Assembly: GCA_903887375.1 (NCBI GenBank)
Contig: CAISPN010000021.1
Location: forward strand, 1-64,000
Source of the DNA: an uncultured cyanobacterium
Lineage (GTDB): Bacteria; Cyanobacteriota; Cyanobacteriia; Cyanobacteriales; Microcystaceae
Length of the DNA: 64,000 bases
Reading direction: 5' to 3'
Shown here: in pieces, positions 1-64,000 of the stretch
Layout: each line of letters starts with the position of its first letter
Position numbering within the stretch: position 1 is the stretch's first letter
Notes under the pieces: model-generated
What the model was told of the DNA's origin: nothing
The model's input: the letters and a program-made list of their open reading frames with translations, nothing else
Databases searched by the model: none
Program-made: the position numbers and the translations under genes

Positions 1-566
1 CTTTAGTGAGAGAAGATCTGCCTTGGACCAAGATCCATGTTTTCTGGGGAGATGAGCGCTATGTACCCAGCGATGATCCCGATAGTAATCAAGCAATGGC
101 AAGGTCTGCTTGGTTGGATCATGTGCCTATTCCTGCTAGTAATCTACATCCAATGCCCACTGAATCTGGAGATCCCAGTGTTGACGCGCTTAAATACCAA
201 GAGCATTTGAGAGATTTTTTTGCACAGGATTGGCCTAGCTTTGATCTAGTGCTCTTGGGAATGGGAGATGATGGACATACTGCCTCTTTGTTTCCCAATA
301 CCGGGGCATTGCAAGTAACTGAACAATTGGTTACAGTAGGCAACAAGGGGCAAGATCCTAGAATCACCCTAACTATACCTTTGCTCAATCTCGCCCAAAA
401 CGTGATTTTCTTGGTGGCAGGAGCTAATAAAAAACCAGCTCTAGCCCAGATTTTTGCCAACGAAGCAGATGAGCTAAATTATCCATCTCGCTCAATCCAA
501 CCCCGAGGAGATCTTTGGTGGTTACTAGATGAGGCTGCTGGAGAGGACTTGAAGCGAGTGACTTAG
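1..566 (+). CDS. pgl: 6-phosphogluconolactonase, 5' end outside the window
   Basis: Hydrolyses 6-phosphogluconolactone to 6-phosphogluconate, the second step of the oxidative pentose phosphate pathway in the cytosol. Visible family motifs are FWGDERYVP followed by DSN near the left edge, and LLGMGDDGHTASLFP about 80 residues on, the typical substrate-binding glycine/histidine segment. The reading frame stays open to the left edge and the family's usual first 40-60 residues (NagB/Pgl fold start) are missing, so the GTG at 6 is internal and the gene is cut by the window. Its stop codon overlaps the stop of the convergent ABC ATPase gene by 4 bases. The family assignment is secure; only the start is unknown. 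Confidence 0.95.
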   Translation, partial: LVREDLPWTKIHVFWGDERYVPSDDPDSNQAMARSAWLDHVPIPASNLHPMPTESGDPSVDALKYQEHLRDFFAQDWPSFDLVLLGMGDDGHTASLFPNTGALQVTEQLVTVGNKGQDPRITLTIPLLNLAQNVIFLVAGANKKPALAQIFANEADELNYPSRSIQPRGDLWWLLDEAAGEDLKRVT

Positions 567-1306
567 CCGTTTTGAACAGCTTTGAGGTAATAATTCACAG
601 TTTCAGATGCACTACCTGCATAGCTTACCTGTCCTTTATTGAGCCAGATAGCTTTTTCACATGATTTTTCAATAAAGGTCAAATCATGGGAAACTAGCAA
701 TATAGTTACATCTTCATTCCAAAGTTGTTCCATACGGCCGCGGCATTTGTTTTTAAATCTTTCATCACCTACAGAGAGTACTTCATCTAGGATCAAGATA
801 TCTGCTTGAATATCGGTGGCAATAGAAAAACCCAACCTGGCCATCATTCCGGAAGAGAGAGCCTTAACAGGAGATAGTAAACAATCTTCAAGTTCAGCAA
901 ACTCTAAAATTTCATTAACCTTGCGGGTCATCTCGGCTCTAGAAAAGCCCAGCATTACTCCATAGAGAATAATATTATCTTTGACTGAAAGATCTGGGTC
1001 AAAGCCGGCTCCTAGCTCAATTAGAGGAGCAATTTCGCCGCGTACTCTAACTTGCCCGGAAGTTGGTTCTAGAATTCCACAGATCACTTTTAAAAGAGTC
1101 GATTTACCAGAACCATTAGCTCCAATGATGCCAACTCTTTCTCCAGAGTTTACAACAAAGTCAACTTGATCTAGGATAAGCTTTCTAGAAGGTTTGCGGT
1201 ATTTCCCTTCTAGTATAGAAAAAATAGTTTTCTTGAGGTCATAAGAAAATTCTTCCTGTGTTCTTCGCCACAAGGTAACCTGCTCTAACCTAATTATTTC
1301 TCTCAT
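563..1306 (-). CDS. ABC transporter ATP-binding protein, polysaccharide-export type (Wzt/KpsT/TagH-like)
   Basis: A 247-residue nucleotide-binding subunit. Walker A is GANGSGKSTL, the signature is LSSGMMARLGFS and Walker B with the catalytic Glu is ILILDEVLSVGD. The sequence APLIELGAGFDPDLS after Walker A and the LSSGM signature are typical of ATPases that export polysaccharide or teichoic-acid-like chains (known for the family). No Wzm/TagG permease gene lies next to it in this window, so it is an orphan here or its partner lies elsewhere. It lacks the C-terminal sugar-binding domain of long Wzt proteins. It converges on pgl with a 4-base overlap. The substrate cannot be told from the sequence. 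Confidence 0.85.
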   Translation of the reverse strand: MREIIRLEQVTLWRRTQEEFSYDLKKTIFSILEGKYRKPSRKLILDQVDFVVNSGERVGIIGANGSGKSTLLKVICGILEPTSGQVRVRGEIAPLIELGAGFDPDLSVKDNIILYGVMLGFSRAEMTRKVNEILEFAELEDCLLSPVKALSSGMMARLGFSIATDIQADILILDEVLSVGDERFKNKCRGRMEQLWNEDVTILLVSHDLTFIEKSCEKAIWLNKGQVSYAGSASETVNYYLKAVQNG

Positions 1307-1420
1307 TGACTTTTGACTATGTCCTAAAGAGGATTATTTCCGCCATAGTTTAGTCATTATTCTACCATTATTGATGTCAGGCAATATATAATTTCAAAAC
1401 GAGATGTAGAACAGATAAAT

Positions 1421-3148
1421 GTGATTAAACACGATATTGTCATAGTTGGCGGTGGACTGGCTGGATGCCGCGCCGCGTTGGAGATTAAGCGCCTCTATCC
1501 CAGTTTAGATGTTGCCCTGATTGCCAAAACGCATCCTATAAGATCCCATTCAGTAGCTGCCCAAGGCGGCATAGCTGCCAGCTTAAAAAATGTCGATCCT
1601 GAAGATAGCTGGGAGGCTCATGCTTTTGATACGGTTAAAGGCTCAGATTATTTAGCCGATCAAGATGCTGTTGAAATACTTACCAAAGAAGCGCCCGATG
1701 TGATCATTGAGCTTGAGCACTTGGGAGTACTTTTTTCGAGATCGAGTGATGGCAGAATTGCTCAAAGACCTTTTGGTGGTCATTCCCATAGTCGCGCTTG
1801 TTATGCCGCTGATAAGACTGGCCATGCCATTTTGCACGAATTGGTCAATAATTTACGCCGCTATGGTGTGCATATTTATGATGAATGGTATGTACTAAAA
1901 TTAATCCTAGAGGATAATCAAGCAAAAGGGGTCATTGCTTTTGAAATCACCACTAGCAAAGTTGAAGCCATAGCTGCCAAAGCTGTTCTTTTTGCTACTG
2001 GAGGTTATGGCCGGGTCTATAACACCACCTCTAATGACTACGCTTCAACAGGTGATGGATTGGGAATGGCCGCTGCTGCAGGAATACCTTTAGAAGATAT
2101 GGAATTTGTCCAATTTCATCCCACTGGTCTATATCCAGTAGGTGTTTTGGTATCAGAGGCTGTTAGAGGAGAAGGGGCCTATCTCCTCAATAGTGAAGGT
2201 GAACGCTTTATGACTCACTATGCTCCTTCTAGAATGGAACTAGCACCGCGTGATATCACATCTAGAGCAATTGGTCTGGAAATTAGAGCTGGACGCGGCA
2301 TTAATCTAGATGGAAGCGCTGGTGGACCTTTTGTATATTTAGATGTACGTCATCTGGGTGAAGTGACAATCAAAAGCCGTATTCCCTTTGCTTGGGAAGA
2401 GGCTCATCGGCTTCTTGGGGTAGATGCAGTTTACCAACCAATACCAGTTCGGCCTACTGTGCACTATTGTATGGGCGGTATTCCTGTTAATACCGCTACT
2501 CAGGTACGTCGAGATGGTAATTCTCTAGTGGAGAGATTTTTTGCAGCTGGTGAGTGCTCTTGCGTTTCAGTACATGGAGGTAATCGACTCGGGGCTAATT
2601 CTCTTCTAGAATGCGTAGTCTATGGTAGAAAAGCAGGAGCATCGATTGCGCAATATGTTCAAGATAAAGATTTTCCTGAATCTGATTACGAATATCATTT
2701 AGCCGAGGCTAGATCTGCTATTAACTCCTTGCTCGAGAAAGAAGGTACTATTAGAATTGACGTGCTGCGCCAAGCCATTCAAGACTGTATGAGCGAATAT
2801 TGTAGTGTCTTTAGAACCCAAGCCACTCTAGAAGAGGGACTAGATAAGCTGCGTAAACTCAAACAAGACTACAACCAGATCTACCTAGATGATAAGGGCG
2901 ATTGTTGGAATACTGAATTAATTGAAGCTTTAGAGCTGCAAAATATCCTAATTGTTGCCGAGATAATTCTAACTTCAGCTCTAATGAGACAAGAAAGCCG
3001 GGGCTCTCATGCAAGAGAGGATTATCCTACTCGTAATGATGGCGATTTTCTCAAACACACTCTAGCTTTTTATAGCCCAGAGAAAGTGAAAATTGACTAT
3101 ATGCCTGTGGTGATCAATCGTTTTACCCCTCAAGAGAGGAAGTATTAA
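1421..3148 (+). CDS. sdhA: succinate dehydrogenase / fumarate reductase flavoprotein subunit
   Basis: Oxidises succinate to fumarate and passes electrons to the iron-sulfur subunit at the membrane; in cyanobacteria it feeds the plastoquinone pool. The 575-residue length is normal. The FAD-binding glycine motif is at residues 9-15 (GGGLAGC), the His of the covalent-flavin motif [10 protein letters not shown] is at about residue 43, and [14 protein letters not shown], the Arg-rich segment around [15 protein letters not shown] and the C-terminal GANSLLE follow. The start is GTG. No sdhB or sdhC lies nearby, which is usual in cyanobacteria, where these genes are scattered. L-aspartate oxidase (NadB) is the closest alternative, but the long C-terminal domain and motif set fit SdhA/FrdA better. 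Confidence 0.88.
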
Positions 3149-3518
3149 CATATTGATAAAAAATAATTCTATTACCCTCTGGATCATAAATATATAATTC
3201 TTTCATTGTTCTAGTGGTTTTGGGACTAAGCTCTTCTTTATAGCCTAAATCCACGAGGTGATTGATTATCTGCTGTAGATTTTCTACCAAAAAGCAGATG
3301 CTCAATCCCCCTTTGTGTTCCTCATTGAAAAATTCATCATGCTCATTTGGTCTAGGTTTAAATATAGCCAGAACCAAACCACTAAGGTTAAATTCGGCAT
3401 AGATTGATTCTCGGTATATGCTGGGAGGTTGATTGAGCAGCGCTTGGTAAAACTGGCAAATTTGTTCGACATTCTCAGCGCCTATCGATACCAAGGTTTT
3501 CTCGTATTTGAAGGTCAT
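3123..3518 (-). CDS. VOC (glyoxalase/bleomycin-resistance) superfamily protein
   Basis: A 131-residue protein with the two-module VOC fold pattern: an N-terminal half with a helix after [12 protein letters not shown], and a C-terminal half ending in [17 protein letters not shown], the standard last strands with a metal-ligand-like Glu. VOC proteins are metal-dependent lyases, isomerases or dioxygenases, or drug-binding proteins; the substrate cannot be inferred. It converges on sdhA and overlaps its 3' end by 26 bases, so the last 8 codons of both genes are shared antisense. Nothing in the context points to a function. Confidence 0.75.
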
Positions 3519-3637
3519 ATTGGAGAAGTATTTTTTCTAAGTTGATCTTGATTATGAGTAAATAAAGACAATATTAGGAGCTATATCTGGTTAGAATGAT
3601 TGCAGCTTGGTAATTATGCCACAAAGAGATAGAAATT

Positions 3638-6600
3638 ATGCCACGCCGCAACGACATACAAAAGATCTTACTGCTAGGTGCAGGTCCAATCGTAATTGGA
3701 CAGGCTTGTGAATTCGACTATTCAGGTACCCAGGCCTGTAAGGCACTGCGAGAAGAGGGTTATGAGGTGGTTCTAGTCAACTCTAACCCTGCCTCAATCA
3801 TGACCGATCCTGAGATGGCCAACAGGACATATATAGAACCTCTTACACCAGAGATAGTTGAAAAAATTATTGCCAAAGAGCGTCCCGATGCCATGTTGCC
3901 AACTATGGGGGGACAGACTGCCTTGAACTTGGCAGTAACTCTTGCTAAAAACGGCACTCTGGATAAGTACAACGTAGAGTTAATTGGTGCTAAGCTACCG
4001 GCAATTGAGATGGCCGAAGATCGCGAGCTTTTTAAAAATGCCATGAACCGTATTGGGGTGCCGGTTTGCCCCTCTGGTATTGCCAATAATATTGATGAAG
4101 CCAAGGCCATCGCCATAGAAATCGGTTCTTATCCATTGATCATCAGACCTGCTTTTACCCTTGGTGGTACTGGTGGAGGAATTGCCTATAACCAGGAAGA
4201 ATACGAAGAAATGGCCGCCTATGGTCTAGATTGTTCACCTACTTCTCAGATTCTGGTCGAAAAATCTCTCATTGGTTGGAAGGAATATGAACTCGAAGTG
4301 ATGAGAGATATGGCCGATAATGTAGTGATCATCTGTTCAATTGAGAACCTAGATCCTATGGGAGTGCATACCGGCGATTCGATCACTGTGGCTCCTGCTC
4401 AGACTCTGACTGATAAAGAATACCAAAGATTAAGAGATTATTCTAAAGCTATTATCAGGGAAATAGGCGTAGAAACTGGCGGATCCAATATTCAATTTTC
4501 GGTCAATCCAGCCAATGGCGATGTCATTGTCATCGAAATGAACCCGCGTGTTTCTCGTTCTTCGGCCTTAGCTTCCAAGGCAACAGGTTTTCCTATTGCC
4601 AAATTTGCAGCCAAACTTGCTATTGGCTATACCTTGGATGAAATTCCTAACGATATCACAAAAAAAACGCCAGCTTCTTTTGAGCCAACTATAGACTATG
4701 TAGTGACTAAAATTCCCCGTTTTGCTTTTGAAAAATTTCCTGGAAGTGAGCCTACATTGACTACACAAATGAAGTCAGTCGGTGAAGCTATGGCTATTGG
4801 CCGCACTTTCCAAGAATCTCTGCAAAAGGCTATAAGATCGCTAGAAATTGGTCGCTTTGGCTTTGGCTGCGACCTTCAAGAGATTTTACCTAGCCTTTCG
4901 CAAATCAAATCTAGCCTGAGAACTCCAAATCCTGAGCGAATCTTTACCATTTACCAAGCGATCAAACTAGGTATGACCGTAGAGGAAATCCATGAATTAA
5001 CTGGTATAGATATCTGGTTTCTAGATAAAATGCAAGATCTTTTGGAGCTTGAGCTTTTTCTCAAGCAGACTCCCCTACAATTGATCGACGCTGAAGCTAT
5101 GCAACAGGTTAAACAAAAAGGTTTTAGTGATCGTCAGATTGCCTTTGCCACTAATACCGATGAAGATCAAGTTCGTAGCTACCGTAAACAACTTGGGGTG
5201 ATACCAGTTTACAAATTGGTTGACACCTGCGCGGCAGAGTTTGAAGCCTCCACTCCTTATTACTACTCTACCTACGAAGTTGGCGAAACAGAAGTCATTC
5301 CCTCTAGCAAACCCAAGGTGATGATCCTTGGCGGTGGACCCAATCGTATTGGTCAGGGAATCGAATTTGACTACTGTTGTTGTCATGCTTCTTTTTCTCT
5401 GAGTGCTGCTGGCTATGAAACTATCATGGTCAACTCTAATCCTGAAACCGTATCAACTGATTATGATACTAGTGATAGGCTTTATTTTGAGCCGCTTACC
5501 AGAGAAGATGTGCTCAATATCATTGAAGCAGAAAGACCAGAGGGGATCATTGTCCAATTTGGTGGACAGACTCCTCTAAAATTAGCCGTTCCCATTGAGA
5601 AATACTTACAATCTCCTAATTGTGATCTGCCTACCAAGATTTGGGGAACTTCGCCTGATTCTATTGATAAAGCAGAAAATCGTGAGCGCTTTGAAGAGAT
5701 TTTGCGTGAGCTAAATATTGCCCAGCCAGCCAATGGTATTGCCAGAAATTATCCAGATTCGCTCAAGGTTGCTAAGAAGATCGGCTATCCAGTGGTGGTA
5801 AGACCCTCTTATGTACTAGGTGGCAGGGCTATGGAGATAGTCTACTCCGATGAAGAGCTCCAGCGGTATATGACCTATGCTGTTCAGGTTGAGCCAGATC
5901 ACCCCATCTTGATTGATAAGTTTTTAGAAAACGCAATTGAGGTAGATGTCGATTGTATCGCTGATCATACTGGCAAAGTAGTGATTGGAGCAATTATGGA
6001 GCATATCGAAGAAGCTGGTATTCACTCGGGTGATTCGGCCTGTTCTATACCATATGTCAGCTTGTCAGAGAAGGTTGTAGCTACTATACGCAGTTGGACA
6101 GCGGATCTAGCCAGAGCGCTCAATGTAATTGGTCTGATGAATATTCAATATGCTGTTCAAGGTGATCAAGTTTACATATTAGAAGCAAATCCAAGGGCTT
6201 CTCGAACTGTTCCTTTTGTTTCTAAAACTATAGGGATACCTTTGGCCAAAATAGCCTCTCTAGTTATGTCCGGCAAGACGCTAGAATCGCTCAATTTGAC
6301 GGAGGAACCAGTAGTTAAGCATGTGGCAGTCAAAGAAGCCGTTTTACCTTTTAACAAGTTTCCGGGCGCAGATACACTTCTAGGACCTGAGATGAGATCT
6401 ACAGGTGAGGTGATGGGTATAGATAGTGACTTTGGTCGGGCTTTTGCCAAAGCTGAAATTGGAGCAAGCGTTAACCTATCTACAACTGGTACGGTTTTTG
6501 TTTCCGTTAGTGATCGTCACAAGCAGGCAATCATTCCTGTCGTTTTGGATCTCATTGATCTGGGCTTTAAAATTGTTTCTACCAGTGGAACACGCAAAGT

Positions 6601-6886
6601 TCTTTTAGATAATGGCATAGAAGTTGAACTGATTCTCAAACTTCATGAGGGACGTCCCCACATTATCGACTGGATCAAAAACCAAAAGATCCAATTCATC
6701 ATCAATACACCCAGTGGAGAAGATGGTAAAGAGGATGGGCGAACCATTCGTCGTACGGCTCTTGATTACAAATTGCCGATTATTACCACCATTGCTGGAG
6801 CTAGAGCTACGGTATCAGCACTGCGCTCTTTGCGCTCTGAGCCATTGGAAGTCAAGGCTATTCAAGATTATATGACCTCAGTCTAA
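3638..6886 (+). CDS. carB: carbamoyl-phosphate synthase large subunit
   Basis: Makes carbamoyl phosphate from bicarbonate, ammonia (from CarA) and two ATP, for arginine and pyrimidine synthesis. At 1082 residues it is full length. It has the family's duplicated plan: the first ATP-grasp half begins [20 protein letters not shown], the second begins [20 protein letters not shown] at about residue 562, each with a glycine-rich ATP loop ([23 protein letters not shown]). The C-terminal MGS-like allosteric domain starts around residue 945 ([13 protein letters not shown]). The gene stands alone, without carA, as is common in cyanobacteria. Its stop overlaps the convergent DUF3143 gene by 4 bases. 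Confidence 0.98.
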
Positions 6887-7167
6887 GGCCCTGAGAATAT
6901 AGCATTTTCAATATCTTCTCTACTGAGAGAGTATTGAAATGACCTTCTAATATCTGAACCATCGGCGGCAGCACCTAGGTAGCATACTGTCACTTCCTTG
7001 GTTTCTAGAATAATTCTAGCTTTCCAGCTAGATTGATTATCTGTATAATCTACCGTCCAGTAATGCAGATTTTCTAGATCTTGCTGGCAGCCTAGATCAC
7101 AGAGCCATTTTTCTATCGAGGGTAGGGAGTGGTTATAAAGAGCTACTTGGGGAGAAGGGAGTGTCAT
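6883..7167 (-). CDS. DUF3143 family small protein
   Basis: A 94-residue soluble protein. The opening [20 protein letters not shown] and the aromatic middle ([21 protein letters not shown]) match what I recall of the cyanobacterial and plastid family DUF3143, whose function is not established. It has no signal peptide or membrane segment. It converges on carB with a 4-base overlap. The family assignment is from memory of the consensus, so moderately sure. Confidence 0.7.
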
Positions 7168-7220
7168 AAGTTATATACTTTTTATAGTGAAACGATGGAG
7201 ATATAAACCTATAGGAAAGC

Positions 7221-7721
7221 ATGAAGCATATTTTTTTGTCAAATAAATTAGAGCATTTTGCTTTGCTATTGACTATTGTATTCTTATCTCCCACAGTAGC
7301 CAAAGCTCAGCAAATTCCTCCAGATGTGGGAATCAACGGTATTGTTCAACTTCCTTTTCCTGCCTTACCACTTAAGCCAACTGCCAGTTGCTCGGCAATT
7401 GAGATTAATCTTTGGGGCTATAGAAAAATTGCTAATCCAAACGGTACAACGACTAGAGAATATGGTGTCTTAGCTCAGGCAAGAGCCCAAGGTGATATCC
7501 GTCATGGATATTGTACATTCAATATTCCACTGGCTAATCCAACAAACGAAATAGAAGAGCCAGCAATTAGAGCTATAGCCCAATATGGTGAGCTATTTCT
7601 TTCGGTTCGTCCTCCCTTGGTTAATGAGTATATAAGCTCAGATAAGATGCCCTATATTTATTCTGTCGAGCCTTACAATTTACAATTAGAACTTCGTGCA
7701 AGATCCAAGTATACATTTTGA
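7221..7721 (+). CDS. secreted conserved hypothetical protein
   Basis: A 166-residue protein with a clear signal peptide: a hydrophobic core (FALLLTIVFLSPTVA) and a probable cleavage site after AKA at about residue 29. The mature part contains two cysteines (in TASCSAIE and HGYCTF) that could form a disulfide in the periplasm. I recognise no domain. It lies 10 bases upstream of purM on the same strand and may be co-transcribed with it, which says nothing about its role. Confidence 0.6.
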   Translation: MKHIFLSNKLEHFALLLTIVFLSPTVAKAQQIPPDVGINGIVQLPFPALPLKPTASCSAIEINLWGYRKIANPNGTTTREYGVLAQARAQGDIRHGYCTFNIPLANPTNEIEEPAIRAIAQYGELFLSVRPPLVNEYISSDKMPYIYSVEPYNLQLELRARSKYTF

Positions 7722-7731
7722 TTGAGAGAAG

Positions 7732-8757
7732 ATGGATTACAAAACTGCTGGAGTGGATGTAGAAGCTGGTAGAGCCTTTGTAAATAAGATTCGCCAATCA
7801 GTAGAAAGCACCTATCGCCCGGAGGTTATAGGTGGCTTAGGGGGCTTTGGTGGATATTTTCAATTGCCAACAGGTTATCAAAAACCGGTTCTAGTCTCTG
7901 GGACTGATGGTGTTGGCACCAAATTAAAAATTGCTCAGGCTGTCAATTGTCACAATAGTATAGGAATAGATCTTGTGGCTATGTGTGTCAATGATATTTT
8001 GACCTGCGGGGCAGAGCCACTTTTTTTTCTAGACTATCTAGCTACGGGAAAATTAGATCCCGGGCAACTAGCTGAAGTTGTTTTAGGTATAGTCGAGGGT
8101 TGTAAAGAAAGCGGCTGCGCCCTTTTAGGCGGCGAAACAGCCGAGATGCCCGGCTTTTATCAGCCGCATGAGTATGATGTGGCCGGTTTTGCTGTAGGGA
8201 TTGTAGAGAGAGATTTGCTTTTAGATGGTTCAGCGGTCAAGCTCGGGGATGTTGCCATAGGACTTGCCAGTAGTGGTTTACACAGTAACGGCTATAGCTT
8301 AGTGCGCAAAATTGTCCAGCAGCAACAGCTAGATTGGAATCAGGAAATTTCTCCAGGAAAAAGTTTAGCTCAAGTATGCTTGAGCCCGACAAAAATCTAT
8401 GTCAAAGCAGTCTTAGGCGCTTTAAGAGCGAAACTTGAGATCCGAGCCATGGCGCATATCACTGGTGGTGGACTTCCGGAAAATCTGCCACGTTGTTTGG
8501 GTAAGGGGCAATCAATCATAATAGACACTAAGGCTTGGCAAATCCCACCAGTTTTCGATTTTTTCGCCCAAAAGGGGCAGATTGCCCCATTAGAGATGTT
8601 CAACACCTTCAACATGGGTATTGGATATGTTCTTATTGTTTCGCCATCGGCTGTTGATCAGGTGCTGAACTGGTTTAAAAACGAGGAGATATCAGCTTAC
8701 ACAATCGGCGAGGTAATCCAAGGTAATCGAGAGCTGGTTTACTCTCCTTCTACCTGA
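7732..8757 (+). CDS. purM: phosphoribosylformylglycinamidine cyclo-ligase (AIR synthetase)
   Basis: ATP-dependent ring closure of FGAM to AIR, step five of purine synthesis. The 341-residue length is standard. It opens with [13 protein letters not shown], then [14 protein letters not shown] (the conserved ATP/phosphate loop), [24 protein letters not shown] and [14 protein letters not shown], all hallmark PurM segments in the right order. The C-terminal half carries [13 protein letters not shown]. Its last 19 bases overlap the end of the convergent gcvH. A secure call. Confidence 0.97.
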
Positions 8758-9134
8758 GCGCGGTATTCTCTGGCACTGAGGGTTTCATCGAGATCTTCTT
8801 CCTCGAAACTGTTGACCCTCAGCTTGATTAGCCAACCCTCATGATAGGGATCTTCAGCTATCGTTTCTGGAGATTCCAAGAGTGCTTCATTTCGCTCAAT
8901 TACCGTACCAGAAACTGGAGGAAAGAGTTCCTCTGATACCTTGACAGATTCAATAGTACCAAAACTCTCTTTTACCTTAATAGCATCGCCGACCTCGGGC
9001 AATTCCAGATGAACAATATCACCTAATTGATCCACAGCGTAGGCGCTGATTCCTATGGTGGCTATTTCTCCCTCCATCCTGACGTATTCGTGACTCTCTA
9101 GATATTTCAGATCATCGGGATATTCAAGTTCCAT
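8739..9134 (-). CDS. gcvH: glycine cleavage system H protein
   Basis: The lipoyl carrier that shuttles the aminomethyl group between P, T and L proteins; in cyanobacteria this is a central photorespiratory step. It is 131 residues, the family length. The lipoylated lysine lies in [19 protein letters not shown] at about residue 65. The N-terminal [20 protein letters not shown] is typical. It converges on purM with a 19-base overlap. It is transcribed out of the 229-base divergent spacer shared with the next plus-strand gene; I see no convincing riboswitch there. Confidence 0.96.
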
Positions 9135-9363
9135 CGTTTACCAAAAGCTTTATTTCATTGCTAATTATAAACAAACATATCTCCGCTTTTGCGAAAATAT
9201 TTTCAATTTTTTATCGACTTAATGACGAGCAAAAAGTGAGTATATATTCTGTTGAAAAATTATTGAATATATGGTAGAAAAATTAGTCCCCCAACTCAGT
9301 CGCAATCCTGTATCTTTAATAATAGTCAACTCCTAATTTGGAAAAACTTACTATCTTCGGTTT

Positions 9364-11133
9364 ATGAGATTGCGTTGGGAAAGAATATTTGCTCTTGGTT
9401 TTTTTCTGGTCGTTGCTGCGGTAGCACTATTGATGCTCTTTTTGATACCGCAGGCGCTTTTGAGCGCGCCAGCAGATTTTTCTGGCATCTCAGATTGTGA
9501 TCGCTATAGTAAAACTCCTAGTAATAAATTAGGATTGGGACTAGCCTTGCAACAAGAGTCAACTCAAGATGACTGCTCTGGCACAGAATCAAGCCTAGAT
9601 CCTCTTAAAGAAGGTGATAATGCCAATGTGGCTAGCTTTCCTCGGTTAAATATTTATGCCCGCCTTGCCAAAGTTCCCGTTGTTGTCTATTACAATATCT
9701 CAAAAGACAGTTCGCAGGAGTTGGCTAAACAGTTTGAAGCAATTAAAAACGCTGGGCTGACCCCTATCAGCATGGATATGCTGGTCAAGCATCTAGGTAC
9801 GGGCACACCATTACCAGAAAAGCCGATCTTGCTCAGTTTTGATGGGGGCTATGCTGGGCACTATCAATATGTCTATCCTTTACTTAAACAATATAGCTAT
9901 CCGGCAATTTTTTCTGTCTATGTCAATGCCTTAGATGGCAAAAGCAACAGAGCTTCTCTTAACTGGGCTCAACTTAAAGAGATGGCACTTGACCCTCTAG
10001 TGACAATTGCTAATAATTCTCTATCTCACCCAGATGATTTAACGGCTTTGAGCGATACTCATCTAGAACAAGAAGTAATAACCTCTAAAAAAATACTAGA
10101 ACAAAAATTGGGGAAAACTGTACTTTACTTTAGCTATCCTAATAGTAAAATCGATGAGAAAGTCAAAGGTGAAGTAATCAAAGGAGGCTATGAGGCGGCG
10201 TTAATCTCCAATGAGATCAAACCAGAATTTGCCGGCCAATCAACTGATATTTTGGAAATAGCACGCTTTGGCCAAGATCATCTCAAAGATGTACTTGCTA
10301 TAGCCTGGGGGGGAATGTCATTGCCTAAAAAAGTACAGGCTTTCGATTTTACTACCATACCTAGAAAAGAAATTTATCTGATAGACAATAAAAAAATCAT
10401 CATGGCTATGGGCGGCAAACCCGTTACAATTCATGCGCCAAAACGCACCTCGGTATCTAAGATTATTGAAAATAGTGATGCGATAGCAGCGCTAGATGGG
10501 ACTTTCTTTTCTATGAAAACCCTAGAAACCAATGAGATGATTGGCCCGGTTCTCAGCCAAAATGAAAAGGTTTTTATTGCTGGAAATAATTGGGATGTCC
10601 AGAAAATTGCAGGTAGGCCACTTGTTTTAATTAGTCCCAAATGGGTAAAATTTATTCCCTTTGATCCCAATATTCACAATAGTTTTAGTGGCATTCTCAA
10701 TGAGTCTACTGATGATGCGACTGTGACTGATGCTTTCGTGGCAGGCGCTTGGCTGGTGAAAAACTCTCAACCCCAACCAGCAGAAACCTTTGAGGCGACT
10801 CATCTTTATGCTTTTGATGTACCTAGAAATAGAGCTTTTTGGGGTATCAACCAAGCCGGTCAGCCAGTAATAGGAGTTACAAAAGATAATCTAGATTCTG
10901 TGACCCTGGGCAAAATGCTGGTTAAACTTGGTCTTAAAGATGTAGTGATGGTTGATTCTGGAGCTAGCGCAGATTTAGTTTACTATGGCAAGTCTCAGGT
11001 ACTCTACAAACCCAGACCAGTCCCTCATGTGGTCGCTCTATACCCACCAGATGCCGGTGAACAAACTGTTGGTGGGGTTCTTCAGTTTCCCTGTTTTGAT
11101 CAAGATGAAGATTGTATTAATCTAACTCAATAG
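9364..11133 (+). CDS. exported NodB-like (degenerate) / phosphodiester glycosidase two-domain protein
   Basis: A 589-residue protein with an N-terminal membrane anchor or uncleaved signal (residues 8-35). Residues about 95-310 form a NodB polysaccharide-deacetylase-like domain (VPVVVYYNIS, then PILLSFDGGYAGHYQYVYP). Residues about 335-585 resemble the phosphodiester-glycosidase (NAGPA/DUF2233) domain, with AALDGTFFS, VMVDSGASADLVYYG and VVALYP. Oddly, the NodB metal motif FDDGY reads FDGGY and the H-S-x-x-H motif reads NNSLSH, so an Asp and a His ligand are both replaced. The NodB part is therefore probably not an active deacetylase and may bind glycans. Location is likely periplasmic. It may be read on into the next gene, 9 bases downstream. 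Confidence 0.75.
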   Translation: MRLRWERIFALGFFLVVAAVALLMLFLIPQALLSAPADFSGISDCDRYSKTPSNKLGLGLALQQESTQDDCSGTESSLDPLKEGDNANVASFPRLNIYARLAKVPVVVYYNISKDSSQELAKQFEAIKNAGLTPISMDMLVKHLGTGTPLPEKPILLSFDGGYAGHYQYVYPLLKQYSYPAIFSVYVNALDGKSNRASLNWAQLKEMALDPLVTIANNSLSHPDDLTALSDTHLEQEVITSKKILEQKLGKTVLYFSYPNSKIDEKVKGEVIKGGYEAALISNEIKPEFAGQSTDILEIARFGQDHLKDVLAIAWGGMSLPKKVQAFDFTTIPRKEIYLIDNKKIIMAMGGKPVTIHAPKRTSVSKIIENSDAIAALDGTFFSMKTLETNEMIGPVLSQNEKVFIAGNNWDVQKIAGRPLVLISPKWVKFIPFDPNIHNSFSGILNESTDDATVTDAFVAGAWLVKNSQPQPAETFEATHLYAFDVPRNRAFWGINQAGQPVIGVTKDNLDSVTLGKMLVKLGLKDVVMVDSGASADLVYYGKSQVLYKPRPVPHVVALYPPDAGEQTVGGVLQFPCFDQDEDCINLTQ

Positions 11134-11142
11134 TATATCAAG

Positions 11143-11958
11143 ATGCTTTGGCAGAAAATTATCAAACAAAGAGAACATGCTCTCGCTGTTGGGTCGCTTC
11201 ATCCGATTCCCACCACCAGTGAGTATCTTGAGCATTCAGGAATTAATTTTATTGTACGTATTTCCAGCAATCTAGAGCGCAAAAAAGTAGCGACTTTAAA
11301 ACAGGAGCAACAAAATATCAATCCTTTTTTGCCCTACGAAGAAGATCTCTTTGTGGAAAACCTCTCTAATACTCATTTATGTCTGCTCAACAAGTTCAAT
11401 GTTGTTGATAATCATATTCTCATCATTACCAAGGCTTTTGAGGAGCAGGATTCTCTTTTGAGCTTGGAAGATTTTGCCGCTCTTTGGATATGCCTAGAGC
11501 AAGTAGATGGTTTGGCTTTTTACAATGGAGGCAAACTAGCTGGGGCTAGTCAGAGGCACAAACACCTCCAATTGATTCCTCTATCACCCTCTTCTATCCC
11601 AGTTGAGCAAGTAATCAAATCGACAGTTACTACAGAAGGATTAGCTAGGAGTGCTATTTTTCCTTTTGTCCATGCCATAGTTCATTATGATTTGGATCAA
11701 GTAAGCGATCCTGTCACTACACTTGCTCGTTCCTATCAAACTCTTCTAGATGTTGCACTTTGCAATAGTGCCTATAACCTTCTTGCTACTAAAAGCTGGA
11801 TGCTCTTAGTGCCCAGACGTAAAGAAAAAAGTCAAAATATTTCCCTAAACTCCCTAGGTTTTGCTGGTTATTTTTTTGTACGCAACAAAGAATACTTTAA
11901 AAAGCTGGCAGAGCATGGCCCTCTCAATCTTCTGGCGGACGTAGGCTATACTATTTAA
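11143..11958 (+). CDS. Ap4A phosphorylase / ATP adenylyltransferase-like protein
   Basis: A 271-residue protein with the two-part plan of bacterial and fungal Ap4A phosphorylases: a DUF4922-like N-terminal domain (residues about 40-160, NPFLPYEEDLFVENL, HLCLLNKFNVVDNHILIITK) and a C-terminal segment. The catalytic HIT-type motif is GASQRHKHLQLIPL near residue 140. The family cleaves diadenosine tetraphosphate, or transfers adenylyl groups, to dispose of alarmone-like dinucleotides. It starts 9 bases after the preceding gene and ends 6 bases before kaiC's stop, convergent. The exact substrate is inferred from the family only. Confidence 0.82.
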   Translation: MLWQKIIKQREHALAVGSLHPIPTTSEYLEHSGINFIVRISSNLERKKVATLKQEQQNINPFLPYEEDLFVENLSNTHLCLLNKFNVVDNHILIITKAFEEQDSLLSLEDFAALWICLEQVDGLAFYNGGKLAGASQRHKHLQLIPLSPSSIPVEQVIKSTVTTEGLARSAIFPFVHAIVHYDLDQVSDPVTTLARSYQTLLDVALCNSAYNLLATKSWMLLVPRRKEKSQNISLNSLGFAGYFFVRNKEYFKKLAEHGPLNLLADVGYTI

Positions 11959-11964
11959 GCTTTG

Positions 11965-13527
11965 CTAATCGCTGGTTTTATCTTTCACATTGCGAGCAAT
12001 GCGAGATAGTTCACTTTTCTCATCCACCATAATTTTAGTAGGCGATCCACTGATGATTTTTTCATAGTTGCGGAAAGAGTCTTTGATGTTTGGACCGTCT
12101 TCGCTGATGGTGTATTCCCTAATTCCCTTATCGTGCCAAGAGCCTCTCATCTTAAAGACATTGATTGCTCTGGACATCTCTCCACGGATTTCGACATACT
12201 GGAGCATCAAAATTGTATCGGTGATGGTGGAGATATGGGATTCAGTGATAGAGTGCGCGCCCATAAATTGATCTGTGGTATTGGTAAAAAATCCAGTTAT
12301 CTCTTCTTGTTTGGCATAGCCTGTAACACCTATGACAAATTGCCTAAAAGCATTATTGGTCACACCTCTAGCTAAAGCTGAAAGTGAATCAATGGCAATT
12401 CTAGATGGCTTAAATTCAGCAATTTCTGATTTAATCATTTGAAGGTGATCCTCAAGTCCTGCAGATTCAGGATAAGAGCAAAGCAGCTTTAGTAATCCTT
12501 TGCGCTCCATCTCTTCAAAGTCTATACCCCAAGAAAAGGCATTGCGCGAAAGCTGAGCGCGAGATTCTTCGTAAGCAAACAAGATAGATCTCTCGCCAAT
12601 TTTGCAGCCTTCTTCTAAAAACTTGCTCACCAAGAGAGTTTTGCCGGTTCCGGTTGCTCCAGTAGCCAAGATAATTGAATCTTTGAAAAAACCTCCTCCA
12701 CACATCTCATCAAGTGTTTTGACCCCTGATTGAATACGGACATTACTTGAGCGCTGGGTTAAACGCATAGCTCCAAGCGGGAAGATATTGATTCCATCAT
12801 TGGTAATTGTGAAGGGATATTCACCCTTCATGTGAGTGGTACCTCTTAATTTGAGGATTTCAATAGTTCTTCGTCTTCTTTCGCCTTCAAGAACATTACG
12901 CAGAACAATCACATTGTCAGATACAAACTCTTCCACGCCAAAACGAGCAATCTGTCCATATTCATCAACCCTTTCAGTGGTCATGATTGAGGTGACTTTC
13001 AAATGTTTGAGCCTGGCTACTAGACGAAAAATTTCTCTTCTAACTACTGAAGCTGCATCATATTGCTGAAATATTGCAGTTACCGAATCAACAGAAACTA
13101 GTTGGGCTTTGTATTTACGGATGGCATACTGTATTCTCTCAATCAATGCGCTCAAGTCAAAACTCCCAACTACCTCCTGTCCATCGGGATCTGGAGATGC
13201 GTCCAAAATGAAGAGCTTGCCTTCATCAATCAACTTTTGTAAGTTCCAGCCAAAACTACGCGCATTTTGAATAATATCGTAGGGAGACTCTTCAAAAGTT
13301 ATAAAAAGGCCCGGATAGTCAAAATATTTGATGCCATTGTAGAGAAATTGAATGGCGAAAAGGGTTTTTCCAGTACCAGAAGTACCACTTACCAAGGTAG
13401 TGCGGCCAATGGGCATTCCTCCATGGGTAATCTCGTCACAACCTTCGATCATTGTGCGGATTTTTTGTACTCCCTTGGTTTCGCTGTTCTCGTTATCTTG
13501 TATCTCTTTATTATTATCTTGGTTCAT
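11965..13527 (-). CDS. kaiC: circadian clock ATPase/kinase KaiC
   Basis: The core oscillator protein, a double-RecA hexamer that autophosphorylates and dephosphorylates over the day. It is 520 residues, matching S. elongatus KaiC (519). CI has P-loop GTSGTGKT (residues 48-55) and paired catalytic Glu in ITFEES; CII has GATGTGKTLL and FAYEES. The phosphorylation segment SITESHISTITDT keeps the T426, S431 and T432 equivalents. The A-loop and tail (SGSPTKIMVDEKSELSRIAR) that bind KaiA are present. It is the last gene of kaiA-kaiB-kaiC, 97 bases after kaiB. Nothing is missing, so a working KaiABC oscillator is expected. Confidence 0.99.
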   Translation of the reverse strand: MNQDNNKEIQDNENSETKGVQKIRTMIEGCDEITHGGMPIGRTTLVSGTSGTGKTLFAIQFLYNGIKYFDYPGLFITFEESPYDIIQNARSFGWNLQKLIDEGKLFILDASPDPDGQEVVGSFDLSALIERIQYAIRKYKAQLVSVDSVTAIFQQYDAASVVRREIFRLVARLKHLKVTSIMTTERVDEYGQIARFGVEEFVSDNVIVLRNVLEGERRRRTIEILKLRGTTHMKGEYPFTITNDGINIFPLGAMRLTQRSSNVRIQSGVKTLDEMCGGGFFKDSIILATGATGTGKTLLVSKFLEEGCKIGERSILFAYEESRAQLSRNAFSWGIDFEEMERKGLLKLLCSYPESAGLEDHLQMIKSEIAEFKPSRIAIDSLSALARGVTNNAFRQFVIGVTGYAKQEEITGFFTNTTDQFMGAHSITESHISTITDTILMLQYVEIRGEMSRAINVFKMRGSWHDKGIREYTISEDGPNIKDSFRNYEKIISGSPTKIMVDEKSELSRIARNVKDKTSD

Positions 13528-13624
13528 CGCTGATTGCTCAGAGCGAGTCTATAGGTAAATATATCAATATATAAGGTTAGCATTATTATCCGTGATTACA
13601 TCTAATTGAATTTAATAATATTTG

Positions 13625-13939
13625 CTATAGTTCAAGCTCACTAGCGCGAATCTCTTCATAGAGTAGATCCAAGCCAATTAAGACCTTTTCACGATCTGAG
13701 AGATCACCTATGATCTTGCGCACTGGTGGGGGTAGGACTTTTGCTAAAGTGGGTGTAGCCAAAATCTTATCTTCCTCAGCTAGTTGTGGATTTTTTAAGA
13801 CATCTATTACCTTGAGGGCATAAACTCCTTGGAGATCTTCTTCTAGGATGTTTTTTAGAGTTTTTAGCGCTTTGACTGAGTTTGGTGTATTGCCTGCTAC
13901 ATACAGTTTCAGCACGTATGTCTTTTTCAGAGAGCTCAT
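13625..13939 (-). CDS. kaiB: circadian clock protein KaiB
   Basis: A metamorphic thioredoxin-like protein that binds the KaiC CI ring at night, sequesters KaiA and recruits output kinases. From the ATG at 13939 it is 104 residues, close to the family's 102. An in-frame ATG 18 bases upstream (13957) would add MRIDKI; I prefer the inner start because the family begins at M-S-x-x-K-K-T-Y and because AGGATAG, a ribosome-binding-like stretch, falls between the two ATGs. Core motifs are [34 protein letters not shown] and [19 protein letters not shown]. It lies between kaiA and kaiC on the same strand. Confidence 0.98.
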
Positions 13940-13977
13940 AATCTTATCTATCCTCATATTGTTAGTTGGTTGGTCTA

Positions 13978-14889
13978 CTAAATTTTACTTTGAAAATCAT
14001 ATGAGGCATCCTCTCTAGGAATCGAACGTCTGTACATTTCGCAAAGATGTGCTAACACATCAATGATAACCAATCTATAATCTAGAAGAATTTCCTCACT
14101 TCTGCCTTCTAGTTTAAGCTGTTGGGCAAAGTCATCCATCAGTTCCATATGAATTTCTAAAACCTGGGAAACCGAAAAATCATAGAAAAAAAGCTTATTG
14201 ACATATTGATCGATTTCAGAATTAATATCAATATTTTCAGCGAAATAATCTAGAATAATTTTGCGGTAATTCTCTGATATGTCTTGTAAGAAAAAAGCTC
14301 TCTCTTCAGGATCTAAATTTCTATAAAAAAGTTTAGAATTTCTTCGATAATATACCCCTAGATACCCAAGACGTTCTTTTAATTTATCGGTTAATCTACG
14401 TTGTTGCAAAGTCTTGAACTTCTGTTCCTCCTGTTGCTCTTTAATGACATCTATATTGCTCTGGTTGTCTTCAAGCAGCGAACAACTCTGCCCAAGATGC
14501 AAAAACTGATTAATTGCCTCAGGTATTTTGATTGGTAACTCTTCAAGATTGCTTGATAAAATTCTGACTTCAGCACTATGATATACGTAAGTTGGATCTA
14601 AATGGGATTTTTCCTGTTCGTCTGAAATGATTAATACAGTCGGTAATAATATACCTTGTTCAAACATTTGATTAAAGATCGGAATCGTACTAGGTTGTCG
14701 CAAGATGACTAGACAGTCTATTTCCTCTCCATTTTCAGCTAGATACTCCAAGAACTCTTGGGACGTTATGGTTAGTTTAGCAAGGTAACCACATTGGCTT
14801 AGTTGGCTCAAAAGTGAGTGAGCCAGAGATTCTCTCGGAACTAATAGACAGATCGATAATTGAACAGACAAGGAATCAAAAAAGAACAA
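13978..14889 (-). CDS. kaiA: circadian clock protein KaiA, full length
   Basis: Stimulates KaiC autophosphorylation by binding its C-terminal tail. At 303 residues it is the long form: an N-terminal pseudo-receiver domain (residues about 8-150, containing [13 protein letters not shown]), a linker, and the C-terminal four-helix dimer/KaiC-binding domain (about 165-295) with [28 protein letters not shown] and [20 protein letters not shown]. The pseudo-receiver is present, unlike in the short KaiA of some filamentous strains. It is first in the kaiABC group and divergent from a hybrid kinase-like gene 120 bases away. This rules out kaiA-less lineages such as Prochlorococcus. Confidence 0.98.
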
Positions 14890-15009
14890 ATGAACTTAGG
14901 ATTGCATGTTTTTTTATAAAATCAATCAACAAGATTTCATAAAAGTTAACATCAATCGTAACATCATATATATTAATTAAACTATTGTAAATACCTACTC
15001 TGGGGATTT
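14890..15009. promoter_or_regulatory. divergent promoter region between kaiA and the hybrid kinase-like gene
   Basis: A 120-base AT-rich spacer from which kaiA (minus) and the 15010 gene (plus) are transcribed in opposite directions, so the kai promoter must lie here or within the gene ends. A TATATT-like stretch near 14968 could serve the plus gene and TTTTATAAAA near 14912-14921 the minus gene. I see no box strong enough to assign. Confidence 0.35.
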
Positions 15010-16887
15010 ATGTCTTGGCAGCACAGAAAACTTTCTTACTTTATCCAGACAGTACCAATTTGTAGGACGCCAATTGAACTAGAAAAAATCAGAGATTTGT
15101 TACAAGAGAGCCAAAAGAGCGCTCTGATTTTATTAGGTTCTAAAGATTGCCTTTGTGGAGTAATCGAAGTAACCAGGGTTTTGAAGATTCCCAAAGGATC
15201 ATATTTACCTCTAGCAGAGATAATAACTCCAGCGCAACTCTGTTATGAATTCAATACAGTAGAACAGTTTTTAGCCAACTTTCAAGAAAATACTCTCTAT
15301 GTGGTAGGAGATAGGGAAAATAGATGTCTAGGAATGCTAGATCCCTGGCTGCTGCTCAAACATATCCAACAAAAGCAACAGTTTAGTGAAAAAAAACAAT
15401 TAGAACTCTCTATACCTTTGATGACGATAGGACAAAGCTGTCCTATTGTATACCAATATGGTTTACAAGATGATGGCGAATTAACTATAGCCCCTAGTCA
15501 ACCTATTCAATATGACAATGATAGCCATTGGCAAAGACTAAATAGAAACAGAGACGAACTTTTGTCCTATATTGGACATGAGCTTAAATCTCCTATCACT
15601 ACAGTAGTCGGTTTTGCTAATTTGCTTATCCAGCAAAAAATAGGAACTCTTAACCCAAAACAGAAGCAATATGTCCAAGCTCTTTATTCTAATGCGCAGC
15701 AGCTGATGAGCCTAGTCAATAATTTTTTAGATCTCACTAACTTAGATAATGGAGAAATCTCTTTGCAACTTTCTCTAGTAAATATCCGCCAAATTTGTGA
15801 ATCTTCTTATGCTGCAGTTGTAGCTAAAAAACGCAACTTTCTACCTTTTAAATTGGAAATTGAAGCAGCAATAAAAGAGTTTGAAGCCGATTCTCTAAAA
15901 GTTCAACAAATTCTTATCTATCTGTTTGATAAAGCTACCAACTTTGGAGAGCAAACTGAGGAATTTGGACTGAATGTCTCTAAAAAGGGAGACTGGTTGG
16001 TATTTGATATATGGGATCAACAGGAGCTTTGCCAATCTTCTTGTAATACCTTAAATCTCTATCTAGCTCAACAATTTACGATATTACATGGTGGCGATTT
16101 GTCTTTTACTTTTAAGGCAAAAGAGGGAAATCATTCTGTGCTATTATTGCCAATCTCTCAAACCAACAACCTGGAAATATCGCAATCTTTAGCTTTAATA
16201 GCCGATTCCACAGATCAAATTACAAGTTTAATTAGTCCATTATTAAAAAAACTAGGTTATTGCGTGACTATAGCAAAAACAGGGACAGAAGCTCTAGATA
16301 AAATCCGCTGCCTGCGGCCGGCTATTATTTTTTTGAGTCCATTGTTGTCAGTTCTGTCAATCTGGGATCTATTAAAGCTAATCAAAGCAGATAGTCTGAC
16401 AAATAAATTAAAGATCGTGGTTGTAGCTGAGGCACTCTACGAAAAACGCGCTTATCAACTTGAGGTAGATGCCTTTGCAGAGCTTCCCCTGCAACCAATG
16501 TCTATTGAAAGAATACTCATAAAATTTAACTCCTCTTTCTCAACTACTTCTTCGAAAGAGAAATACTTAACAGTTCTGCATCTTCATAATACAGATTCAT
16601 TGATTCAATTAAAAAAAATATTTAGAGATATTCCAGTAAGTTTTTCTGTGCTAGAGGCAACTGATTTAGAACAAGCTAATCTGATAATACAGATTTGGCA
16701 TGTTGATTTGATTATTTTGGATTTAAAAGATAATGTTTATGAATATCTTTATTTACTTAGTATCTCTCCTCTTTGTGATTTTTATATGGTTACATTTGAT
16801 CAGCATTTATTTGAATTATCAAAAACCTTTCCCAATTTTAAAATTAGTTATGGATTATTAGACTTTCTAGCTACTATACAAAATTAG
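15010..16887 (+). CDS. hybrid histidine-kinase-like protein divergent from kaiA, with degenerate ATPase and receiver domains
   Basis: A 625-residue protein without membrane segments. Residues about 30-125 look like a weak CBS pair (GSYLPLAEIITPAQLC; TLYVVGDRENRCLGMLDP). A HisKA domain follows with an intact H-box, LSYIGHELKSPITT (His about 190). The ATPase domain is poor: the N-box Asn is not evident (LFDKATNFG) and the G1 DxGxG is replaced by DIWDQQEL, though the LHGGDLSF tail remains. Next is a receiver-like domain (about 390-510) whose phosphoacceptor position reads IIFLSP instead of D, then a second receiver-like segment ending the protein with LIILDLKD. It may act as a signalling scaffold or phosphotransfer partner. 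Its place beside kaiA suggests, but does not show, a clock role. Confidence 0.7.
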   Translation: MSWQHRKLSYFIQTVPICRTPIELEKIRDLLQESQKSALILLGSKDCLCGVIEVTRVLKIPKGSYLPLAEIITPAQLCYEFNTVEQFLANFQENTLYVVGDRENRCLGMLDPWLLLKHIQQKQQFSEKKQLELSIPLMTIGQSCPIVYQYGLQDDGELTIAPSQPIQYDNDSHWQRLNRNRDELLSYIGHELKSPITTVVGFANLLIQQKIGTLNPKQKQYVQALYSNAQQLMSLVNNFLDLTNLDNGEISLQLSLVNIRQICESSYAAVVAKKRNFLPFKLEIEAAIKEFEADSLKVQQILIYLFDKATNFGEQTEEFGLNVSKKGDWLVFDIWDQQELCQSSCNTLNLYLAQQFTILHGGDLSFTFKAKEGNHSVLLLPISQTNNLEISQSLALIADSTDQITSLISPLLKKLGYCVTIAKTGTEALDKIRCLRPAIIFLSPLLSVLSIWDLLKLIKADSLTNKLKIVVVAEALYEKRAYQLEVDAFAELPLQPMSIERILIKFNSSFSTTSSKEKYLTVLHLHNTDSLIQLKKIFRDIPVSFSVLEATDLEQANLIIQIWHVDLIILDLKDNVYEYLYLLSISPLCDFYMVTFDQHLFELSKTFPNFKISYGLLDFLATIQN

Positions 16888-16900
16888 TAATAAAAAATTT

Positions 16901-18316
16901 TTATCTTATAAGTCTTTTATTTTTAATCATATTCTTATTATTAACAGGTTTTTTAGCAATTCTGACTATAGGTTTGCGCGCTAAAACCCCTGTGAGTGAA
17001 CCACAAATCAAGGGAAATATGGCAATCAGCCCAGCATTGTACATAGTATCCCAAATAAAGACCAATAAAACAATTGATAATGCCGCCATTGGCGCTAAAT
17101 TAGGATTCAACCATTCCCAGGTTCGATAACGCCTGAGAAATAATATTATTGGTATAAAAAATGTTGCATAAAGGCTAATCAACCCCAAAAACCCATTTGT
17201 ACCAAACTGGATAATCCAAGTACTATCTGTAACGGAATCATCACGTATATCGCCAAAATCATCTTCTTTGAATATACGATTTCTACCGTAACCACCCCAA
17301 CCAAAAATTGGTTTTTGTAAGGCCTTAGCTGTGAGTTGATCTTCATTAACCAAACGAAAATCAAAAGATTGATCTCGATCACTTGCTACAAAACTACTTA
17401 CTACAGAATGAACTAAAGGCTCTGGTAAAATTAAAGTAGCTCTACCTGCCAAAAATAAAATCAGGAAACAAACTAGAAACCAGGCTGGAAAATTACTCTT
17501 TAGGTAGCGAGCAAAAAGGAAAATAATTATCACATATATTAGATAAAAAATAACACCTGTAGATTTCAAGATTACAAAAGTAAATAGTAATATTCCCACC
17601 AAATATTTTATTTCTACATTCCAGATTTTTTTAATTGTTTTCGATTGCCATAACCAGAGAATTAAGATGACAGCTGAGACCATCCAGAGTGCTACTACCA
17701 AACCATGTATCATGAACACTTGGGGTCTCCAACCACCCATTCTGTAAGCTTGCATTGTACCTGAGCTATGAGCAAAATATCCATAAATCCTCTGATGTAA
17801 AATTGGACTAAATTTTACTTCATATAAACATAATGGAACATATAAAAGTGCACCTCTGATTATATTAATACATAATTCTTTTAATCCAGCTAAATCATTG
17901 ATATATATTCTTCCTAAAAAGTAAGGAATACCAAAAATAAATGCCTGTATAAAAAATTCTTTGATTGCCATATGCAAACCCAGCCCATTAGCAAAAGATG
18001 CAAAAACAGGACTTAAACAGGTCATTATAATTGGTATATCTATGGATTTAAACTTAAATTCCTTGAGCTCTTTAGAATCGATAGTTTTGGTGAGGCTTAA
18101 AATAATAATTCCTATTAACAACGCATAACTAGTAGTATTGTCATCTCCATAATATGCAAGAAGTGGTATCTTCAAACCTATAGATTTGGGAAGAAATAAT
18201 ACTCCATAGATATAACTGGTGATTATAGCCGTTCTAACTGGAAAAGACAGTAGAAAAAATATAACTAAAGGAAACCACAAATATATTGCCAGTAGTGCTA
18301 AGGGGCTATTATGCAT
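16901..18316 (-). CDS. O-antigen ligase/polymerase-like membrane protein (Wzy/WaaL-type)
   Basis: A 471-residue integral membrane protein with about 11-12 hydrophobic segments spread over the whole length and one larger polar loop before the last segments (around residues 315-365, containing KPIFGWGGYGRNRIF). This loop, with its P-x-x-G-x-G motif, is the periplasmic loop typical of O-antigen ligase and polymerase families. It lies 13 bases downstream of a Wzx-like flippase gene, consistent with a Wzx/Wzy-dependent exopolysaccharide route in which Wzc (22863-25022) would set chain length. The assignment rests on topology and context more than on sharp motifs. Confidence 0.7.
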   Translation of the reverse strand: MHNSPLALLAIYLWFPLVIFFLLSFPVRTAIITSYIYGVLFLPKSIGLKIPLLAYYGDDNTTSYALLIGIIILSLTKTIDSKELKEFKFKSIDIPIIMTCLSPVFASFANGLGLHMAIKEFFIQAFIFGIPYFLGRIYINDLAGLKELCINIIRGALLYVPLCLYEVKFSPILHQRIYGYFAHSSGTMQAYRMGGWRPQVFMIHGLVVALWMVSAVILILWLWQSKTIKKIWNVEIKYLVGILLFTFVILKSTGVIFYLIYVIIIFLFARYLKSNFPAWFLVCFLILFLAGRATLILPEPLVHSVVSSFVASDRDQSFDFRLVNEDQLTAKALQKPIFGWGGYGRNRIFKEDDFGDIRDDSVTDSTWIIQFGTNGFLGLISLYATFFIPIILFLRRYRTWEWLNPNLAPMAALSIVLLVFIWDTMYNAGLIAIFPLICGSLTGVLARKPIVRIAKKPVNNKNMIKNKRLIR

Positions 18317-18329
18317 GTTTCAAAAAAAG

Positions 18330-19697
18330 TTAATGACTGGTAAATAGTGAATCAAGTGGATAGCCGAAACCTAAAGAATTTCTGATTGTTAATACAATAA
18401 AAATTAACACTACTAATATTAACGTACAGGAAAAATCTTGCTTTAAGAAGTTTAATTTTTCTTTCAACAATCCATATACTACAGTAGAGTAAAGACCAAA
18501 GTCATTAATCGCCACTGCGACAATAAAACCTACCAAACCAAACCAATGAAAGGCTAATGCAGGAACGATAAACATATAGATACTTTTGGCAGTTTGACTC
18601 ATAGCCAAATATTGAGGTTTTCCTACCGCTAGAAGTGACTCAACTCCTGTTTGGTAAAGCAAATTTGGCCATACCCCTAGTGCCAATATCGGCAATATCC
18701 AGCTTGCTTGATGATATCTTTTATCATAAAGCTTTGAAATCAACATATCGCCAAAACAAACTAGTACTATGACGATTAAACCGACTGCAAGTAAAACCAT
18801 CCAACGCTTGGAGAGAATTTTTCTTCTTAGATTCTCTCTGGGCAATTCAGAAAATTTGGTGATAATCGGAAAAATTATTTTGCCTGAGATCACCCCCACA
18901 ATCTCTTGAGGAATCATAGCAAAGGTCAAAGCTATTATATAGACACCTAATATTTTTAAACCTTCACCTGAATCTTGATATAGTTTGGGCAAGATGAGTT
19001 TATCTGCCTGCACTGAGACAAAAGTCGCTGCGGTAGATAAAAAGATCCAACTGCCAAAATTCAAGATTTCTTTAGCCATTTGTTTGTTCCAAGTAAACTT
19101 ATTGGTATAGTTCTTGATAAGAAAGTGGCTAGCAATCATTTTGAAAAAAGAACTAATAAACCAGCCGCCTACCAAAGACCAGATACTGTGATCAAACCAT
19201 GCCCAAATGAGCATAATGACTATTTGGAGAATTTGAAAAAATAGATCAAAGAGAATATTCTTTTTGACATTCACTTGTCGGGTCAAAGTAAAAGTGGAAG
19301 TTGAAGCTAATCCATCAAAAATAAATGTTAGACCGACTATAGGCAGTATCTTGACAATTTCCCAATTGTGATAAATATGAGCTAATGGAAAGGAAATAAT
19401 CACAGCAAAAATCCAAAGAATTACCCCCCTGATTGCCTTGATTGTCCAAGCTGTATTTAAAAAATCCGGATCATCTCCTTTTGAGCTATAAACCACACTA
19501 GGAGTAAGCCCAATATCGGAAAAAAGAGCAATCCCGATTATAAATGTGCTTATTAAGGACATTAATCCGAATACTTCAGGAAAAAGCAGACGAGTTAGAA
19601 AAAGGTTAGAGATTAATCTCATCCCCTGACCAAATCCATAGCCAAAAAAGGACCAAATTGCCCCGCTAAATGCTAATTTCTTAAGAGATGATGTCAT
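18330..19697 (-). CDS. polysaccharide flippase (Wzx-like, MATE/MOP superfamily)
   Basis: A 455-residue protein with 12 or so membrane helices. It opens with the typical N-terminal plan of lipopolysaccharide/colanic-acid type translocases: AFSGAIWSFFGYGFGQGMRL, then LTRLLFPEVFGLMSL and IGLTPSVVYS. Members flip lipid-linked oligosaccharides across the plasma membrane. It is first in a two-gene unit with the Wzy-like gene. It is divergent from the L,D-transpeptidase gene, with only 18 bases between the two starts, so each promoter must reach into the other gene or overlap it. Confidence 0.85.
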   Translation of the reverse strand: MTSSLKKLAFSGAIWSFFGYGFGQGMRLISNLFLTRLLFPEVFGLMSLISTFIIGIALFSDIGLTPSVVYSSKGDDPDFLNTAWTIKAIRGVILWIFAVIISFPLAHIYHNWEIVKILPIVGLTFIFDGLASTSTFTLTRQVNVKKNILFDLFFQILQIVIMLIWAWFDHSIWSLVGGWFISSFFKMIASHFLIKNYTNKFTWNKQMAKEILNFGSWIFLSTAATFVSVQADKLILPKLYQDSGEGLKILGVYIIALTFAMIPQEIVGVISGKIIFPIITKFSELPRENLRRKILSKRWMVLLAVGLIVIVLVCFGDMLISKLYDKRYHQASWILPILALGVWPNLLYQTGVESLLAVGKPQYLAMSQTAKSIYMFIVPALAFHWFGLVGFIVAVAINDFGLYSTVVYGLLKEKLNFLKQDFSCTLILVVLIFIVLTIRNSLGFGYPLDSLFTSH

Positions 19698-19715
19698 GAG
19701 TATATAAATTGGAGT

Positions 19716-21119
19716 ATGTCTAGAACTTTTTTTTGCTTAATTCTCAGTACTGCTTTAATGTTGATAAAAATATCAGGCTCTATTGCACAAACACCATATT
19801 CCTGGAAATTAAGTTCCGGTGATTTAGACTTTAAAGATCAACCGGAAGCTACAGCTACAGCAAGACAAGAGCAAAAGAAAGAAACCTATTCTTGGCTTCG
19901 TCCTGAACGATATAATTTGCAAGTTAATCCCCTCAATCAATCCACAGAAAGGATTTGGCGTGAGATCCTTTGGGCTATTGCCTTAGAAGAGGTAAAGTAT
20001 CCTGAAATTGAAGAAACTTTGAATAAGATATTAGCATTTACCGAGTCCCATTCTCAAGAGACAATCTTAAAAAGAGCCTTCCAAAGCGCTACTGAAATTT
20101 ATTTAGCGGATGGAAATTCTTCTCCAATTCTTAAAGATCGTTTCATTGAGATCATCAACAATAGCAATAATCCCAAATGGGTAGCTATTGCCTTAGAAGC
20201 ATTGGTCAGCAAAGAACCTAATTCACCAGATATTCCTAATTGGATTGATATAATCAGGCGTCGTTTTCCTCATACAGACAGCATACTTCTTCAAACTACC
20301 ATAGAAGATGTTTTGTTTCGACTAAGGCCGCAATCTTTGCCTCCACTTAAAGATCTTTTGACCTGGCAACTGGTTCCCAATCAGTCCCAACTATATGTAT
20401 TATGCAGAACAGATCGTTCTATTCTCTGTCTGGCTATATTGAAAGATCGAAAAGGAAACTTTCTATATGACCAAGGCAAACTTTGGTCAGTTCCCCTTCT
20501 GACAAGATCTTTACATGGCCTACGTTCACAATTTGAGCATGGCCAAACTCCTGCAGGAATTTTTCGAATAGAAGGGAAAATGCCGCGCGCTGAAGCTCGT
20601 TATTTCCGAGCTTATGGACAGTTTCCTTTAATCAAGCTATATCTGCCCTTTGAAGATGGGGTATCTAGCAGTGGCGCGCTACCTAACAACTTATCTTCTT
20701 ATAAGAGCTTGTTGCCACCTTCTTGGCGTGGTTACTTTCCAATAGAAGAGTCATTTTGGGCTGGCAAGATAGGTCGTGGTTTGATTCGTATTCACGGTAG
20801 CGGGGAAGGGCAGGATTTTTTTGCATCTTCAGCTCGCTTTCCGGCTAGTTATGGTTGGAATCCAGCGATTGGCTGTCTTTCTGCTTTAGAGCTCTATGAT
20901 CAATTCGGCAGAATGCAAAAAGCTGATATGCCTAAAATATTAAGAGCTATTTCTCAAGCATCTCAAGGTATTATTGAGGGCTATATGATTCTTGTTGAAA
21001 TTCCTAGTGAGAATAAACAAGCATTAACGGTAGAAGAGATTCAATCAATACTACGAGAATCAGCAGTTGAGGATAATAGCCAAACAATAAAAGTAGAGCC
21101 GCCGGCACTTTCTCCTTGA
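19716..21119 (+). CDS. exported L,D-transpeptidase (YkuD)-like protein
   Basis: A 467-residue protein with a signal peptide (residues 1-25, ending SIAQ). The first 200 residues are helical and unrecognised. Residues about 220-430 look like a YkuD catalytic domain: KDRKGNFLYDQGKLW, GQTPAGIFRI, IRIHGSGEG and NPAIGCLSALELYD give the His-Gly and S/A-x-G-C elements, with Cys the nucleophile. Such enzymes make 3-3 crosslinks in peptidoglycan or attach proteins to it. The spacing between the His and Cys motifs is longer than in the minimal family, so the activity is inferred. The 3' end overlaps the convergent kinase gene by 79 bases, the longest overlap here. Confidence 0.68.
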   Translation: MSRTFFCLILSTALMLIKISGSIAQTPYSWKLSSGDLDFKDQPEATATARQEQKKETYSWLRPERYNLQVNPLNQSTERIWREILWAIALEEVKYPEIEETLNKILAFTESHSQETILKRAFQSATEIYLADGNSSPILKDRFIEIINNSNNPKWVAIALEALVSKEPNSPDIPNWIDIIRRRFPHTDSILLQTTIEDVLFRLRPQSLPPLKDLLTWQLVPNQSQLYVLCRTDRSILCLAILKDRKGNFLYDQGKLWSVPLLTRSLHGLRSQFEHGQTPAGIFRIEGKMPRAEARYFRAYGQFPLIKLYLPFEDGVSSSGALPNNLSSYKSLLPPSWRGYFPIEESFWAGKIGRGLIRIHGSGEGQDFFASSARFPASYGWNPAIGCLSALELYDQFGRMQKADMPKILRAISQASQGIIEGYMILVEIPSENKQALTVEEIQSILRESAVEDNSQTIKVEPPALSP

Positions 21120-22243
21120 TTGTCAGCCAAAACGTAAGAAGGACTAAGTAGCTCAATCTTTCCTTGCATTTGTTCTACTAATTCCTTGGCTATGGCTAAA
21201 CCCAGTCCGCTGCCGGGGATTTCTTGTTGGGTTTTTTCTCCGCGAAAATGACGCTCAAAAATGTAGGGTTGATCTACTAGAGAGACTCCGCAGCCATTGT
21301 CAGTTACCAAAATCCTAACCCAGTTTTCTTGAGTTTCGGTGGTGATAAAGATTTTACCAGGCGCGCTAGTATACTTAATGGCATTGTCAATCAAGTTACT
21401 CATTACTTCAGTTAAAGCTCTGCTATCAGCTTTGACTTGAATTAAATTTTCAGTACTTGCATAGCTTAAATCTAATCCTTTTTCCTGGGCAACTAAACTG
21501 AAAGAATCAATTAATGGGACTAATATTGATTCGAGAGAGAGATTTTTCAGTTTTAGTTGTGAGGCTTGAGGTAAAAGGTTAACCTCACGATTATTAAGAG
21601 AATTTGCGCTTGAACCTTGCAGAAGTTCCACTATTCTTTCACTTTCTCTGACAACTCCTTTGAGGGCCTGCTCATGATCTCCCTGGAAAGTTATTTTTTT
21701 GATCAAAAGCTTGGTAAAAGTTCTAAGCGCCGTTACTGGATTTTTCAGTTGATGCAACAAATCAGCAATATACTTCTCCTGATTTGCTTTTTCAATTTCC
21801 AAATAGAGAGCCTCGGCTTTTGATCTAGTGTAGTTAAGGTCAAGTTTTCTGGCTAATGACAATACCTCGGCAGTGGAGCTGATTTGTTGAAGTTCTCTCT
21901 CTGTCCAATTTTTTTGATCTCGAACTACCAGTAAAACGCCCAGTATTTCTCCTTGATTTACTAAGGGTAAGGCTATTTGATTAGCTCTTCTTGTCAGATA
22001 GTTCTCTTGAAAGTGTATTATGTATTGTCCTTGATCAATTGAGCTAGGGGGTAAACTTGCACCTCTTCCTCTTTCTGGGTAAATAATTGCAGGAAACAAT
22101 TGAGGTTTACCCACTATATCTTGCTTGGCTAAGTAAACCCCTGCCCAATCCATATTTATACTGCAATCTAGGCTATGTAGTTGGGCATGACAGAGGGCAA
22201 GAAAATCTTCACTACCTGAACTTATTTTTTCTTGACTTGACAT
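21041..22243 (-). CDS. GAF-domain sensor histidine kinase, Hik2/CSK-like
   Basis: A 400-residue soluble kinase. Residues about 10-145 are a GAF domain beginning EDFLALCHAQLHSLDC. The H-box is ADLLHQLKNPVTALRTFTKL (His about 164). The ATPase domain is intact: N-box LIDNAIKYT, G1 TDNGCGVS, F-box YIFERHFRG and G2 GSGLGLAIAKEL. The LLHQL(K/R)NPxTALRTF signature and GAF-kinase layout resemble Hik2, the cyanobacterial relative of chloroplast sensor kinase, which senses plastoquinone redox state and salt; this identity is from memory. No response-regulator gene is adjacent. The start could also lie slightly downstream. Confidence 0.78.
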   Translation of the reverse strand: MSSQEKISSGSEDFLALCHAQLHSLDCSINMDWAGVYLAKQDIVGKPQLFPAIIYPERGRGASLPPSSIDQGQYIIHFQENYLTRRANQIALPLVNQGEILGVLLVVRDQKNWTERELQQISSTAEVLSLARKLDLNYTRSKAEALYLEIEKANQEKYIADLLHQLKNPVTALRTFTKLLIKKITFQGDHEQALKGVVRESERIVELLQGSSANSLNNREVNLLPQASQLKLKNLSLESILVPLIDSFSLVAQEKGLDLSYASTENLIQVKADSRALTEVMSNLIDNAIKYTSAPGKIFITTETQENWVRILVTDNGCGVSLVDQPYIFERHFRGEKTQQEIPGSGLGLAIAKELVEQMQGKIELLSPSYVLADNQGESAGGSTFIVWLLSSTADSRSID

Positions 22244-22481
22244 CCTTTGACCTTCCTGAAATTCTATTTATCCTTGAGGGCATGTAAAGTTTTATTGCTG
22301 AGAATTAATTTTTTTATATTGTCCAAACCCTGTTCTTTCTCAATTTTATTTATTCTGCAAGGATTTTTTCAATTTTGTCAATTATGAGAAATGCTTGATT
22401 TCCTATGAGCAAACTGATATAATCACTACAAAATTTTGTAACCATAATTACAGCGATAAGCTAATAAGGGAGGTAATTGAG

Positions 22482-22793
22482 TTGGCCAGGAAACGGAAAC
22501 GCAAGAGTCGTCGTCGTAATGAAGGGCGCAAGATTCTTGAGCTAGTACCTCAGTACAGCATAGAAAGTGGCGAAGACAAGCCTGTGACAGCTGCACGCAA
22601 GTACATTAGCTCGGTGGGTATCGAGCCTCCAGCACTATTAATTGTAAAACGAAATGAGCACACAACTGATCGTTATTTTTGGGCAGAGAAGGGATTGTTC
22701 GGTGCTCAGTATGTAGAAGAGAACCACTTTCTATTTCCCAGTCTGCGTTCATTGCAGGTAGTTCCTAAAGCACCTGCCATAGCGGCCAAGTAA
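22482..22793 (+). CDS. DUF3155 family protein, TTG start
   Basis: A 103-residue basic cyanobacterial protein, opening with a strongly positive stretch (ARKRKRKSRRRNEGRK) and continuing SIESGEDKPVTAARKYI, LIVKRNEHTTDRYFWAEKG and ENHFLFPSLRSL, the consensus I recall for DUF3155. A longer frame opens at ATG 22395, but I place the start at TTG 22482 because AAGGGAGGT (22466-22474), a near-perfect ribosome-binding site, sits 7 bases before it and the family begins with this basic run. The basic N-terminus suggests nucleic-acid or ribosome contact, which is only inference. A strong terminator follows at once. Confidence 0.82.
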   Translation: MARKRKRKSRRRNEGRKILELVPQYSIESGEDKPVTAARKYISSVGIEPPALLIVKRNEHTTDRYFWAEKGLFGAQYVEENHFLFPSLRSLQVVPKAPAIAAK

Positions 22794-22801
22794 ATAATAA
22801 T

Positions 22802-22844
22802 ACAACTAAAAGCCCATTTAAAATCTAAATGGGCTTTTAGTTGT
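22802..22844. terminator. bidirectional Rho-independent terminator with a perfect 19-bp stem
   Basis: Inverted repeat ACAACTAAAAGCCCATTTA / TAAATGGGCTTTTAGTTGT with a 5-base loop (AAATC). It lies 8 bases after the DUF3155 stop and 18 bases before the end of the convergent Wzc-like gene, so it can stop transcripts from both sides. It is the strongest hairpin I noticed in the window. Confidence 0.9.
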
Positions 22845-22862
22845 CATTTCTTTTATATGCTT

Positions 22863-25022
22863 TTACTCTTTTTTGCGTGAGTAGTAGTTGTAGTAGTTGT
22901 AGTTGTAATTATAATTGTACTCATATTCACCGTACATATTAGTACCATTGATAACCAACCCTAAAACGTTCTGATTGGCATTTTCTAGAACACCAGCAGC
23001 AATTCTGATAGCATTAGAGCGCGATACTCCAGGCCGAACCACAAAGACGATTCCATCAACTAATTTGCCGAGAATAGATACGTCAGCAGCTACTGTAATT
23101 GGCGCAGTATCGACTATCACAAAATCATAATCTTCTTTGACCTGCTCTAGAAAATTGGACATATCTAAGGAGTTGAATATATTAGCTGGGTTAGTATCTT
23201 TATCGCCACTGGTTAGAACTTGCAGATTGGGCGCCACTTGGTGAACTATATTTTCAATACTTAACTTATCCTCAATAACATTACTAAGGCCAATATCATT
23301 GGGTAACTGCCATATCTTGTGTTGAGCAGGCTTACGCAAGTCAGCATCTATCAACAACACTTTGCCACCAAGGTTAGAAATAGTCAAAGCCAGGTTGGCA
23401 GCTATTGTAGTTTTACCTTCTTTGGGTGAAGAACTAGATATCACTATCGAATCTATCTTTTGATCTGAGTTAAAAACTCTTAAGTTGGTTGATACAATCC
23501 CAAAAGCCTCACTAATGAGTGAGTTGGGACGACTTCTAACAACGACCTCATCCAAACTACGCTTAGCTCTGCTTCCTTTAGCAGCCCTTTTCTTATTTTT
23601 ATCCATAGGAAAAGGCGGGATGCAGCCTAGCAAATTGTAATTGAGTATTTCTTGAACTGCCTGCCTGGATTTGACTGTCTTGTCTAGGTTCTCTACGATG
23701 AAAGCTGCTGCTGCTCCCATAAGGATTCCACCGAGTAATCCTTGGACTAAGTTTAGCTGTTGGCGATTTTGCAGAGGAGCTTCTGGAATCAAAGCTGGAG
23801 CAATGATCCTAGCATTACTAATCTGCATATTTTCCAACAGTTCCAATTCCTGGTATTTGCCAACAAGAGCTTCATAGGCTGAAGTATTAACAGCGATTTC
23901 TCGGTTAATATGTCCCTCCTGCAGGGCTAAACGAGGGAGTGTCTTAGCCTTTTTCTTATAAACATCTATATTCTGATATAAGTATTGTAATTTCTTTTCT
24001 AAACCCTGCCTTTCGGTTTTATATTCAGCATAATTGGTTAGAAGCTTTTGTTGGGTAGGACTTATAAGTATTGAATCTTCAGGTCGTACCTTCTGATGCA
24101 ATTGCTTAGCTTTGCCTACAAAACTTTCTTTTATAGTATCTTCTAAATGCTGCTTGAGTACAGCTTCTTCATCCTTAAGTTCAATCATTTTGGGATTGCT
24201 GGGAGTCACAAGGACGCTTTGAAGCTTAATATTCTCTTGCAACGTTTTCAGTTTAGTAATTGCAGCGCGAACAGCTGGCATATCTTGGACTAGTCCAGTA
24301 ACTTTTGCATCTATTGAGGATACACCAAACATGTTTTGAATCGATTTACTCTGCTGATCCAATGATTTTATTTGCGCCTTGGTTTTTTGAACTTCTTGCT
24401 CTAATGCGCGCAAACCCATCACATTGCTCTTTTCTTCAGCAGAGAGGCTTAAAGTTGCATTCTTTTCTTTGAAATTGACCAGCTTGCCTTCAACTTTGAG
24501 CATATCTCTTTGAGTCTGTGGTAACTGATGAGAAATGAATTCCTTGGCTGATTTTATCTGGGCCCGGTTTACATCGATATCGTTTTGTACATATACATCC
24601 ATCAGTCCGTTGACATAGGAAGCTGCTGTTTTAGGATCGCTGCTCGTATAGGCAACTTCAAGTACATTAGTACTCTCAATGTTTCTAACTACCAGATTAC
24701 TTAAAAAGGCTTGAGGACTTATATCTTGCTTGAGCTTGTTAAGGGTTCTTTGAGCCAAGGGAGTAGAGCGAAGAACCAGCACCTCTGTTGGTATATCTAC
24801 ACTACCACCAATCATCCCAGAATTAGAATTATTATTGGCTGTGAGGAGCCCAGCTAGTGGAGAAGGGACATTAGTTTTTAAATAAAGCTGCCCGACAGAT
24901 TGATAGATAGGTTTTTCTGACAAGTTTTTAACTATAGACAAGGCCACAACAGAGAGGGTGACTACTGTAAAGGGCAACCAACGAGCTCTGATTAGGGATA
25001 TAAACTTTAAATACTCTTCCAT
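22863..25022 (-). CDS. Wzc-like polysaccharide co-polymerase / BY-type tyrosine kinase
   Basis: A 719-residue inner-membrane protein. An N-terminal Wzz domain with TM1 (about residues 16-32) leads to a long periplasmic coiled-coil region (about 140-380) and TM2 (about 425-445). The cytoplasmic kinase domain follows, with Walker A SSSPKEGKTTIAANLA (about 528-543), Walker A' VLLIDADLRKP and Walker B FVIVDTAP. The protein ends in a tyrosine-rich tail, EYEYNYNYNYNYYNYYS, the autophosphorylation cluster of the family. It controls chain length and export of exopolysaccharide together with Wzx/Wzy, candidates for which lie at 16.9-19.7 kb. It is divergent from a GT4 glycosyltransferase gene. Confidence 0.92.
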   Translation of the reverse strand: MEEYLKFISLIRARWLPFTVVTLSVVALSIVKNLSEKPIYQSVGQLYLKTNVPSPLAGLLTANNNSNSGMIGGSVDIPTEVLVLRSTPLAQRTLNKLKQDISPQAFLSNLVVRNIESTNVLEVAYTSSDPKTAASYVNGLMDVYVQNDIDVNRAQIKSAKEFISHQLPQTQRDMLKVEGKLVNFKEKNATLSLSAEEKSNVMGLRALEQEVQKTKAQIKSLDQQSKSIQNMFGVSSIDAKVTGLVQDMPAVRAAITKLKTLQENIKLQSVLVTPSNPKMIELKDEEAVLKQHLEDTIKESFVGKAKQLHQKVRPEDSILISPTQQKLLTNYAEYKTERQGLEKKLQYLYQNIDVYKKKAKTLPRLALQEGHINREIAVNTSAYEALVGKYQELELLENMQISNARIIAPALIPEAPLQNRQQLNLVQGLLGGILMGAAAAFIVENLDKTVKSRQAVQEILNYNLLGCIPPFPMDKNKKRAAKGSRAKRSLDEVVVRSRPNSLISEAFGIVSTNLRVFNSDQKIDSIVISSSSPKEGKTTIAANLALTISNLGGKVLLIDADLRKPAQHKIWQLPNDIGLSNVIEDKLSIENIVHQVAPNLQVLTSGDKDTNPANIFNSLDMSNFLEQVKEDYDFVIVDTAPITVAADVSILGKLVDGIVFVVRPGVSRSNAIRIAAGVLENANQNVLGLVINGTNMYGEYEYNYNYNYNYYNYYSRKKE

Positions 25023-25206
25023 TTCTACACTTTAAGTAAGGCTATTCCACAAAAAAATACTTGGTAAAGAATCTGCAGTAAGTTTAGGACATCAAGTATT
25101 ACCTAGTTAGTCAATATCATATCAAATTCTTTTACAAACTTGTAAGTTTTTTTAAGCTCCGAGCTATACTTTTTTTAATATCGTTATGGACAAGTAACTA
25201 GCGGCA

Positions 25207-26361
25207 GTGGCTCAAATTAAGCTTTCTATAGTTTGTGATTATCTAGAAGAGAAGTGGTACAGTATGGATCTCTGCGCAGAAATGCTCATTGAGAACCTGC
25301 ATAAGGCTGATGACAAAGAAGTCGCGCTCGAGCGGATATGTCCAAAGTTCAAACCTCGCTTGCAAAACATTCCCCTGTTGGGAAAAAAAAATTCTTTTTA
25401 CAATGCTGATCGACTTCTCAATAGATTTTGGGACTATCCCAATTATCTCAAGGATAACTTGAGAATAGATAACTTTAACTTTTATCATGTTGTAGATCAC
25501 AGTTATGCCCAGCTTGTCCATGTTTTACCAAAGCAAAGAGTAGGGGTTTATTGTCATGATATTGATGCTTTTCGCTCTATCTTAAAACCTGCGCAAGAAA
25601 TCAGACCAGCTTGGTATAGAGCTATCTCTGGCAGAATCTTAAGCGGACTGCAAAAGTCCGCTATTGTCTTTTATTCCACCGAGGCAGTTGCCAGTGAAAT
25701 TAAACAACACCAGTTAATAGATCCAGCTTGTTTAATCCAGGCTCCTTTGGGAATTTCCCCAGAATTTAATTTACTTAACTATTTAGATCCCGGCGCTGAG
25801 AAGATATTTAGGCAAATTGTTAATACTCCCTATATTTTACATATTGGTAGTTGTATCCCTCGCAAGAGAATTGATGTGCTGCTAGAGGTATTTAGTAGAT
25901 TGCGCAAGATCTATCCCGAGTTGCTACTGGTAAAAATAGGCGGACAATGGACTCAAGAACAATTCCAACAAATAGAGCAAAATAACCTTCAACAAGCAAT
26001 TATCCATTTACACAATTTGAACCGTACAACTATTGCTCAACTTTATCGAAGATCAGTAGCAGTTTTATTAACCAGCGAGGCAGAGGGTTTTGGTTTACCT
26101 GTGATTGAAGCTTTAGCCTGTGGCACAGTAGTAGTAGCTAGTGATATTCCTGTTTTAAAAGAAGTTGGAGGCAATGCTATACTATATTGTCCCCTAGAAC
26201 AGGTGGAAACTTGGACTGATTTAGTATCGCAATTACTCGTTAATCCAGAGCTAGCTCCTCCTTTAGCTTTAAGATTAGCTCAAGCAGATAAATATTCCTG
26301 GTCAAGGCATGCTGCCATAATCCAACAATCCTATTTAAACTTGGCAGACAAAGCGCAATGA
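25207..26361 (+). CDS. GT4-family glycosyltransferase
   Basis: A 384-residue GT-B enzyme with a GTG start. The C-terminal half has PYILHIGSCIPRKRIDVLLEV (start of the donor-binding Rossmann domain), the E-x7-E motif in EAEGFGLPVIEALACG (about 297-312) and VVVASDIPVLKEVGGNA, all typical of GT4. The N-terminal acceptor domain is family-specific. It retains the anomeric configuration and transfers a nucleotide sugar to an unknown acceptor; the divergent wzc-like gene makes a role in exopolysaccharide synthesis likely. Its stop overlaps the next gene's ATG in an ATGA, so the two are translationally coupled. Confidence 0.87.
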   Translation: MAQIKLSIVCDYLEEKWYSMDLCAEMLIENLHKADDKEVALERICPKFKPRLQNIPLLGKKNSFYNADRLLNRFWDYPNYLKDNLRIDNFNFYHVVDHSYAQLVHVLPKQRVGVYCHDIDAFRSILKPAQEIRPAWYRAISGRILSGLQKSAIVFYSTEAVASEIKQHQLIDPACLIQAPLGISPEFNLLNYLDPGAEKIFRQIVNTPYILHIGSCIPRKRIDVLLEVFSRLRKIYPELLLVKIGGQWTQEQFQQIEQNNLQQAIIHLHNLNRTTIAQLYRRSVAVLLTSEAEGFGLPVIEALACGTVVVASDIPVLKEVGGNAILYCPLEQVETWTDLVSQLLVNPELAPPLALRLAQADKYSWSRHAAIIQQSYLNLADKAQ

Positions 26362-28274
26362 AACAAATAAAAAACTATGGAAGTTGGCAATCTCCTATCA
26401 CTGCAGAGTCAATCTTGGCTGATGCTGTATCTTTAGGGGATATATATATAGATAGAGAGGATCTTTATTGGCTAGAGGCAAGGCCACAAGAAAAAGGCCG
26501 TAATGTTTTAGTCAGAAAAGATGTCAATGGCAAGATTGAAGATATCACCCCAACTGGCTTCAATGTGCGCACTCGGGTACATGAATATGGTGGAGGGGCA
26601 GTTTTAATCCAAGATGGAGTCATATATTTTTCCAATGATAGTGATCAATGTATCTATAGACAACTTCTAGGTGAGGCGCCTCAACTTTTAACTCCATATT
26701 CTTCTAGACGCTACGCTGATTTTGTATTAGATAAATATAATAATCGTCTTTTATCAGTAGTTGAAGAACACATTGGGCAGAAGGTAAATAACTATATAGC
26801 TTCTATAGATATCTATAGTGGAGAGGTAATTCCTTTACTTGAGGGTTATGATTTTTACTACAGTCCAAGACTTAGTCCTGATGGTAAGTTTCTAGCCTGG
26901 TTATCCTGGAACCATCCCTTTATGCCTTGGGATGCAGCAGCTCTTTTTTTAGCACCTCTAGATGATCTAAATAATTTTATTTGCCTTGCTGGAGGAGAGA
27001 ATGAATCTATCTGTGAACCACGCTGGTTTAGCGATGGGGAACTTTATTTTGTCAGTGATCGCCATAATTGGTGGAATCTCTACAGTTATAGTTTCTCTAC
27101 TGGTATCAAATCTCTTTATCCAATGGAGGCAGAGTTTGGCTATCCTCATTGGGTATTTGGCCTTTCTAATTATGGTTTTACCAACGATAATCAGATAGTC
27201 TGCTCTTATAGCCAAAACGGCAGTTGGCATCTGGCTACCATTGATCCAAAAACAGGATATTTTTCTCCTGTTGATAGCCCCTATACCAATATCAGCTCTC
27301 TTCAAGTTCATTTAGATCAAGTTTTTTTCCTAGGAGGATCTCCAAATCAACCCACAGGAATAATCAAACTAGATTTGTCTACAAAAAAAATTGAAACTAT
27401 CAAGCTTTCTAGTTCACTCAAGATAGATGAAGAATATCTCTCTGAGCCAGAAGCTATCTCTTTTGCTACCAGCAATGGAGAAACAGCTCATGCTTGGCTA
27501 TATTTACCAAAAAATAAAGACTACCAAGCCCCTGATGGAACATTACCACCTCTTTTGGTTAAAAGCCATGGCGGGCCAACTGCTGCTGCTTCTGTCAATT
27601 TAAATCTACGTTTACAATATTGGACTAGCAGAGGTTTTGCCTATCTGGATGTCAATTATGGTGGTAGCACTGGCTATGGTCGTGCCTATCGACAGAGATT
27701 GGATGGACAATGGGGTATAGTCGATGTGGAAGATTGTCTCAATGGGGCACTGCATCTGGTCAAACAGGGCATAGTAGATCCAGAAAAATTGGCTATTTCT
27801 GGTGGCAGTGCTGGTGGATATACTACCTTGGCGGCTTTAACTTTTCATGATCTATTCAAAGCTGGTGCTAGTTACTATGGTGTCAGCGATCTTGAAGCTT
27901 TAGCCAAGGATACTCACAAATTTGAGGCGTACTACTTAGATAGCCTCATTGGCAAATATCCCCAAGAGCAAGAGAAATATCAGCAAAGATCACCAATTAA
28001 CTTTACTGAAAGATTGAACTGTCCGGTGATCTTTTTACAGGGACTAGAAGATAAAATTGTTCCTGCTAACCAGGCCCAAATGATGGTCAATGCTCTTAAA
28101 AGTAAAGGTGTTGCAGTAGCTTACCTAGCTTTTGAAAATGAACAACATGGTTTTAGAATTGCAGAAAATATCAAACTAGCTCTAGATGGCGAGTTTTATT
28201 TCTATGCCAAGATCTTCAAATTTAGCGAACTTGCCAATAGACAAGATATCAAGATCTATAATTTGGCAGATTGA
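26358..28274 (+). CDS. S9 family peptidase (acylaminoacyl/prolyl-oligopeptidase type)
   Basis: A 638-residue protein with a beta-propeller-like N-terminal part (residues about 60-340, repeats such as YYSPRLSPDGKFLAWLSWNH) and an alpha/beta-hydrolase C-terminal domain. The nucleophile Ser is in GGSAGGYTTLAAL (about 483), the Asp in GLEDKIVP (about 561) and the His in ENEQHGF (about 594). The oxyanion region is LVKSHGGPTAAA. No signal peptide is seen, so it is cytosolic. Such enzymes trim peptides or remove acylated N-terminal residues. It is coupled to the GT4 gene by a 4-base overlap, though the functions look unrelated. Its end overlaps the convergent SGNH hydrolase gene by 19 bases. Confidence 0.92.
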   Translation: MKQIKNYGSWQSPITAESILADAVSLGDIYIDREDLYWLEARPQEKGRNVLVRKDVNGKIEDITPTGFNVRTRVHEYGGGAVLIQDGVIYFSNDSDQCIYRQLLGEAPQLLTPYSSRRYADFVLDKYNNRLLSVVEEHIGQKVNNYIASIDIYSGEVIPLLEGYDFYYSPRLSPDGKFLAWLSWNHPFMPWDAAALFLAPLDDLNNFICLAGGENESICEPRWFSDGELYFVSDRHNWWNLYSYSFSTGIKSLYPMEAEFGYPHWVFGLSNYGFTNDNQIVCSYSQNGSWHLATIDPKTGYFSPVDSPYTNISSLQVHLDQVFFLGGSPNQPTGIIKLDLSTKKIETIKLSSSLKIDEEYLSEPEAISFATSNGETAHAWLYLPKNKDYQAPDGTLPPLLVKSHGGPTAAASVNLNLRLQYWTSRGFAYLDVNYGGSTGYGRAYRQRLDGQWGIVDVEDCLNGALHLVKQGIVDPEKLAISGGSAGGYTTLAALTFHDLFKAGASYYGVSDLEALAKDTHKFEAYYLDSLIGKYPQEQEKYQQRSPINFTERLNCPVIFLQGLEDKIVPANQAQMMVNALKSKGVAVAYLAFENEQHGFRIAENIKLALDGEFYFYAKIFKFSELANRQDIKIYNLAD

Positions 28275-28936
28275 GAGCTTAATTGTTTAATTGGTCCCCA
28301 GTTACAAACTTGTTCTAAAATTTTTATGTGTCCTGCTGGATTTGGGTGCAGACCATCATTTGAAAGCTCGATTGTAGGGCTATTTCTAAATAGATCTAAA
28401 TAGGGTATATCTCTTTCTCGGCAGGCTTGTTTGGTAATCTCACTATATATACTTTGATCTAAATGATTGTAGTATAGACAACCAGCAAAAGGCATTTTAG
28501 ATTCATCTACAGGTACCATACCAACAAATACGACTTGGCAAAGTCTGCTGGCTACTTCTAAGAGAGTTTGGATATGTTTTTGAAAATCTTCTTGGTTGGT
28601 ATAGGGTTTTCCATTGGGTTTACCTAGACGGGGAGTATCGTTTAAACCAACAGATAGAATTATTAATTCGGGAAATTGATTGCGTAGCTCACCCCTAACT
28701 GAGTATTCCTGCTCTAGTCTGAGCAAGGCATCTTTGGTGCGATCTCCTCTAACTCCCAAGTTATAAAGAACAGGACCATCGTTCATCCACTGACGCTTGA
28801 GCCTTTCTACCCAACCGCCACCTAAATTATCTCCATAGCCGTAGATAAAACTATCACCTAAAGCAATCACCTTAGCTGGTACAGTCACCTTGAATTTAGT
28901 TTCTCTAGAGCGATGTAAATTAGTGGCGATTGTCAT
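28256..28936 (-). CDS. GDSL/SGNH-family hydrolase
   Basis: A 226-residue protein with the four SGNH blocks: block I VIALGDSFIYGYG (Ser nucleophile about residue 29), the Gly of block II (NLGVRGDRTKDALLRL), block III SVGLNDT (Asn) and block V DGLHPNPAGH (Asp and His). Members are esterases, lipases or acylhydrolases on lipids or acylated sugars. No clear signal peptide, so probably cytosolic. It converges on the S9 peptidase gene. The substrate is not inferable. Confidence 0.88.
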   Translation of the reverse strand: MTIATNLHRSRETKFKVTVPAKVIALGDSFIYGYGDNLGGGWVERLKRQWMNDGPVLYNLGVRGDRTKDALLRLEQEYSVRGELRNQFPELIILSVGLNDTPRLGKPNGKPYTNQEDFQKHIQTLLEVASRLCQVVFVGMVPVDESKMPFAGCLYYNHLDQSIYSEITKQACRERDIPYLDLFRNSPTIELSNDGLHPNPAGHIKILEQVCNWGPIKQLSSQSAKL

Positions 28937-29014
28937 TTGCTTAATTTTTAGAAATACTTCTTTAAAATATTTAACATTTTAATAAGTATAAAGACTTATT
29001 TGCTCTAAAGCAAG

Positions 29015-30607
29015 TCACCATTCCCAGTAATCTGAAGAAGGGGGCTGTTGTGATGGGAGCAATTCATCATCATCATCTGGTTCTTCTTGGTTTTCTAGTG
29101 ATAGTTTTAAAGGACTTACGACTTTGTTTAAGGCATCGCTGATGAAGCCTTTGATAAATTCATCCTTACGACTGAGCTGAAATTGCCGCTGTACAACTTC
29201 ACTCATACCTCCATCGCCCCAATCTTGATCAGATCGGAAATATTCAATAAAACTCTTTCCAGCAATGCGAGTCAAATAAGCAGCGCTCACCCCTTGGATA
29301 GCCTTGCCGACTATATAGGTAGCTAAATTCAATTGTAATGCTGTGCTTACTATTTCAATAGTGCCTTTAACTACGCCCAAGCTGACCAGTGTTTTGCCCA
29401 AAGAGATAGCCAATTCTTTGCCTCGTTCGCTATTTAACTGGCAGCCATAAACCTGGCCAATTTCGACTACCATCTGGGTATTGACTGCAGCTGCTGCCAA
29501 CATATCAACTACAGGTAAAGGAGTCATAGCAACCACCCCGGCGCTGATCCATTGATAGCGCTCAATAATGCGATCTGATTGGCGTCTTCTTTGTTGATCG
29601 ATTATTGCTCTTGCTTGCTCGCCTAGTCGCTGTGACTGTAGCAAAATATTATCGGCAATGAGATCTTCTCCTTCTGCTCTAAGAACTGCAATGATCCTCT
29701 TAACCAGAGGGATAATTTCTGGCTCACTTTGGATAATTTCTCCACTAGGTAATTGGTAGGGCTGAGGATTAGCCGCAATCGCAATCACATCATTTGGGGA
29801 CATGAATTGGCTAATTCTATCTTGTAGTTTTTGTAGAATATCCTGTTGGTCTGCTTGGGTATAAAGATCAATTTTATTGAAAACCAGCAGAGATCTTTTG
29901 CCAATTTCCACCAACATTTGTAGCGGTTCATATTCAGATTGACGAAGATCGTTGTCTACCACAAACAAAAGCAGATCTGCTCCAGTAGCTAGCTCTCTAG
30001 CTAATTGTTCTCTTTCAGTCCCTGCTATACCGGCTTCAAGAATCCCAGGAGTATCAGTAACTAAGATATCCCTGCTGATTCCTTTAAATTTGAGACGATA
30101 TGATTGACCTATTTTAGTAGTACCCATGGTGGGTTCAACCTGGCCAACGATTTCCCCTGCTAAAGCATTAACTAAGGAAGTCTTGCCAGCTGAACCTGTT
30201 CCAAAAACAACTAATCGATATTCTCCTTTAGCTAGAGAAGCTTCGATTTCCTGTGAACGACGTAGCAAAACCTTTTGGGAGACTTCATCTTGGATCTGTT
30301 GAACTTGCTGCCGTACTGCCTTGAGAGTTGCCCCAGCAGCTTCAGTTTTCTGTTGAGGCAATTGGAGCCGATTGTAACGAGCTGGTTTCCCCTTTTTTTT
30401 ACTAGTAGTTAGGTTAAAGTAATAGATGAAGTAGCCAATCAATAAACCGAGTAGGCCTATAATCAAAAGCAGCAGAAGATTGGCCAAAATTGGCGCAGTG
30501 AAGGATATCTGAAAATAAAGATTATAGATTGACTGGACTAACCAAATCACCAGAGCGAGAATTAAGGTGATCCCAATTACAAGCACTAGTAAACGGGGAA
30601 GGGACAT
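29015..30607 (-). CDS. membrane-associated Era-like GTPase with DUF697 domain
   Basis: A 530-residue protein. Two N-terminal membrane helices (residues about 5-28 and 38-63) precede a TRAFAC GTPase domain with G1 GTGSAGKTSL (about 137-146), G3 DTPG and G4 NKID. Residues about 345-470 are a DUF697-like segment with further hydrophobic helices (VVAMTPLPVVDMLAAAAVN), then an acidic tail. The family, common in cyanobacteria, is related to YcjF/YfjP-type GTPases; its role (envelope or membrane stress) is poorly defined. It lies downstream of the GST and methyltransferase genes on the same strand. Confidence 0.85.
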   Translation of the reverse strand: MSLPRLLVLVIGITLILALVIWLVQSIYNLYFQISFTAPILANLLLLLIIGLLGLLIGYFIYYFNLTTSKKKGKPARYNRLQLPQQKTEAAGATLKAVRQQVQQIQDEVSQKVLLRRSQEIEASLAKGEYRLVVFGTGSAGKTSLVNALAGEIVGQVEPTMGTTKIGQSYRLKFKGISRDILVTDTPGILEAGIAGTEREQLARELATGADLLLFVVDNDLRQSEYEPLQMLVEIGKRSLLVFNKIDLYTQADQQDILQKLQDRISQFMSPNDVIAIAANPQPYQLPSGEIIQSEPEIIPLVKRIIAVLRAEGEDLIADNILLQSQRLGEQARAIIDQQRRRQSDRIIERYQWISAGVVAMTPLPVVDMLAAAAVNTQMVVEIGQVYGCQLNSERGKELAISLGKTLVSLGVVKGTIEIVSTALQLNLATYIVGKAIQGVSAAYLTRIAGKSFIEYFRSDQDWGDGGMSEVVQRQFQLSRKDEFIKGFISDALNKVVSPLKLSLENQEEPDDDDELLPSQQPPSSDYWEW

Positions 30608-30637
30608 CGAGTTACCGGTTAAACTAAATATTTATCA

Positions 30638-31255
30638 TCATAGGCGATTGGCCATCACCACATAAAAAGGATCTCCTCCTAATATAAAAGTTTTAGCAAT
30701 AATTTCCGGTTCACCAAAGCCTTCAATAGCTTTGAAATAGCTCCTTACTATCTCTAGGCGAGCTTTTTCGCTGCTATCTCTCCAAACACTGATAGCCTTT
30801 TGATAGAACATTCTATTAGAAAAACTAATAATAGCAATGCCATTGGGCTTGAGTACTCGGGCAATTTCCCTAAAAACGGTTTCTGGATATTGGATATACT
30901 GAATAGATGCAGTTATTAATACTGCATCAAAACTTTGATCTTCTAAGGGTAAGCTTGTCTGTTGGTTTAGATTCTGGATGAAATAGTGATCCAATCTTGG
31001 GTTTTTAGCTAGTTCCTCCTGGTTCATACCATGTCCCTCAACATGGCTAAATTGAATAGTTTCAGGTAGATGAGATACCCAACTGCTCATTAGATCCAAA
31101 ATTCGGCTGTCGCTTTGAAGTTTTTGACTATAAAGTTGCTTGAGCTTTCTAATAAACCCGTTATCTACATGGTAGACAAAGCGCGGATAACAATAAAAAG
31201 CAGCATCGTCACTCTCATCTAATTTGCTCCGCTGCTCTGTTTTGAGAAGAAACAT
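30638..31255 (-). CDS. class I SAM-dependent methyltransferase-like protein
   Basis: A 205-residue protein with a Rossmann-type methyltransferase fold. Motif I is weakened (SRILDLMSSWVSHLP rather than DxGxGxG), but the later motifs are good: SFDAVLITASIQYIQYP and ARVLKPNGIAIISFSNR. The conserved HVEGHGMNQEELAKNPRLD segment is shared, as I recall, with a cyanobacterial/plant subfamily of unknown substrate. The GST gene ends 5 bases upstream, so the two are almost certainly co-transcribed. Confidence 0.8.
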   Translation of the reverse strand: MFLLKTEQRSKLDESDDAAFYCYPRFVYHVDNGFIRKLKQLYSQKLQSDSRILDLMSSWVSHLPETIQFSHVEGHGMNQEELAKNPRLDHYFIQNLNQQTSLPLEDQSFDAVLITASIQYIQYPETVFREIARVLKPNGIAIISFSNRMFYQKAISVWRDSSEKARLEIVRSYFKAIEGFGEPEIIAKTFILGGDPFYVVMANRL

Positions 31256-31260
31256 TTAGC

Positions 31261-31815
31261 TTATCTTTTGAGAATTGTTTTAATAAAGGCAGGACGAGCT
31301 GATAATCTACTCAAGTAATCATTGACCGCGGGATAATCAGTAAGCTCAATTTTTAACATAGCAGGAATATAAAAAACTATAGAGCCTAAAGCTACATCTA
31401 CCACAGTGAATTCATTCCCTAGGATGTATGGCTGTTTACTTAGTAGTTCATTAAGAGGAGTCATCAATTTGGGTAATTCTTTGGCTCGGGTAGCCTCACT
31501 AAAAATGCCAGGACCCAAAGTAGCATTGGCAAAGAGAACCCATTGCTCGGCAATTGCTCTAGTTTCTGGCAAATTTCCCAAGTTTCCGTACTTTTGGGCA
31601 ATATAGAGCAAAATAGCGCCAGATTCCCAAATCTTAAAATCCCCATCTACTAAAACTGGTACCTTACCAAAAGGATTTAGAGAAAGAAAAGTATCTTGGC
31701 GATGTTCGCCATTAGCCATATCTAACAGAACAAATTCATAGGGAAGATTTAACTCCTCTATGTACCATTGAACCAACGAAGCGCGGCTTCTAGCGCCACC
31801 ATAAAGTTTTAACAT
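31261..31815 (-). CDS. glutathione S-transferase family protein
   Basis: A 184-residue protein, slightly short for the family. The N-terminal thioredoxin-like domain has MLKLYGGARSRASLVQWYIEEL, the cis-Pro element GKVPVLVDGDFKIWESGAIL and the Glu-Ser glutathione-binding pair; the all-helical C-terminal domain follows (YILGNEFTVVDVALGSIVFYI). It conjugates glutathione to electrophiles or acts in redox balance; the substrate is unknown. It is first of a GST-methyltransferase-GTPase run. Confidence 0.92.
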   Translation of the reverse strand: MLKLYGGARSRASLVQWYIEELNLPYEFVLLDMANGEHRQDTFLSLNPFGKVPVLVDGDFKIWESGAILLYIAQKYGNLGNLPETRAIAEQWVLFANATLGPGIFSEATRAKELPKLMTPLNELLSKQPYILGNEFTVVDVALGSIVFYIPAMLKIELTDYPAVNDYLSRLSARPAFIKTILKR

Positions 31816-31870
31816 GAGATTTTTATGATTGGATTAAAAGTGTATTTTAGCAGATAGAAAATAGAAGAAT

Positions 31871-34687
31871 TCATAATAAGAGGCTTTTCAAGTATTTTCC
31901 AGTATGGGATTTAATATTTTTAGCTACCTCTTCTGGCGTACCGGTTGCTACAATTTGACCTCCCCTATCACCACCTTCGGGGCCCAGATCTATAATCCAA
32001 TCACTACAGCGGATTACATCTAGATTATGCTCAATCACTATTATAGAATTGCCCTTATCCACCAAGCGTTGCAAGACGTTTAACAACTGATGGACATCAT
32101 AAAAAGACAATCCAGTAGTTGGCTCATCGATTAGATATAGCGTTTTACCAGTTGCCCTTTTAGAAAGTTCACTAGCTAATTTAAGTCTTTGCGCTTCACC
32201 TCCAGAAAGAGTTGTAGCTGATTGTCCTAGCTTGACATAGCCCAAACCAACATCTACTAAAGTCTGCAGCCGTATTGAGGCTTTAGAGATATTGTTAAAA
32301 ACCTCCAAAGCTTCATCTACAGTCATATTGAGCACATCAGCTATGTTATATCCCTTAAACTTAACCCCAAGGGTATCGCGATTGTAACGACTACCTTTGC
32401 AAACATCACATTGCACATAGACATCTGGCAGAAAATTCATTTCAATCACATTTACCCCTTGACCTGAGCAAGCCTCGCAGCGGCCACCCTTGACATTGAA
32501 AGAAAACTGACCTGGTTTATAACCACGGGTTTTAGCTTCAATAGTTTCGCAAAATACCTCTCGAATCGTATCGAGTACGCCAGTATAGGTAGCAGGATTA
32601 GAACGTGGAGTACGACCAATGGGAGATTGATCGATTACGATCACTTTGTCGAGGCAGTTTAATCCATCGATTGAACCTAAACCGGAAGGAAAAGGAACAG
32701 TTCTGCTCAAATGATGGTGAAGAGATCGATAGAGTAGCTCATTGATTAAGGTAGATTTGCCAGAACCTGAGACACCTGTAATACTCACTAGTTTACCTAA
32801 AGGAATCTCTACATCAATATTTTTAAGGTTATTGGCATGACAATTTTTTAGAGTGAGATATTTACCATTTCCCTCTCTTCTAGTAGTAGGAGTAGCAATA
32901 GAAGATCTGCCAGAAAGATAAGCCCCAGTTAGAGAGTCTGGGCAATTTAAGAGAGTTTGAATATCTCCCTGGCAGACAATGTGTCCACCATGTACCCCAG
33001 CTTTTGGTCCAATATCTACCAAATGATCAGCGCTTAAAATGGTATCTTGGTCATGCTCAACTACGATCAAGGTATTGCCAAGATCTCTGAGTTTTTTGAG
33101 GGTTTCTAATAGTCTTTGATTATCTCTTTGGTGCAGTCCTATGCTGGGCTCATCTAGAACATAGAGCACTCCTGTGAGACCTGAACCTATTTGGGTAGCT
33201 AGTCGTATTCTTTGGGCTTCTCCACCAGAAAGGGTCATAGCAGAGCGATCCAGACTTAAATAATCCAGCCCAACATCTAGTAAAAACTCTAGCCTAGCTT
33301 GTATTTCTCGTAGAGCCAGCTCACCAATTTGCTCTTGGCGGGGAGTCAGTTGCAGTTGCTTGATTCTCTTTAAACTCTCCCCAATCGAGACAGAGACCAA
33401 ATCTAGTATATTGTACTGACCAAGTTTGACAGCTAGAGCTTCCGGCTTGAGCTTTTTCCCATGACAGACCTTACAGGGACTATCTACAATATACTTTTCT
33501 AGTTTTTGTTTGTATAGCTCAGAGGTGCTTTCTTGGTAAGAGCGATCTAACATAGCTAGCAGTCCTGGATATTTGCGATGATAGCCTTCGGATTTACCAT
33601 AGCGAGAATCACCTTGCAAGAAGATCGGCTCATCTAAACCGTAAAGTATCCCCTCTTTTTGCTGAGCGCTCAAATCAGACCAGCTAGTTTTAAGGTCAAA
33701 TTCAAGAGCTTGTGAGAGGCTATAGAGTAAAGAGAGATAATAACTGCTATTGTCTTTATCTGACCAAGGAGCAATGGCATTATAAAGTGGCGCATTAGGA
33801 TCAGGAATCACCAAATCCGCCGAAAAACTACGCAAAGTACCTATGCCATGACAATCAGAGCAAGCTCCATGTGGCGAATTAAAAGAAAACAAACGCGGTG
33901 AAAGTTCATCCATTACTGCCCCATGTTCAGGGCAGGCAAAATTTTCACTCAAAAGGATCTCTTTAATATCATCAATAAGCTCGATGATGGCTAGTCCTTC
34001 AGACTGCTTTAAACAAGTGCGCAGCGAATCGGCAATGCGTCCTTCTAAGCCGGGTTTTTGCACTAGACGGTCTATTACTACTTCAATATGATGACTCTGG
34101 TTTTTATCGAGTTCTATATTATCTGAAAGCTCACTGACTATTCCATCGATCCGGACTCTCACAAAGCCAGAGAGTGCTAGATTTGAGAGAAGATTTTTGT
34201 GAGTACCTTTTTTACCACGCACTACTGGGGAGAGAATTTGAAAACGGGTTTTTTCAGGTAATTGAGCGATGCGATCACACATTTGATCAATTGTTTGCGG
34301 TGCTATTGAGCGCTGACATTGCGGACAATGTGGCTCCCCGGCTCTGCCAAATAACAAACGCAAATAATCGTAAATTTCGGTGACAGTACCTACACTAGAG
34401 CGTGGATTGTGACTAGTAGATTTTTGATCAATTGAAATAGCAGGGCTCAAACCCTCAATTGCATCGACATCGGGTTTATCAAGTTGGCCTAAAAATTGTC
34501 GAGCATAGGCGCTGAGAGATTCGACATAGCGCCTTTGTCCTTCGGCAAAAATTGTATCAAAAGCTAGCGATGATTTCCCTGAGCCGGATACTCCAGTAAA
34601 GACAATGAGTTGATTACGAGGCAGATCGAGATTGATATTTTTTAAATTATGCTGCCTAGCCCCTTTGATCCGGATCTGCTCTTTCAT
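31871..34687 (-). CDS. uvrA: excinuclease ABC subunit A
   Basis: The damage-sensing ATPase of nucleotide excision repair; it loads UvrB at lesions. At 938 residues it is full length. Two ABC modules are visible: Walker A GVSGSGKSSLAFDT (about 31-44) and GVSGSGKSTLINEL (about 640), with signatures LSGGEAQRIRLA and LSGGEAQRLKLA. Zinc-finger cysteines occur in PHCPQCQRS, in CSDCHG, and in CEACSGQG / CDVCKGSRY. It is divergent from phoH with 106 bases between. No SOS box was recognised. Confidence 0.98.
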   Translation of the reverse strand: MKEQIRIKGARQHNLKNINLDLPRNQLIVFTGVSGSGKSSLAFDTIFAEGQRRYVESLSAYARQFLGQLDKPDVDAIEGLSPAISIDQKSTSHNPRSSVGTVTEIYDYLRLLFGRAGEPHCPQCQRSIAPQTIDQMCDRIAQLPEKTRFQILSPVVRGKKGTHKNLLSNLALSGFVRVRIDGIVSELSDNIELDKNQSHHIEVVIDRLVQKPGLEGRIADSLRTCLKQSEGLAIIELIDDIKEILLSENFACPEHGAVMDELSPRLFSFNSPHGACSDCHGIGTLRSFSADLVIPDPNAPLYNAIAPWSDKDNSSYYLSLLYSLSQALEFDLKTSWSDLSAQQKEGILYGLDEPIFLQGDSRYGKSEGYHRKYPGLLAMLDRSYQESTSELYKQKLEKYIVDSPCKVCHGKKLKPEALAVKLGQYNILDLVSVSIGESLKRIKQLQLTPRQEQIGELALREIQARLEFLLDVGLDYLSLDRSAMTLSGGEAQRIRLATQIGSGLTGVLYVLDEPSIGLHQRDNQRLLETLKKLRDLGNTLIVVEHDQDTILSADHLVDIGPKAGVHGGHIVCQGDIQTLLNCPDSLTGAYLSGRSSIATPTTRREGNGKYLTLKNCHANNLKNIDVEIPLGKLVSITGVSGSGKSTLINELLYRSLHHHLSRTVPFPSGLGSIDGLNCLDKVIVIDQSPIGRTPRSNPATYTGVLDTIREVFCETIEAKTRGYKPGQFSFNVKGGRCEACSGQGVNVIEMNFLPDVYVQCDVCKGSRYNRDTLGVKFKGYNIADVLNMTVDEALEVFNNISKASIRLQTLVDVGLGYVKLGQSATTLSGGEAQRLKLASELSKRATGKTLYLIDEPTTGLSFYDVHQLLNVLQRLVDKGNSIIVIEHNLDVIRCSDWIIDLGPEGGDRGGQIVATGTPEEVAKNIKSHTGKYLKSLLL

Positions 34688-34793
34688 CTTTTATATTTAA
34701 GTTAGGACTGATCGTAGACAAACTGAATCCATATTTTATCAATTTCAGTTAACAAAAGTTAAAAAACCCCCAAAGATCTACCAAAAAATATAA

Positions 34794-35756
34794 ATGAACC
34801 AAGCTTCTCAGATAATCGAATTACCTCACCAAGAAGGAGCAATTGCTCTAGCTGGCATAGCAGAAGAAAACCTCAAGTTCATTGCCCGTCAGACAGGAGC
34901 CCGGGTCATTCTGCGGGGTCAACAAGTAAGTATATTTGGTCAGCCTAATGCTGTAGAGCAAGCCTATCTTATAATTCAGTCCTTAGAAACTCATTGGAGG
35001 GAAGGTAGAGCGATCTCATCGCCCGATATTCTCGCAGCCATTGATGCTCTAGATACTGGCAAGGTTGAAGAATACCGTGAAATGCAGAGTACAACTCTAG
35101 CTCGGACTAGGCGTGGAGAATTAATCAAAGCCAAAACTTTTCACCAAAGGCGCTATGTTCAATGTATTGAAAAGCATGATATTACCTTTTGTATTGGACC
35201 TGCGGGAACCGGTAAAACCTTTCTAGCAGCGGTATTAGCTGTGCAGTATCTTTTGAGTAATCAAGTAGAAAAGATTATCTTAACTCGGCCCGCAGTAGAG
35301 GCTGGTGAAAAACTTGGTTTTCTCCCAGGTGATCTCCAACAAAAGGTAGATCCCTTTCTAAGACCGCTTTATGACGCACTTTATGAGTTTATTGAAGCTG
35401 AAAAAATTCCCGATTTAATGGAGCGTGGCAAGATTGAAGTTGCTCCTTTGGCTTATATGCGCGGCCGCACCCTCAACAATGCTTTTGTTATAGTCGATGA
35501 AGCCCAGAACACCACTCCAGCTCAATTAAAAATGGTACTAACCAGATTGGGGCGCGGTTCTAAAATGGTTGTCACAGGAGATATAACTCAAACTGACTTG
35601 CCTACTCACCAAGAATCCGGACTTCTGGTAGCCAGTAAAATACTAAGCTCAGTAAATGAAATTGCCTTTTGTCATTTTTCTAAAGCCGATGTAATTCGCC
35701 ATTCTTTAGTACAAAAAATAGTTGAGGCGTATGAAAGAGCTGATCTAGCTAATTAA
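34794..35756 (+). CDS. phoH: PhoH family ATPase
   Basis: A 320-residue protein of the PhoH/PhoH-like branch. An N-terminal KH-like segment (residues about 15-75, ENLKFIARQTGARVILRG) precedes the P-loop ATPase with GPAGTGKTFLA (about 139-149), TRPAVEAGEKLGFLPGD, VIVDEAQNTTP (Walker B) and MVVTGDITQTDLP (sensor). The family is linked to RNA metabolism and ribosome maturation (with ybeY in many bacteria); ybeY is not adjacent here. A secure family call, uncertain function. Confidence 0.95.
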   Translation: MNQASQIIELPHQEGAIALAGIAEENLKFIARQTGARVILRGQQVSIFGQPNAVEQAYLIIQSLETHWREGRAISSPDILAAIDALDTGKVEEYREMQSTTLARTRRGELIKAKTFHQRRYVQCIEKHDITFCIGPAGTGKTFLAAVLAVQYLLSNQVEKIILTRPAVEAGEKLGFLPGDLQQKVDPFLRPLYDALYEFIEAEKIPDLMERGKIEVAPLAYMRGRTLNNAFVIVDEAQNTTPAQLKMVLTRLGRGSKMVVTGDITQTDLPTHQESGLLVASKILSSVNEIAFCHFSKADVIRHSLVQKIVEAYERADLAN

Positions 35757-35856
35757 ATGATTTATTAGAATAGGATTTTTTTTAACTATAAAAAAAGTTA
35801 GAATTGCCCTAATTTATCTGGAAAGACAACACATCTTCATATAGTGCTGAAATAGG

Positions 35857-36126
35857 TCAACGCAGGTCAACAGAGCTAAAGTTGACCTCTATATTCTCTT
35901 GACCTTCTTCAAGTGAATAGACATTCAGTTCCCATTTTTTCTTTTCATTGAGCCGGTAGCATTCTACATTCATCGTTTCTGTTTCAATCAAGACATATTC
36001 GCTTAAGGTATCAATCTGACGATAATTCTTAAATTTTCTACGTTCATCAGTTGGGAATTGGACTGAAAAAAATTGTCGCAAAAAAATAGTGGTGCTTTTT
36101 ACCAGCTTCGCTATCTTTAAGTACAT
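35857..36126 (-). pseudogene. C-terminal relic of a Uma2-family (DUF820) PD-(D/E)XK nuclease-like gene
   Basis: An 89-codon frame in which only the last 65 or so codons look like protein: DERRKFKNYRQIDTLSEYVL followed by MNVECYRLNEKKKWEL and SVDL is the usual end of Uma2-type proteins, which are multicopy in cyanobacteria and normally about 190 residues. The N-terminal two thirds, with most of the nuclease-fold core, is absent: upstream sequence runs straight into the ilvB end, and the first 25 codons match nothing I know. Probably a truncated remnant. Alternatively it is a short live gene, which I think unlikely. Confidence 0.55.
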
Positions 36127-36149
36127 ATTTCTTTTTAGAAAGTATAAAA

Positions 36150-38015
36150 CTATAATTTAGTGCCGCAATCCCCACAAAAGTTGGATTTTTGTAGATTGTG
36201 GTGACCACATTCAGGACATATTCCTGAATCGGGAAAAACCTCACTAGGCGGCCGCTTCGATAGACCAGCCATCTGCGCGTTGTTTTTGCCAGGAGGAACC
36301 ATAGGGTAGCAGTTCTCATCCCTTTTAACCATCACATTGAGCAAGACAGGCCCATTATGAGCAAGCATTTGCTCAATAGCTGAGGACAATTGACTAGGAT
36401 CATTTACTACAATTCCCTTGACACCAAAAGCTTTGGCTAATAGTTCAAAATCTGGCATTCCAGGAATCATATCAGATGAGGAATAGCGCTCTTGATAAAA
36501 ACTCTCTTGCCATTGGCGAACCATTCCTTGCCAGCCGTTGTTGATGATGACTGTCTTAACAGCAATACCATATTGAGCAAGGGTCGCCAATTCTTGCAAG
36601 TTCATCTGGAAACTGGCATCACCGCTAATACATATTACCTGAGCATCACCTACCCCGAGTTTGGCGCCTAAAGCAGCCGGCATTCCGTAGCCCATTGTTC
36701 CCAAACCGGCACTAGAGAGCCAACGACGTGGTCCAACTTTGAGAAATTGAGCAGCCCACATCTGGTGTTGTCCTACATCGGTCGTATAGTAAGCATCAGG
36801 AGCCTGGCGAGAAACTTCAACAATTACTTGCTGGGGTGAAATAATATCTGGGTAATTAGGTACTTCTAGAGGATATTCTTTTTGCCAACGTTTAACTCGA
36901 GCTAGCCATTCGTTGGTTCTTTGGGGATCAAAAGGGAGATCTAGATGGTTTGCTCTTTGGAGTAATTGCTCAAGTACTTGCTGCACATCGCCTACTATAG
37001 GTACTTCTGGCAGTCTATTTTTGCCTACTTCGGCCGGGTCAATGTCAATATGAATCACCTTAGCGCGAGAGGCAAACTCATCTAATTTTCCAGTAACCCT
37101 ATCATCGAACCTGGCTCCAACTGCGATTAAAAGATCACAATTCATAACCGCAAAATTGGCATATGCAGTACCATGCATTCCCAACATACCCAACGATAGC
37201 TCATGATGCTGGTCAAAAGATCCCAGTCCCATCAAGGTAGTGGTAACGGGAATATTAAATCTTTCGGCTAACTCTTTAATCTGTTGGTGAGCATTAGAAG
37301 TGATCGCTCCGCCGCCAACATAGAGAAGGGGTCGTTTAGCTTGTTCAATTAACTCTAATGCTGGGGCTATTTGGCGGATATTGCCTTTAGATTTGGGTTT
37401 GTAGCCATTGAGCTTGACAGAACCTGGTTCAATTGGAACATATTCACATTCTTCCAGCCCAACATCTTTGGGTATATCTATCAAAACAGGTCCAGGTCTT
37501 CCGCTGCTGGCTATATGAAAAGCTTCAGCAACTATCCTAGACATATCTTCGGCTCTTCTGACCACATAGGAATGCTTGACAATTGGCAAAGTAATTCCAT
37601 AAATATCTGTTTCTTGAAAAGCATCACTACCGATAGCAGATCTGGGAACTTGTCCTGTGATTACGACCATAGGAATAGAATCCATTTGGGCTGTAGCGAT
37701 TCCAGTAACCAGGTTAGTAGCTCCAGGTCCTGAAGTAGCCATACAGATCCCCACCTTGCCAGTCGAGCGAGCATAGCCATCAGCAGCGTGCACAGCACCT
37801 TGTTCGTGGCGCACCAAAATGTGGGTCAGATCCCCTCTAGATTGAAATCGGTACAATTCGTCATAGATAGGCAATATAGCTCCACCTGGGTAGCCAAAAA
37901 TATGTTTAACTCCATGACGCTTTAAACTATCTAGTAGGATATAAGCTCCACTTTGGCGATCTGGTGTGCTGTCGGAAACGTTTTGGGAAGTCGCTTTAGC
38001 AATTGATGAAACCAC
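36150..38015 (-). CDS. ilvB: acetolactate synthase large (catalytic) subunit with C-terminal zinc ribbon
   Basis: A ThDP enzyme joining two pyruvates (or pyruvate and 2-oxobutyrate) at the start of branched-chain amino acid synthesis. It has 621 residues. Landmarks are [17 protein letters not shown], the catalytic Glu in [28 protein letters not shown], and the ThDP motif beginning ISGDASF and ending [13 protein letters not shown]. After the usual end it carries about 30 extra residues with four Cys in two CxxC pairs ([14 protein letters not shown]), a zinc-ribbon-like tail that I recall in other cyanobacterial IlvB proteins. The regulatory subunit gene ilvN is not nearby. A palindrome lies in its upstream region. 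Confidence 0.96.
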
Positions 38016-38061
38016 TGCTTCTCAACCTGGTTTGATGTTTAGTTTATTAATATTCTATTAA

Positions 38062-38080
38062 CTGATCTTTTAAAGATCAG
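38062..38080. promoter_or_regulatory. perfect palindrome upstream of ilvB
   Basis: CTGATCTT-TTA-AAGATCAG, 8-bp arms and a 3-base centre, 47-65 bases upstream of the ilvB start codon. It has no U-run on either strand, so it is not a typical terminator; an operator or a leader hairpin are the options. No known regulator motif was recognised. Confidence 0.35.
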
Positions 38081-38126
38081 GAATTGCTTAATTAATGTTA
38101 ACTTTAGCACAATTTTCAGAAACTAT

Positions 38127-38948
38127 TTACCCTTTGATACCTGAGCTGAGATTACTAGGCACCAGGTACTTTTGCAAAACCAGGAAGATTAAAAGTACTG
38201 GCAACAAAGAGATCACTGAGCCAGCCGCAACTAGTCTCCAGTCAAGATCCAGTGAGCTACTCAGTTTAGCTACACCCAGAGGAACAGTATAGACACTTTC
38301 ATCTTCTAAAACAATTAAAGGCCAGAGAAAATCTCCCCAAGAACCTATAAATACAAATAATGCCAAGGTAGTTAAAGATGGTCTAATAGCCGGTAACATT
38401 ACTGACCACCAGAGATCTAATTCCGAACAGCCATCGATCCTAGCTGCTTCTTCCAATTCCTTAGGAACCCCAGCAAAAGACTGCCGCAACAGAAAAATAC
38501 CAAAAGCTGAAGCTAGTGAAGGAAAAATCACCCCGGCTATAGTATTTTTTAGACCTAGCTCAATAGTTAGTATATACAGAGGAATCATAATAATCTGAAA
38601 AGGGATCATCAAAGTAGCGATGATCAGCGCAAAAATTATCTCCTTGCCCCAGAAATTTAATCTTGCCAGTGGATAGGCAGCTAAAGAACAAAATAGCAGA
38701 TTTAGTACTACAGTTAGGACGGAAATTATACTACTGTTCAAGAGATATTTATCAAAAGGGTAAGAAGTCCATACCTTAAAGAAATTTTTAAATGTCGGAG
38801 AATTTGGCCAGATTGAAGAAGCAAAGACATCCTCACTAGCTGGTTTTAAGGAAGTGCTTAGCAGCCAAACTAAAGGAAAAAGCATCACTAAGGCCAATAG
38901 CAAAAGCAGCAGATAGAGAAAAATAGTTTTGTATTGTTTCATAATCAA
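38127..38948 (-). CDS. carbohydrate ABC transporter permease (MalG/GgtD-like)
   Basis: A 273-residue inner-membrane permease with six hydrophobic segments. The EAA loop that contacts the ATPase reads EEAARIDGCSELDLWWSVMLP (first 20 residues typical of the CUT1 sugar family). The N-terminal LLALVMLFPLVWLLSTSLKP is typical of the second permease of such systems. The partner permease, binding protein and ATPase are not in the window. It overlaps the upstream cobO gene by 4 bases (coupled start). The sugar carried, for example glucosylglycerol or another glycoside, cannot be decided. Confidence 0.88.
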   Translation of the reverse strand: MIMKQYKTIFLYLLLLLLALVMLFPLVWLLSTSLKPASEDVFASSIWPNSPTFKNFFKVWTSYPFDKYLLNSSIISVLTVVLNLLFCSLAAYPLARLNFWGKEIIFALIIATLMIPFQIIMIPLYILTIELGLKNTIAGVIFPSLASAFGIFLLRQSFAGVPKELEEAARIDGCSELDLWWSVMLPAIRPSLTTLALFVFIGSWGDFLWPLIVLEDESVYTVPLGVAKLSSSLDLDWRLVAAGSVISLLPVLLIFLVLQKYLVPSNLSSGIKG

Positions 38949-39553
38949 AATTCAATTCCCGGCTGGGCTTTGATACCTTGCTCACGAAAAGGGTGCTTAA
39001 TTAGGCTCATTTCAGTTACTAGATCTGCTTTTTCAATCAATTGGGCAGGAGCGCCTCGGCCCGTCAAAATAACATGGGTCATTTCTGGCTTTTGCTCAAG
39101 AGCTTTGAGCACCTGCTCGACATTTAGATAGCCCAATTTTATAGCTACATTGATTTCATCGAGTAAAATCAAACGAAATTGAGGATCTAGAATATACTCT
39201 ATGCCTTGATTCAAAGCTTTTTGGGCAAGATCGGCATCTCTTTGACGATCTTGAGTGTCCCAGGTAAAACCTTCACCCATTGCCTGAAATACCAACTGAT
39301 CTGACCAATGGGAAAATGCCATTTTTTCTGCAGGTTCCCAAGCTCCTTTGATAAACTGAACTATAGCCACTCGATAGCCATGTCCAAGTGATCTTAAGAC
39401 CATGCCCAGAGCTGCTGTAGTTTTTCCCTTGCCATTGCCAGTATTGACAATGATCAAGCCTTTTTCTTTAGAGGATTGGGAAATACGCTGCGCCTGTACT
39501 TCCTTACGTCGTTGCATTTTTTCTTTGTATTGTTGATCAGCTAAAGAGTCCAT
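38945..39553 (-). CDS. cobO: cob(I)yrinic acid a,c-diamide adenosyltransferase
   Basis: Transfers the adenosyl group of ATP to the cobalt of corrinoids, making adenosylcobamide. From the ATG at 39553 it is 202 residues, the CobA/CobO/BtuR length. The P-loop is NTGNGKGKTTAALGMVLRS, followed by VAIVQFIKG and LILLDEINVAIKLGYL and the C-terminal HVILTGRGAPAQLIEKADLV. A longer frame reaches a TTG at 39595, but GAGG sits 7 bases before the inner ATG and the family begins near here. It is coupled to a sugar ABC permease gene, an unexpected partner. Confidence 0.94.
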   Translation of the reverse strand: MDSLADQQYKEKMQRRKEVQAQRISQSSKEKGLIIVNTGNGKGKTTAALGMVLRSLGHGYRVAIVQFIKGAWEPAEKMAFSHWSDQLVFQAMGEGFTWDTQDRQRDADLAQKALNQGIEYILDPQFRLILLDEINVAIKLGYLNVEQVLKALEQKPEMTHVILTGRGAPAQLIEKADLVTEMSLIKHPFREQGIKAQPGIEF

Positions 39554-39637
39554 AAAAAAACCTCGCAAAATGCTAGATAATAAGCTTTGCAGCAAAAAAG
39601 CTCATACAGTAAATATTAGTCATTAACCTAACAATTT

Positions 39638-41437
39638 ATGAGAACCTGTTATTGTGGAGAACCAAATACAACTCATTGCAACACAACTGTTACTCTCTAC
39701 GGCTGGGTAGATCGCCGCAGGGATCATGGTGGTGTGATCTTCATTGACCTACGCGATCGCAGTGGTGTTGTGCAAATTGTCAGTGATCCAGAGCGCACAC
39801 CAGAATCTTATCCGATCGCTGAATCCTTACGCAACGAGTATGTAGTAAAAATTATCGGCAGAGTCTCTGCTCGTCCAGCTGAATCGCTTAATCCTAGATT
39901 ATCTACTGGCGAAATTGAGATCTATGCTGACCAAATAGAAATTCTCAATATCGTCCATAAACAATTGCCTTTTGTTATTTCCTCTACTGAAACTGAGAAC
40001 GTCAAAGAAGAAGTGCGCCTGCAATACCGCTATCTGGATCTTAGAAGGGAGAAAATGAGCCAGAATCTGCAGTTGCGCCATCAAGTCGTCAAGGCTATGC
40101 GACGTTATCTAGAAGATCAAGAAAACTTCATTGAAGTTGAAACTCCCATTTTGACTAGGTCCACTCCAGAAGGAGCCAGAGATTATCTAGTTCCCTCTCG
40201 GGTCAATGAAGGAAAATGGTATGCCTTGCCTCAATCTCCTCAATTATTTAAACAATTGTTGATGGTATCTGGCTTTGATCGCTATTATCAGATTGCTCGT
40301 TGTTTTCGAGATGAAGATCTAAGAGCAGACCGTCAACCTGAGTTTACTCAGTTAGATATGGAAATGAGTTTTATGGATCAAGAGGAAATCTTGGCTCTCA
40401 ATGAGGGACTAGTTTGCCATATCTTCCGAGATGTTAAAAATATAGAACTTCAAAAGCCTTTTGCCCGTCTGACCTATGCCGAAGCGATGGATCGCTATGG
40501 TTGTGATAGACCTGATACCAGATTTGATCTAGAGCTGGTTGATGTTTCAGATATATTTCAATCTTCTGGCTTTAAGGTATTTTCTGATGCTGTCACTAAA
40601 GGTGGCAAAGTGAAAGTCTTGCCGATTCCCCTGGGCAATGATGCCATTTCCAATGTCAGGATCAAGCCAGGCGGGGATCTTTTTAACGAAGTAGTTGAAG
40701 CTGGCTCAAAGGGTTTAGCCTATATCAGAGTCAGAGAAAATCTGGAAATAGATACTATCGGCGCAATTAAAGATAATTTAACCCCAGAGCAAAAAACAAT
40801 CCTCATGGAGAGAACTGGCGCGCAGCCTGGCCATCTTTTGTTGTTTGGAGCTGGTGATACTGAGACTGTCAATAAATCTCTTTCCCGGCTGCGTCTGGTC
40901 TTAGGTGAGGAATTGGGCTTAATCGATCACAATAAATACAATTTGCTCTGGGTGACTGATTTTCCTATGTTTGAATGGAATGCTGATGAAAAAAGACTAG
41001 AAGCTCTTCACCACCCTTTTACTGCACCTAAACTTGAAGATATCCATGATCTCAAAACTGCCCGTGCACAGGCTTACGATCTGATTTTTAATGGTGTAGA
41101 AGTTGGCGGTGGCAGTTTGCGGATCTATAAAAGGGAAGTTCAAGAAGAGGTCTTTGCCACTATTGGGCTAACAGATGAGCAAGCCAATGCCAAATTTGGA
41201 TTCCTCTTAGAAGCTTTTGAATATGGCACGCCACCTCATGGTGGAATCGCTTACGGACTAGATCGCTTAGTGATGTTGCTAGCTGGCGAGGATTCTATCC
41301 GCGATGTCATAGCTTTTCCCAAAACCCAACAGGCAGCTTGCATCCTCACTCAAGCTCCAAGTGAAGTTGAACCCAAGCAGCTCAAAGAGCTCAATGTTGC
41401 CTCAACTTACCGTCCGAAGACGCAGAAGGCTCAATAA
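39638..41437 (+). CDS. aspS: aspartyl-tRNA synthetase
   Basis: Class II synthetase of the bacterial type, 599 residues. An N-terminal OB-fold anticodon-binding domain begins [20 protein letters not shown] and has [19 protein letters not shown]. Motif 2 is [20 protein letters not shown], the GAD insertion spans about 290-420, and motif 3 is [15 protein letters not shown]. It contains the only HIP1 octamer (GCGATCGC, 39753-39760) I found. Whether it is discriminating or also charges tRNA-Asn cannot be told without knowing whether the genome has asnS. Its last 36 bases overlap the convergent pseudouridine synthase gene. Confidence 0.98.
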
Positions 41438-42331
41438 CTTATTAAAGCTCTCAGGTGGAGGAGCTGTGACTGTGAGCTCTTGGGCTGTGCGAGGATGTAT
41501 GAGGCTTAATTGCCAAGCATGGAGGACTTGTCCTTCTAGTTTGACTCCAGGTGATTTACCTGAGCCATAGAGGCTATCACCAACGATGGGATGACCCATA
41601 AAACTCGAATGCACCCTGATTTGGTGAGTTCGGCCAGTTTCTAGTCTATAGTTGAGCAAGCTATAGGAACCTAGTCTTTCCTTGAGTTGCCAGTGAGTGA
41701 TCGCCTCTTTTCCACCTTGGGCTACTATGGCCATTTTCTTTCTTTCAATGCGATGGCGGCCAATAGGCTGATCAATAGTACCACTTGTAATGCGCGGTGA
41801 ACCATGCACAATTCCCCAATACTCTCTACGGGCTGTTTTTTCTTTGAGTTGTTGTTGTAAGTGTTGGTGAGTATAGTCATTCTTGGCCACGACCATCGCT
41901 CCAGTAGTATCTCTATCCAATCTATGTACTATGCCAGGCCTTTCTACCCCACCAATACCTCTTAAATCTTGACAATGAGCTAATAGGGCATTAACTAGAG
42001 TTCCATCAGGATGTCCTGGTGCTGGATGGACTACTAAACCAGATGGTTTATTAATAATAATCAAATCTTTATCTTCATAGAGAATTGTCAGCGGGATATC
42101 TTGAGCCTCAACCTCACTCAGTTCTCTGCTAGCTGGAACATTGACCTGGACAAGATCCCCAATTTCTAGAAGGCTGTTTTTTTTGCTAGCGATCTGCCCA
42201 TTGACCAAAACATTCCCTTGAGTTATCAAGTTTTGTAACCTAGAGCGGGAGAAATCCTCTAAATGTCTAGTCAATACCAAATCTAGTCTTTCTTTTTGCT
42301 CAACTTCAAAGTTGAAATATTGCTCACTCAT
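41402..42331 (-). CDS. RluD/RluA-family 23S rRNA pseudouridine synthase
   Basis: A 309-residue enzyme. An N-terminal S4 RNA-binding domain (residues about 14-75, [19 protein letters not shown]) is followed by the catalytic domain with the motif [19 protein letters not shown], whose second Asp is the catalytic residue, and the C-terminal [14 protein letters not shown]. The RluD-like layout suggests the 1911/1915/1917 loop of 23S rRNA, which is inference. It converges on aspS with a 36-base overlap. Confidence 0.92.
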
Positions 42332-42427
42332 CTTAAGGTTTGAAAAATCTCCCAGATACCTACTACTAGGATACTAGACCCTTTTGGGTTATCTTGAAAA
42401 TTGATCAAGTTTAAGGAGAGAGCAAGT

Positions 42428-44401
42428 ATGCAGAGTTTGTGGGATGAGCAAGAAGCAGCAGCATACCAAAGTGATTTGGCTCTGAGGGTCTATACTTCTC
42501 GTTTACTAGGACGTGATAGTTCTTTGGTTCTTCATGGTGGTGGCAATACTTCTGTAAAATTGCAGCGCAAAAATATCCTAGGTCAGAGTGAAGATATTCT
42601 CTATATCAAAGGCAGTGGCTGGGATCTAGTGAGCATAGAAGAAACCGGCTTTGCCCCAGTACGCATGCCCCATTTGCTCGAATTGGTCAAATTGGATCAT
42701 CTCAGCGATCCTCAGATGGTCAATGAGCTCAAAACCCAGATGATTCTCTCTAGCGCTCCTTCTCCTTCAGTGGAAACCTTGCTTCATGCGGCTTTACCCT
42801 ACAAATATGTAGATCATACCCATGCTGATGCTGTAGTTACTATCACTAATACCAGTAATGGATTAGAGAGAATACAGCAGATTTATGGCGATCAGGTGGT
42901 GATCATTCCCTATGTGATGCCAGGCTTTGATTTAGCTAGATTATGTGCCAAACAATTCGCCCTTGAAGCTAACGAAAAGACCATTGGGATGATCTTGATG
43001 AACCATGGTATTTTCTCTTTTGGCGATACAGCTAAGCAGTCTTACCAAAGGATGATTGAGCTAGTCACCTTGGCTGAAAACTACCTCCAGCACCAACAAG
43101 CCTGGACAATAGAGCGCAAAACAATCAGCGATCAAGGTACCAGCTTATCTCTAGATTTAGCTAAGCTGCGCAAGGAAATCTCAAAAGCTGCCGGTAGGCC
43201 TGTCATTATCACTAGAAATGGTGATTCCAAAAGTTTAGCCTTTGCCCAAAGAGAGGATATAGCGCAAATTTCCCAACAAGGGCCAGCAACTCCAGATCAT
43301 GTAATCAGAACTAAAAGATTACCAATGCTAGGCCAAGATGTAGACTCCTATGTCAAAAATTATCAAGCCTATTTTGCAAAATATTCTCCTAGTGCCAGAG
43401 AGCCTAAGACTATGCTCGATCCAGCCCCAAGGATTATCATCGATCCACAGTTGGGAGTCTGCGCGGTGGGATTAGGCTCTAATGATGCTGCTATTGCCGC
43501 TGATATCTATGATCACACGATAGATATTATTGAAAGAAGTACTTCTCTTGGCGGCTATCAAGCTCTGCCAGTTAAAGATCTTTTTGATATGGAATATTGG
43601 GAATTAGAACAAGCCAAATTAAAAAGTAACTCTCAAGTTCCTCCTCTAAAAGGAGAAATAGCCATAGTTACAGGAGCTGCCTCTGGGATTGGTAAAGCGT
43701 GCGTCCAATCCCTACTCAAAAGAGGGGCGGCAGTTGTCGGTTTGGATATTCAACCAAGCATCACCCATCTTCATAAGAATAAAAATTTTCTAGGACTAGT
43801 TTGCGATGTTACCGAGGAGATGGAAATTAAGATCGCCATAGAAAAAGCAGTCCAAAGCTTTGGCGGGCTAGATATGTTGATTCTAAATGCGGGAATATTT
43901 CCCCCTAGTGCTAAGATTTCCCAAATTACTATTGAGCAATGGCACAAGGTGATGTCTCTCAATCTAGATGCCAATTTGAATCTCTTAAGGGAAGCTCATC
44001 CTCTGCTCAAATTAGCACCGCGCTTTGGCCGAGTGGTGGTAATTGGCTCTAAAAATGTACCGGCTCCTGGCTATGGCGCTGCTGCCTATTCTGCATCTAA
44101 AGCCGCGCTCAATCAATTGGCAAGGGTTGCAGCTCTAGAATGGGGACAGGATAATATCCGGATCAATAGTCTACACCCTAATGCGGTATTTGATACTGGA
44201 ATCTGGAGCGAAGAAATTCTTCAATCAAGAGCCCAACATTATGGCATGAGCGTAGAGGCCTATAAAACCAATAACCTTTTAAAGGTGGAAATCACTAGTA
44301 AAGATGTGGCAGAATTGGCAGCCGAGATGTGCGGAACTCTCTTTGCCAAAACTACCGGAGCTCAATTGCCCATTGATGGTGGCAATGAGAGAGTGATTTA
44401 G
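42428..44401 (+). CDS. bifunctional class II aldolase / short-chain dehydrogenase
   Basis: A 657-residue fusion. The N-terminal part (about 1-390) is a class II aldolase/adducin-type domain: LHGGGNTSVKL, the zinc-ligand segment DHTHADAVVTITN and LMNHGIFSFGD. The C-terminal part (about 400-657) is an SDR: glycine motif VTGAASGIGKAC, LNAGIFPP, catalytic YSASKAAL and a terminal PIDGGNERVI. Such fusions act on rhamnulose 1-phosphate or related sugar phosphates and lactaldehyde in other bacteria. I start at ATG 42428 because AAGGAG lies 9 bases upstream; a TTG at 42401 is in frame. Its stop overlaps psb29 by 4 bases. No kinase or isomerase of a rhamnose pathway is adjacent. Confidence 0.9.
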   Translation: MQSLWDEQEAAAYQSDLALRVYTSRLLGRDSSLVLHGGGNTSVKLQRKNILGQSEDILYIKGSGWDLVSIEETGFAPVRMPHLLELVKLDHLSDPQMVNELKTQMILSSAPSPSVETLLHAALPYKYVDHTHADAVVTITNTSNGLERIQQIYGDQVVIIPYVMPGFDLARLCAKQFALEANEKTIGMILMNHGIFSFGDTAKQSYQRMIELVTLAENYLQHQQAWTIERKTISDQGTSLSLDLAKLRKEISKAAGRPVIITRNGDSKSLAFAQREDIAQISQQGPATPDHVIRTKRLPMLGQDVDSYVKNYQAYFAKYSPSAREPKTMLDPAPRIIIDPQLGVCAVGLGSNDAAIAADIYDHTIDIIERSTSLGGYQALPVKDLFDMEYWELEQAKLKSNSQVPPLKGEIAIVTGAASGIGKACVQSLLKRGAAVVGLDIQPSITHLHKNKNFLGLVCDVTEEMEIKIAIEKAVQSFGGLDMLILNAGIFPPSAKISQITIEQWHKVMSLNLDANLNLLREAHPLLKLAPRFGRVVVIGSKNVPAPGYGAAAYSASKAALNQLARVAALEWGQDNIRINSLHPNAVFDTGIWSEEILQSRAQHYGMSVEAYKTNNLLKVEITSKDVAELAAEMCGTLFAKTTGAQLPIDGGNERVI

Positions 44402-45081
44402 CTATCAGTACTAGAAGAGGATGCTAGTTGTTCTTTTTTTTCTCGCTTCTTGCGTTCGGCTTCGGCTGCATCTTCTAGTACTAGCAAGATCTGCTCCATC
44501 TTTTCTAGGTTAGAACGATAACTATCAACATCTTTGACTAGCTTGTCTTGGGGTAATTTGAGCTCTTGGGCAAATTTCTTGAGGTATTCCTCCCTGCGTT
44601 CTGTATTTTTGGACAAATCAGGTTCAATCTGGCTCAAGATAGTATAAAGCCCAACTGCAAATAGACGAGAGTACTTAAATCTATCCTGTCTGGCAATATC
44701 TCTTAGGCTCTGGCAGATGATGTCACTATTATCGCTATTGAGACAGTTGAACAGATCCTCAAGGGATTTACCCTCAATTGACTCTAAGATATCTTTGCTA
44801 TCTTGCTGGTAGCGATTATAGTCAATCTTGAGAGCCTTGCCTAGAGCTTCAAAGATAGCTAACCTCTGTTGTTCAGGCTGATAACCCTGCATGAACCTTT
44901 GGTAGGAGGTGGCCAAACCAATAGCAAAGATGGGACTATAGCGAAATTCAACATTGACTGATAACAGGTGCATTTCCACCATTAGCTCTTCTACGGCCCG
45001 GCGGTAGACTGAGTTGATGGGACGGGTGTAGTAAGTATAGAACTCACGTTTGGTTTCTGAAACTGTGCGAAGTTGATCCAC
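44398..45081 (-). CDS. psb29: photosystem II biogenesis protein Psb29/Thf1
   Basis: A 227-residue helical protein. RTVSETKREFYTYYTRPINS at the N-terminus and FRYSPIFAIGLATSYQRFM are the family's signature; the C-terminus is a charged coiled coil (LEDAAEAERKKREKKEQ). Psb29/Thf1 is associated with photosystem II assembly and turnover and with FtsH complexes at the thylakoid, in cyanobacteria and chloroplasts. This gene marks the host as an oxygenic phototroph. It converges on the aldolase/dehydrogenase gene with a 4-base overlap. Confidence 0.96.
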   Translation of the reverse strand: MDQLRTVSETKREFYTYYTRPINSVYRRAVEELMVEMHLLSVNVEFRYSPIFAIGLATSYQRFMQGYQPEQQRLAIFEALGKALKIDYNRYQQDSKDILESIEGKSLEDLFNCLNSDNSDIICQSLRDIARQDRFKYSRLFAVGLYTILSQIEPDLSKNTERREEYLKKFAQELKLPQDKLVKDVDSYRSNLEKMEQILLVLEDAAEAERKKREKKEQLASSSSTDS

Positions 45082-45128
45082 GCTGCTAAGTTTTAACTCA
45101 CTAGGATTTTACATTTACTTAATTATTT

Positions 45129-46328
45129 TCACTCTTGATGAGTCTCTTTGCCAAGGGCTTGCAAGGTAATTTCATTTTTGTTAAAGGGTAAGTCCTGGTT
45201 GATAGCTTCTATTTCGGCTCTTTCGCCTTGATTGATTTGATCTATATAGTTGTGGAGAATTTTGTTCATCTTTGGCTCATAATAGCGATGAAGACTATAG
45301 TTTTCTGTTGCAGGAAACCCTCTTCTTTTTTTATGTGAGCCGCCAGCTCCAGGATCAAAAATTGTGATCCCTTCTTGAAGAGCCCATTCTAATGGTTTAT
45401 AGTAACAAGCCTCAAAATGCAGAGCATCGAATTCTTCTAAAGCTCCCCAGTAGCGTCCATAGAGTTGGTTGTTCTTGCGAATACAAAAAGATAGAGCTAC
45501 TGGCTCATTACTATCCTCTTGATAAGCCACCACCAGAACAACTCTATGACCAAAACCTCTATTGAGTTGCTCAAAAAATTGTCTGCTCAAATATTTGCTG
45601 CCCCATAAAAACTTGTCGCAAGTATTACTATAAAATTCATAGATTTTAGCAAAATAACTCTCTGGAATATCATCTCCCTCTAGTACCTTGAGCCTCAAAG
45701 CTGCTTGCTCGACTGACTTTCTTTCTCTTTTGATGTTGCGCCTTTGATTGGCATTAAATTGAGCTAGATAATCATCAAAATTCTGACAGTTGCGACTTTG
45801 CCAAATATAACTATGATGAACCCAACTTCTATAGCCATATTGTTCCATTTGCTCGCGCCATTGGGGATCTACAAAGAGAAAATGGCAGCCTGAGAGCCGA
45901 TTTTTCTTACAAAAGCGGTCAATTTCCTCTACCATCAATTGGGTCAATGTAGCTTCATCTTCAGTAGAGGCAATTAAAAAACGGTAGCCGGAAACTGGAG
46001 TAAACGGAGTCATTCCAATTAGCTTGGGATAATAGCGCAGCCCCATTCTATAGGCTAGATCTGCCCATTGATGATCAAAGACAAATTCGCCATAACTGTG
46101 CGACTTGATGTACATTGGAGCTGCCCCTACCAATGTTTTTTGATCCCATAAGGTCAAATGTGCGCCTTGCCAGCCAGTTTGGGCCGTTGCACTTTCGGAG
46201 CTTTCTAAGTTTTCTAGCCAATCCCATTCCAAAAAAGGAGTAGCCAGAGGTAATGCTAAGTTATTCCAAGTTAATTTGGGGATTTCGGAGATTTTATTTA
46301 TCCAGCGCAGGGTATATTGAGATCGCAT
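45129..46328 (-). CDS. FemAB/GNAT-like N-acyltransferase (DUF482 / COG3146 type)
   Basis: About 399 residues from the ATG at 46328. An in-frame ATG at 46379 would add 17 hydrophobic residues; I prefer the inner start because homologs, as I recall, begin with a short run before RWI-x-I-x-E-I-P. Distinctive segments are ATPFLEWDWLENLE, GYRFLIAS, NQRRNIKRERKSVEQ, LYGRYWGALEEFDALHFEACYY and FDPGAGGSHKKRRGF. The family has a double GNAT fold and is predicted to act on peptidoglycan or other envelope substrates, but its reaction is not established. It is divergent from the broken GT2 gene. Confidence 0.85.
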   Translation of the reverse strand: MRSQYTLRWINKISEIPKLTWNNLALPLATPFLEWDWLENLESSESATAQTGWQGAHLTLWDQKTLVGAAPMYIKSHSYGEFVFDHQWADLAYRMGLRYYPKLIGMTPFTPVSGYRFLIASTEDEATLTQLMVEEIDRFCKKNRLSGCHFLFVDPQWREQMEQYGYRSWVHHSYIWQSRNCQNFDDYLAQFNANQRRNIKRERKSVEQAALRLKVLEGDDIPESYFAKIYEFYSNTCDKFLWGSKYLSRQFFEQLNRGFGHRVVLVVAYQEDSNEPVALSFCIRKNNQLYGRYWGALEEFDALHFEACYYKPLEWALQEGITIFDPGAGGSHKKRRGFPATENYSLHRYYEPKMNKILHNYIDQINQGERAEIEAINQDLPFNKNEITLQALGKETHQE

Positions 46329-46409
46329 AGGCACAGTAAAGGGTAGTAAGAACCTCGTTAACAATATGTAACTTAACATAAATATTCAATGTGAGATCTT
46401 TGGTTTTTT

Positions 46410-47620
46410 ATGATAGATATTAAAAACTTTGTTAAATTATCACTGTATTTGCCAATCAGTTTTGTACTTAATCTTCTCATTGTTCTGGTATTTATAGAAA
46501 GAAGAAATAATTCTGCTTTTGATAGTTTTTTCTTCTACTATTGCCTTATTACAACCTGTTACTTTATTGCAAGAGCCTTTATTTTTGTATCATTATATTT
46601 AATACAAAGAAAAGAGAATCATCTTGCCAAAATTGAAGATGGCGAATGGCCAGGATTGACAGTAATTGTCCCTGCCTATAATGAAGAAGATGTAATTCAA
46701 TTGACGCTAAAATCTCTTTTAGAGGTAGACTATCCAGGGATGAAAATTATAGTCGTAGATGATGGTTCTACTGATAAAACTGGGGAATTAGTCAAAGAGA
46801 TTGCCAACAATAATATTCTTTACTTGCGACAAGAAAATCAAGGAAAAGCCAAGGCGCTGACCAATGGAATCGATCATGTCGATACAGAGTACACAATGAT
46901 GGTAGATGCTGATTGTATATTTCCTTCTGATTCCTTTAAAAAAGCAATGCAGTATATTACTTATTATGGAGATGATGCTATTGGGGGAGTTTTATCAGTT
47001 GCAAATCCACAATTAACAATTGCCAAAATGCAAGTTATGGAATATGGCGAAGATTTGTGGCTGTTCAAGATTTTTCAAAATCATTTCCAATGTATTAAAT
47101 CTGATAGGACGCAAGATATAATACCTGGAGCTCTAGGTCTGTTTTTAACAAAATCTCTAAAATCTGTAGGACCATTATCTAACCATTTTCTAGCAGAAGA
47201 TATTGATTTAACAGCTCGACTAGTTGAGCGCTATTATCGTCTGAGTTTTTGTCCATATCTGGTTAGCTACACTGTACTGAATTGAACACGAGATCTCGAT
47301 ATCATGTACTTTTTATGCTCTTTAGGACATTGTATTGGCCCATGACCTTTACCCTCTCTTGGTGCTATGTAATAAGAGCAATCTTCCTCCATGATTGGTA
47401 CTTTGTTGGACTGGTATTTTTAGCGCAGTTCTTTCCATTTACCCTTTCGGGGCTTATACAATTTTGCAACTATGACCTAAAATCAAATTTTCTTTATAAT
47501 TTTGCCTATAGTTACTTTCTTTTATTCAACAGAACTTATTATCAAATCCAATTGCTTTTTAATCCCCAACAGAAGTGGGAAAAGTATAGTCGATTTGCTC
47601 AGTTGCCCAAAAAACTGTAA
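46410..47620 (+). pseudogene. processive GT2 glycosyltransferase (BcsA/PgaC/NodC-like), frameshifted
   Basis: Two overlapping frames make up one enzyme. Frame 1 (46410-47285, 291 codons) has two N-terminal membrane helices and a GT2 domain: LTVIVPAYNEEDVIQ, VVDDGSTDKT, the DxD motif MVDADC and the catalytic EDIDL. It stops with TGA at 47283. Frame 2 (open from 47267, first usable codon TTG 47282, to 47620) continues with TRSRYH, then the membrane helices typical after the Q-x-x-R-W motif. At the join the usual ten or so residues and a clean QxxRW are missing, with TRSRY a possible degenerate copy, so a small deletion plus shift is likely rather than a mere base error. It heads a four-gene cluster. 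Confidence 0.75.
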
Positions 47621-47625
47621 TAGTC

Positions 47626-48207
47626 ATGGAAAGATTAATAGAAATAATGAACTTGATGGAGCGAACGGAAATGGCAATCGATATTAAGGTTGCAACATGG
47701 CTATATAAGTTTATTAAGAGCCATCCTTCTATCCAAAGAACCCTTGATGTTGGTCTTGGTGAGGGCGCTTCAGCTATGACCATCATGCTGGCTACAGGAT
47801 TAAAGCATACAGCAATTGACAGCTTACAGTTCACCAAAGCAGGGCTAACAAACATAGCTCGTTTTGGATTTGCTGAGCAACTAGAGATTTTGGCTGGATT
47901 ATCCTCTCTGGTCTTGGCTGAGCTAAGACAAAGCTCAAGAGTATTCGATTTGAGCTTTCTTGATGCAGGTGGTAGGATAGATGATCTTTTTGTAGATTTT
48001 CATTTTGTCAGTGCCATGACAACAATTGGAGGTTTCATTCTGATTCCAGATAATGATCGTCCAACAGTATTAAAGTTTATTAATTATTTGCAGACAAATC
48101 GTCCGGATTTTCAAGTACTTCAGGATCACAAAATATCGCGAATCACGGTAGTGCAAAAATTATCACAAGAAGATCTACGTCACTGGGGAGATTTTCATGA
48201 CTTTTAA
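47626..48207 (+). CDS. class I SAM-dependent methyltransferase-like protein
   Basis: A 193-residue protein. Motif I is TLDVGLGEGASAMTIMLATG, followed by TAIDSLQ (acidic end of strand 2) and FDLSFLDAGGRIDDLFVDF, a layout like small-molecule methyltransferases (Methyltransf_24/O-methyltransferase type). The start at 47626 lies 5 bases after the broken GT2 gene, and its end overlaps the deacetylase gene by 11 bases, so it belongs to the same transcript. A sugar or acyl-sugar acceptor is suggested by context only. Confidence 0.75.
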   Translation: MERLIEIMNLMERTEMAIDIKVATWLYKFIKSHPSIQRTLDVGLGEGASAMTIMLATGLKHTAIDSLQFTKAGLTNIARFGFAEQLEILAGLSSLVLAELRQSSRVFDLSFLDAGGRIDDLFVDFHFVSAMTTIGGFILIPDNDRPTVLKFINYLQTNRPDFQVLQDHKISRITVVQKLSQEDLRHWGDFHDF

Positions 48208-49369
48208 TCAAGATGCTCAAAAGATAACAAATAATTGGAAATTACTCTCTTTAGAAGGTGAGTTAGAGGTTTTCCAAGATCAAGTGACTATCAGAACCAA
48301 CGGTAAAGAACAGTTTTTCTTGGCAGAGGTGGAATTAAGTGAAGGGATCAATATTAGCCAAGAAAATTTAGTTCTAGATTTGAAGATTAATCACTTGCAA
48401 GGATTAAAGTATATACATTTTAAACTCCAACCTAATCAGATAGACGAGAATAAATATATATTATTAGATGTTCCATTGTTGGGAGATACTGAAGCAAACT
48501 TTCTGGCAGAAGGTGAGTGGACAACCTTGCATATCTCAATGTCTAATGGAACCCTCTTTGGAATGACTCGTGAGGATTCTCAAGAAAGAATAAGATATTT
48601 GCGGATCATGATGGAAGATAGCCTTCTAGCTCCAGTAGAAATTTATCTTAGAAATATTACAAAATCTCCTCGAGCTCAAGTTGGATGCATTTCTTTACAC
48701 TTTGATGATGGATATCGGCATCATTTTGAGATAGTAGCTCACTTACTAAAAAAATATTCAAAGCCTCAATATGATATTTTTTTAAAGGCAACAGCCTTTG
48801 TAATGCCAAGGCAGTTAGATCAGCCAGGTTATCTAACAATTCAAGATTTACAAACATTAGTAAATGAATATGGTTGGGAAGTTGGGGCGCATCATAGCAA
48901 TCCCTTAACGCAAATGTCCTCTGACCAATTCATTGAAGAAATGGATTATGTGATGTCTTTTTTTAAGCAGCAGGAATGGGCAATCTTCCCTGTTCACTTT
49001 GCCTATCCGCTTGGAAAAATGAACCGGCTCTCTAGAGAAGGAGTTGGGCAATATTTTGCTAGTGCCCGTTTGATTTCAGGTGGACCAGAGACACTTCCTC
49101 CTGCAGACTGGTATCGTTTGCGAGCAATCAATGTAACGCCGTTTACCCCAGCTAATAAATTGGCTCAAATAGCTCAACATACAGTTGAAAATGGGGGTTG
49201 GGCTATTTTTATGTTTCATCATATTGTGGAAAACCCAAAAGCTTTAACAGAGTTTGCCAGATCTGAATTTGAGATCTTTTTGAAGTTTCTACAGGAGAAA
49301 AAATACAAGACAACTAGTATAAAGGAGTTGTATGAGCGATATAGTATGTCTAAGAGCCAGCAGCAGTAA
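48197..49369 (+). CDS. NodB-type polysaccharide deacetylase-like protein
   Basis: A 390-residue protein without a signal peptide. Residues about 1-155 look like a beta-sandwich domain of unknown type (paired strands such as LEVFQDQVTIRT, LVLDLKINHL). The C-terminal NodB fold has ISLHFDDGYRHHFE (both Asp of motif 1 present, about residue 173), motif 2 GAHHSNPLTQM (first metal His kept, the second reads Asn), motif 3 HFAYPLGKMN and motif 5 FMFHHIV. It probably removes N- or O-acyl groups from a glycan. It overlaps its neighbours by 11 and 38 bases, as expected of a tightly coupled operon. Confidence 0.78.
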   Translation: MTFNQDAQKITNNWKLLSLEGELEVFQDQVTIRTNGKEQFFLAEVELSEGINISQENLVLDLKINHLQGLKYIHFKLQPNQIDENKYILLDVPLLGDTEANFLAEGEWTTLHISMSNGTLFGMTREDSQERIRYLRIMMEDSLLAPVEIYLRNITKSPRAQVGCISLHFDDGYRHHFEIVAHLLKKYSKPQYDIFLKATAFVMPRQLDQPGYLTIQDLQTLVNEYGWEVGAHHSNPLTQMSSDQFIEEMDYVMSFFKQQEWAIFPVHFAYPLGKMNRLSREGVGQYFASARLISGGPETLPPADWYRLRAINVTPFTPANKLAQIAQHTVENGGWAIFMFHHIVENPKALTEFARSEFEIFLKFLQEKKYKTTSIKELYERYSMSKSQQQ

Positions 49370-50537
49370 TTTTGATGATATATGCCATTTGACTGAAGTT
49401 AGCTTCCACTATGATCTAGCCAATACTAAGTACAATTTGGATTTCAAATACGATAACTTCTTTGTTCTTTACAATGAGCAATCTGCCATCTCCAGTGGAT
49501 GTATTACTAATACGATATGCCAAATAGATGGAGTAGATTTGGAGACTGCCGCTGTAGGGATCATCACAACCCATCCAGCAGAGCGCGGCAAGGGTTATGG
49601 ACTAGAGTTGATGAAAAAACTAATTAAATCAGCACAAGAAGATGGCTATGATCTCTCTCTGGTCTTTCCATGGCTTGAGAGATGGTATGCAAAGGTTGGC
49701 TGCTCTAGCATACATTCTTCATATCGCAAGATTAAGTTAGAGAACTTACGCTTTAATTGCTGTGTATTAAACTATCAGCTGAGAGCTTTCAATGCATATA
49801 GCGATGCTGAGGCTTTATTGACCATTCACCAGCAGTTCAACAAAAACATTAATGGTACACTAAAAAGAGAGTCAACACATTGGGCTTATAGGATAGAAGA
49901 TAAGGGCGTAGTGATGGTAGCCCAAAAAGATGATATGGTTGTTGCCTACATGGTTTGTAAAGCACTAGATGCAAACAATACAACAGGAATCTATGGCTTG
50001 AAAGCGCGTGAGTTTGGTTGTCTTGATGGCCATCAACAAGCAATAGATGCTCTATTTTGCGCACAGGTTCATTGGTTAGAATCAGCAGGATTTTCAGAGA
50101 TTTATTATGAGGATGTCTATGATTCGAGCTTAGTTTCCCAGTTGTGCCCTCCTCCCTATCAAAGGCTCACTAATGATACAGATATAGTGAATTTTGCACC
50201 GGATCAATACATGGTGCAAATGTATAAAATACTTAACATCAAATCGATACTAAGAAAACTAACCAATGGTTGGAATTACAGACTAGCTTTAAAGGGAAGT
50301 TGCTGGCAAGATATTTTTCAGATAGACTCACAAGATGATTTTTATGTAGTGCGTTTTATTGAATCAGGTAGCTCTCTCAAATTAGAGCAAAGCCAGTTTA
50401 TTTCTCTTTTTCTTTTTGGAGTAACTGACTGGGCAGGACTCAACTGGAACAATACTTGTACCTCTAGGGAAAATGAAGCAATGCATCGGCTTTTTCCCAA
50501 ACGAAAGTTCGTTTATTGGGATACTGATTCATTCTGA
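49332..50537 (+). CDS. GNAT acetyltransferase, Eis-like
   Basis: A 401-residue protein. The N-terminal GNAT domain holds the acetyl-CoA loop in AAVGIITTHPAERGKGYGLELMKKL (R-G-x-G-x-G/L pattern, about 75-98), then LSLVFPWLERWYAKVGC. A second GNAT-like half and a C-terminal sterol-carrier-like region give the Eis plan of about 400 residues. Eis proteins acetylate amines on varied acceptors. AAAGGAG lies 4 bases before the ATG. It overlaps the deacetylase gene by 38 bases and ends the cluster. Confidence 0.8.
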   Translation: MSDIVCLRASSSNFDDICHLTEVSFHYDLANTKYNLDFKYDNFFVLYNEQSAISSGCITNTICQIDGVDLETAAVGIITTHPAERGKGYGLELMKKLIKSAQEDGYDLSLVFPWLERWYAKVGCSSIHSSYRKIKLENLRFNCCVLNYQLRAFNAYSDAEALLTIHQQFNKNINGTLKRESTHWAYRIEDKGVVMVAQKDDMVVAYMVCKALDANNTTGIYGLKAREFGCLDGHQQAIDALFCAQVHWLESAGFSEIYYEDVYDSSLVSQLCPPPYQRLTNDTDIVNFAPDQYMVQMYKILNIKSILRKLTNGWNYRLALKGSCWQDIFQIDSQDDFYVVRFIESGSSLKLEQSQFISLFLFGVTDWAGLNWNNTCTSRENEAMHRLFPKRKFVYWDTDSF

Positions 50538-50589
50538 TCCCAAGTAAATGCGACAATTGAGATGCAATGTTAATAATTAAGGATATTTC

Positions 50590-51378
50590 ATGGTTTCGGT
50601 TTCTCAACGTTTGGCAGATCTAAGAGCCCAGAAAAAATGTGCGCTCATTCCCTTTATTACAGCGGGCGATCCTGATCTACATACTACTGCCGAAGCCTTG
50701 CGATTGCTAGATAAATCGGGAGCTGACATCATTGAATTAGGCGTGCCCTATTCAGATCCCCTAGCTGATGGCCCGGTGATCCAAGCTGCTGCAACTAGAG
50801 CTTTACAAAAGGGCACTACTTTAGATAATGTGCTCGATTTGGTCAGGGAAGTTTCTCCTCAATTGAGCGCGCCAATAGTTCTTTTTACCTATTACAATCC
50901 CATATTTTCCCGCGGTATAGAAACCTTTTTAAGTGAAATTGCCAGCTCTGGTGTTAAAGGTTTAGTGGTTCCTGATTTACCACTAGAAGAGGCAGATAAT
51001 TTAATACAAAAAGCCGCTCTAGAATCTATAGAAGTTATTTTGCTGGTAGCTCCTACTAGTCCAGCTGAACGAATTGAACAGATTGCTCAAAAATCTCAAG
51101 GTTTTATCTATTTGGTAAGTGTCACTGGAGTAACTGGCATCAGAAGTCAAGTTGCCAGTGGTGTGCAGGATATTCTCGAAAATATTCGCCGATTTAGCGA
51201 TAAATCTATTGGGGTTGGTTTTGGTATTTCCACACCAGAGCAAGCCAAAGTGATTAAGAACTGGGGCTCTGATGCAATCATTGTAGGTAGCGCTTTTGTC
51301 AGGTCCCTTTCAGAAGGTGGTCTGCCAGCTTTAGAAAGTCTCTGTTTGAGTTTAAAACAGGCAATAATTGTAGACTAA
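50590..51378 (+). CDS. trpA: tryptophan synthase alpha chain
   Basis: Cleaves indole-3-glycerol phosphate to indole and glyceraldehyde 3-phosphate; indole passes to TrpB. At 262 residues it is full length. The catalytic Glu is in [19 protein letters not shown] (about residue 52) and the catalytic Asp in [11 protein letters not shown]; phosphate-binding [11 protein letters not shown] and AIIVGSAFV follow. No trpB lies nearby, as usual in cyanobacteria. Its stop overlaps the convergent HMA/DUF454 gene by 4 bases. Confidence 0.97.
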
Positions 51379-51833
51379 TCTGATTTTTCTTTGGCATAGG
51401 AAAAACAAAAAGAAGACAATAGTAAAAAAGGAGTACCTGGAACAAGAGGTAAAAACAGTCCTATTGTTCCTATAAATAGGCTTGCTGTTCCTATACTTGG
51501 AAGTAACCCTTTGAGAAATATGACCAATATTTCTACTTGCTGAGAATCTATTGCTTCTAATGGCAAAATGGGCAAATCAACTTTATCGGCATTTCCCATA
51601 GCTTTTTCTAGAGTATAGTCCCATTGTTGATGGTCAACGTAATTGATAATGATTGATTTGGCCGGTGGGTTGAGCCTCACCTGCTCGACAAACTCAAGCG
51701 ATTTTAATTCTCTATATAATCTTTGGGCAAAGATTTCATCCTCAGCTATTTTCGGTACAAGAATACGAATGCGACCTTGAACATGGTGCAAAACCTTAAA
51801 TTCTTTTGCTGTTGAAGGTGAATAAAAATCCAT
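51375..51833 (-). CDS. small membrane protein with HMA-like N-terminus and DUF454-like C-terminus
   Basis: A 152-residue protein. Residues about 8-70 have a ferredoxin-like alternation ([15 protein letters not shown], then [17 protein letters not shown]) like HMA2-type domains but without the CxxC metal motif. Residues about 102-148 form two hydrophobic segments with the DUF454-like pattern [23 protein letters not shown]. The DUF454 part is shorter than usual, ending soon after this motif. Similar two-part proteins occur in cyanobacteria as I recall. The P-type ATPase gene lies upstream on the same strand, but a 316-base gap and hairpin separate them, so a shared role is only a guess. Confidence 0.6.
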
Positions 51834-52149
51834 AAATATTAATAAAACTTAACTGTTTTGCTTGCGCTCTATCTGTTAACTAGAAGTGAATTTGGCAAAT
51901 ACGCCAATTCTTTATAATTAATTTATATTTTAGCTTCTGGTGAAATTATTAAAAAAATATAAAGAATACGGGGATCAGCAAAAACATCTGAGATATTTAG
52001 TAGATATACAAATGGAGTCAGCCTATATAAAGACTCTAACCATAACAAATATATAGTAGCTCGGCAAAATTCAATTAGCCGAGCTATTTTTGTGACTTCA
52101 ACTATCTAGTTAAATTTTAATAAATCTTAATACTGATTTCTAGCTGATT
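51834..52149. other. 316-base spacer without a recognisable gene
   Basis: The only gene-free stretch over 300 bases. It lies between two minus-strand genes and is AT-rich. It holds a strong terminator hairpin (52057-52091), a weaker inverted repeat GAGTC...GACTC (near 52016-52037), and TATAAT-like sequence near 51912. I find no frame with protein-like sequence. It could be simply the promoter/leader of the 51833 gene, or encode a plus-strand small RNA ending at the hairpin. Confidence 0.5.
52057..52091 (+). terminator. Rho-independent terminator hairpin
   Basis: Stem TAGCTCGGC / GCCGAGCTA (9 bp, GC-rich) with a 12-base loop, followed on the plus strand by TTTTT. On the minus strand the tail is only moderately U-rich (CTATATATTT), but the hairpin lies 59 bases past the P-type ATPase stop and probably ends that transcript too. 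No plus-strand gene upstream is known, hence the question of a small RNA. Confidence 0.75.
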
Positions 52150-54699
52150 TTAATATCCCCTATGATTGATCACCTTAGCCCATTCCAACCAAATAAAAGC
52201 AACTATCCCTACCAACAAAGATACTAATAAATCACTAGGATGAAGGTAAGAAAAACTAAACAAATTGCGCAAAAAAGGAATATAGAGAACTAAGGCAAGA
52301 AAGAAAAACGTACTACCAAAAACCCACCAAAAAGCAGGATTAGAGCTGCGTAGGGTTTTTAAATCTATCCTAGAGCTAGAGCGACCACTGACTATCAAGC
52401 TCAAATTAGCCAGAATCAAACTGGTAAAAGCAAGCGCTCTGGCATTGGTTTCACTCTGCTCTTGCTGGAGTGAGAATAGATAAACCAAGACTAACAAAAC
52501 TAATATACCCATACCTTGTAATATCGCCAATCTCAATGTCTTCCCTGCAAAAAGAGGCTCTCCAACCCTGCGGGGTGGTCGTTTCATCAAATTAGCCTCA
52601 GCAGGTTCAGCCTCTAAAACCACTGAACAGACTGGATCGATAATCAGATGGAGAAAAGCTACATGAATTGGCAATAAAACTAGGGGCAATTTGAACAATA
52701 CCGGAATCAAAGAGAGCCCGGCAATCGGGATATGGATAGCCAAAAGATAGATCATCGCCTTGCGCAGATTATCAAAAATCCTACGCCCTAGCTTAATCGC
52801 CTCAACTATAGAAGAAAAATCATCATCCAACAAAACTAAAGCTGCCGATTCACGGGCTACATCTGTTCCTCTTTGTCCCATGGCAATTCCTATTTGAGCT
52901 GCCTTGAGAGCAGGAGCATCATTGACCCCATCGCCCGTCATGGCAACCACTTCCCCTCTAGCTTTGAGAGCATTGATAATCCTTAGTTTTTGCTCTGGTA
53001 CTGTTCTGGCGTAGATATTGATACTATCGATGCAGCTTTCTAGTTCCCTATCATCCATTGCCTCTAGCTCTGCCCCGGTGAGGATTTGTCCCATTTGCAG
53101 CAAACCAATTTCTCTAGCAATTGTCCTGGCGGTGATAGGAGAATCTCCAGTAATCATCACAACCCTAATTCCAGCACTATAACATTGAGCAATTGCCGAA
53201 GCTACTGTAGGTCGGACAGGATCTGCTAGTCCAATCAAGCCAAGAAACAAAAAAGGAAAATCATGTTGATGCTCTGGTAAATGATTAGGATCTGGTTTGG
53301 GATGTGGAGGAATCAAAGTTTCAAAAGATGCCTTAGCAACTGCCAAAACCCTCAATCCAGCTTCAGCCATTGTGGCTACTTGGGCAAAAAGAAGTTGCTT
53401 TTGTTTTGGCTCAAGATGGCAAAGATCGGCAATAGATTCAGCCGAGCCTTTAGCTGCAATATCATGGCGATGCCCATCAGCCGAGCGCCACACTCGAGTC
53501 ATGGCCATCAGCTCACTAGAGAGTGGATATTCTCGCAGCAGTTGCCAATCTCCATGTAAATGTTCAGTATCTTGCAAAAAACGATCCCCAAGTTGTTTAA
53601 AAGCCTTTTCCATAGGATCAAAGGGATCGCTTTGGCTTGCTAATATACTAAATTCAACCAATTCATGCATTGATTCTGGTAAAACCTTGGGAAGAGCTTG
53701 CGAGATCTGACAAGAGCTAAATTGGTCAATTGTGCTATTAGGTACTATTAACTGCTGAGCGCTCATACGATTGAGAGTGAGAGTACCGGTCTTATCGCTA
53801 CAAAGCACAGTAGCTGAACCAAGGGTTTCTACAGCAGAAGTGCGCCTAGCTAGTACTTGCTTTTTGGAAATGCGCCATGCTCCTAGGGCTAAAAAGATAG
53901 TCACAACCACTGGAAACTCATTAGGCAAAATTGCCATAGCTAAAGTTATCCCGGCTAAAGTTGCTTTGAGCCAATCGCCTCTAGTTATTCCATAGATAAT
54001 GACAATCGTCAGACAAAAGGCAACTGCAATGCCAAATAATCGATTGACTATGCGCACCATTTCTTTTTCCAGGGCAGTACTTTGGGTTTTAACCTTTTCG
54101 AGAGCCTGCCCAATCTTGCCCATCTCGGTATGTATTCCAGTTTCTTGAACTTGAGCAATAGCTCTTCCTTGGACTACCAAAGTACCGGCATAAACCTGAG
54201 AGAGATTATCTGTTTTGCGCACAGGTACAGATTCACCAGTCAATAGTGATTCGTCGACTGACAAATTGAGATTAGAGATAATTAAAGCATCAGCCGGTAC
54301 GCGATCCCCTTCTACTAGAACTAATGAATCACCACGGACAACTTCTCTACCGGCAATTCTTCTTTGTTTACCATCGCGAATCACCAAAGCTCGCGGACTA
54401 CTGAGATCTTTTAGGGCTTTGAGAGCATGTTCAGTTTTACCCTCTTGATAGAAACTGATCCCAACAATAAATAAAACAAAGCCTATCAAGATCAAAGCTT
54501 CATGGAGATCGCCTAAGAAAAAGTAGACAATGCCTCCACCTAAAAGTAGAAGAAAAATAGGATCTTGAATTGTCTCCCACAAAAGAGACCACAAAGCTGA
54601 ATTATTATCTGAAGGAAGTTCATTGTATCCTTCTGTTTTCAAGATTAAAGAGGCCTGATCTTCGCTCAATCCTTGAGTATCTGAGAGATCTTGTATCAT
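52150..54699 (-). CDS. P-type cation-transporting ATPase (P2-like, uncertain ion)
   Basis: An 849-residue pump with N-terminal cation-ATPase domain, ten or so membrane segments, phosphorylation motif CSDKTGTLTLNR (Asp about residue 302), LTGESVP in the actuator domain, KGSAES in the nucleotide domain, and MTGDGVNDAPALKAA. The TM4 ion-binding turn reads AILPNEFPVV, where Ca-ATPases have PEGLP. This P(N/E)EFP subgroup has no established ion. The length and C-terminal helices (about 690-845) resemble PacL-type pumps. No metal-binding N-terminal domain. The annotation as calcium ATPase often given to such genes should be treated with care. Confidence 0.9.
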   Translation of the reverse strand: MIQDLSDTQGLSEDQASLILKTEGYNELPSDNNSALWSLLWETIQDPIFLLLLGGGIVYFFLGDLHEALILIGFVLFIVGISFYQEGKTEHALKALKDLSSPRALVIRDGKQRRIAGREVVRGDSLVLVEGDRVPADALIISNLNLSVDESLLTGESVPVRKTDNLSQVYAGTLVVQGRAIAQVQETGIHTEMGKIGQALEKVKTQSTALEKEMVRIVNRLFGIAVAFCLTIVIIYGITRGDWLKATLAGITLAMAILPNEFPVVVTIFLALGAWRISKKQVLARRTSAVETLGSATVLCSDKTGTLTLNRMSAQQLIVPNSTIDQFSSCQISQALPKVLPESMHELVEFSILASQSDPFDPMEKAFKQLGDRFLQDTEHLHGDWQLLREYPLSSELMAMTRVWRSADGHRHDIAAKGSAESIADLCHLEPKQKQLLFAQVATMAEAGLRVLAVAKASFETLIPPHPKPDPNHLPEHQHDFPFLFLGLIGLADPVRPTVASAIAQCYSAGIRVVMITGDSPITARTIAREIGLLQMGQILTGAELEAMDDRELESCIDSINIYARTVPEQKLRIINALKARGEVVAMTGDGVNDAPALKAAQIGIAMGQRGTDVARESAALVLLDDDFSSIVEAIKLGRRIFDNLRKAMIYLLAIHIPIAGLSLIPVLFKLPLVLLPIHVAFLHLIIDPVCSVVLEAEPAEANLMKRPPRRVGEPLFAGKTLRLAILQGMGILVLLVLVYLFSLQQEQSETNARALAFTSLILANLSLIVSGRSSSRIDLKTLRSSNPAFWWVFGSTFFFLALVLYIPFLRNLFSFSYLHPSDLLVSLLVGIVAFIWLEWAKVINHRGY

Positions 54700-54730
54700 A
54701 GAAGATAACTTTAAATTATCATTCTAACCT

Positions 54731-54761
54731 AAAAAAATCAGGACAAAAAATGCCCTGATTT
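54731..54761 (-). terminator. terminator of the bolA-grx operon
   Basis: Read on the minus strand: AAATCAGG, an 11-base loop, CCTGATTT, then a run of T. It begins 24 bases after the glutaredoxin stop codon and lies just upstream of the P-type ATPase start region's opposite end, so it insulates the two minus-strand units. Confidence 0.85.
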
Positions 54762-54785
54762 AGACTATTTATTATTTATCAATGC

Positions 54786-55109
54786 TTAGGAAGCTAGAGC
54801 AACTTCTACTATTTGTTGAAGCTCACCACTTTGATATAGCTCGATCATAATATCTGAACCGCCTACAAATTCTCCGTTGATGTACACTTGGGGAATAGTT
54901 GGCCAGTTGGAATATTCTTTGATAGATTGACGAATCTCAGGATCGCTCAAGATATCGCAGGTTTCAAAAGGTACTCCCAAGGAATTCAAGATCTGGACAA
55001 CATTGTTAGAAAATCCACATTGTGGCATCAACTTGTTTCCTTTCATAAAGACAAATATTTTATTGTCTTTGAGCATTTGGTCAATTTGTTTTTTGCTTTC
55101 TGGTGTCAT
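54786..55109 (-). CDS. grxD: monothiol glutaredoxin (Grx4/GrxD type)
   Basis: A 107-residue single-domain CGFS glutaredoxin: [19 protein letters not shown] carries the active Cys (about residue 31), KxMKGN-like [10 protein letters not shown] precedes it, and [19 protein letters not shown] gives the cis-Pro and glutathione-binding loop. The family binds a shared [2Fe-2S] cluster with glutathione and transfers or senses it. It lies 8 bases downstream of bolA, the classical BolA-Grx4 partnership, which forms mixed cluster-bridged complexes. Confidence 0.96.
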
Positions 55110-55117
55110 ATATCCTC

Positions 55118-55384
55118 CTAAATACTATTAGTTTGATTTGCTTTTTTCCAAGCTTCTTGAGTGTAAGTTTTGAGCGCTAAAGCATGGATGGCTTCTGTGG
55201 ATAGATGCTCATTGAGAGCGCTATAGACAAGCTGATGTTGCTTGACTTTGGTCTGTCCAGTGAATTGATCAGAGATTACAACCGCCTCAAGATGATCCCC
55301 GCCTCCAGTCAAATCTTTAACAAAGACAAGGGCATCTGGAATCTTCATCTGAATCATTTCTTCTACCTGTTTGAGGGCAACCAC
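55118..55384 (-). CDS. bolA: BolA family protein
   Basis: An 88-residue protein with the class II KH-like BolA fold: [30 protein letters not shown], containing the loop and the conserved GDHL (His ligand candidate), then [24 protein letters not shown] (only the pattern is quoted in parts). It pairs with the CGFS glutaredoxin encoded 8 bases downstream for iron-sulfur trafficking. Transcribed as bolA-grxD, ended by the hairpin at 54731-54761. Confidence 0.93.
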
Positions 55385-55451
55385 GACAAGAGACTCCCTT
55401 ATGAATTGATGATGTGTTAATAATTTCTTCTAACATTCTCGCATTTCCAGA

Positions 55452-56066
55452 CTATTTTGGAGCAGGAGCAGGAGCCGGAGCCGCTCCAGTTTTAGGAGTA
55501 TAGGGTACATCCACAAACCCTAGCTCATAAAGCTGCTGGTAAGATTTTTTACCCAATTCACTGCTAGGATTTTGTGAGAGTATCACTTGAATTAAAAGAG
55601 GTACCGATAGCTCAGGTTTATTTTGCGCTCTATGTACTAAAGCCAATTGATAGGTAGTTTCATCTCTAAGCTGTCCAGTTTTCAGAGCCTGAGAACGTTG
55701 TGATTCAGTAACCTTAGGGTCAATTCCCGAGAAGCTATTGGCTAATTGCAAGTGAAAGCTTGAAAGTTGATTATATGTCTTGCGGGCCTGCTGTAGTTTG
55801 GCGACCGCTAAATCATAGTTATTTTTATTGATAGCATCTTGAGCTTCGCTAACTAATTTTTGAGCCCCTTCAAGAGAAAGTAAACTATCAGCTTGGTTAA
55901 GAGGGCGGGTCGTCTCATTGGGATCTTCTTGAGTAGCGTTGTCTACCTTAGCTGGAACTGTTTTGGTTTGAGCTAGAACAGGAGATACTAAACCAATTGT
56001 TAGACACGTTAATACTAAAAGATGACGGAAATTGGAACTTACCATATAAAAAGATAACTTTGCCAT
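55452..56066 (-). CDS. exported hypothetical protein with helical repeat-like middle and Pro/Ala tail
   Basis: A 204-residue protein. The signal peptide core is HLLVLTCLTIGLVSPVLAQ, with probable cleavage after VLA; translation may start at the ATG 7 codons in (MVSSNFRHLL). The mature part has helices with TPR-like spacing (DAINKNNYDLAVAKLQQARK; LALVHRAQNKPELSVPLLIQ) and ends in an AP repeat (APAPAPAPK), likely flexible. I recognise no named family. It is last in the TerC-glycerate kinase-LpxB-like run, 14 bases downstream. Confidence 0.6.
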   Translation of the reverse strand: MAKLSFYMVSSNFRHLLVLTCLTIGLVSPVLAQTKTVPAKVDNATQEDPNETTRPLNQADSLLSLEGAQKLVSEAQDAINKNNYDLAVAKLQQARKTYNQLSSFHLQLANSFSGIDPKVTESQRSQALKTGQLRDETTYQLALVHRAQNKPELSVPLLIQVILSQNPSSELGKKSYQQLYELGFVDVPYTPKTGAAPAPAPAPK

Positions 56067-56080
56067 AATTGCTTACAATA

Positions 56081-57355
56081 TCATAGCAGTGAGGTAGATT
56101 TTGCTATCTGCTCTCTAACGAGCTCAGATATCTTGCAGGCTGCGCCTGAATCTCCCCGAACCTTTTCTAACTTCGCTCTGATTTTTTCTAATTTTGTGGG
56201 ATCTTGCAAATAGAGAGAGATTTCTCTGGCTATATTAGTTGGTTCAACTATACCTATTTTCTCTGGTACCACCTCTTCGTTTGCCCAGATGTTAGGCCAG
56301 GCATAGAGTTTGTTTTGTTTGAGAAACCAAGAGTTAATGGCTTTGGCAAAAGTTGTACCCAATACTGGCAATCTACTTAAAATGCCTGGTAAACCCTCCC
56401 ATGTGCGCATGATATCGATCTGCTGGGTGGGCAGAATCACCCACATAGGTATACCTAAAGCTGCCAGCTCAGCAGTATTAGCCCCAACAGTGGTGATTAC
56501 TAAACTACATTGCAATAGTTTACTATGGGCAGGAAATTCACTATATAGTTTGATCTTCAGCCCCTGTTTTGTCTGCAAATAAGGAATTTCCTCTGATATT
56601 AAACTTGCTCCAGTTAAACCAATTTTTTCAATCAAGGGATTGGTCAAAGGATTGGCGTAATAGGCAAGCATATCAAGATCTACTGTAGGAGCCAGGGGAA
56701 TCATAAATTCATACTCTGGCTCTAGCTCATTGAGCGCTTGGGCAATTGCTAAACAAAAGGGGACACCGATAGCCAATTTATGTCCCTTTGAGCCAACCAT
56801 AAGTCCAATCTGATGAGAGTTTGCTTGGTAAAGAGTATCTTTAGTTTCCACCTCTAACATCAGATCGCCTACTATATTGACTTTGTTTTGATATTTAGAG
56901 GAAACTTTATCTTTGACCAGCTTATTTCTAGCAGCAAAACTATCTAGAAAACCTGGCCATCTTGCTTCCCATTCGGCATAGGTGAGATTGCGATAACCTA
57001 AACGCTTACTGATAAGCAAAGTATAAAATTGATCTCCTCCTAAAAAGATGACTACCCCGTTTTTATACCAATCCCAATTTTCATAAGTTTTTCCCCAGAG
57101 CAAGAAATCAAAAAAATGCTCACTAGTTTGTATCCGATCAACCTCTCTGTAACCTTTGAGCACTTTTTGCTCTAGTCCACTGGCATGAGGACAAGGTGAG
57201 AGGATCACCGAAATTCTGGCCATTTCTCCAAATAGTACTTTGAGTTGTTTGACTACAGGACGAACCCAGGTTGCTACTTCACCTGGACCATTGGTGAGGA
57301 TCAATAGATCAACTTTTTGGCGCGTTTCGATGGAATTGGCTGGGTTGATGCTCAT
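56081..57355 (-). CDS. lipid-A-disaccharide synthase-related glycosyltransferase (LpxB-like)
   Basis: A 424-residue GT-B protein. The start VDLLILTNGPGEVATWVRPV and TVGANTAELAALGIPMWVILPTQ in the donor domain resemble LpxB, but the sequence is a cyanobacterial/plant-associated variant rather than a classical LpxB with the surrounding lpx genes, and none of those are here. The acceptor is thus uncertain. Its first 47 bases lie inside the 3' end of the glycerate kinase gene, in another frame, so the two are translationally coupled. Confidence 0.78.
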   Translation of the reverse strand: MSINPANSIETRQKVDLLILTNGPGEVATWVRPVVKQLKVLFGEMARISVILSPCPHASGLEQKVLKGYREVDRIQTSEHFFDFLLWGKTYENWDWYKNGVVIFLGGDQFYTLLISKRLGYRNLTYAEWEARWPGFLDSFAARNKLVKDKVSSKYQNKVNIVGDLMLEVETKDTLYQANSHQIGLMVGSKGHKLAIGVPFCLAIAQALNELEPEYEFMIPLAPTVDLDMLAYYANPLTNPLIEKIGLTGASLISEEIPYLQTKQGLKIKLYSEFPAHSKLLQCSLVITTVGANTAELAALGIPMWVILPTQQIDIMRTWEGLPGILSRLPVLGTTFAKAINSWFLKQNKLYAWPNIWANEEVVPEKIGIVEPTNIAREISLYLQDPTKLEKIRAKLEKVRGDSGAACKISELVREQIAKSTSLL

Positions 57356-58115
57356 AGTCTATATCTACAACAAGGTTACAATCTTTGATTAGTTGAGGCA
57401 GAAAAAGTTCAGGATGCAGAGCTTTCCAAAAATATCTAACCATATTTTCAATTTCTGCTGGAGCCATACCTACTTTTTGTTTTTTTTCAGCATCTTGACG
57501 CCATTGTAAACTGTAGTGATAATCTTCGCTATTGAGCACAATTAAGCTATCTAGTTTTTCCCAAAGGGGTAAATATTCTTGCAGGCGATTATTGCAATCT
57601 TGCGCAAATTTGTAGTCTTGCTCGTTAGAAAAAATATCAGGTAGGTTATTGATTGTACTAAAATCTATTGGACGGTAGCCTACAAACCAACCTTCAAATA
57701 AGAGAATATCAATATTGCTGACTATCTCCGGTTTGCTTTGGCGATCTCCTCTTCCTTGCTGGAGTGATTTGTCAAAACGCCATATAGCAATGTTACTTTC
57801 ACCTGAGAGAACTTGCTCAAATATATCCAAAGCTAGAAATATATCATGGGTTCCAGGTGGGCCGCGCCAGATTAAACGAGGATCTTGTTGCTGGAGTAGG
57901 AGTCTTTGCTGGTAAGTTTTATAGATATCATCTAGAGAGAAGGTAACTGCTTTAACTCCTAAATCTGCCAAGATATCTACAAACAAGCCAGTTAAGGTTG
58001 TCTTGCCTATGCCAACTGGACCAACTATTCCCTGAATAACAGGCCTTTGTAGTTCTCTTTTTTTTTGAAATGTTTCTAAAAGCAAAGGCTGCCAAAATTC
58101 TACTTGCTTGGACAT
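57309..58115 (-). CDS. glyK: D-glycerate 3-kinase (plant/cyanobacterial type)
   Basis: Phosphorylates D-glycerate to 3-phosphoglycerate, the last step of photorespiration, refilling the Calvin cycle. It is 268 residues of the P-loop kinase fold: GIVGPVGIGKTTLTGLFVDI (Walker A about 29-48), FSLDDIYKTYQQRL, IWRGPPGTHDI and LLFEGWFVGYRP, segments characteristic of GLYK. It is shorter at the N-terminus than the plant enzyme and possibly than some cyanobacterial ones. gcvH at 8.7 kb is the other photorespiratory gene in the window. It follows the TerC gene by 14 bases. Confidence 0.88.
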   Translation of the reverse strand: MSKQVEFWQPLLLETFQKKRELQRPVIQGIVGPVGIGKTTLTGLFVDILADLGVKAVTFSLDDIYKTYQQRLLLQQQDPRLIWRGPPGTHDIFLALDIFEQVLSGESNIAIWRFDKSLQQGRGDRQSKPEIVSNIDILLFEGWFVGYRPIDFSTINNLPDIFSNEQDYKFAQDCNNRLQEYLPLWEKLDSLIVLNSEDYHYSLQWRQDAEKKQKVGMAPAEIENMVRYFWKALHPELFLPQLIKDCNLVVDIDYEHQPSQFHRNAPKS

Positions 58116-58129
58116 TATTCAAAGGGATA

Positions 58130-58843
58130 TTAATCAGTCTCGTTCTGTGGGACTACTTCATTATTTACATTATTATTTTTCTTAGAAAAGCCCCAAGTGA
58201 AAATGACTACAATGGCACTCACCATCAACCATTCGGGGGGAACTAGAGGAGAATCAAAAACTTTCAACAATAATCTCACACCAACTAAAGCAACTGTGAC
58301 AAATCCTGCATCTTCTAAGTATGTATATTCTTGCAGCCATTTAATGAATAATTCGGCAAGAAAGCGTAAGGTAATTACACCAACAGTACCTCCAACTAGA
58401 ATTAGCCAAGTTTCATCAGCTACAGCAATCGAGGTGGTTACACTATCTAAGGAAAAGGCAAGATCTGTCAAGGCAATCAGTGGTATGGTCTGCCAGAAAG
58501 ATTTATTGCCAAGAGTGTGATGGTGCGTTTTTTCATCTTCCTTGGAAGTGAAATAATTAAAAACTAACCAGAGAAGATAGGCCGCGCCCAAGAGCTCAAA
58601 TTGCCAAAACCGAACAACCCAAGTAGCAGTAAGGATCAAGACAATCCGTAGTACATAGGCTAGGATCAGACCAACATTGAGTGCTCGGCGCTGCTCTTTG
58701 AGCGAGGGAATACCCTGGGCTATAGCGGCTAGAGCGACAGCATTATCAGCCGAGAGAACTGCCTCCAAAGCCACTAAAACCAACAAAACTAGAAAAGTCT
58801 GGGGATTAAGGTCGATAGAAGTACTGGCAAGTTGGTCGAGCAT
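58130..58843 (-). CDS. TerC family integral membrane protein
   Basis: A 237-residue protein with about seven membrane helices. The two conserved acidic motifs of TerC, LEAVLSADNAVALAA (about 27-41) and DLAFSLDSVTTSIAVAD (about 131-147), are intact. The family is tied to manganese handling and, in plants and cyanobacteria, to thylakoid membrane biogenesis and Mn delivery; the ion here is inferred. It is first in a four-gene minus-strand run with glycerate kinase, the LpxB-like gene and an exported protein. Confidence 0.92.
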   Translation of the reverse strand: MLDQLASTSIDLNPQTFLVLLVLVALEAVLSADNAVALAAIAQGIPSLKEQRRALNVGLILAYVLRIVLILTATWVVRFWQFELLGAAYLLWLVFNYFTSKEDEKTHHHTLGNKSFWQTIPLIALTDLAFSLDSVTTSIAVADETWLILVGGTVGVITLRFLAELFIKWLQEYTYLEDAGFVTVALVGVRLLLKVFDSPLVPPEWLMVSAIVVIFTWGFSKKNNNVNNEVVPQNETD

Positions 58844-58930
58844 TAAATTATAAAATTGTTCTGATAAGTAGGGATATACATTTTTATTCTGACATTTTTG
58901 CTACTAATTGGTTTTTTTCTTTGAATTTTT

Positions 58931-60421
58931 TTAGTATTTTAAACGCGCTTTAAGAGCTTTGGCTGCTTCTAGGCGATCATCAAAATGGATTTTTTCAGTT
59001 CCCAAGATCTGGTAATCCTCATGTCCCTTGCCTGCTATTAAAATACCATCGCCGCTTTGGGCTTTGCCTATGGCTTGGGCAATGGCTTGGGCTCTATCTG
59101 CTATTACTTCAAAGTTAGCTCCATCAGCCAATCCTTGTACTATATCATCTAGGATTCTTTGGGGATCTTCAGTGCGAGGATTATCCGAAGTCACAATGCT
59201 ATAGTCTGCTAGAGTAGTTGCAATCTTCCCCATGAGGGGCCGCTTGGTGCGGTCGCGATCCCCTCCACAGCCAAATACGCAGATCATCTTGCCTGCAATA
59301 AAGGGTCTGGCAGCTTTGAGCAGATTTTCTAGACTATCGGGGGTATGGGCATAGTCTACTATGACGCTGATATCTTGTTTTGGATCTATATTGACTCTTT
59401 CCATTCGGCCTGGAACACCGGCAAAATTGGGTAAATGATCCAATATTTGACTTGATATATTCAGGTAACTCAGCGCGGCAACGGCACTGAGCAAATTGGC
59501 TAGGTTAAATTGACCGACTAAGGGTGAATCAAAAGCAAAACTACCTCTAGGTGTTACCAAGGTGCCAGATACTCCATTGGACTTGTAGTTGAGATCTTTG
59601 CTATAAAAATCAGCCTGCTGGTTGCTCAGACTATAGGTCCAGACTTTATCAGCCGGTAAACTATCTACCAAACGCTGACCATAACTATCATCAATATTGA
59701 CTATTGCCTTACCTTTGAGAAATTCTGGCGTGAAAAGAAGAGCTTTGGCTTGGAAATAATCTTCCATATTTTGATGATAGTCTAAATGATCTTGAGTGAG
59801 GTTGCTGAAGATCGCTACATCAAAGGCACATTGTTTGATTCTTCCTTGAGCTAGAGCGTGTGAGCTAGCCTCCATCACAGCATATTGACAGCCAGCTTGT
59901 TGAGCTTGGAATAGTTGCTCTTGCAGCTCGACAGCAAAAGGAGTAGTGTGTAGGGCTGTTTTTTGATAACCTGGCCAACGTGTATAAAGAGTGCCTAACA
60001 GCGCGGTGCTTTTGTGGGCTTGTTCTAGGAAATATTCAATTAAATGGGTAGTGGTGGTCTTGCCATTGGTTCCTGTTACGGCAATCATTTTTAATTTTTT
60101 AGCGGGAAAGCCATAAAAGGCAGCGGCTATTTCGGCGCAGGCATTTTCAATAGAGCCAGATTGAATTAAACATTCTCCTGCTTGAGCTGGAAAGTTGCTA
60201 GCCGAGCTTGGAGTTACAATAGCAGCAACGGCCCCTGCTTTGATACTATCTGCCCAAAACTGCCCACCATCAACTTTAGAGCCCGGCAGTCCCAGAAATA
60301 AATAACCTTTTTCTATTTTCTGGGAATTGGTGGAAACTCCAGTGACCTCTTGCTCTAGATTGGCAGAATCTGGAATAGTAAGCTCTGTTTGGATTTTACC
60401 TAGCAATTCTTTCAACTTCAT
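58931..60421 (-). CDS. murE: UDP-N-acetylmuramoyl-L-alanyl-D-glutamate--2,6-diaminopimelate ligase
   Basis: Adds meso-diaminopimelate to the peptidoglycan precursor in the cytosol. From the ATG at 60421 it is 496 residues, the family length; an in-frame ATG at 60469 would add 16. I prefer the inner start since homologs begin M-K-L-x-E-L-L and a G-rich stretch (GGGGGAAAG) lies just upstream. ATP loop VTGTNGKTTTTHLIEY (about 117), carbamylated-Lys region and the DAP-specific motif SDNPRTEDP are present, the latter separating it from lysine-adding MurE. Confidence 0.97.
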   Translation of the reverse strand: MKLKELLGKIQTELTIPDSANLEQEVTGVSTNSQKIEKGYLFLGLPGSKVDGGQFWADSIKAGAVAAIVTPSSASNFPAQAGECLIQSGSIENACAEIAAAFYGFPAKKLKMIAVTGTNGKTTTTHLIEYFLEQAHKSTALLGTLYTRWPGYQKTALHTTPFAVELQEQLFQAQQAGCQYAVMEASSHALAQGRIKQCAFDVAIFSNLTQDHLDYHQNMEDYFQAKALLFTPEFLKGKAIVNIDDSYGQRLVDSLPADKVWTYSLSNQQADFYSKDLNYKSNGVSGTLVTPRGSFAFDSPLVGQFNLANLLSAVAALSYLNISSQILDHLPNFAGVPGRMERVNIDPKQDISVIVDYAHTPDSLENLLKAARPFIAGKMICVFGCGGDRDRTKRPLMGKIATTLADYSIVTSDNPRTEDPQRILDDIVQGLADGANFEVIADRAQAIAQAIGKAQSGDGILIAGKGHEDYQILGTEKIHFDDRLEAAKALKARLKY

Positions 60422-60581
60422 ATTGGCTTTCCCCCAAGTTCTCAAAAATTTTTCTAATTGTAACTGCAAATGTTACAAAATACTAAGCCAAGTCTTTTTG
60501 CCTATAGATCTACTTTATGGATATCTGGAATAAAAAATATTTGGTATATACTATTAATACTATAATTCGGCTCATATTAGT

Positions 60582-60716
60582 ATGAAATATCAAATAAGAA
60601 TGTATGTAGGTGGAACTGTATTTTATGAAGAAGTAATAGCCACAAATCCAGAGGATGCTAAACGAGTTGCTCGTAATCCAAATGCAAAAATACTAGGATT
60701 TACCGTCTTACTTTAA
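60582..60716 (+). CDS. 44-residue conserved-looking small protein
   Basis: A frame too short for most gene callers: it begins MKYQIRMYVGG, continues EEVIATNPEDAKRVARNPNA, and ends FTVLL before TAA. The YQIRMYVGGT strand, an NPEDAK helix cap and a final strand give a beta-alpha-beta pattern, and I recall similar short cyanobacterial proteins of unknown function. It ends 10 bases before the exonuclease-NTPase gene on the same strand. No strong ribosome-binding site is visible, which lowers confidence. Confidence 0.6.
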   Translation: MKYQIRMYVGGTVFYEEVIATNPEDAKRVARNPNAKILGFTVLL

Positions 60717-60726
60717 GCAATGCTCC

Positions 60727-63115
60727 ATGGAATTTGTCGTTATTGATATTGAGGGGCAACCAGAACTAAGCGAAATAGCTATTATAGATTGCCAAGGAAG
60801 GCTTATTTATGAGGCTTTATCTAGTGATAATTCTAATAATTCTGTAAATTTACCAAATCGCAAAAGTCTTAAAACTATTTTGATCGAATTTAAGGAGATT
60901 GTTAAAAGAAAAACAATAATATCTCATAATGTCAATCATGATATAGAAATACTTAAATGCAGTTTTCATAAAGTTGGATTAAACTTCCCAACTATTGATA
61001 CTTTTTGTACATTGCTAGAAGCAAAAAAAAATTGGCCAAACTTAGAAAGCCATTCACTGGAATATCTAAGCAAACATTTGAATTTACGTGTCAATGAAAG
61101 TTATTTTGTACGTGATTTAGCGCACTCTGCTAGATATGATGCCAAATTTACCTATAATCTATATTGCAAATTGATGATAGAACAGTTAAAAGGAAAACCC
61201 AATCCATTTGAAAGTAGCAGGGTTGATACACCATTTCAGAAACATCCAGATTATGCCCATATTCATCATCAAGAATTTCTTATTCTAGAATCTATTCTAA
61301 AAGACATTAAGCAAAATATAAACCGTCAAAGTCAAGGCGCAGTTGTTATTGGGGAGCCAGGCTCTGGGAAAACTCACTTGATGATGAGATTAGCCAATGT
61401 CAGACTATCTAGCAATAGATTACTATTTATTCGTCAGCCCAACAACCAACAATCTGTTCTTAATCATATATATAGTAGGATTTTAGAATCATTAGTTCAA
61501 AATGTTGGCTCATCAACACAATTAGATTATTTATTTATTAATAGCTATTGAAAAATTCTGGCTGAAAATAAAATAAATCAAAAAGATCAAGAAATTCTTC
61601 ATGCATTTGAAAACAACAATTTAGATGCTCTTGGTTCTGAAGGTACTGACCGTAAACGTAGTTATTGGCAACGTATAGAAAATACTATTAGTTCCTGGTG
61701 GATCAAATATTATTCGCTTGCTGGATTCGATTTATCTATATTAAAAGGAATTATAAAATATTGTAGCTATACTGAGTTTAATAGAAAGAATATTGCTACT
61801 CGTTGGCTTGCTGGACAGAATTTATCAGAAGATGAAGCGGAGACTATTGGATTACCAAATTGGGCAGAACAACTGAGTCTAGAAACTTTTTCATTAGAAG
61901 CTATATCAGTTTTAGCAAAATTATCAATTTTAGACGAGCCATTAATTATCGTATTTGATCAACTCGAAGCTCTAGGATTACCTGCTAATTATGAATTATT
62001 AATGAGCTTTGGTGATGCTATAAAAGAAATTTTTACCCATGTTCCCAATAGTTTAATTATTTTCAATATGTTTCCAGATCGATGGGAACAATTTAAATCC
62101 AGTTTTGATATTTCTTTGATTGGCCGAGTTTCTCAATATCAAATTCGGCTTAGCCAACCTACAGGAAAAGATCTCAACGAAATTCTAAAGATTAAGCTTA
62201 AATCAATTGATATTCCAATAGAACAAATTTTTTCAAAAGAGGATCTAGCAGATATTTTAGATCAAACCTCTATCAGAGCAATGATTAACAGAGCTGCTGA
62301 TTATTACAATTATAAAGTTCGACAATTTCCTGTATCGGTAATCAAAGACAAAGTTTATAAATTCAACGATGATGACAAATTAGAAGACCAGTTTCGTGAA
62401 TTGAAACAACAACAGAGTAAATTACTGGAAGGATTCAAAGAGCTTTTACAAATAATTCAAGATTCAAATTTAGTAAATTTGAGTGAGATTACACAAAAGT
62501 TTGAATCTACTACAATAACTACTAAAAAAACAGACGATAAGTATGTTATTGAATATTTGAAACAAAAAAAAGCTTATCTTGAAGATCAATATAATAATTT
62601 TTCTATTGTTTCTGATGCTGATGATATAGGTAAATTAAAAACTATAGCTGAAGCACTCAATCGTATTCAACCAATTAAGTTAACCCATTATCGACTAGGT
62701 AAACGAGTACTACCAGAGCACATTGTAGTTGAAACATATAAAAAAAATCATGTTTTAGCATTTCTTCAAATGCCTCCCAGTACTTCATCTTTTGCCAGTC
62801 GGTTGAATAATTTTAGTGAGATTATTAGCCTACATCCTAAAGATAGCTTTAGTTTGTTTAGAGATCAACGTTTACCTGAAATTAAAGGTAAAATTGCAAA
62901 AGAAAATATACAAAGGTTACAGAATACCGCTAATGCAAAATATGTCTTGTTTAAAACAAGACAGAATATTTCTAGAGCTTATATATCAATTAGTTCTTGA
63001 TATCTTGAATAAAGACATAGATGTTGATTTAGAGACAGCTTTAAAAGTGTTGACCACTTACAAGGAATGGTACCATTGGCTACTTGATATGTTTGGCTTG
63101 ACTAGTCCTCAATAA
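60727..63115 (+). pseudogene. DEDDh exonuclease-P-loop NTPase fusion with in-frame TGA and one frameshift
   Basis: One frame runs from ATG 60727 to 63000, broken by a single TGA at 61549-61551 (codon 275; NSY-stop-KILAEN, one base from TGG Trp). Near 62953-62956 an extra A in a run of four shifts the frame; skipping it continues KQDRIFLELI through to TAA at 63115, about 795 residues in all. Residues about 1-165 are a DnaQ/RNase T-like exonuclease with all DEDDh positions: VIDIEG, SHNVNHDIE and HSARYDAKFT. Residues about 190-530 are a P-loop NTPase with Walker A GEPGSGKTHL (about 209-218) and Walker B LIIVFDQLEAL (about 408-418). A coiled coil (KLEDQFRELKQQQSKLLEGF) and an unrecognised C-terminal domain follow. 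Base composition is visibly more AT-rich than the neighbours. Defence or DNA-processing roles are possible but unproven. Confidence 0.8.
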
Positions 63116-63187
63116 CACGCGCATTGGCTTTTTGGACAAGGTGTAATTAAGCCTTAGAATTAGCCAATCAGTGCTAGCAATAGATAT

Positions 63188-63284
63188 CTATAAAATATCT
63201 AAATCTTCTTCATACTGCTCTACAAGTGTTCCCAAGACATCCAAGTAATCTTGTTCATAGTTAGGTGGAGGAAATTGGTCTCAT
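63188..63284 (-). pseudogene. possible relic of a HigA-type antitoxin gene
   Basis: On the minus strand, ATGAGACCAATT (M-R-P-I) runs out of frame after 12 codons, while another frame reads NYEQDYLDVLGTLVEQYEED before TAG at 63188-63190. Together these resemble the first 45 or so residues of cyanobacterial HigA-like antitoxins (R-P-I ... D-x-L-D-x-L-x-T-L-V-E-x-Y-E-E) with an internal deletion and no helix-turn-helix domain. Too short and too broken to be a gene. The match is from memory and weak. Confidence 0.3.
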
Positions 63285-63368
63285 AGCTTCAAGATCAAGA
63301 ATACTTAAAAACTTCTTAATAACTAGCTCAAGTTTTGACTTAAAATGGAGGTAAAATAAATTCAGACA

Positions 63369-64000
63369 ATGACCAAAGCCAGAATTCTCTCCGGCGTCCA
63401 ACCTACAGGCAATTTACATTTAGGAAATTATTTAGGCGCAATCAAAAACTGGGTTGATTTCCAGCGAGATTTTGAGAATTTTTTCTGTGTTGTAGATCTT
63501 CATGCCATCACAGTTCCTCATGATCCTCAAGTCCTTGCTCATGATACCAGGACTATTGCTGCTCTCTACCTAGCCTGTGGTATAGATTTGCAATATTCTA
63601 CTATTTTTGTGCAGTCTCACATTTGCGCTCATAGTGAACTGGCTTGGCTCTTAAATTGTATTACTCCTCTCAATTGGCTCGAGCGTATGATCCAATATAA
63701 AGAAAAAGCCATCAAACAGGGGGATAATGTCAGTGTTGGGTTACTGGATTATCCGGTATTAATGGCCGCTGATATCTTGCTCTATGATGCTGATAAAGTT
63801 CCAGTAGGAGAAGATCAAAAACAACATCTTGAACTGACTCGAGATCTTGTAATTAGAACCAATGATCGCTTTGGATCCCCTGAAAAACCTATCTTCAAAA
63901 TGCCAGAGCCCCTAATTTTAAAAGAAGGAGCAAGGGTGATGAGCTTGAGCGATGGAACCGCCAAAATGTCCAAATCAGACCCTTCTGAAATGAGTAGAAT
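63369..64000 (+). CDS. trpS: tryptophanyl-tRNA synthetase, 3' end outside the window
   Basis: Class I synthetase that charges tRNA-Trp. From the ATG at 63369 the open frame reads MTKARILSGVQPTGNLHLGN, with the HIGH-class signature in HLGN(Y), then VVDLHAIT, LLDYPVLMAADILLYDAD and VGEDQKQHLELTRDL, and the KMSKS motif as AKMSKSDPS at about residue 202. About 211 residues are seen of the usual 335-340. GGAGG lies about 17 bases before the ATG, rather far. The gene is cut by the right edge. Confidence 0.97.
   Translation, partial: MTKARILSGVQPTGNLHLGNYLGAIKNWVDFQRDFENFFCVVDLHAITVPHDPQVLAHDTRTIAALYLACGIDLQYSTIFVQSHICAHSELAWLLNCITPLNWLERMIQYKEKAIKQGDNVSVGLLDYPVLMAADILLYDADKVPVGEDQKQHLELTRDLVIRTNDRFGSPEKPIFKMPEPLILKEGARVMSLSDGTAKMSKSDPSEMSR

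Follow-up and report, generated by a model that had tools for sequence, protein, structure and literature searches.

ATPases of the ORC/Cdc6 clade are a mainstay of conflict systems, in some of which they are combined with active or inactive restriction endonuclease (REase) domains, and some of these operons also encode a 3′–5′ exonuclease fused to HerA/FtsK (PMC10853773). The ATPases of BREX fall within the same clade (PMC12839542). DEDDh exonucleases are also found fused to helicases, as in DinG, for which the accessible portions of the two sources consulted describe a function in repair (PMC12345164, PMC12525004). A survey of conflict systems makes no mention of exonucleases (PMC7159879). 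Here we describe a broken gene in a 64-kb window of cyanobacterial DNA (the whole stretch analysed) whose intact relatives join a predicted DEDDh exonuclease to an ORC/Cdc6-like ATPase. Judged by sequence, the family resembles known systems in parts and falls within none of the definitions that were tested (BREX, MADS, Avs and the PADLOC models).

The family shares with the Orc/CDC6–iREase–HerA/FtsK systems and the CR-effector-like ATPase–REase proteins the pairing of an ORC/Cdc6-like ATPase and a domain bearing a weak resemblance to a dead REase. Like the Orc/CDC6–iREase systems, it is mobile and has a putative nuclease effector, and some of those operons contain a 3′–5′ exonuclease domain (PMC10853773). 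In contrast to these systems, it consists of a single protein with an N-terminal DEDDh exonuclease and has no HerA/FtsK partner; it also lacks a recognized C-terminal winged helix, and its likeness to REases is weak (best E = 7 × 10−3). Its ATPase gives weak profile matches to Mad8 of MADS (best 4 × 10−7, in 56 of 60 relatives) and to BrxC of BREX (2 of 60), but this similarity covers only part of the ATPase and, unlike BrxC/BrxD and Mad8, the family carries its own exonuclease. Around the 80 family loci there is no BREX or MADS gene set. The exonuclease domain and its catalytic residues are those of the DnaQ/RNase T superfamily (PF00929), as in PolC and DinG, although here they are fused to an AAA+ ATPase instead of a polymerase or an XPD-type helicase, and scores stay far from the curated full-length cut-offs.

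The layout also recalls Avs and other antiviral STAND NTPases, in which an N-terminal nuclease is followed by a central STAND/ORC-related NTPase and a C-terminal domain. The family differs from Avs in having no repeat sensor domain (the structure model shows no repeats) and in a predicted exonuclease, not an endonuclease, as effector, and the Avs2 profile matches weakly (9 × 10−5, in 13 of 60 members). Many cyanobacteria have a homologous ATPase region in P-loop ATPases of the Sll1717 family (NCBIfam NF047389) and in related AAA_16 proteins of 600–700 amino acids, but no exonuclease was detected in these proteins and identity is about 20–31% over the ATPase only. Such exonuclease-less AAA_16/KAP/BrxC_BrxD-like ATPases of 600–700 amino acids (L014–L030) occur several to a genome, sometimes close together (G069 C58, G074 C72 and G094 C35). 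Neither PADLOC nor NCBIfam has a model that covers the protein, and no report of the exonuclease–AAA+ layout was found in the literature searched, which included few subscription papers and is thus weak evidence of novelty. The preliminary description of this DNA had likewise named no system with this layout, and none emerged from the literature and family libraries searched.

On the forward strand of the window, positions 60,727–63,000 form one protein-like frame, the sole interruption of which is a TGA at 61,549–61,551; re-analysis of the reading frames bore out this part of the preliminary description. The 5′ fragment (60,727–61,551; 274 amino acids) contains the complete DEDDh exonuclease domain (residues 1–154), the linker NPFxSSRVDTPFQ and the Walker A motif of an AAA+ ATPase (GEPGSGKTH, 61,351–61,377). 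The Walker B motif (FDQLE, 61,954–61,968) lies 3′ of the stop and 5′ of the first downstream in-frame start at 62,002, from which a mechanically listed 3′ fragment ORF extends to 63,000. A C-terminal domain that begins near residue 599 (62,521–63,115, delimited by alignment and structure models) spans a frameshift in an A-rich stretch at 62,949–62,960. The last 50 or so codons (62,961–63,115) continue in another frame; their product matches the C terminus of intact relatives, and they end where the intact sister copy ends (WLxxMFGxTxPQ).

Sequence searches with the read-through frame recovered uninterrupted full-length homologues, and the interrupted frames therefore belong to one gene and are not a chance succession. 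The best match, of 797 amino acids and 73% identity (E = 0), belongs to a sister genome of the same genus (G002), so the joined protein proposed in the preliminary description does have intact counterparts. Family members are about 780–850 amino acids long and occur in Nostocales, other cyanobacteria and Thiotrichales (Thiomargarita, relatives of Beggiatoa, and Thioploca), as well as in a single Desulfobulbaceae genome and a single Campylobacterales genome. Homologues that begin independently near 62,002, which had been named as an observation that would count against a single gene, were looked for; relatives run straight through this point, which rules out a separate conserved protein and leaves the ORF as a fragment. 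Two further family copies are interrupted or split (G125 C48, 60,420–62,734; L084, 2,986–5,405), which suggests that loss of the gene is recurrent. Copies without the exonuclease domain also belong to the family (L089, L090, L092, L094, L097–L102, L105, L107 and L108). They start near the NPFSxSRVDTPFQ motif, co-occur with full-length copies in some Beggiatoa/Thioploca-type genomes and, according to the tree, have at least two origins, one among Thiotrichaceae and another among Xenococcaceae.

The TGA had been thought to occupy a position at which TGG (Trp) would fit. Across the 60 aligned relatives this column (codon 275) is variable, with S, A, R, V, I, Y, H, T, C, D or F, and Trp in none of them; the intact sister has Arg. 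A variable column that never contains Trp leads us to reject a Trp codon or recoding at this site, and we read the TGA, from the alignment, as a nonsense codon. Programmed recoding, in which readthrough of the TGA and frameshifting together would yield the full protein, could explain why the sequence of both parts is still conserved. We find it scarcely credible, as no relative inspected has either the stop or the shift, Trp is never found in the TGA column, the shift site is merely a short run of A, and 95% of the window is coding under translation table 11; the preliminary suggestion of a gene in need of recoding is abandoned on these grounds. For the second lesion, the preliminary description had proposed a single inserted A. 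The out-of-frame continuation to 63,115 holds, but in all relatives inspected the spacing from VLF to KQDRI is one residue longer than a single inserted base could account for, and we therefore replace the insertion with a net loss of two bases at the A-rich stretch.

Because the TGA falls between the two Walker motifs, and the start at 62,002 follows Walker B, neither fragment can make the ATPase. GxxGxGKTH, FDQLE and the sensor/arginine residues R468 and R518 are invariant in the 60 relatives and are divided by the TGA in the window; we presume that the window protein is dead. The exonuclease domain and its DEDDh residues all precede the stop, which raises the possibility that the 274-residue fragment has been retained as a stand-alone exonuclease. 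This seems very improbable, given that none of the 80 loci encodes an exonuclease-only relative, whereas the exonuclease-less form exists. Moreover, the part after the stop has 34 nonsynonymous changes in the window copy and 26 in the sister, no clear excess, which argues against long-standing selection on the 5′ part alone.

Little decay is visible elsewhere in the gene. At a threshold of 90%, 172 columns are conserved; the window copy departs from 7 of them and the sister from 2, and 22 of the 61 sequences depart from more of these columns than the window copy does. Changes unique to one sequence, counted only at sites at which all other compared sequences agree, number 36 synonymous and 50 nonsynonymous in the window copy and 38 and 47 in the sister. 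With its motifs intact and unique substitutions like those of an intact gene, the window copy is most probably a very recent pseudogene formed by ordinary gene decay, as one of the initial readings had it, and the pattern fits a loss of function too recent to have left much trace in the sequence. The same substitution pattern would be seen if the gene were functional in the organism and both lesions were sequencing or assembly errors: the genome is a draft of 124 contigs, the frameshift sits in an A-rich stretch, and sequencing error would give the same picture of 7 departures in 172 conserved columns. We consider such errors unlikely, because they would have to place two different types of lesion in a single gene of a 64-kb window that has no interruption in its remaining genes; the high coding density and the lack of any other obvious broken gene also disfavour a generally poor assembly. 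The departures from conserved columns are slightly above those of the sister, and the end branch of the window copy in the tree is longer (0.23, compared with 0.14), in keeping with recent pseudogenization.

To describe the intact protein, we modelled the sister sequence with AlphaFold2 from the 60-sequence alignment (mean pLDDT of 86). Residues 1–154 form a DEDDh exonuclease with a fold that matches PolC and RNase T. RNase_T (PF00929) matches the 5′ fragment above its cut-off (37.5 bits against a gathering score of 24; E = 4.5 × 10−9) and 48 of the 60 relatives, which include exonuclease-less copies, at E ≤ 0.01. The catalytic residues D7, E9, D72, H133 and D138 (60,745–61,140) are all kept in the window copy and the sister, as alignment and residue checks show, and are invariant in a 12-sequence alignment; the N-terminal domain is thus a predicted DEDDh 3′–5′ exonuclease. 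Residues from about 180 to 535 form an AAA+ ATPase that resembles Cdc6, ORC and TnsC (TM(target) of 0.48 to 1fnn and 0.50 to 7rzy, with a probability of 1.00 but E only about 4 × 10−3 to 9 × 10−3), and nearly all family members have AAA_16/nSTAND matches in Pfam. Pfam, motif residues and fold matches therefore agree on the fusion of an exonuclease with a P-loop NTPase that was first proposed from the open reading frames. No winged helix of the type found at the C terminus of ORC/Cdc6 was recognized in the model, in which the AAA+ lid is followed by helices, a low-confidence stretch and a coiled coil (residues 549–579).

From about residue 600 the model has an alpha/beta domain, which reaches a pLDDT of 95 when modelled alone. 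Its fold matches are weak (Mus81–Eme1, EcoT38I and XisH; E = 0.007–0.024, TM(query) of about 0.3); weak matches also include Shedu, Avs4 and Cap4, and several of the matches are restriction-endonuclease-like. A sequence comparison with solved structures gave no match up to E = 10. In the members inspected, the third core strand has no acidic-x-Lys, and hence no catalytic D…ExK of the PD-(D/E)XK type. Nearly invariant positions are D631-x-D-D-x-G-K, R693, N696, N698 and R713-D-x-R. From the models, we infer that this domain may have an inactive nuclease fold and bind nucleic acid.

The family is patchily distributed, in 29 of the 291 genomes of the class (about a tenth), and has plasmid copies in Tolypothrix, Calothrix, Nostoc and Synechococcus. 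In the tree, the window copy and its sister nest in a Nostocales clade, and other members of their own family of organisms carry a separate lineage of the gene. GC content is below that of the flanks in 63 of 73 loci, and is 31% for the window gene compared with 40% for the window. The Nostocales-nested position and the low GC content point to horizontal acquisition of the gene. In the sister genome the copy lies elsewhere, between a gene that reads as NAD-kinase-like and a gene of the leucine carboxyl methyltransferase family. Both the sister and G001 have other genes at the murE side of the window locus, which indicates that the site differs, although no empty site was demonstrated. A phage or prophage origin was rejected: viral contigs contain no relative, and phage records give just short exonuclease matches.

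Clustering of the neighbours of the 80 loci revealed no conserved operon partner. Annotated neighbours on plasmids include DUF87 and NurA (we take the DUF87 protein to be HerA-like), DUF262 and HNH proteins, TIR and macro proteins, NERD and NACHT, as well as genes for methyltransferases, helicases and GIY-YIG proteins. Among a wider set of loci, neighbours match GajB, DrmC, PD-T4-6, RTasHel (DRT) and GmrSD_N, and many relatives also adjoin plain metabolic genes. PADLOC models number 93 in 98 near proteins and 30 in 79 farther proteins of the same loci, counts that include redundant models; this control is only suggestive of linkage to defence genes.

Two small features flank the window gene. 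Between it and trpS, a short coding-like relic on the reverse strand (63,188–63,280; DQFPPPNYEQDYLDVLGTLVEQYEEDLDIL, then a stop) has only a weak Pfam match (AbiJ_NTD5, E = 0.067); it reminds us of HigA-type antitoxins and is possibly a second decayed mobile gene. Directly upstream, a small intact ORF on the forward strand (60,582–60,716; 44 amino acids, MKYQIRMYVGGTVFYEE...) has no counterpart beside the relatives and no match in Pfam, and was rejected as a part of the locus.

The preliminary description had also proposed a role in surveillance or defence. Plasmid carriage, neighbours, patchy spread and low GC content favour such a role, which is unproved and has to accommodate the metabolic neighbours. 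We think that the role of the family is probably of the defence type and, with similar confidence, that the window gene encoded a counter-invader nuclease of a mobile, single-gene kind and was inactivated very recently. A family role in DNA repair, recombination or plasmid upkeep appears rather unlikely. It would have a parallel in the DEDDh–helicase fusions of the DinG type, which act in repair in the parts of the literature consulted (PMC12345164, PMC12525004), and would suit the ParA/ParB genes near the copies on Synechococcus plasmids and the metabolic genes beside many relatives. However, a gene for repair or upkeep sits poorly with presence in so few genomes of the class, with horizontal movement and GC-poor sequence, with the lack of a conserved partner and with plasmid neighbours enriched in counter-invader genes.

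For the defence role, we tentatively put forward an ATP-gated exonuclease, a specific model that we hold to be possible and less secure than the role itself. In intact members, the ORC/Cdc6–TnsC-like AAA+ core would bind or encircle foreign or aberrant nucleic acid, perhaps helped by the C-terminal nuclease-fold domain and the coiled coil, and would oligomerize on ATP. The assembly could then position or license the N-terminal DEDDh 3′–5′ exonuclease, so that the nucleic acid is degraded. More speculatively, and in our estimation doubtfully, the family might be an undescribed one-protein immune system. A catalytically dead nuclease-fold domain that binds DNA would guide an ORC/Cdc6-type ring onto invading DNA, and loading would switch on the built-in DEDDh exonuclease; in giant sulfur bacteria, the exonuclease-less paralogues would serve as partners or regulators.

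The window copy is a broken gene, and its significance lies in the family that it exposes: a conserved, mobile exonuclease–AAA+ protein with no function assigned in the libraries searched. We regard the intact family as a moderately interesting candidate for an uncharacterized immune nuclease. If it is one, it would be a further system made of a single gene, with an exonuclease of the proofreading type under the control of an ATPase of the replication-initiator type.
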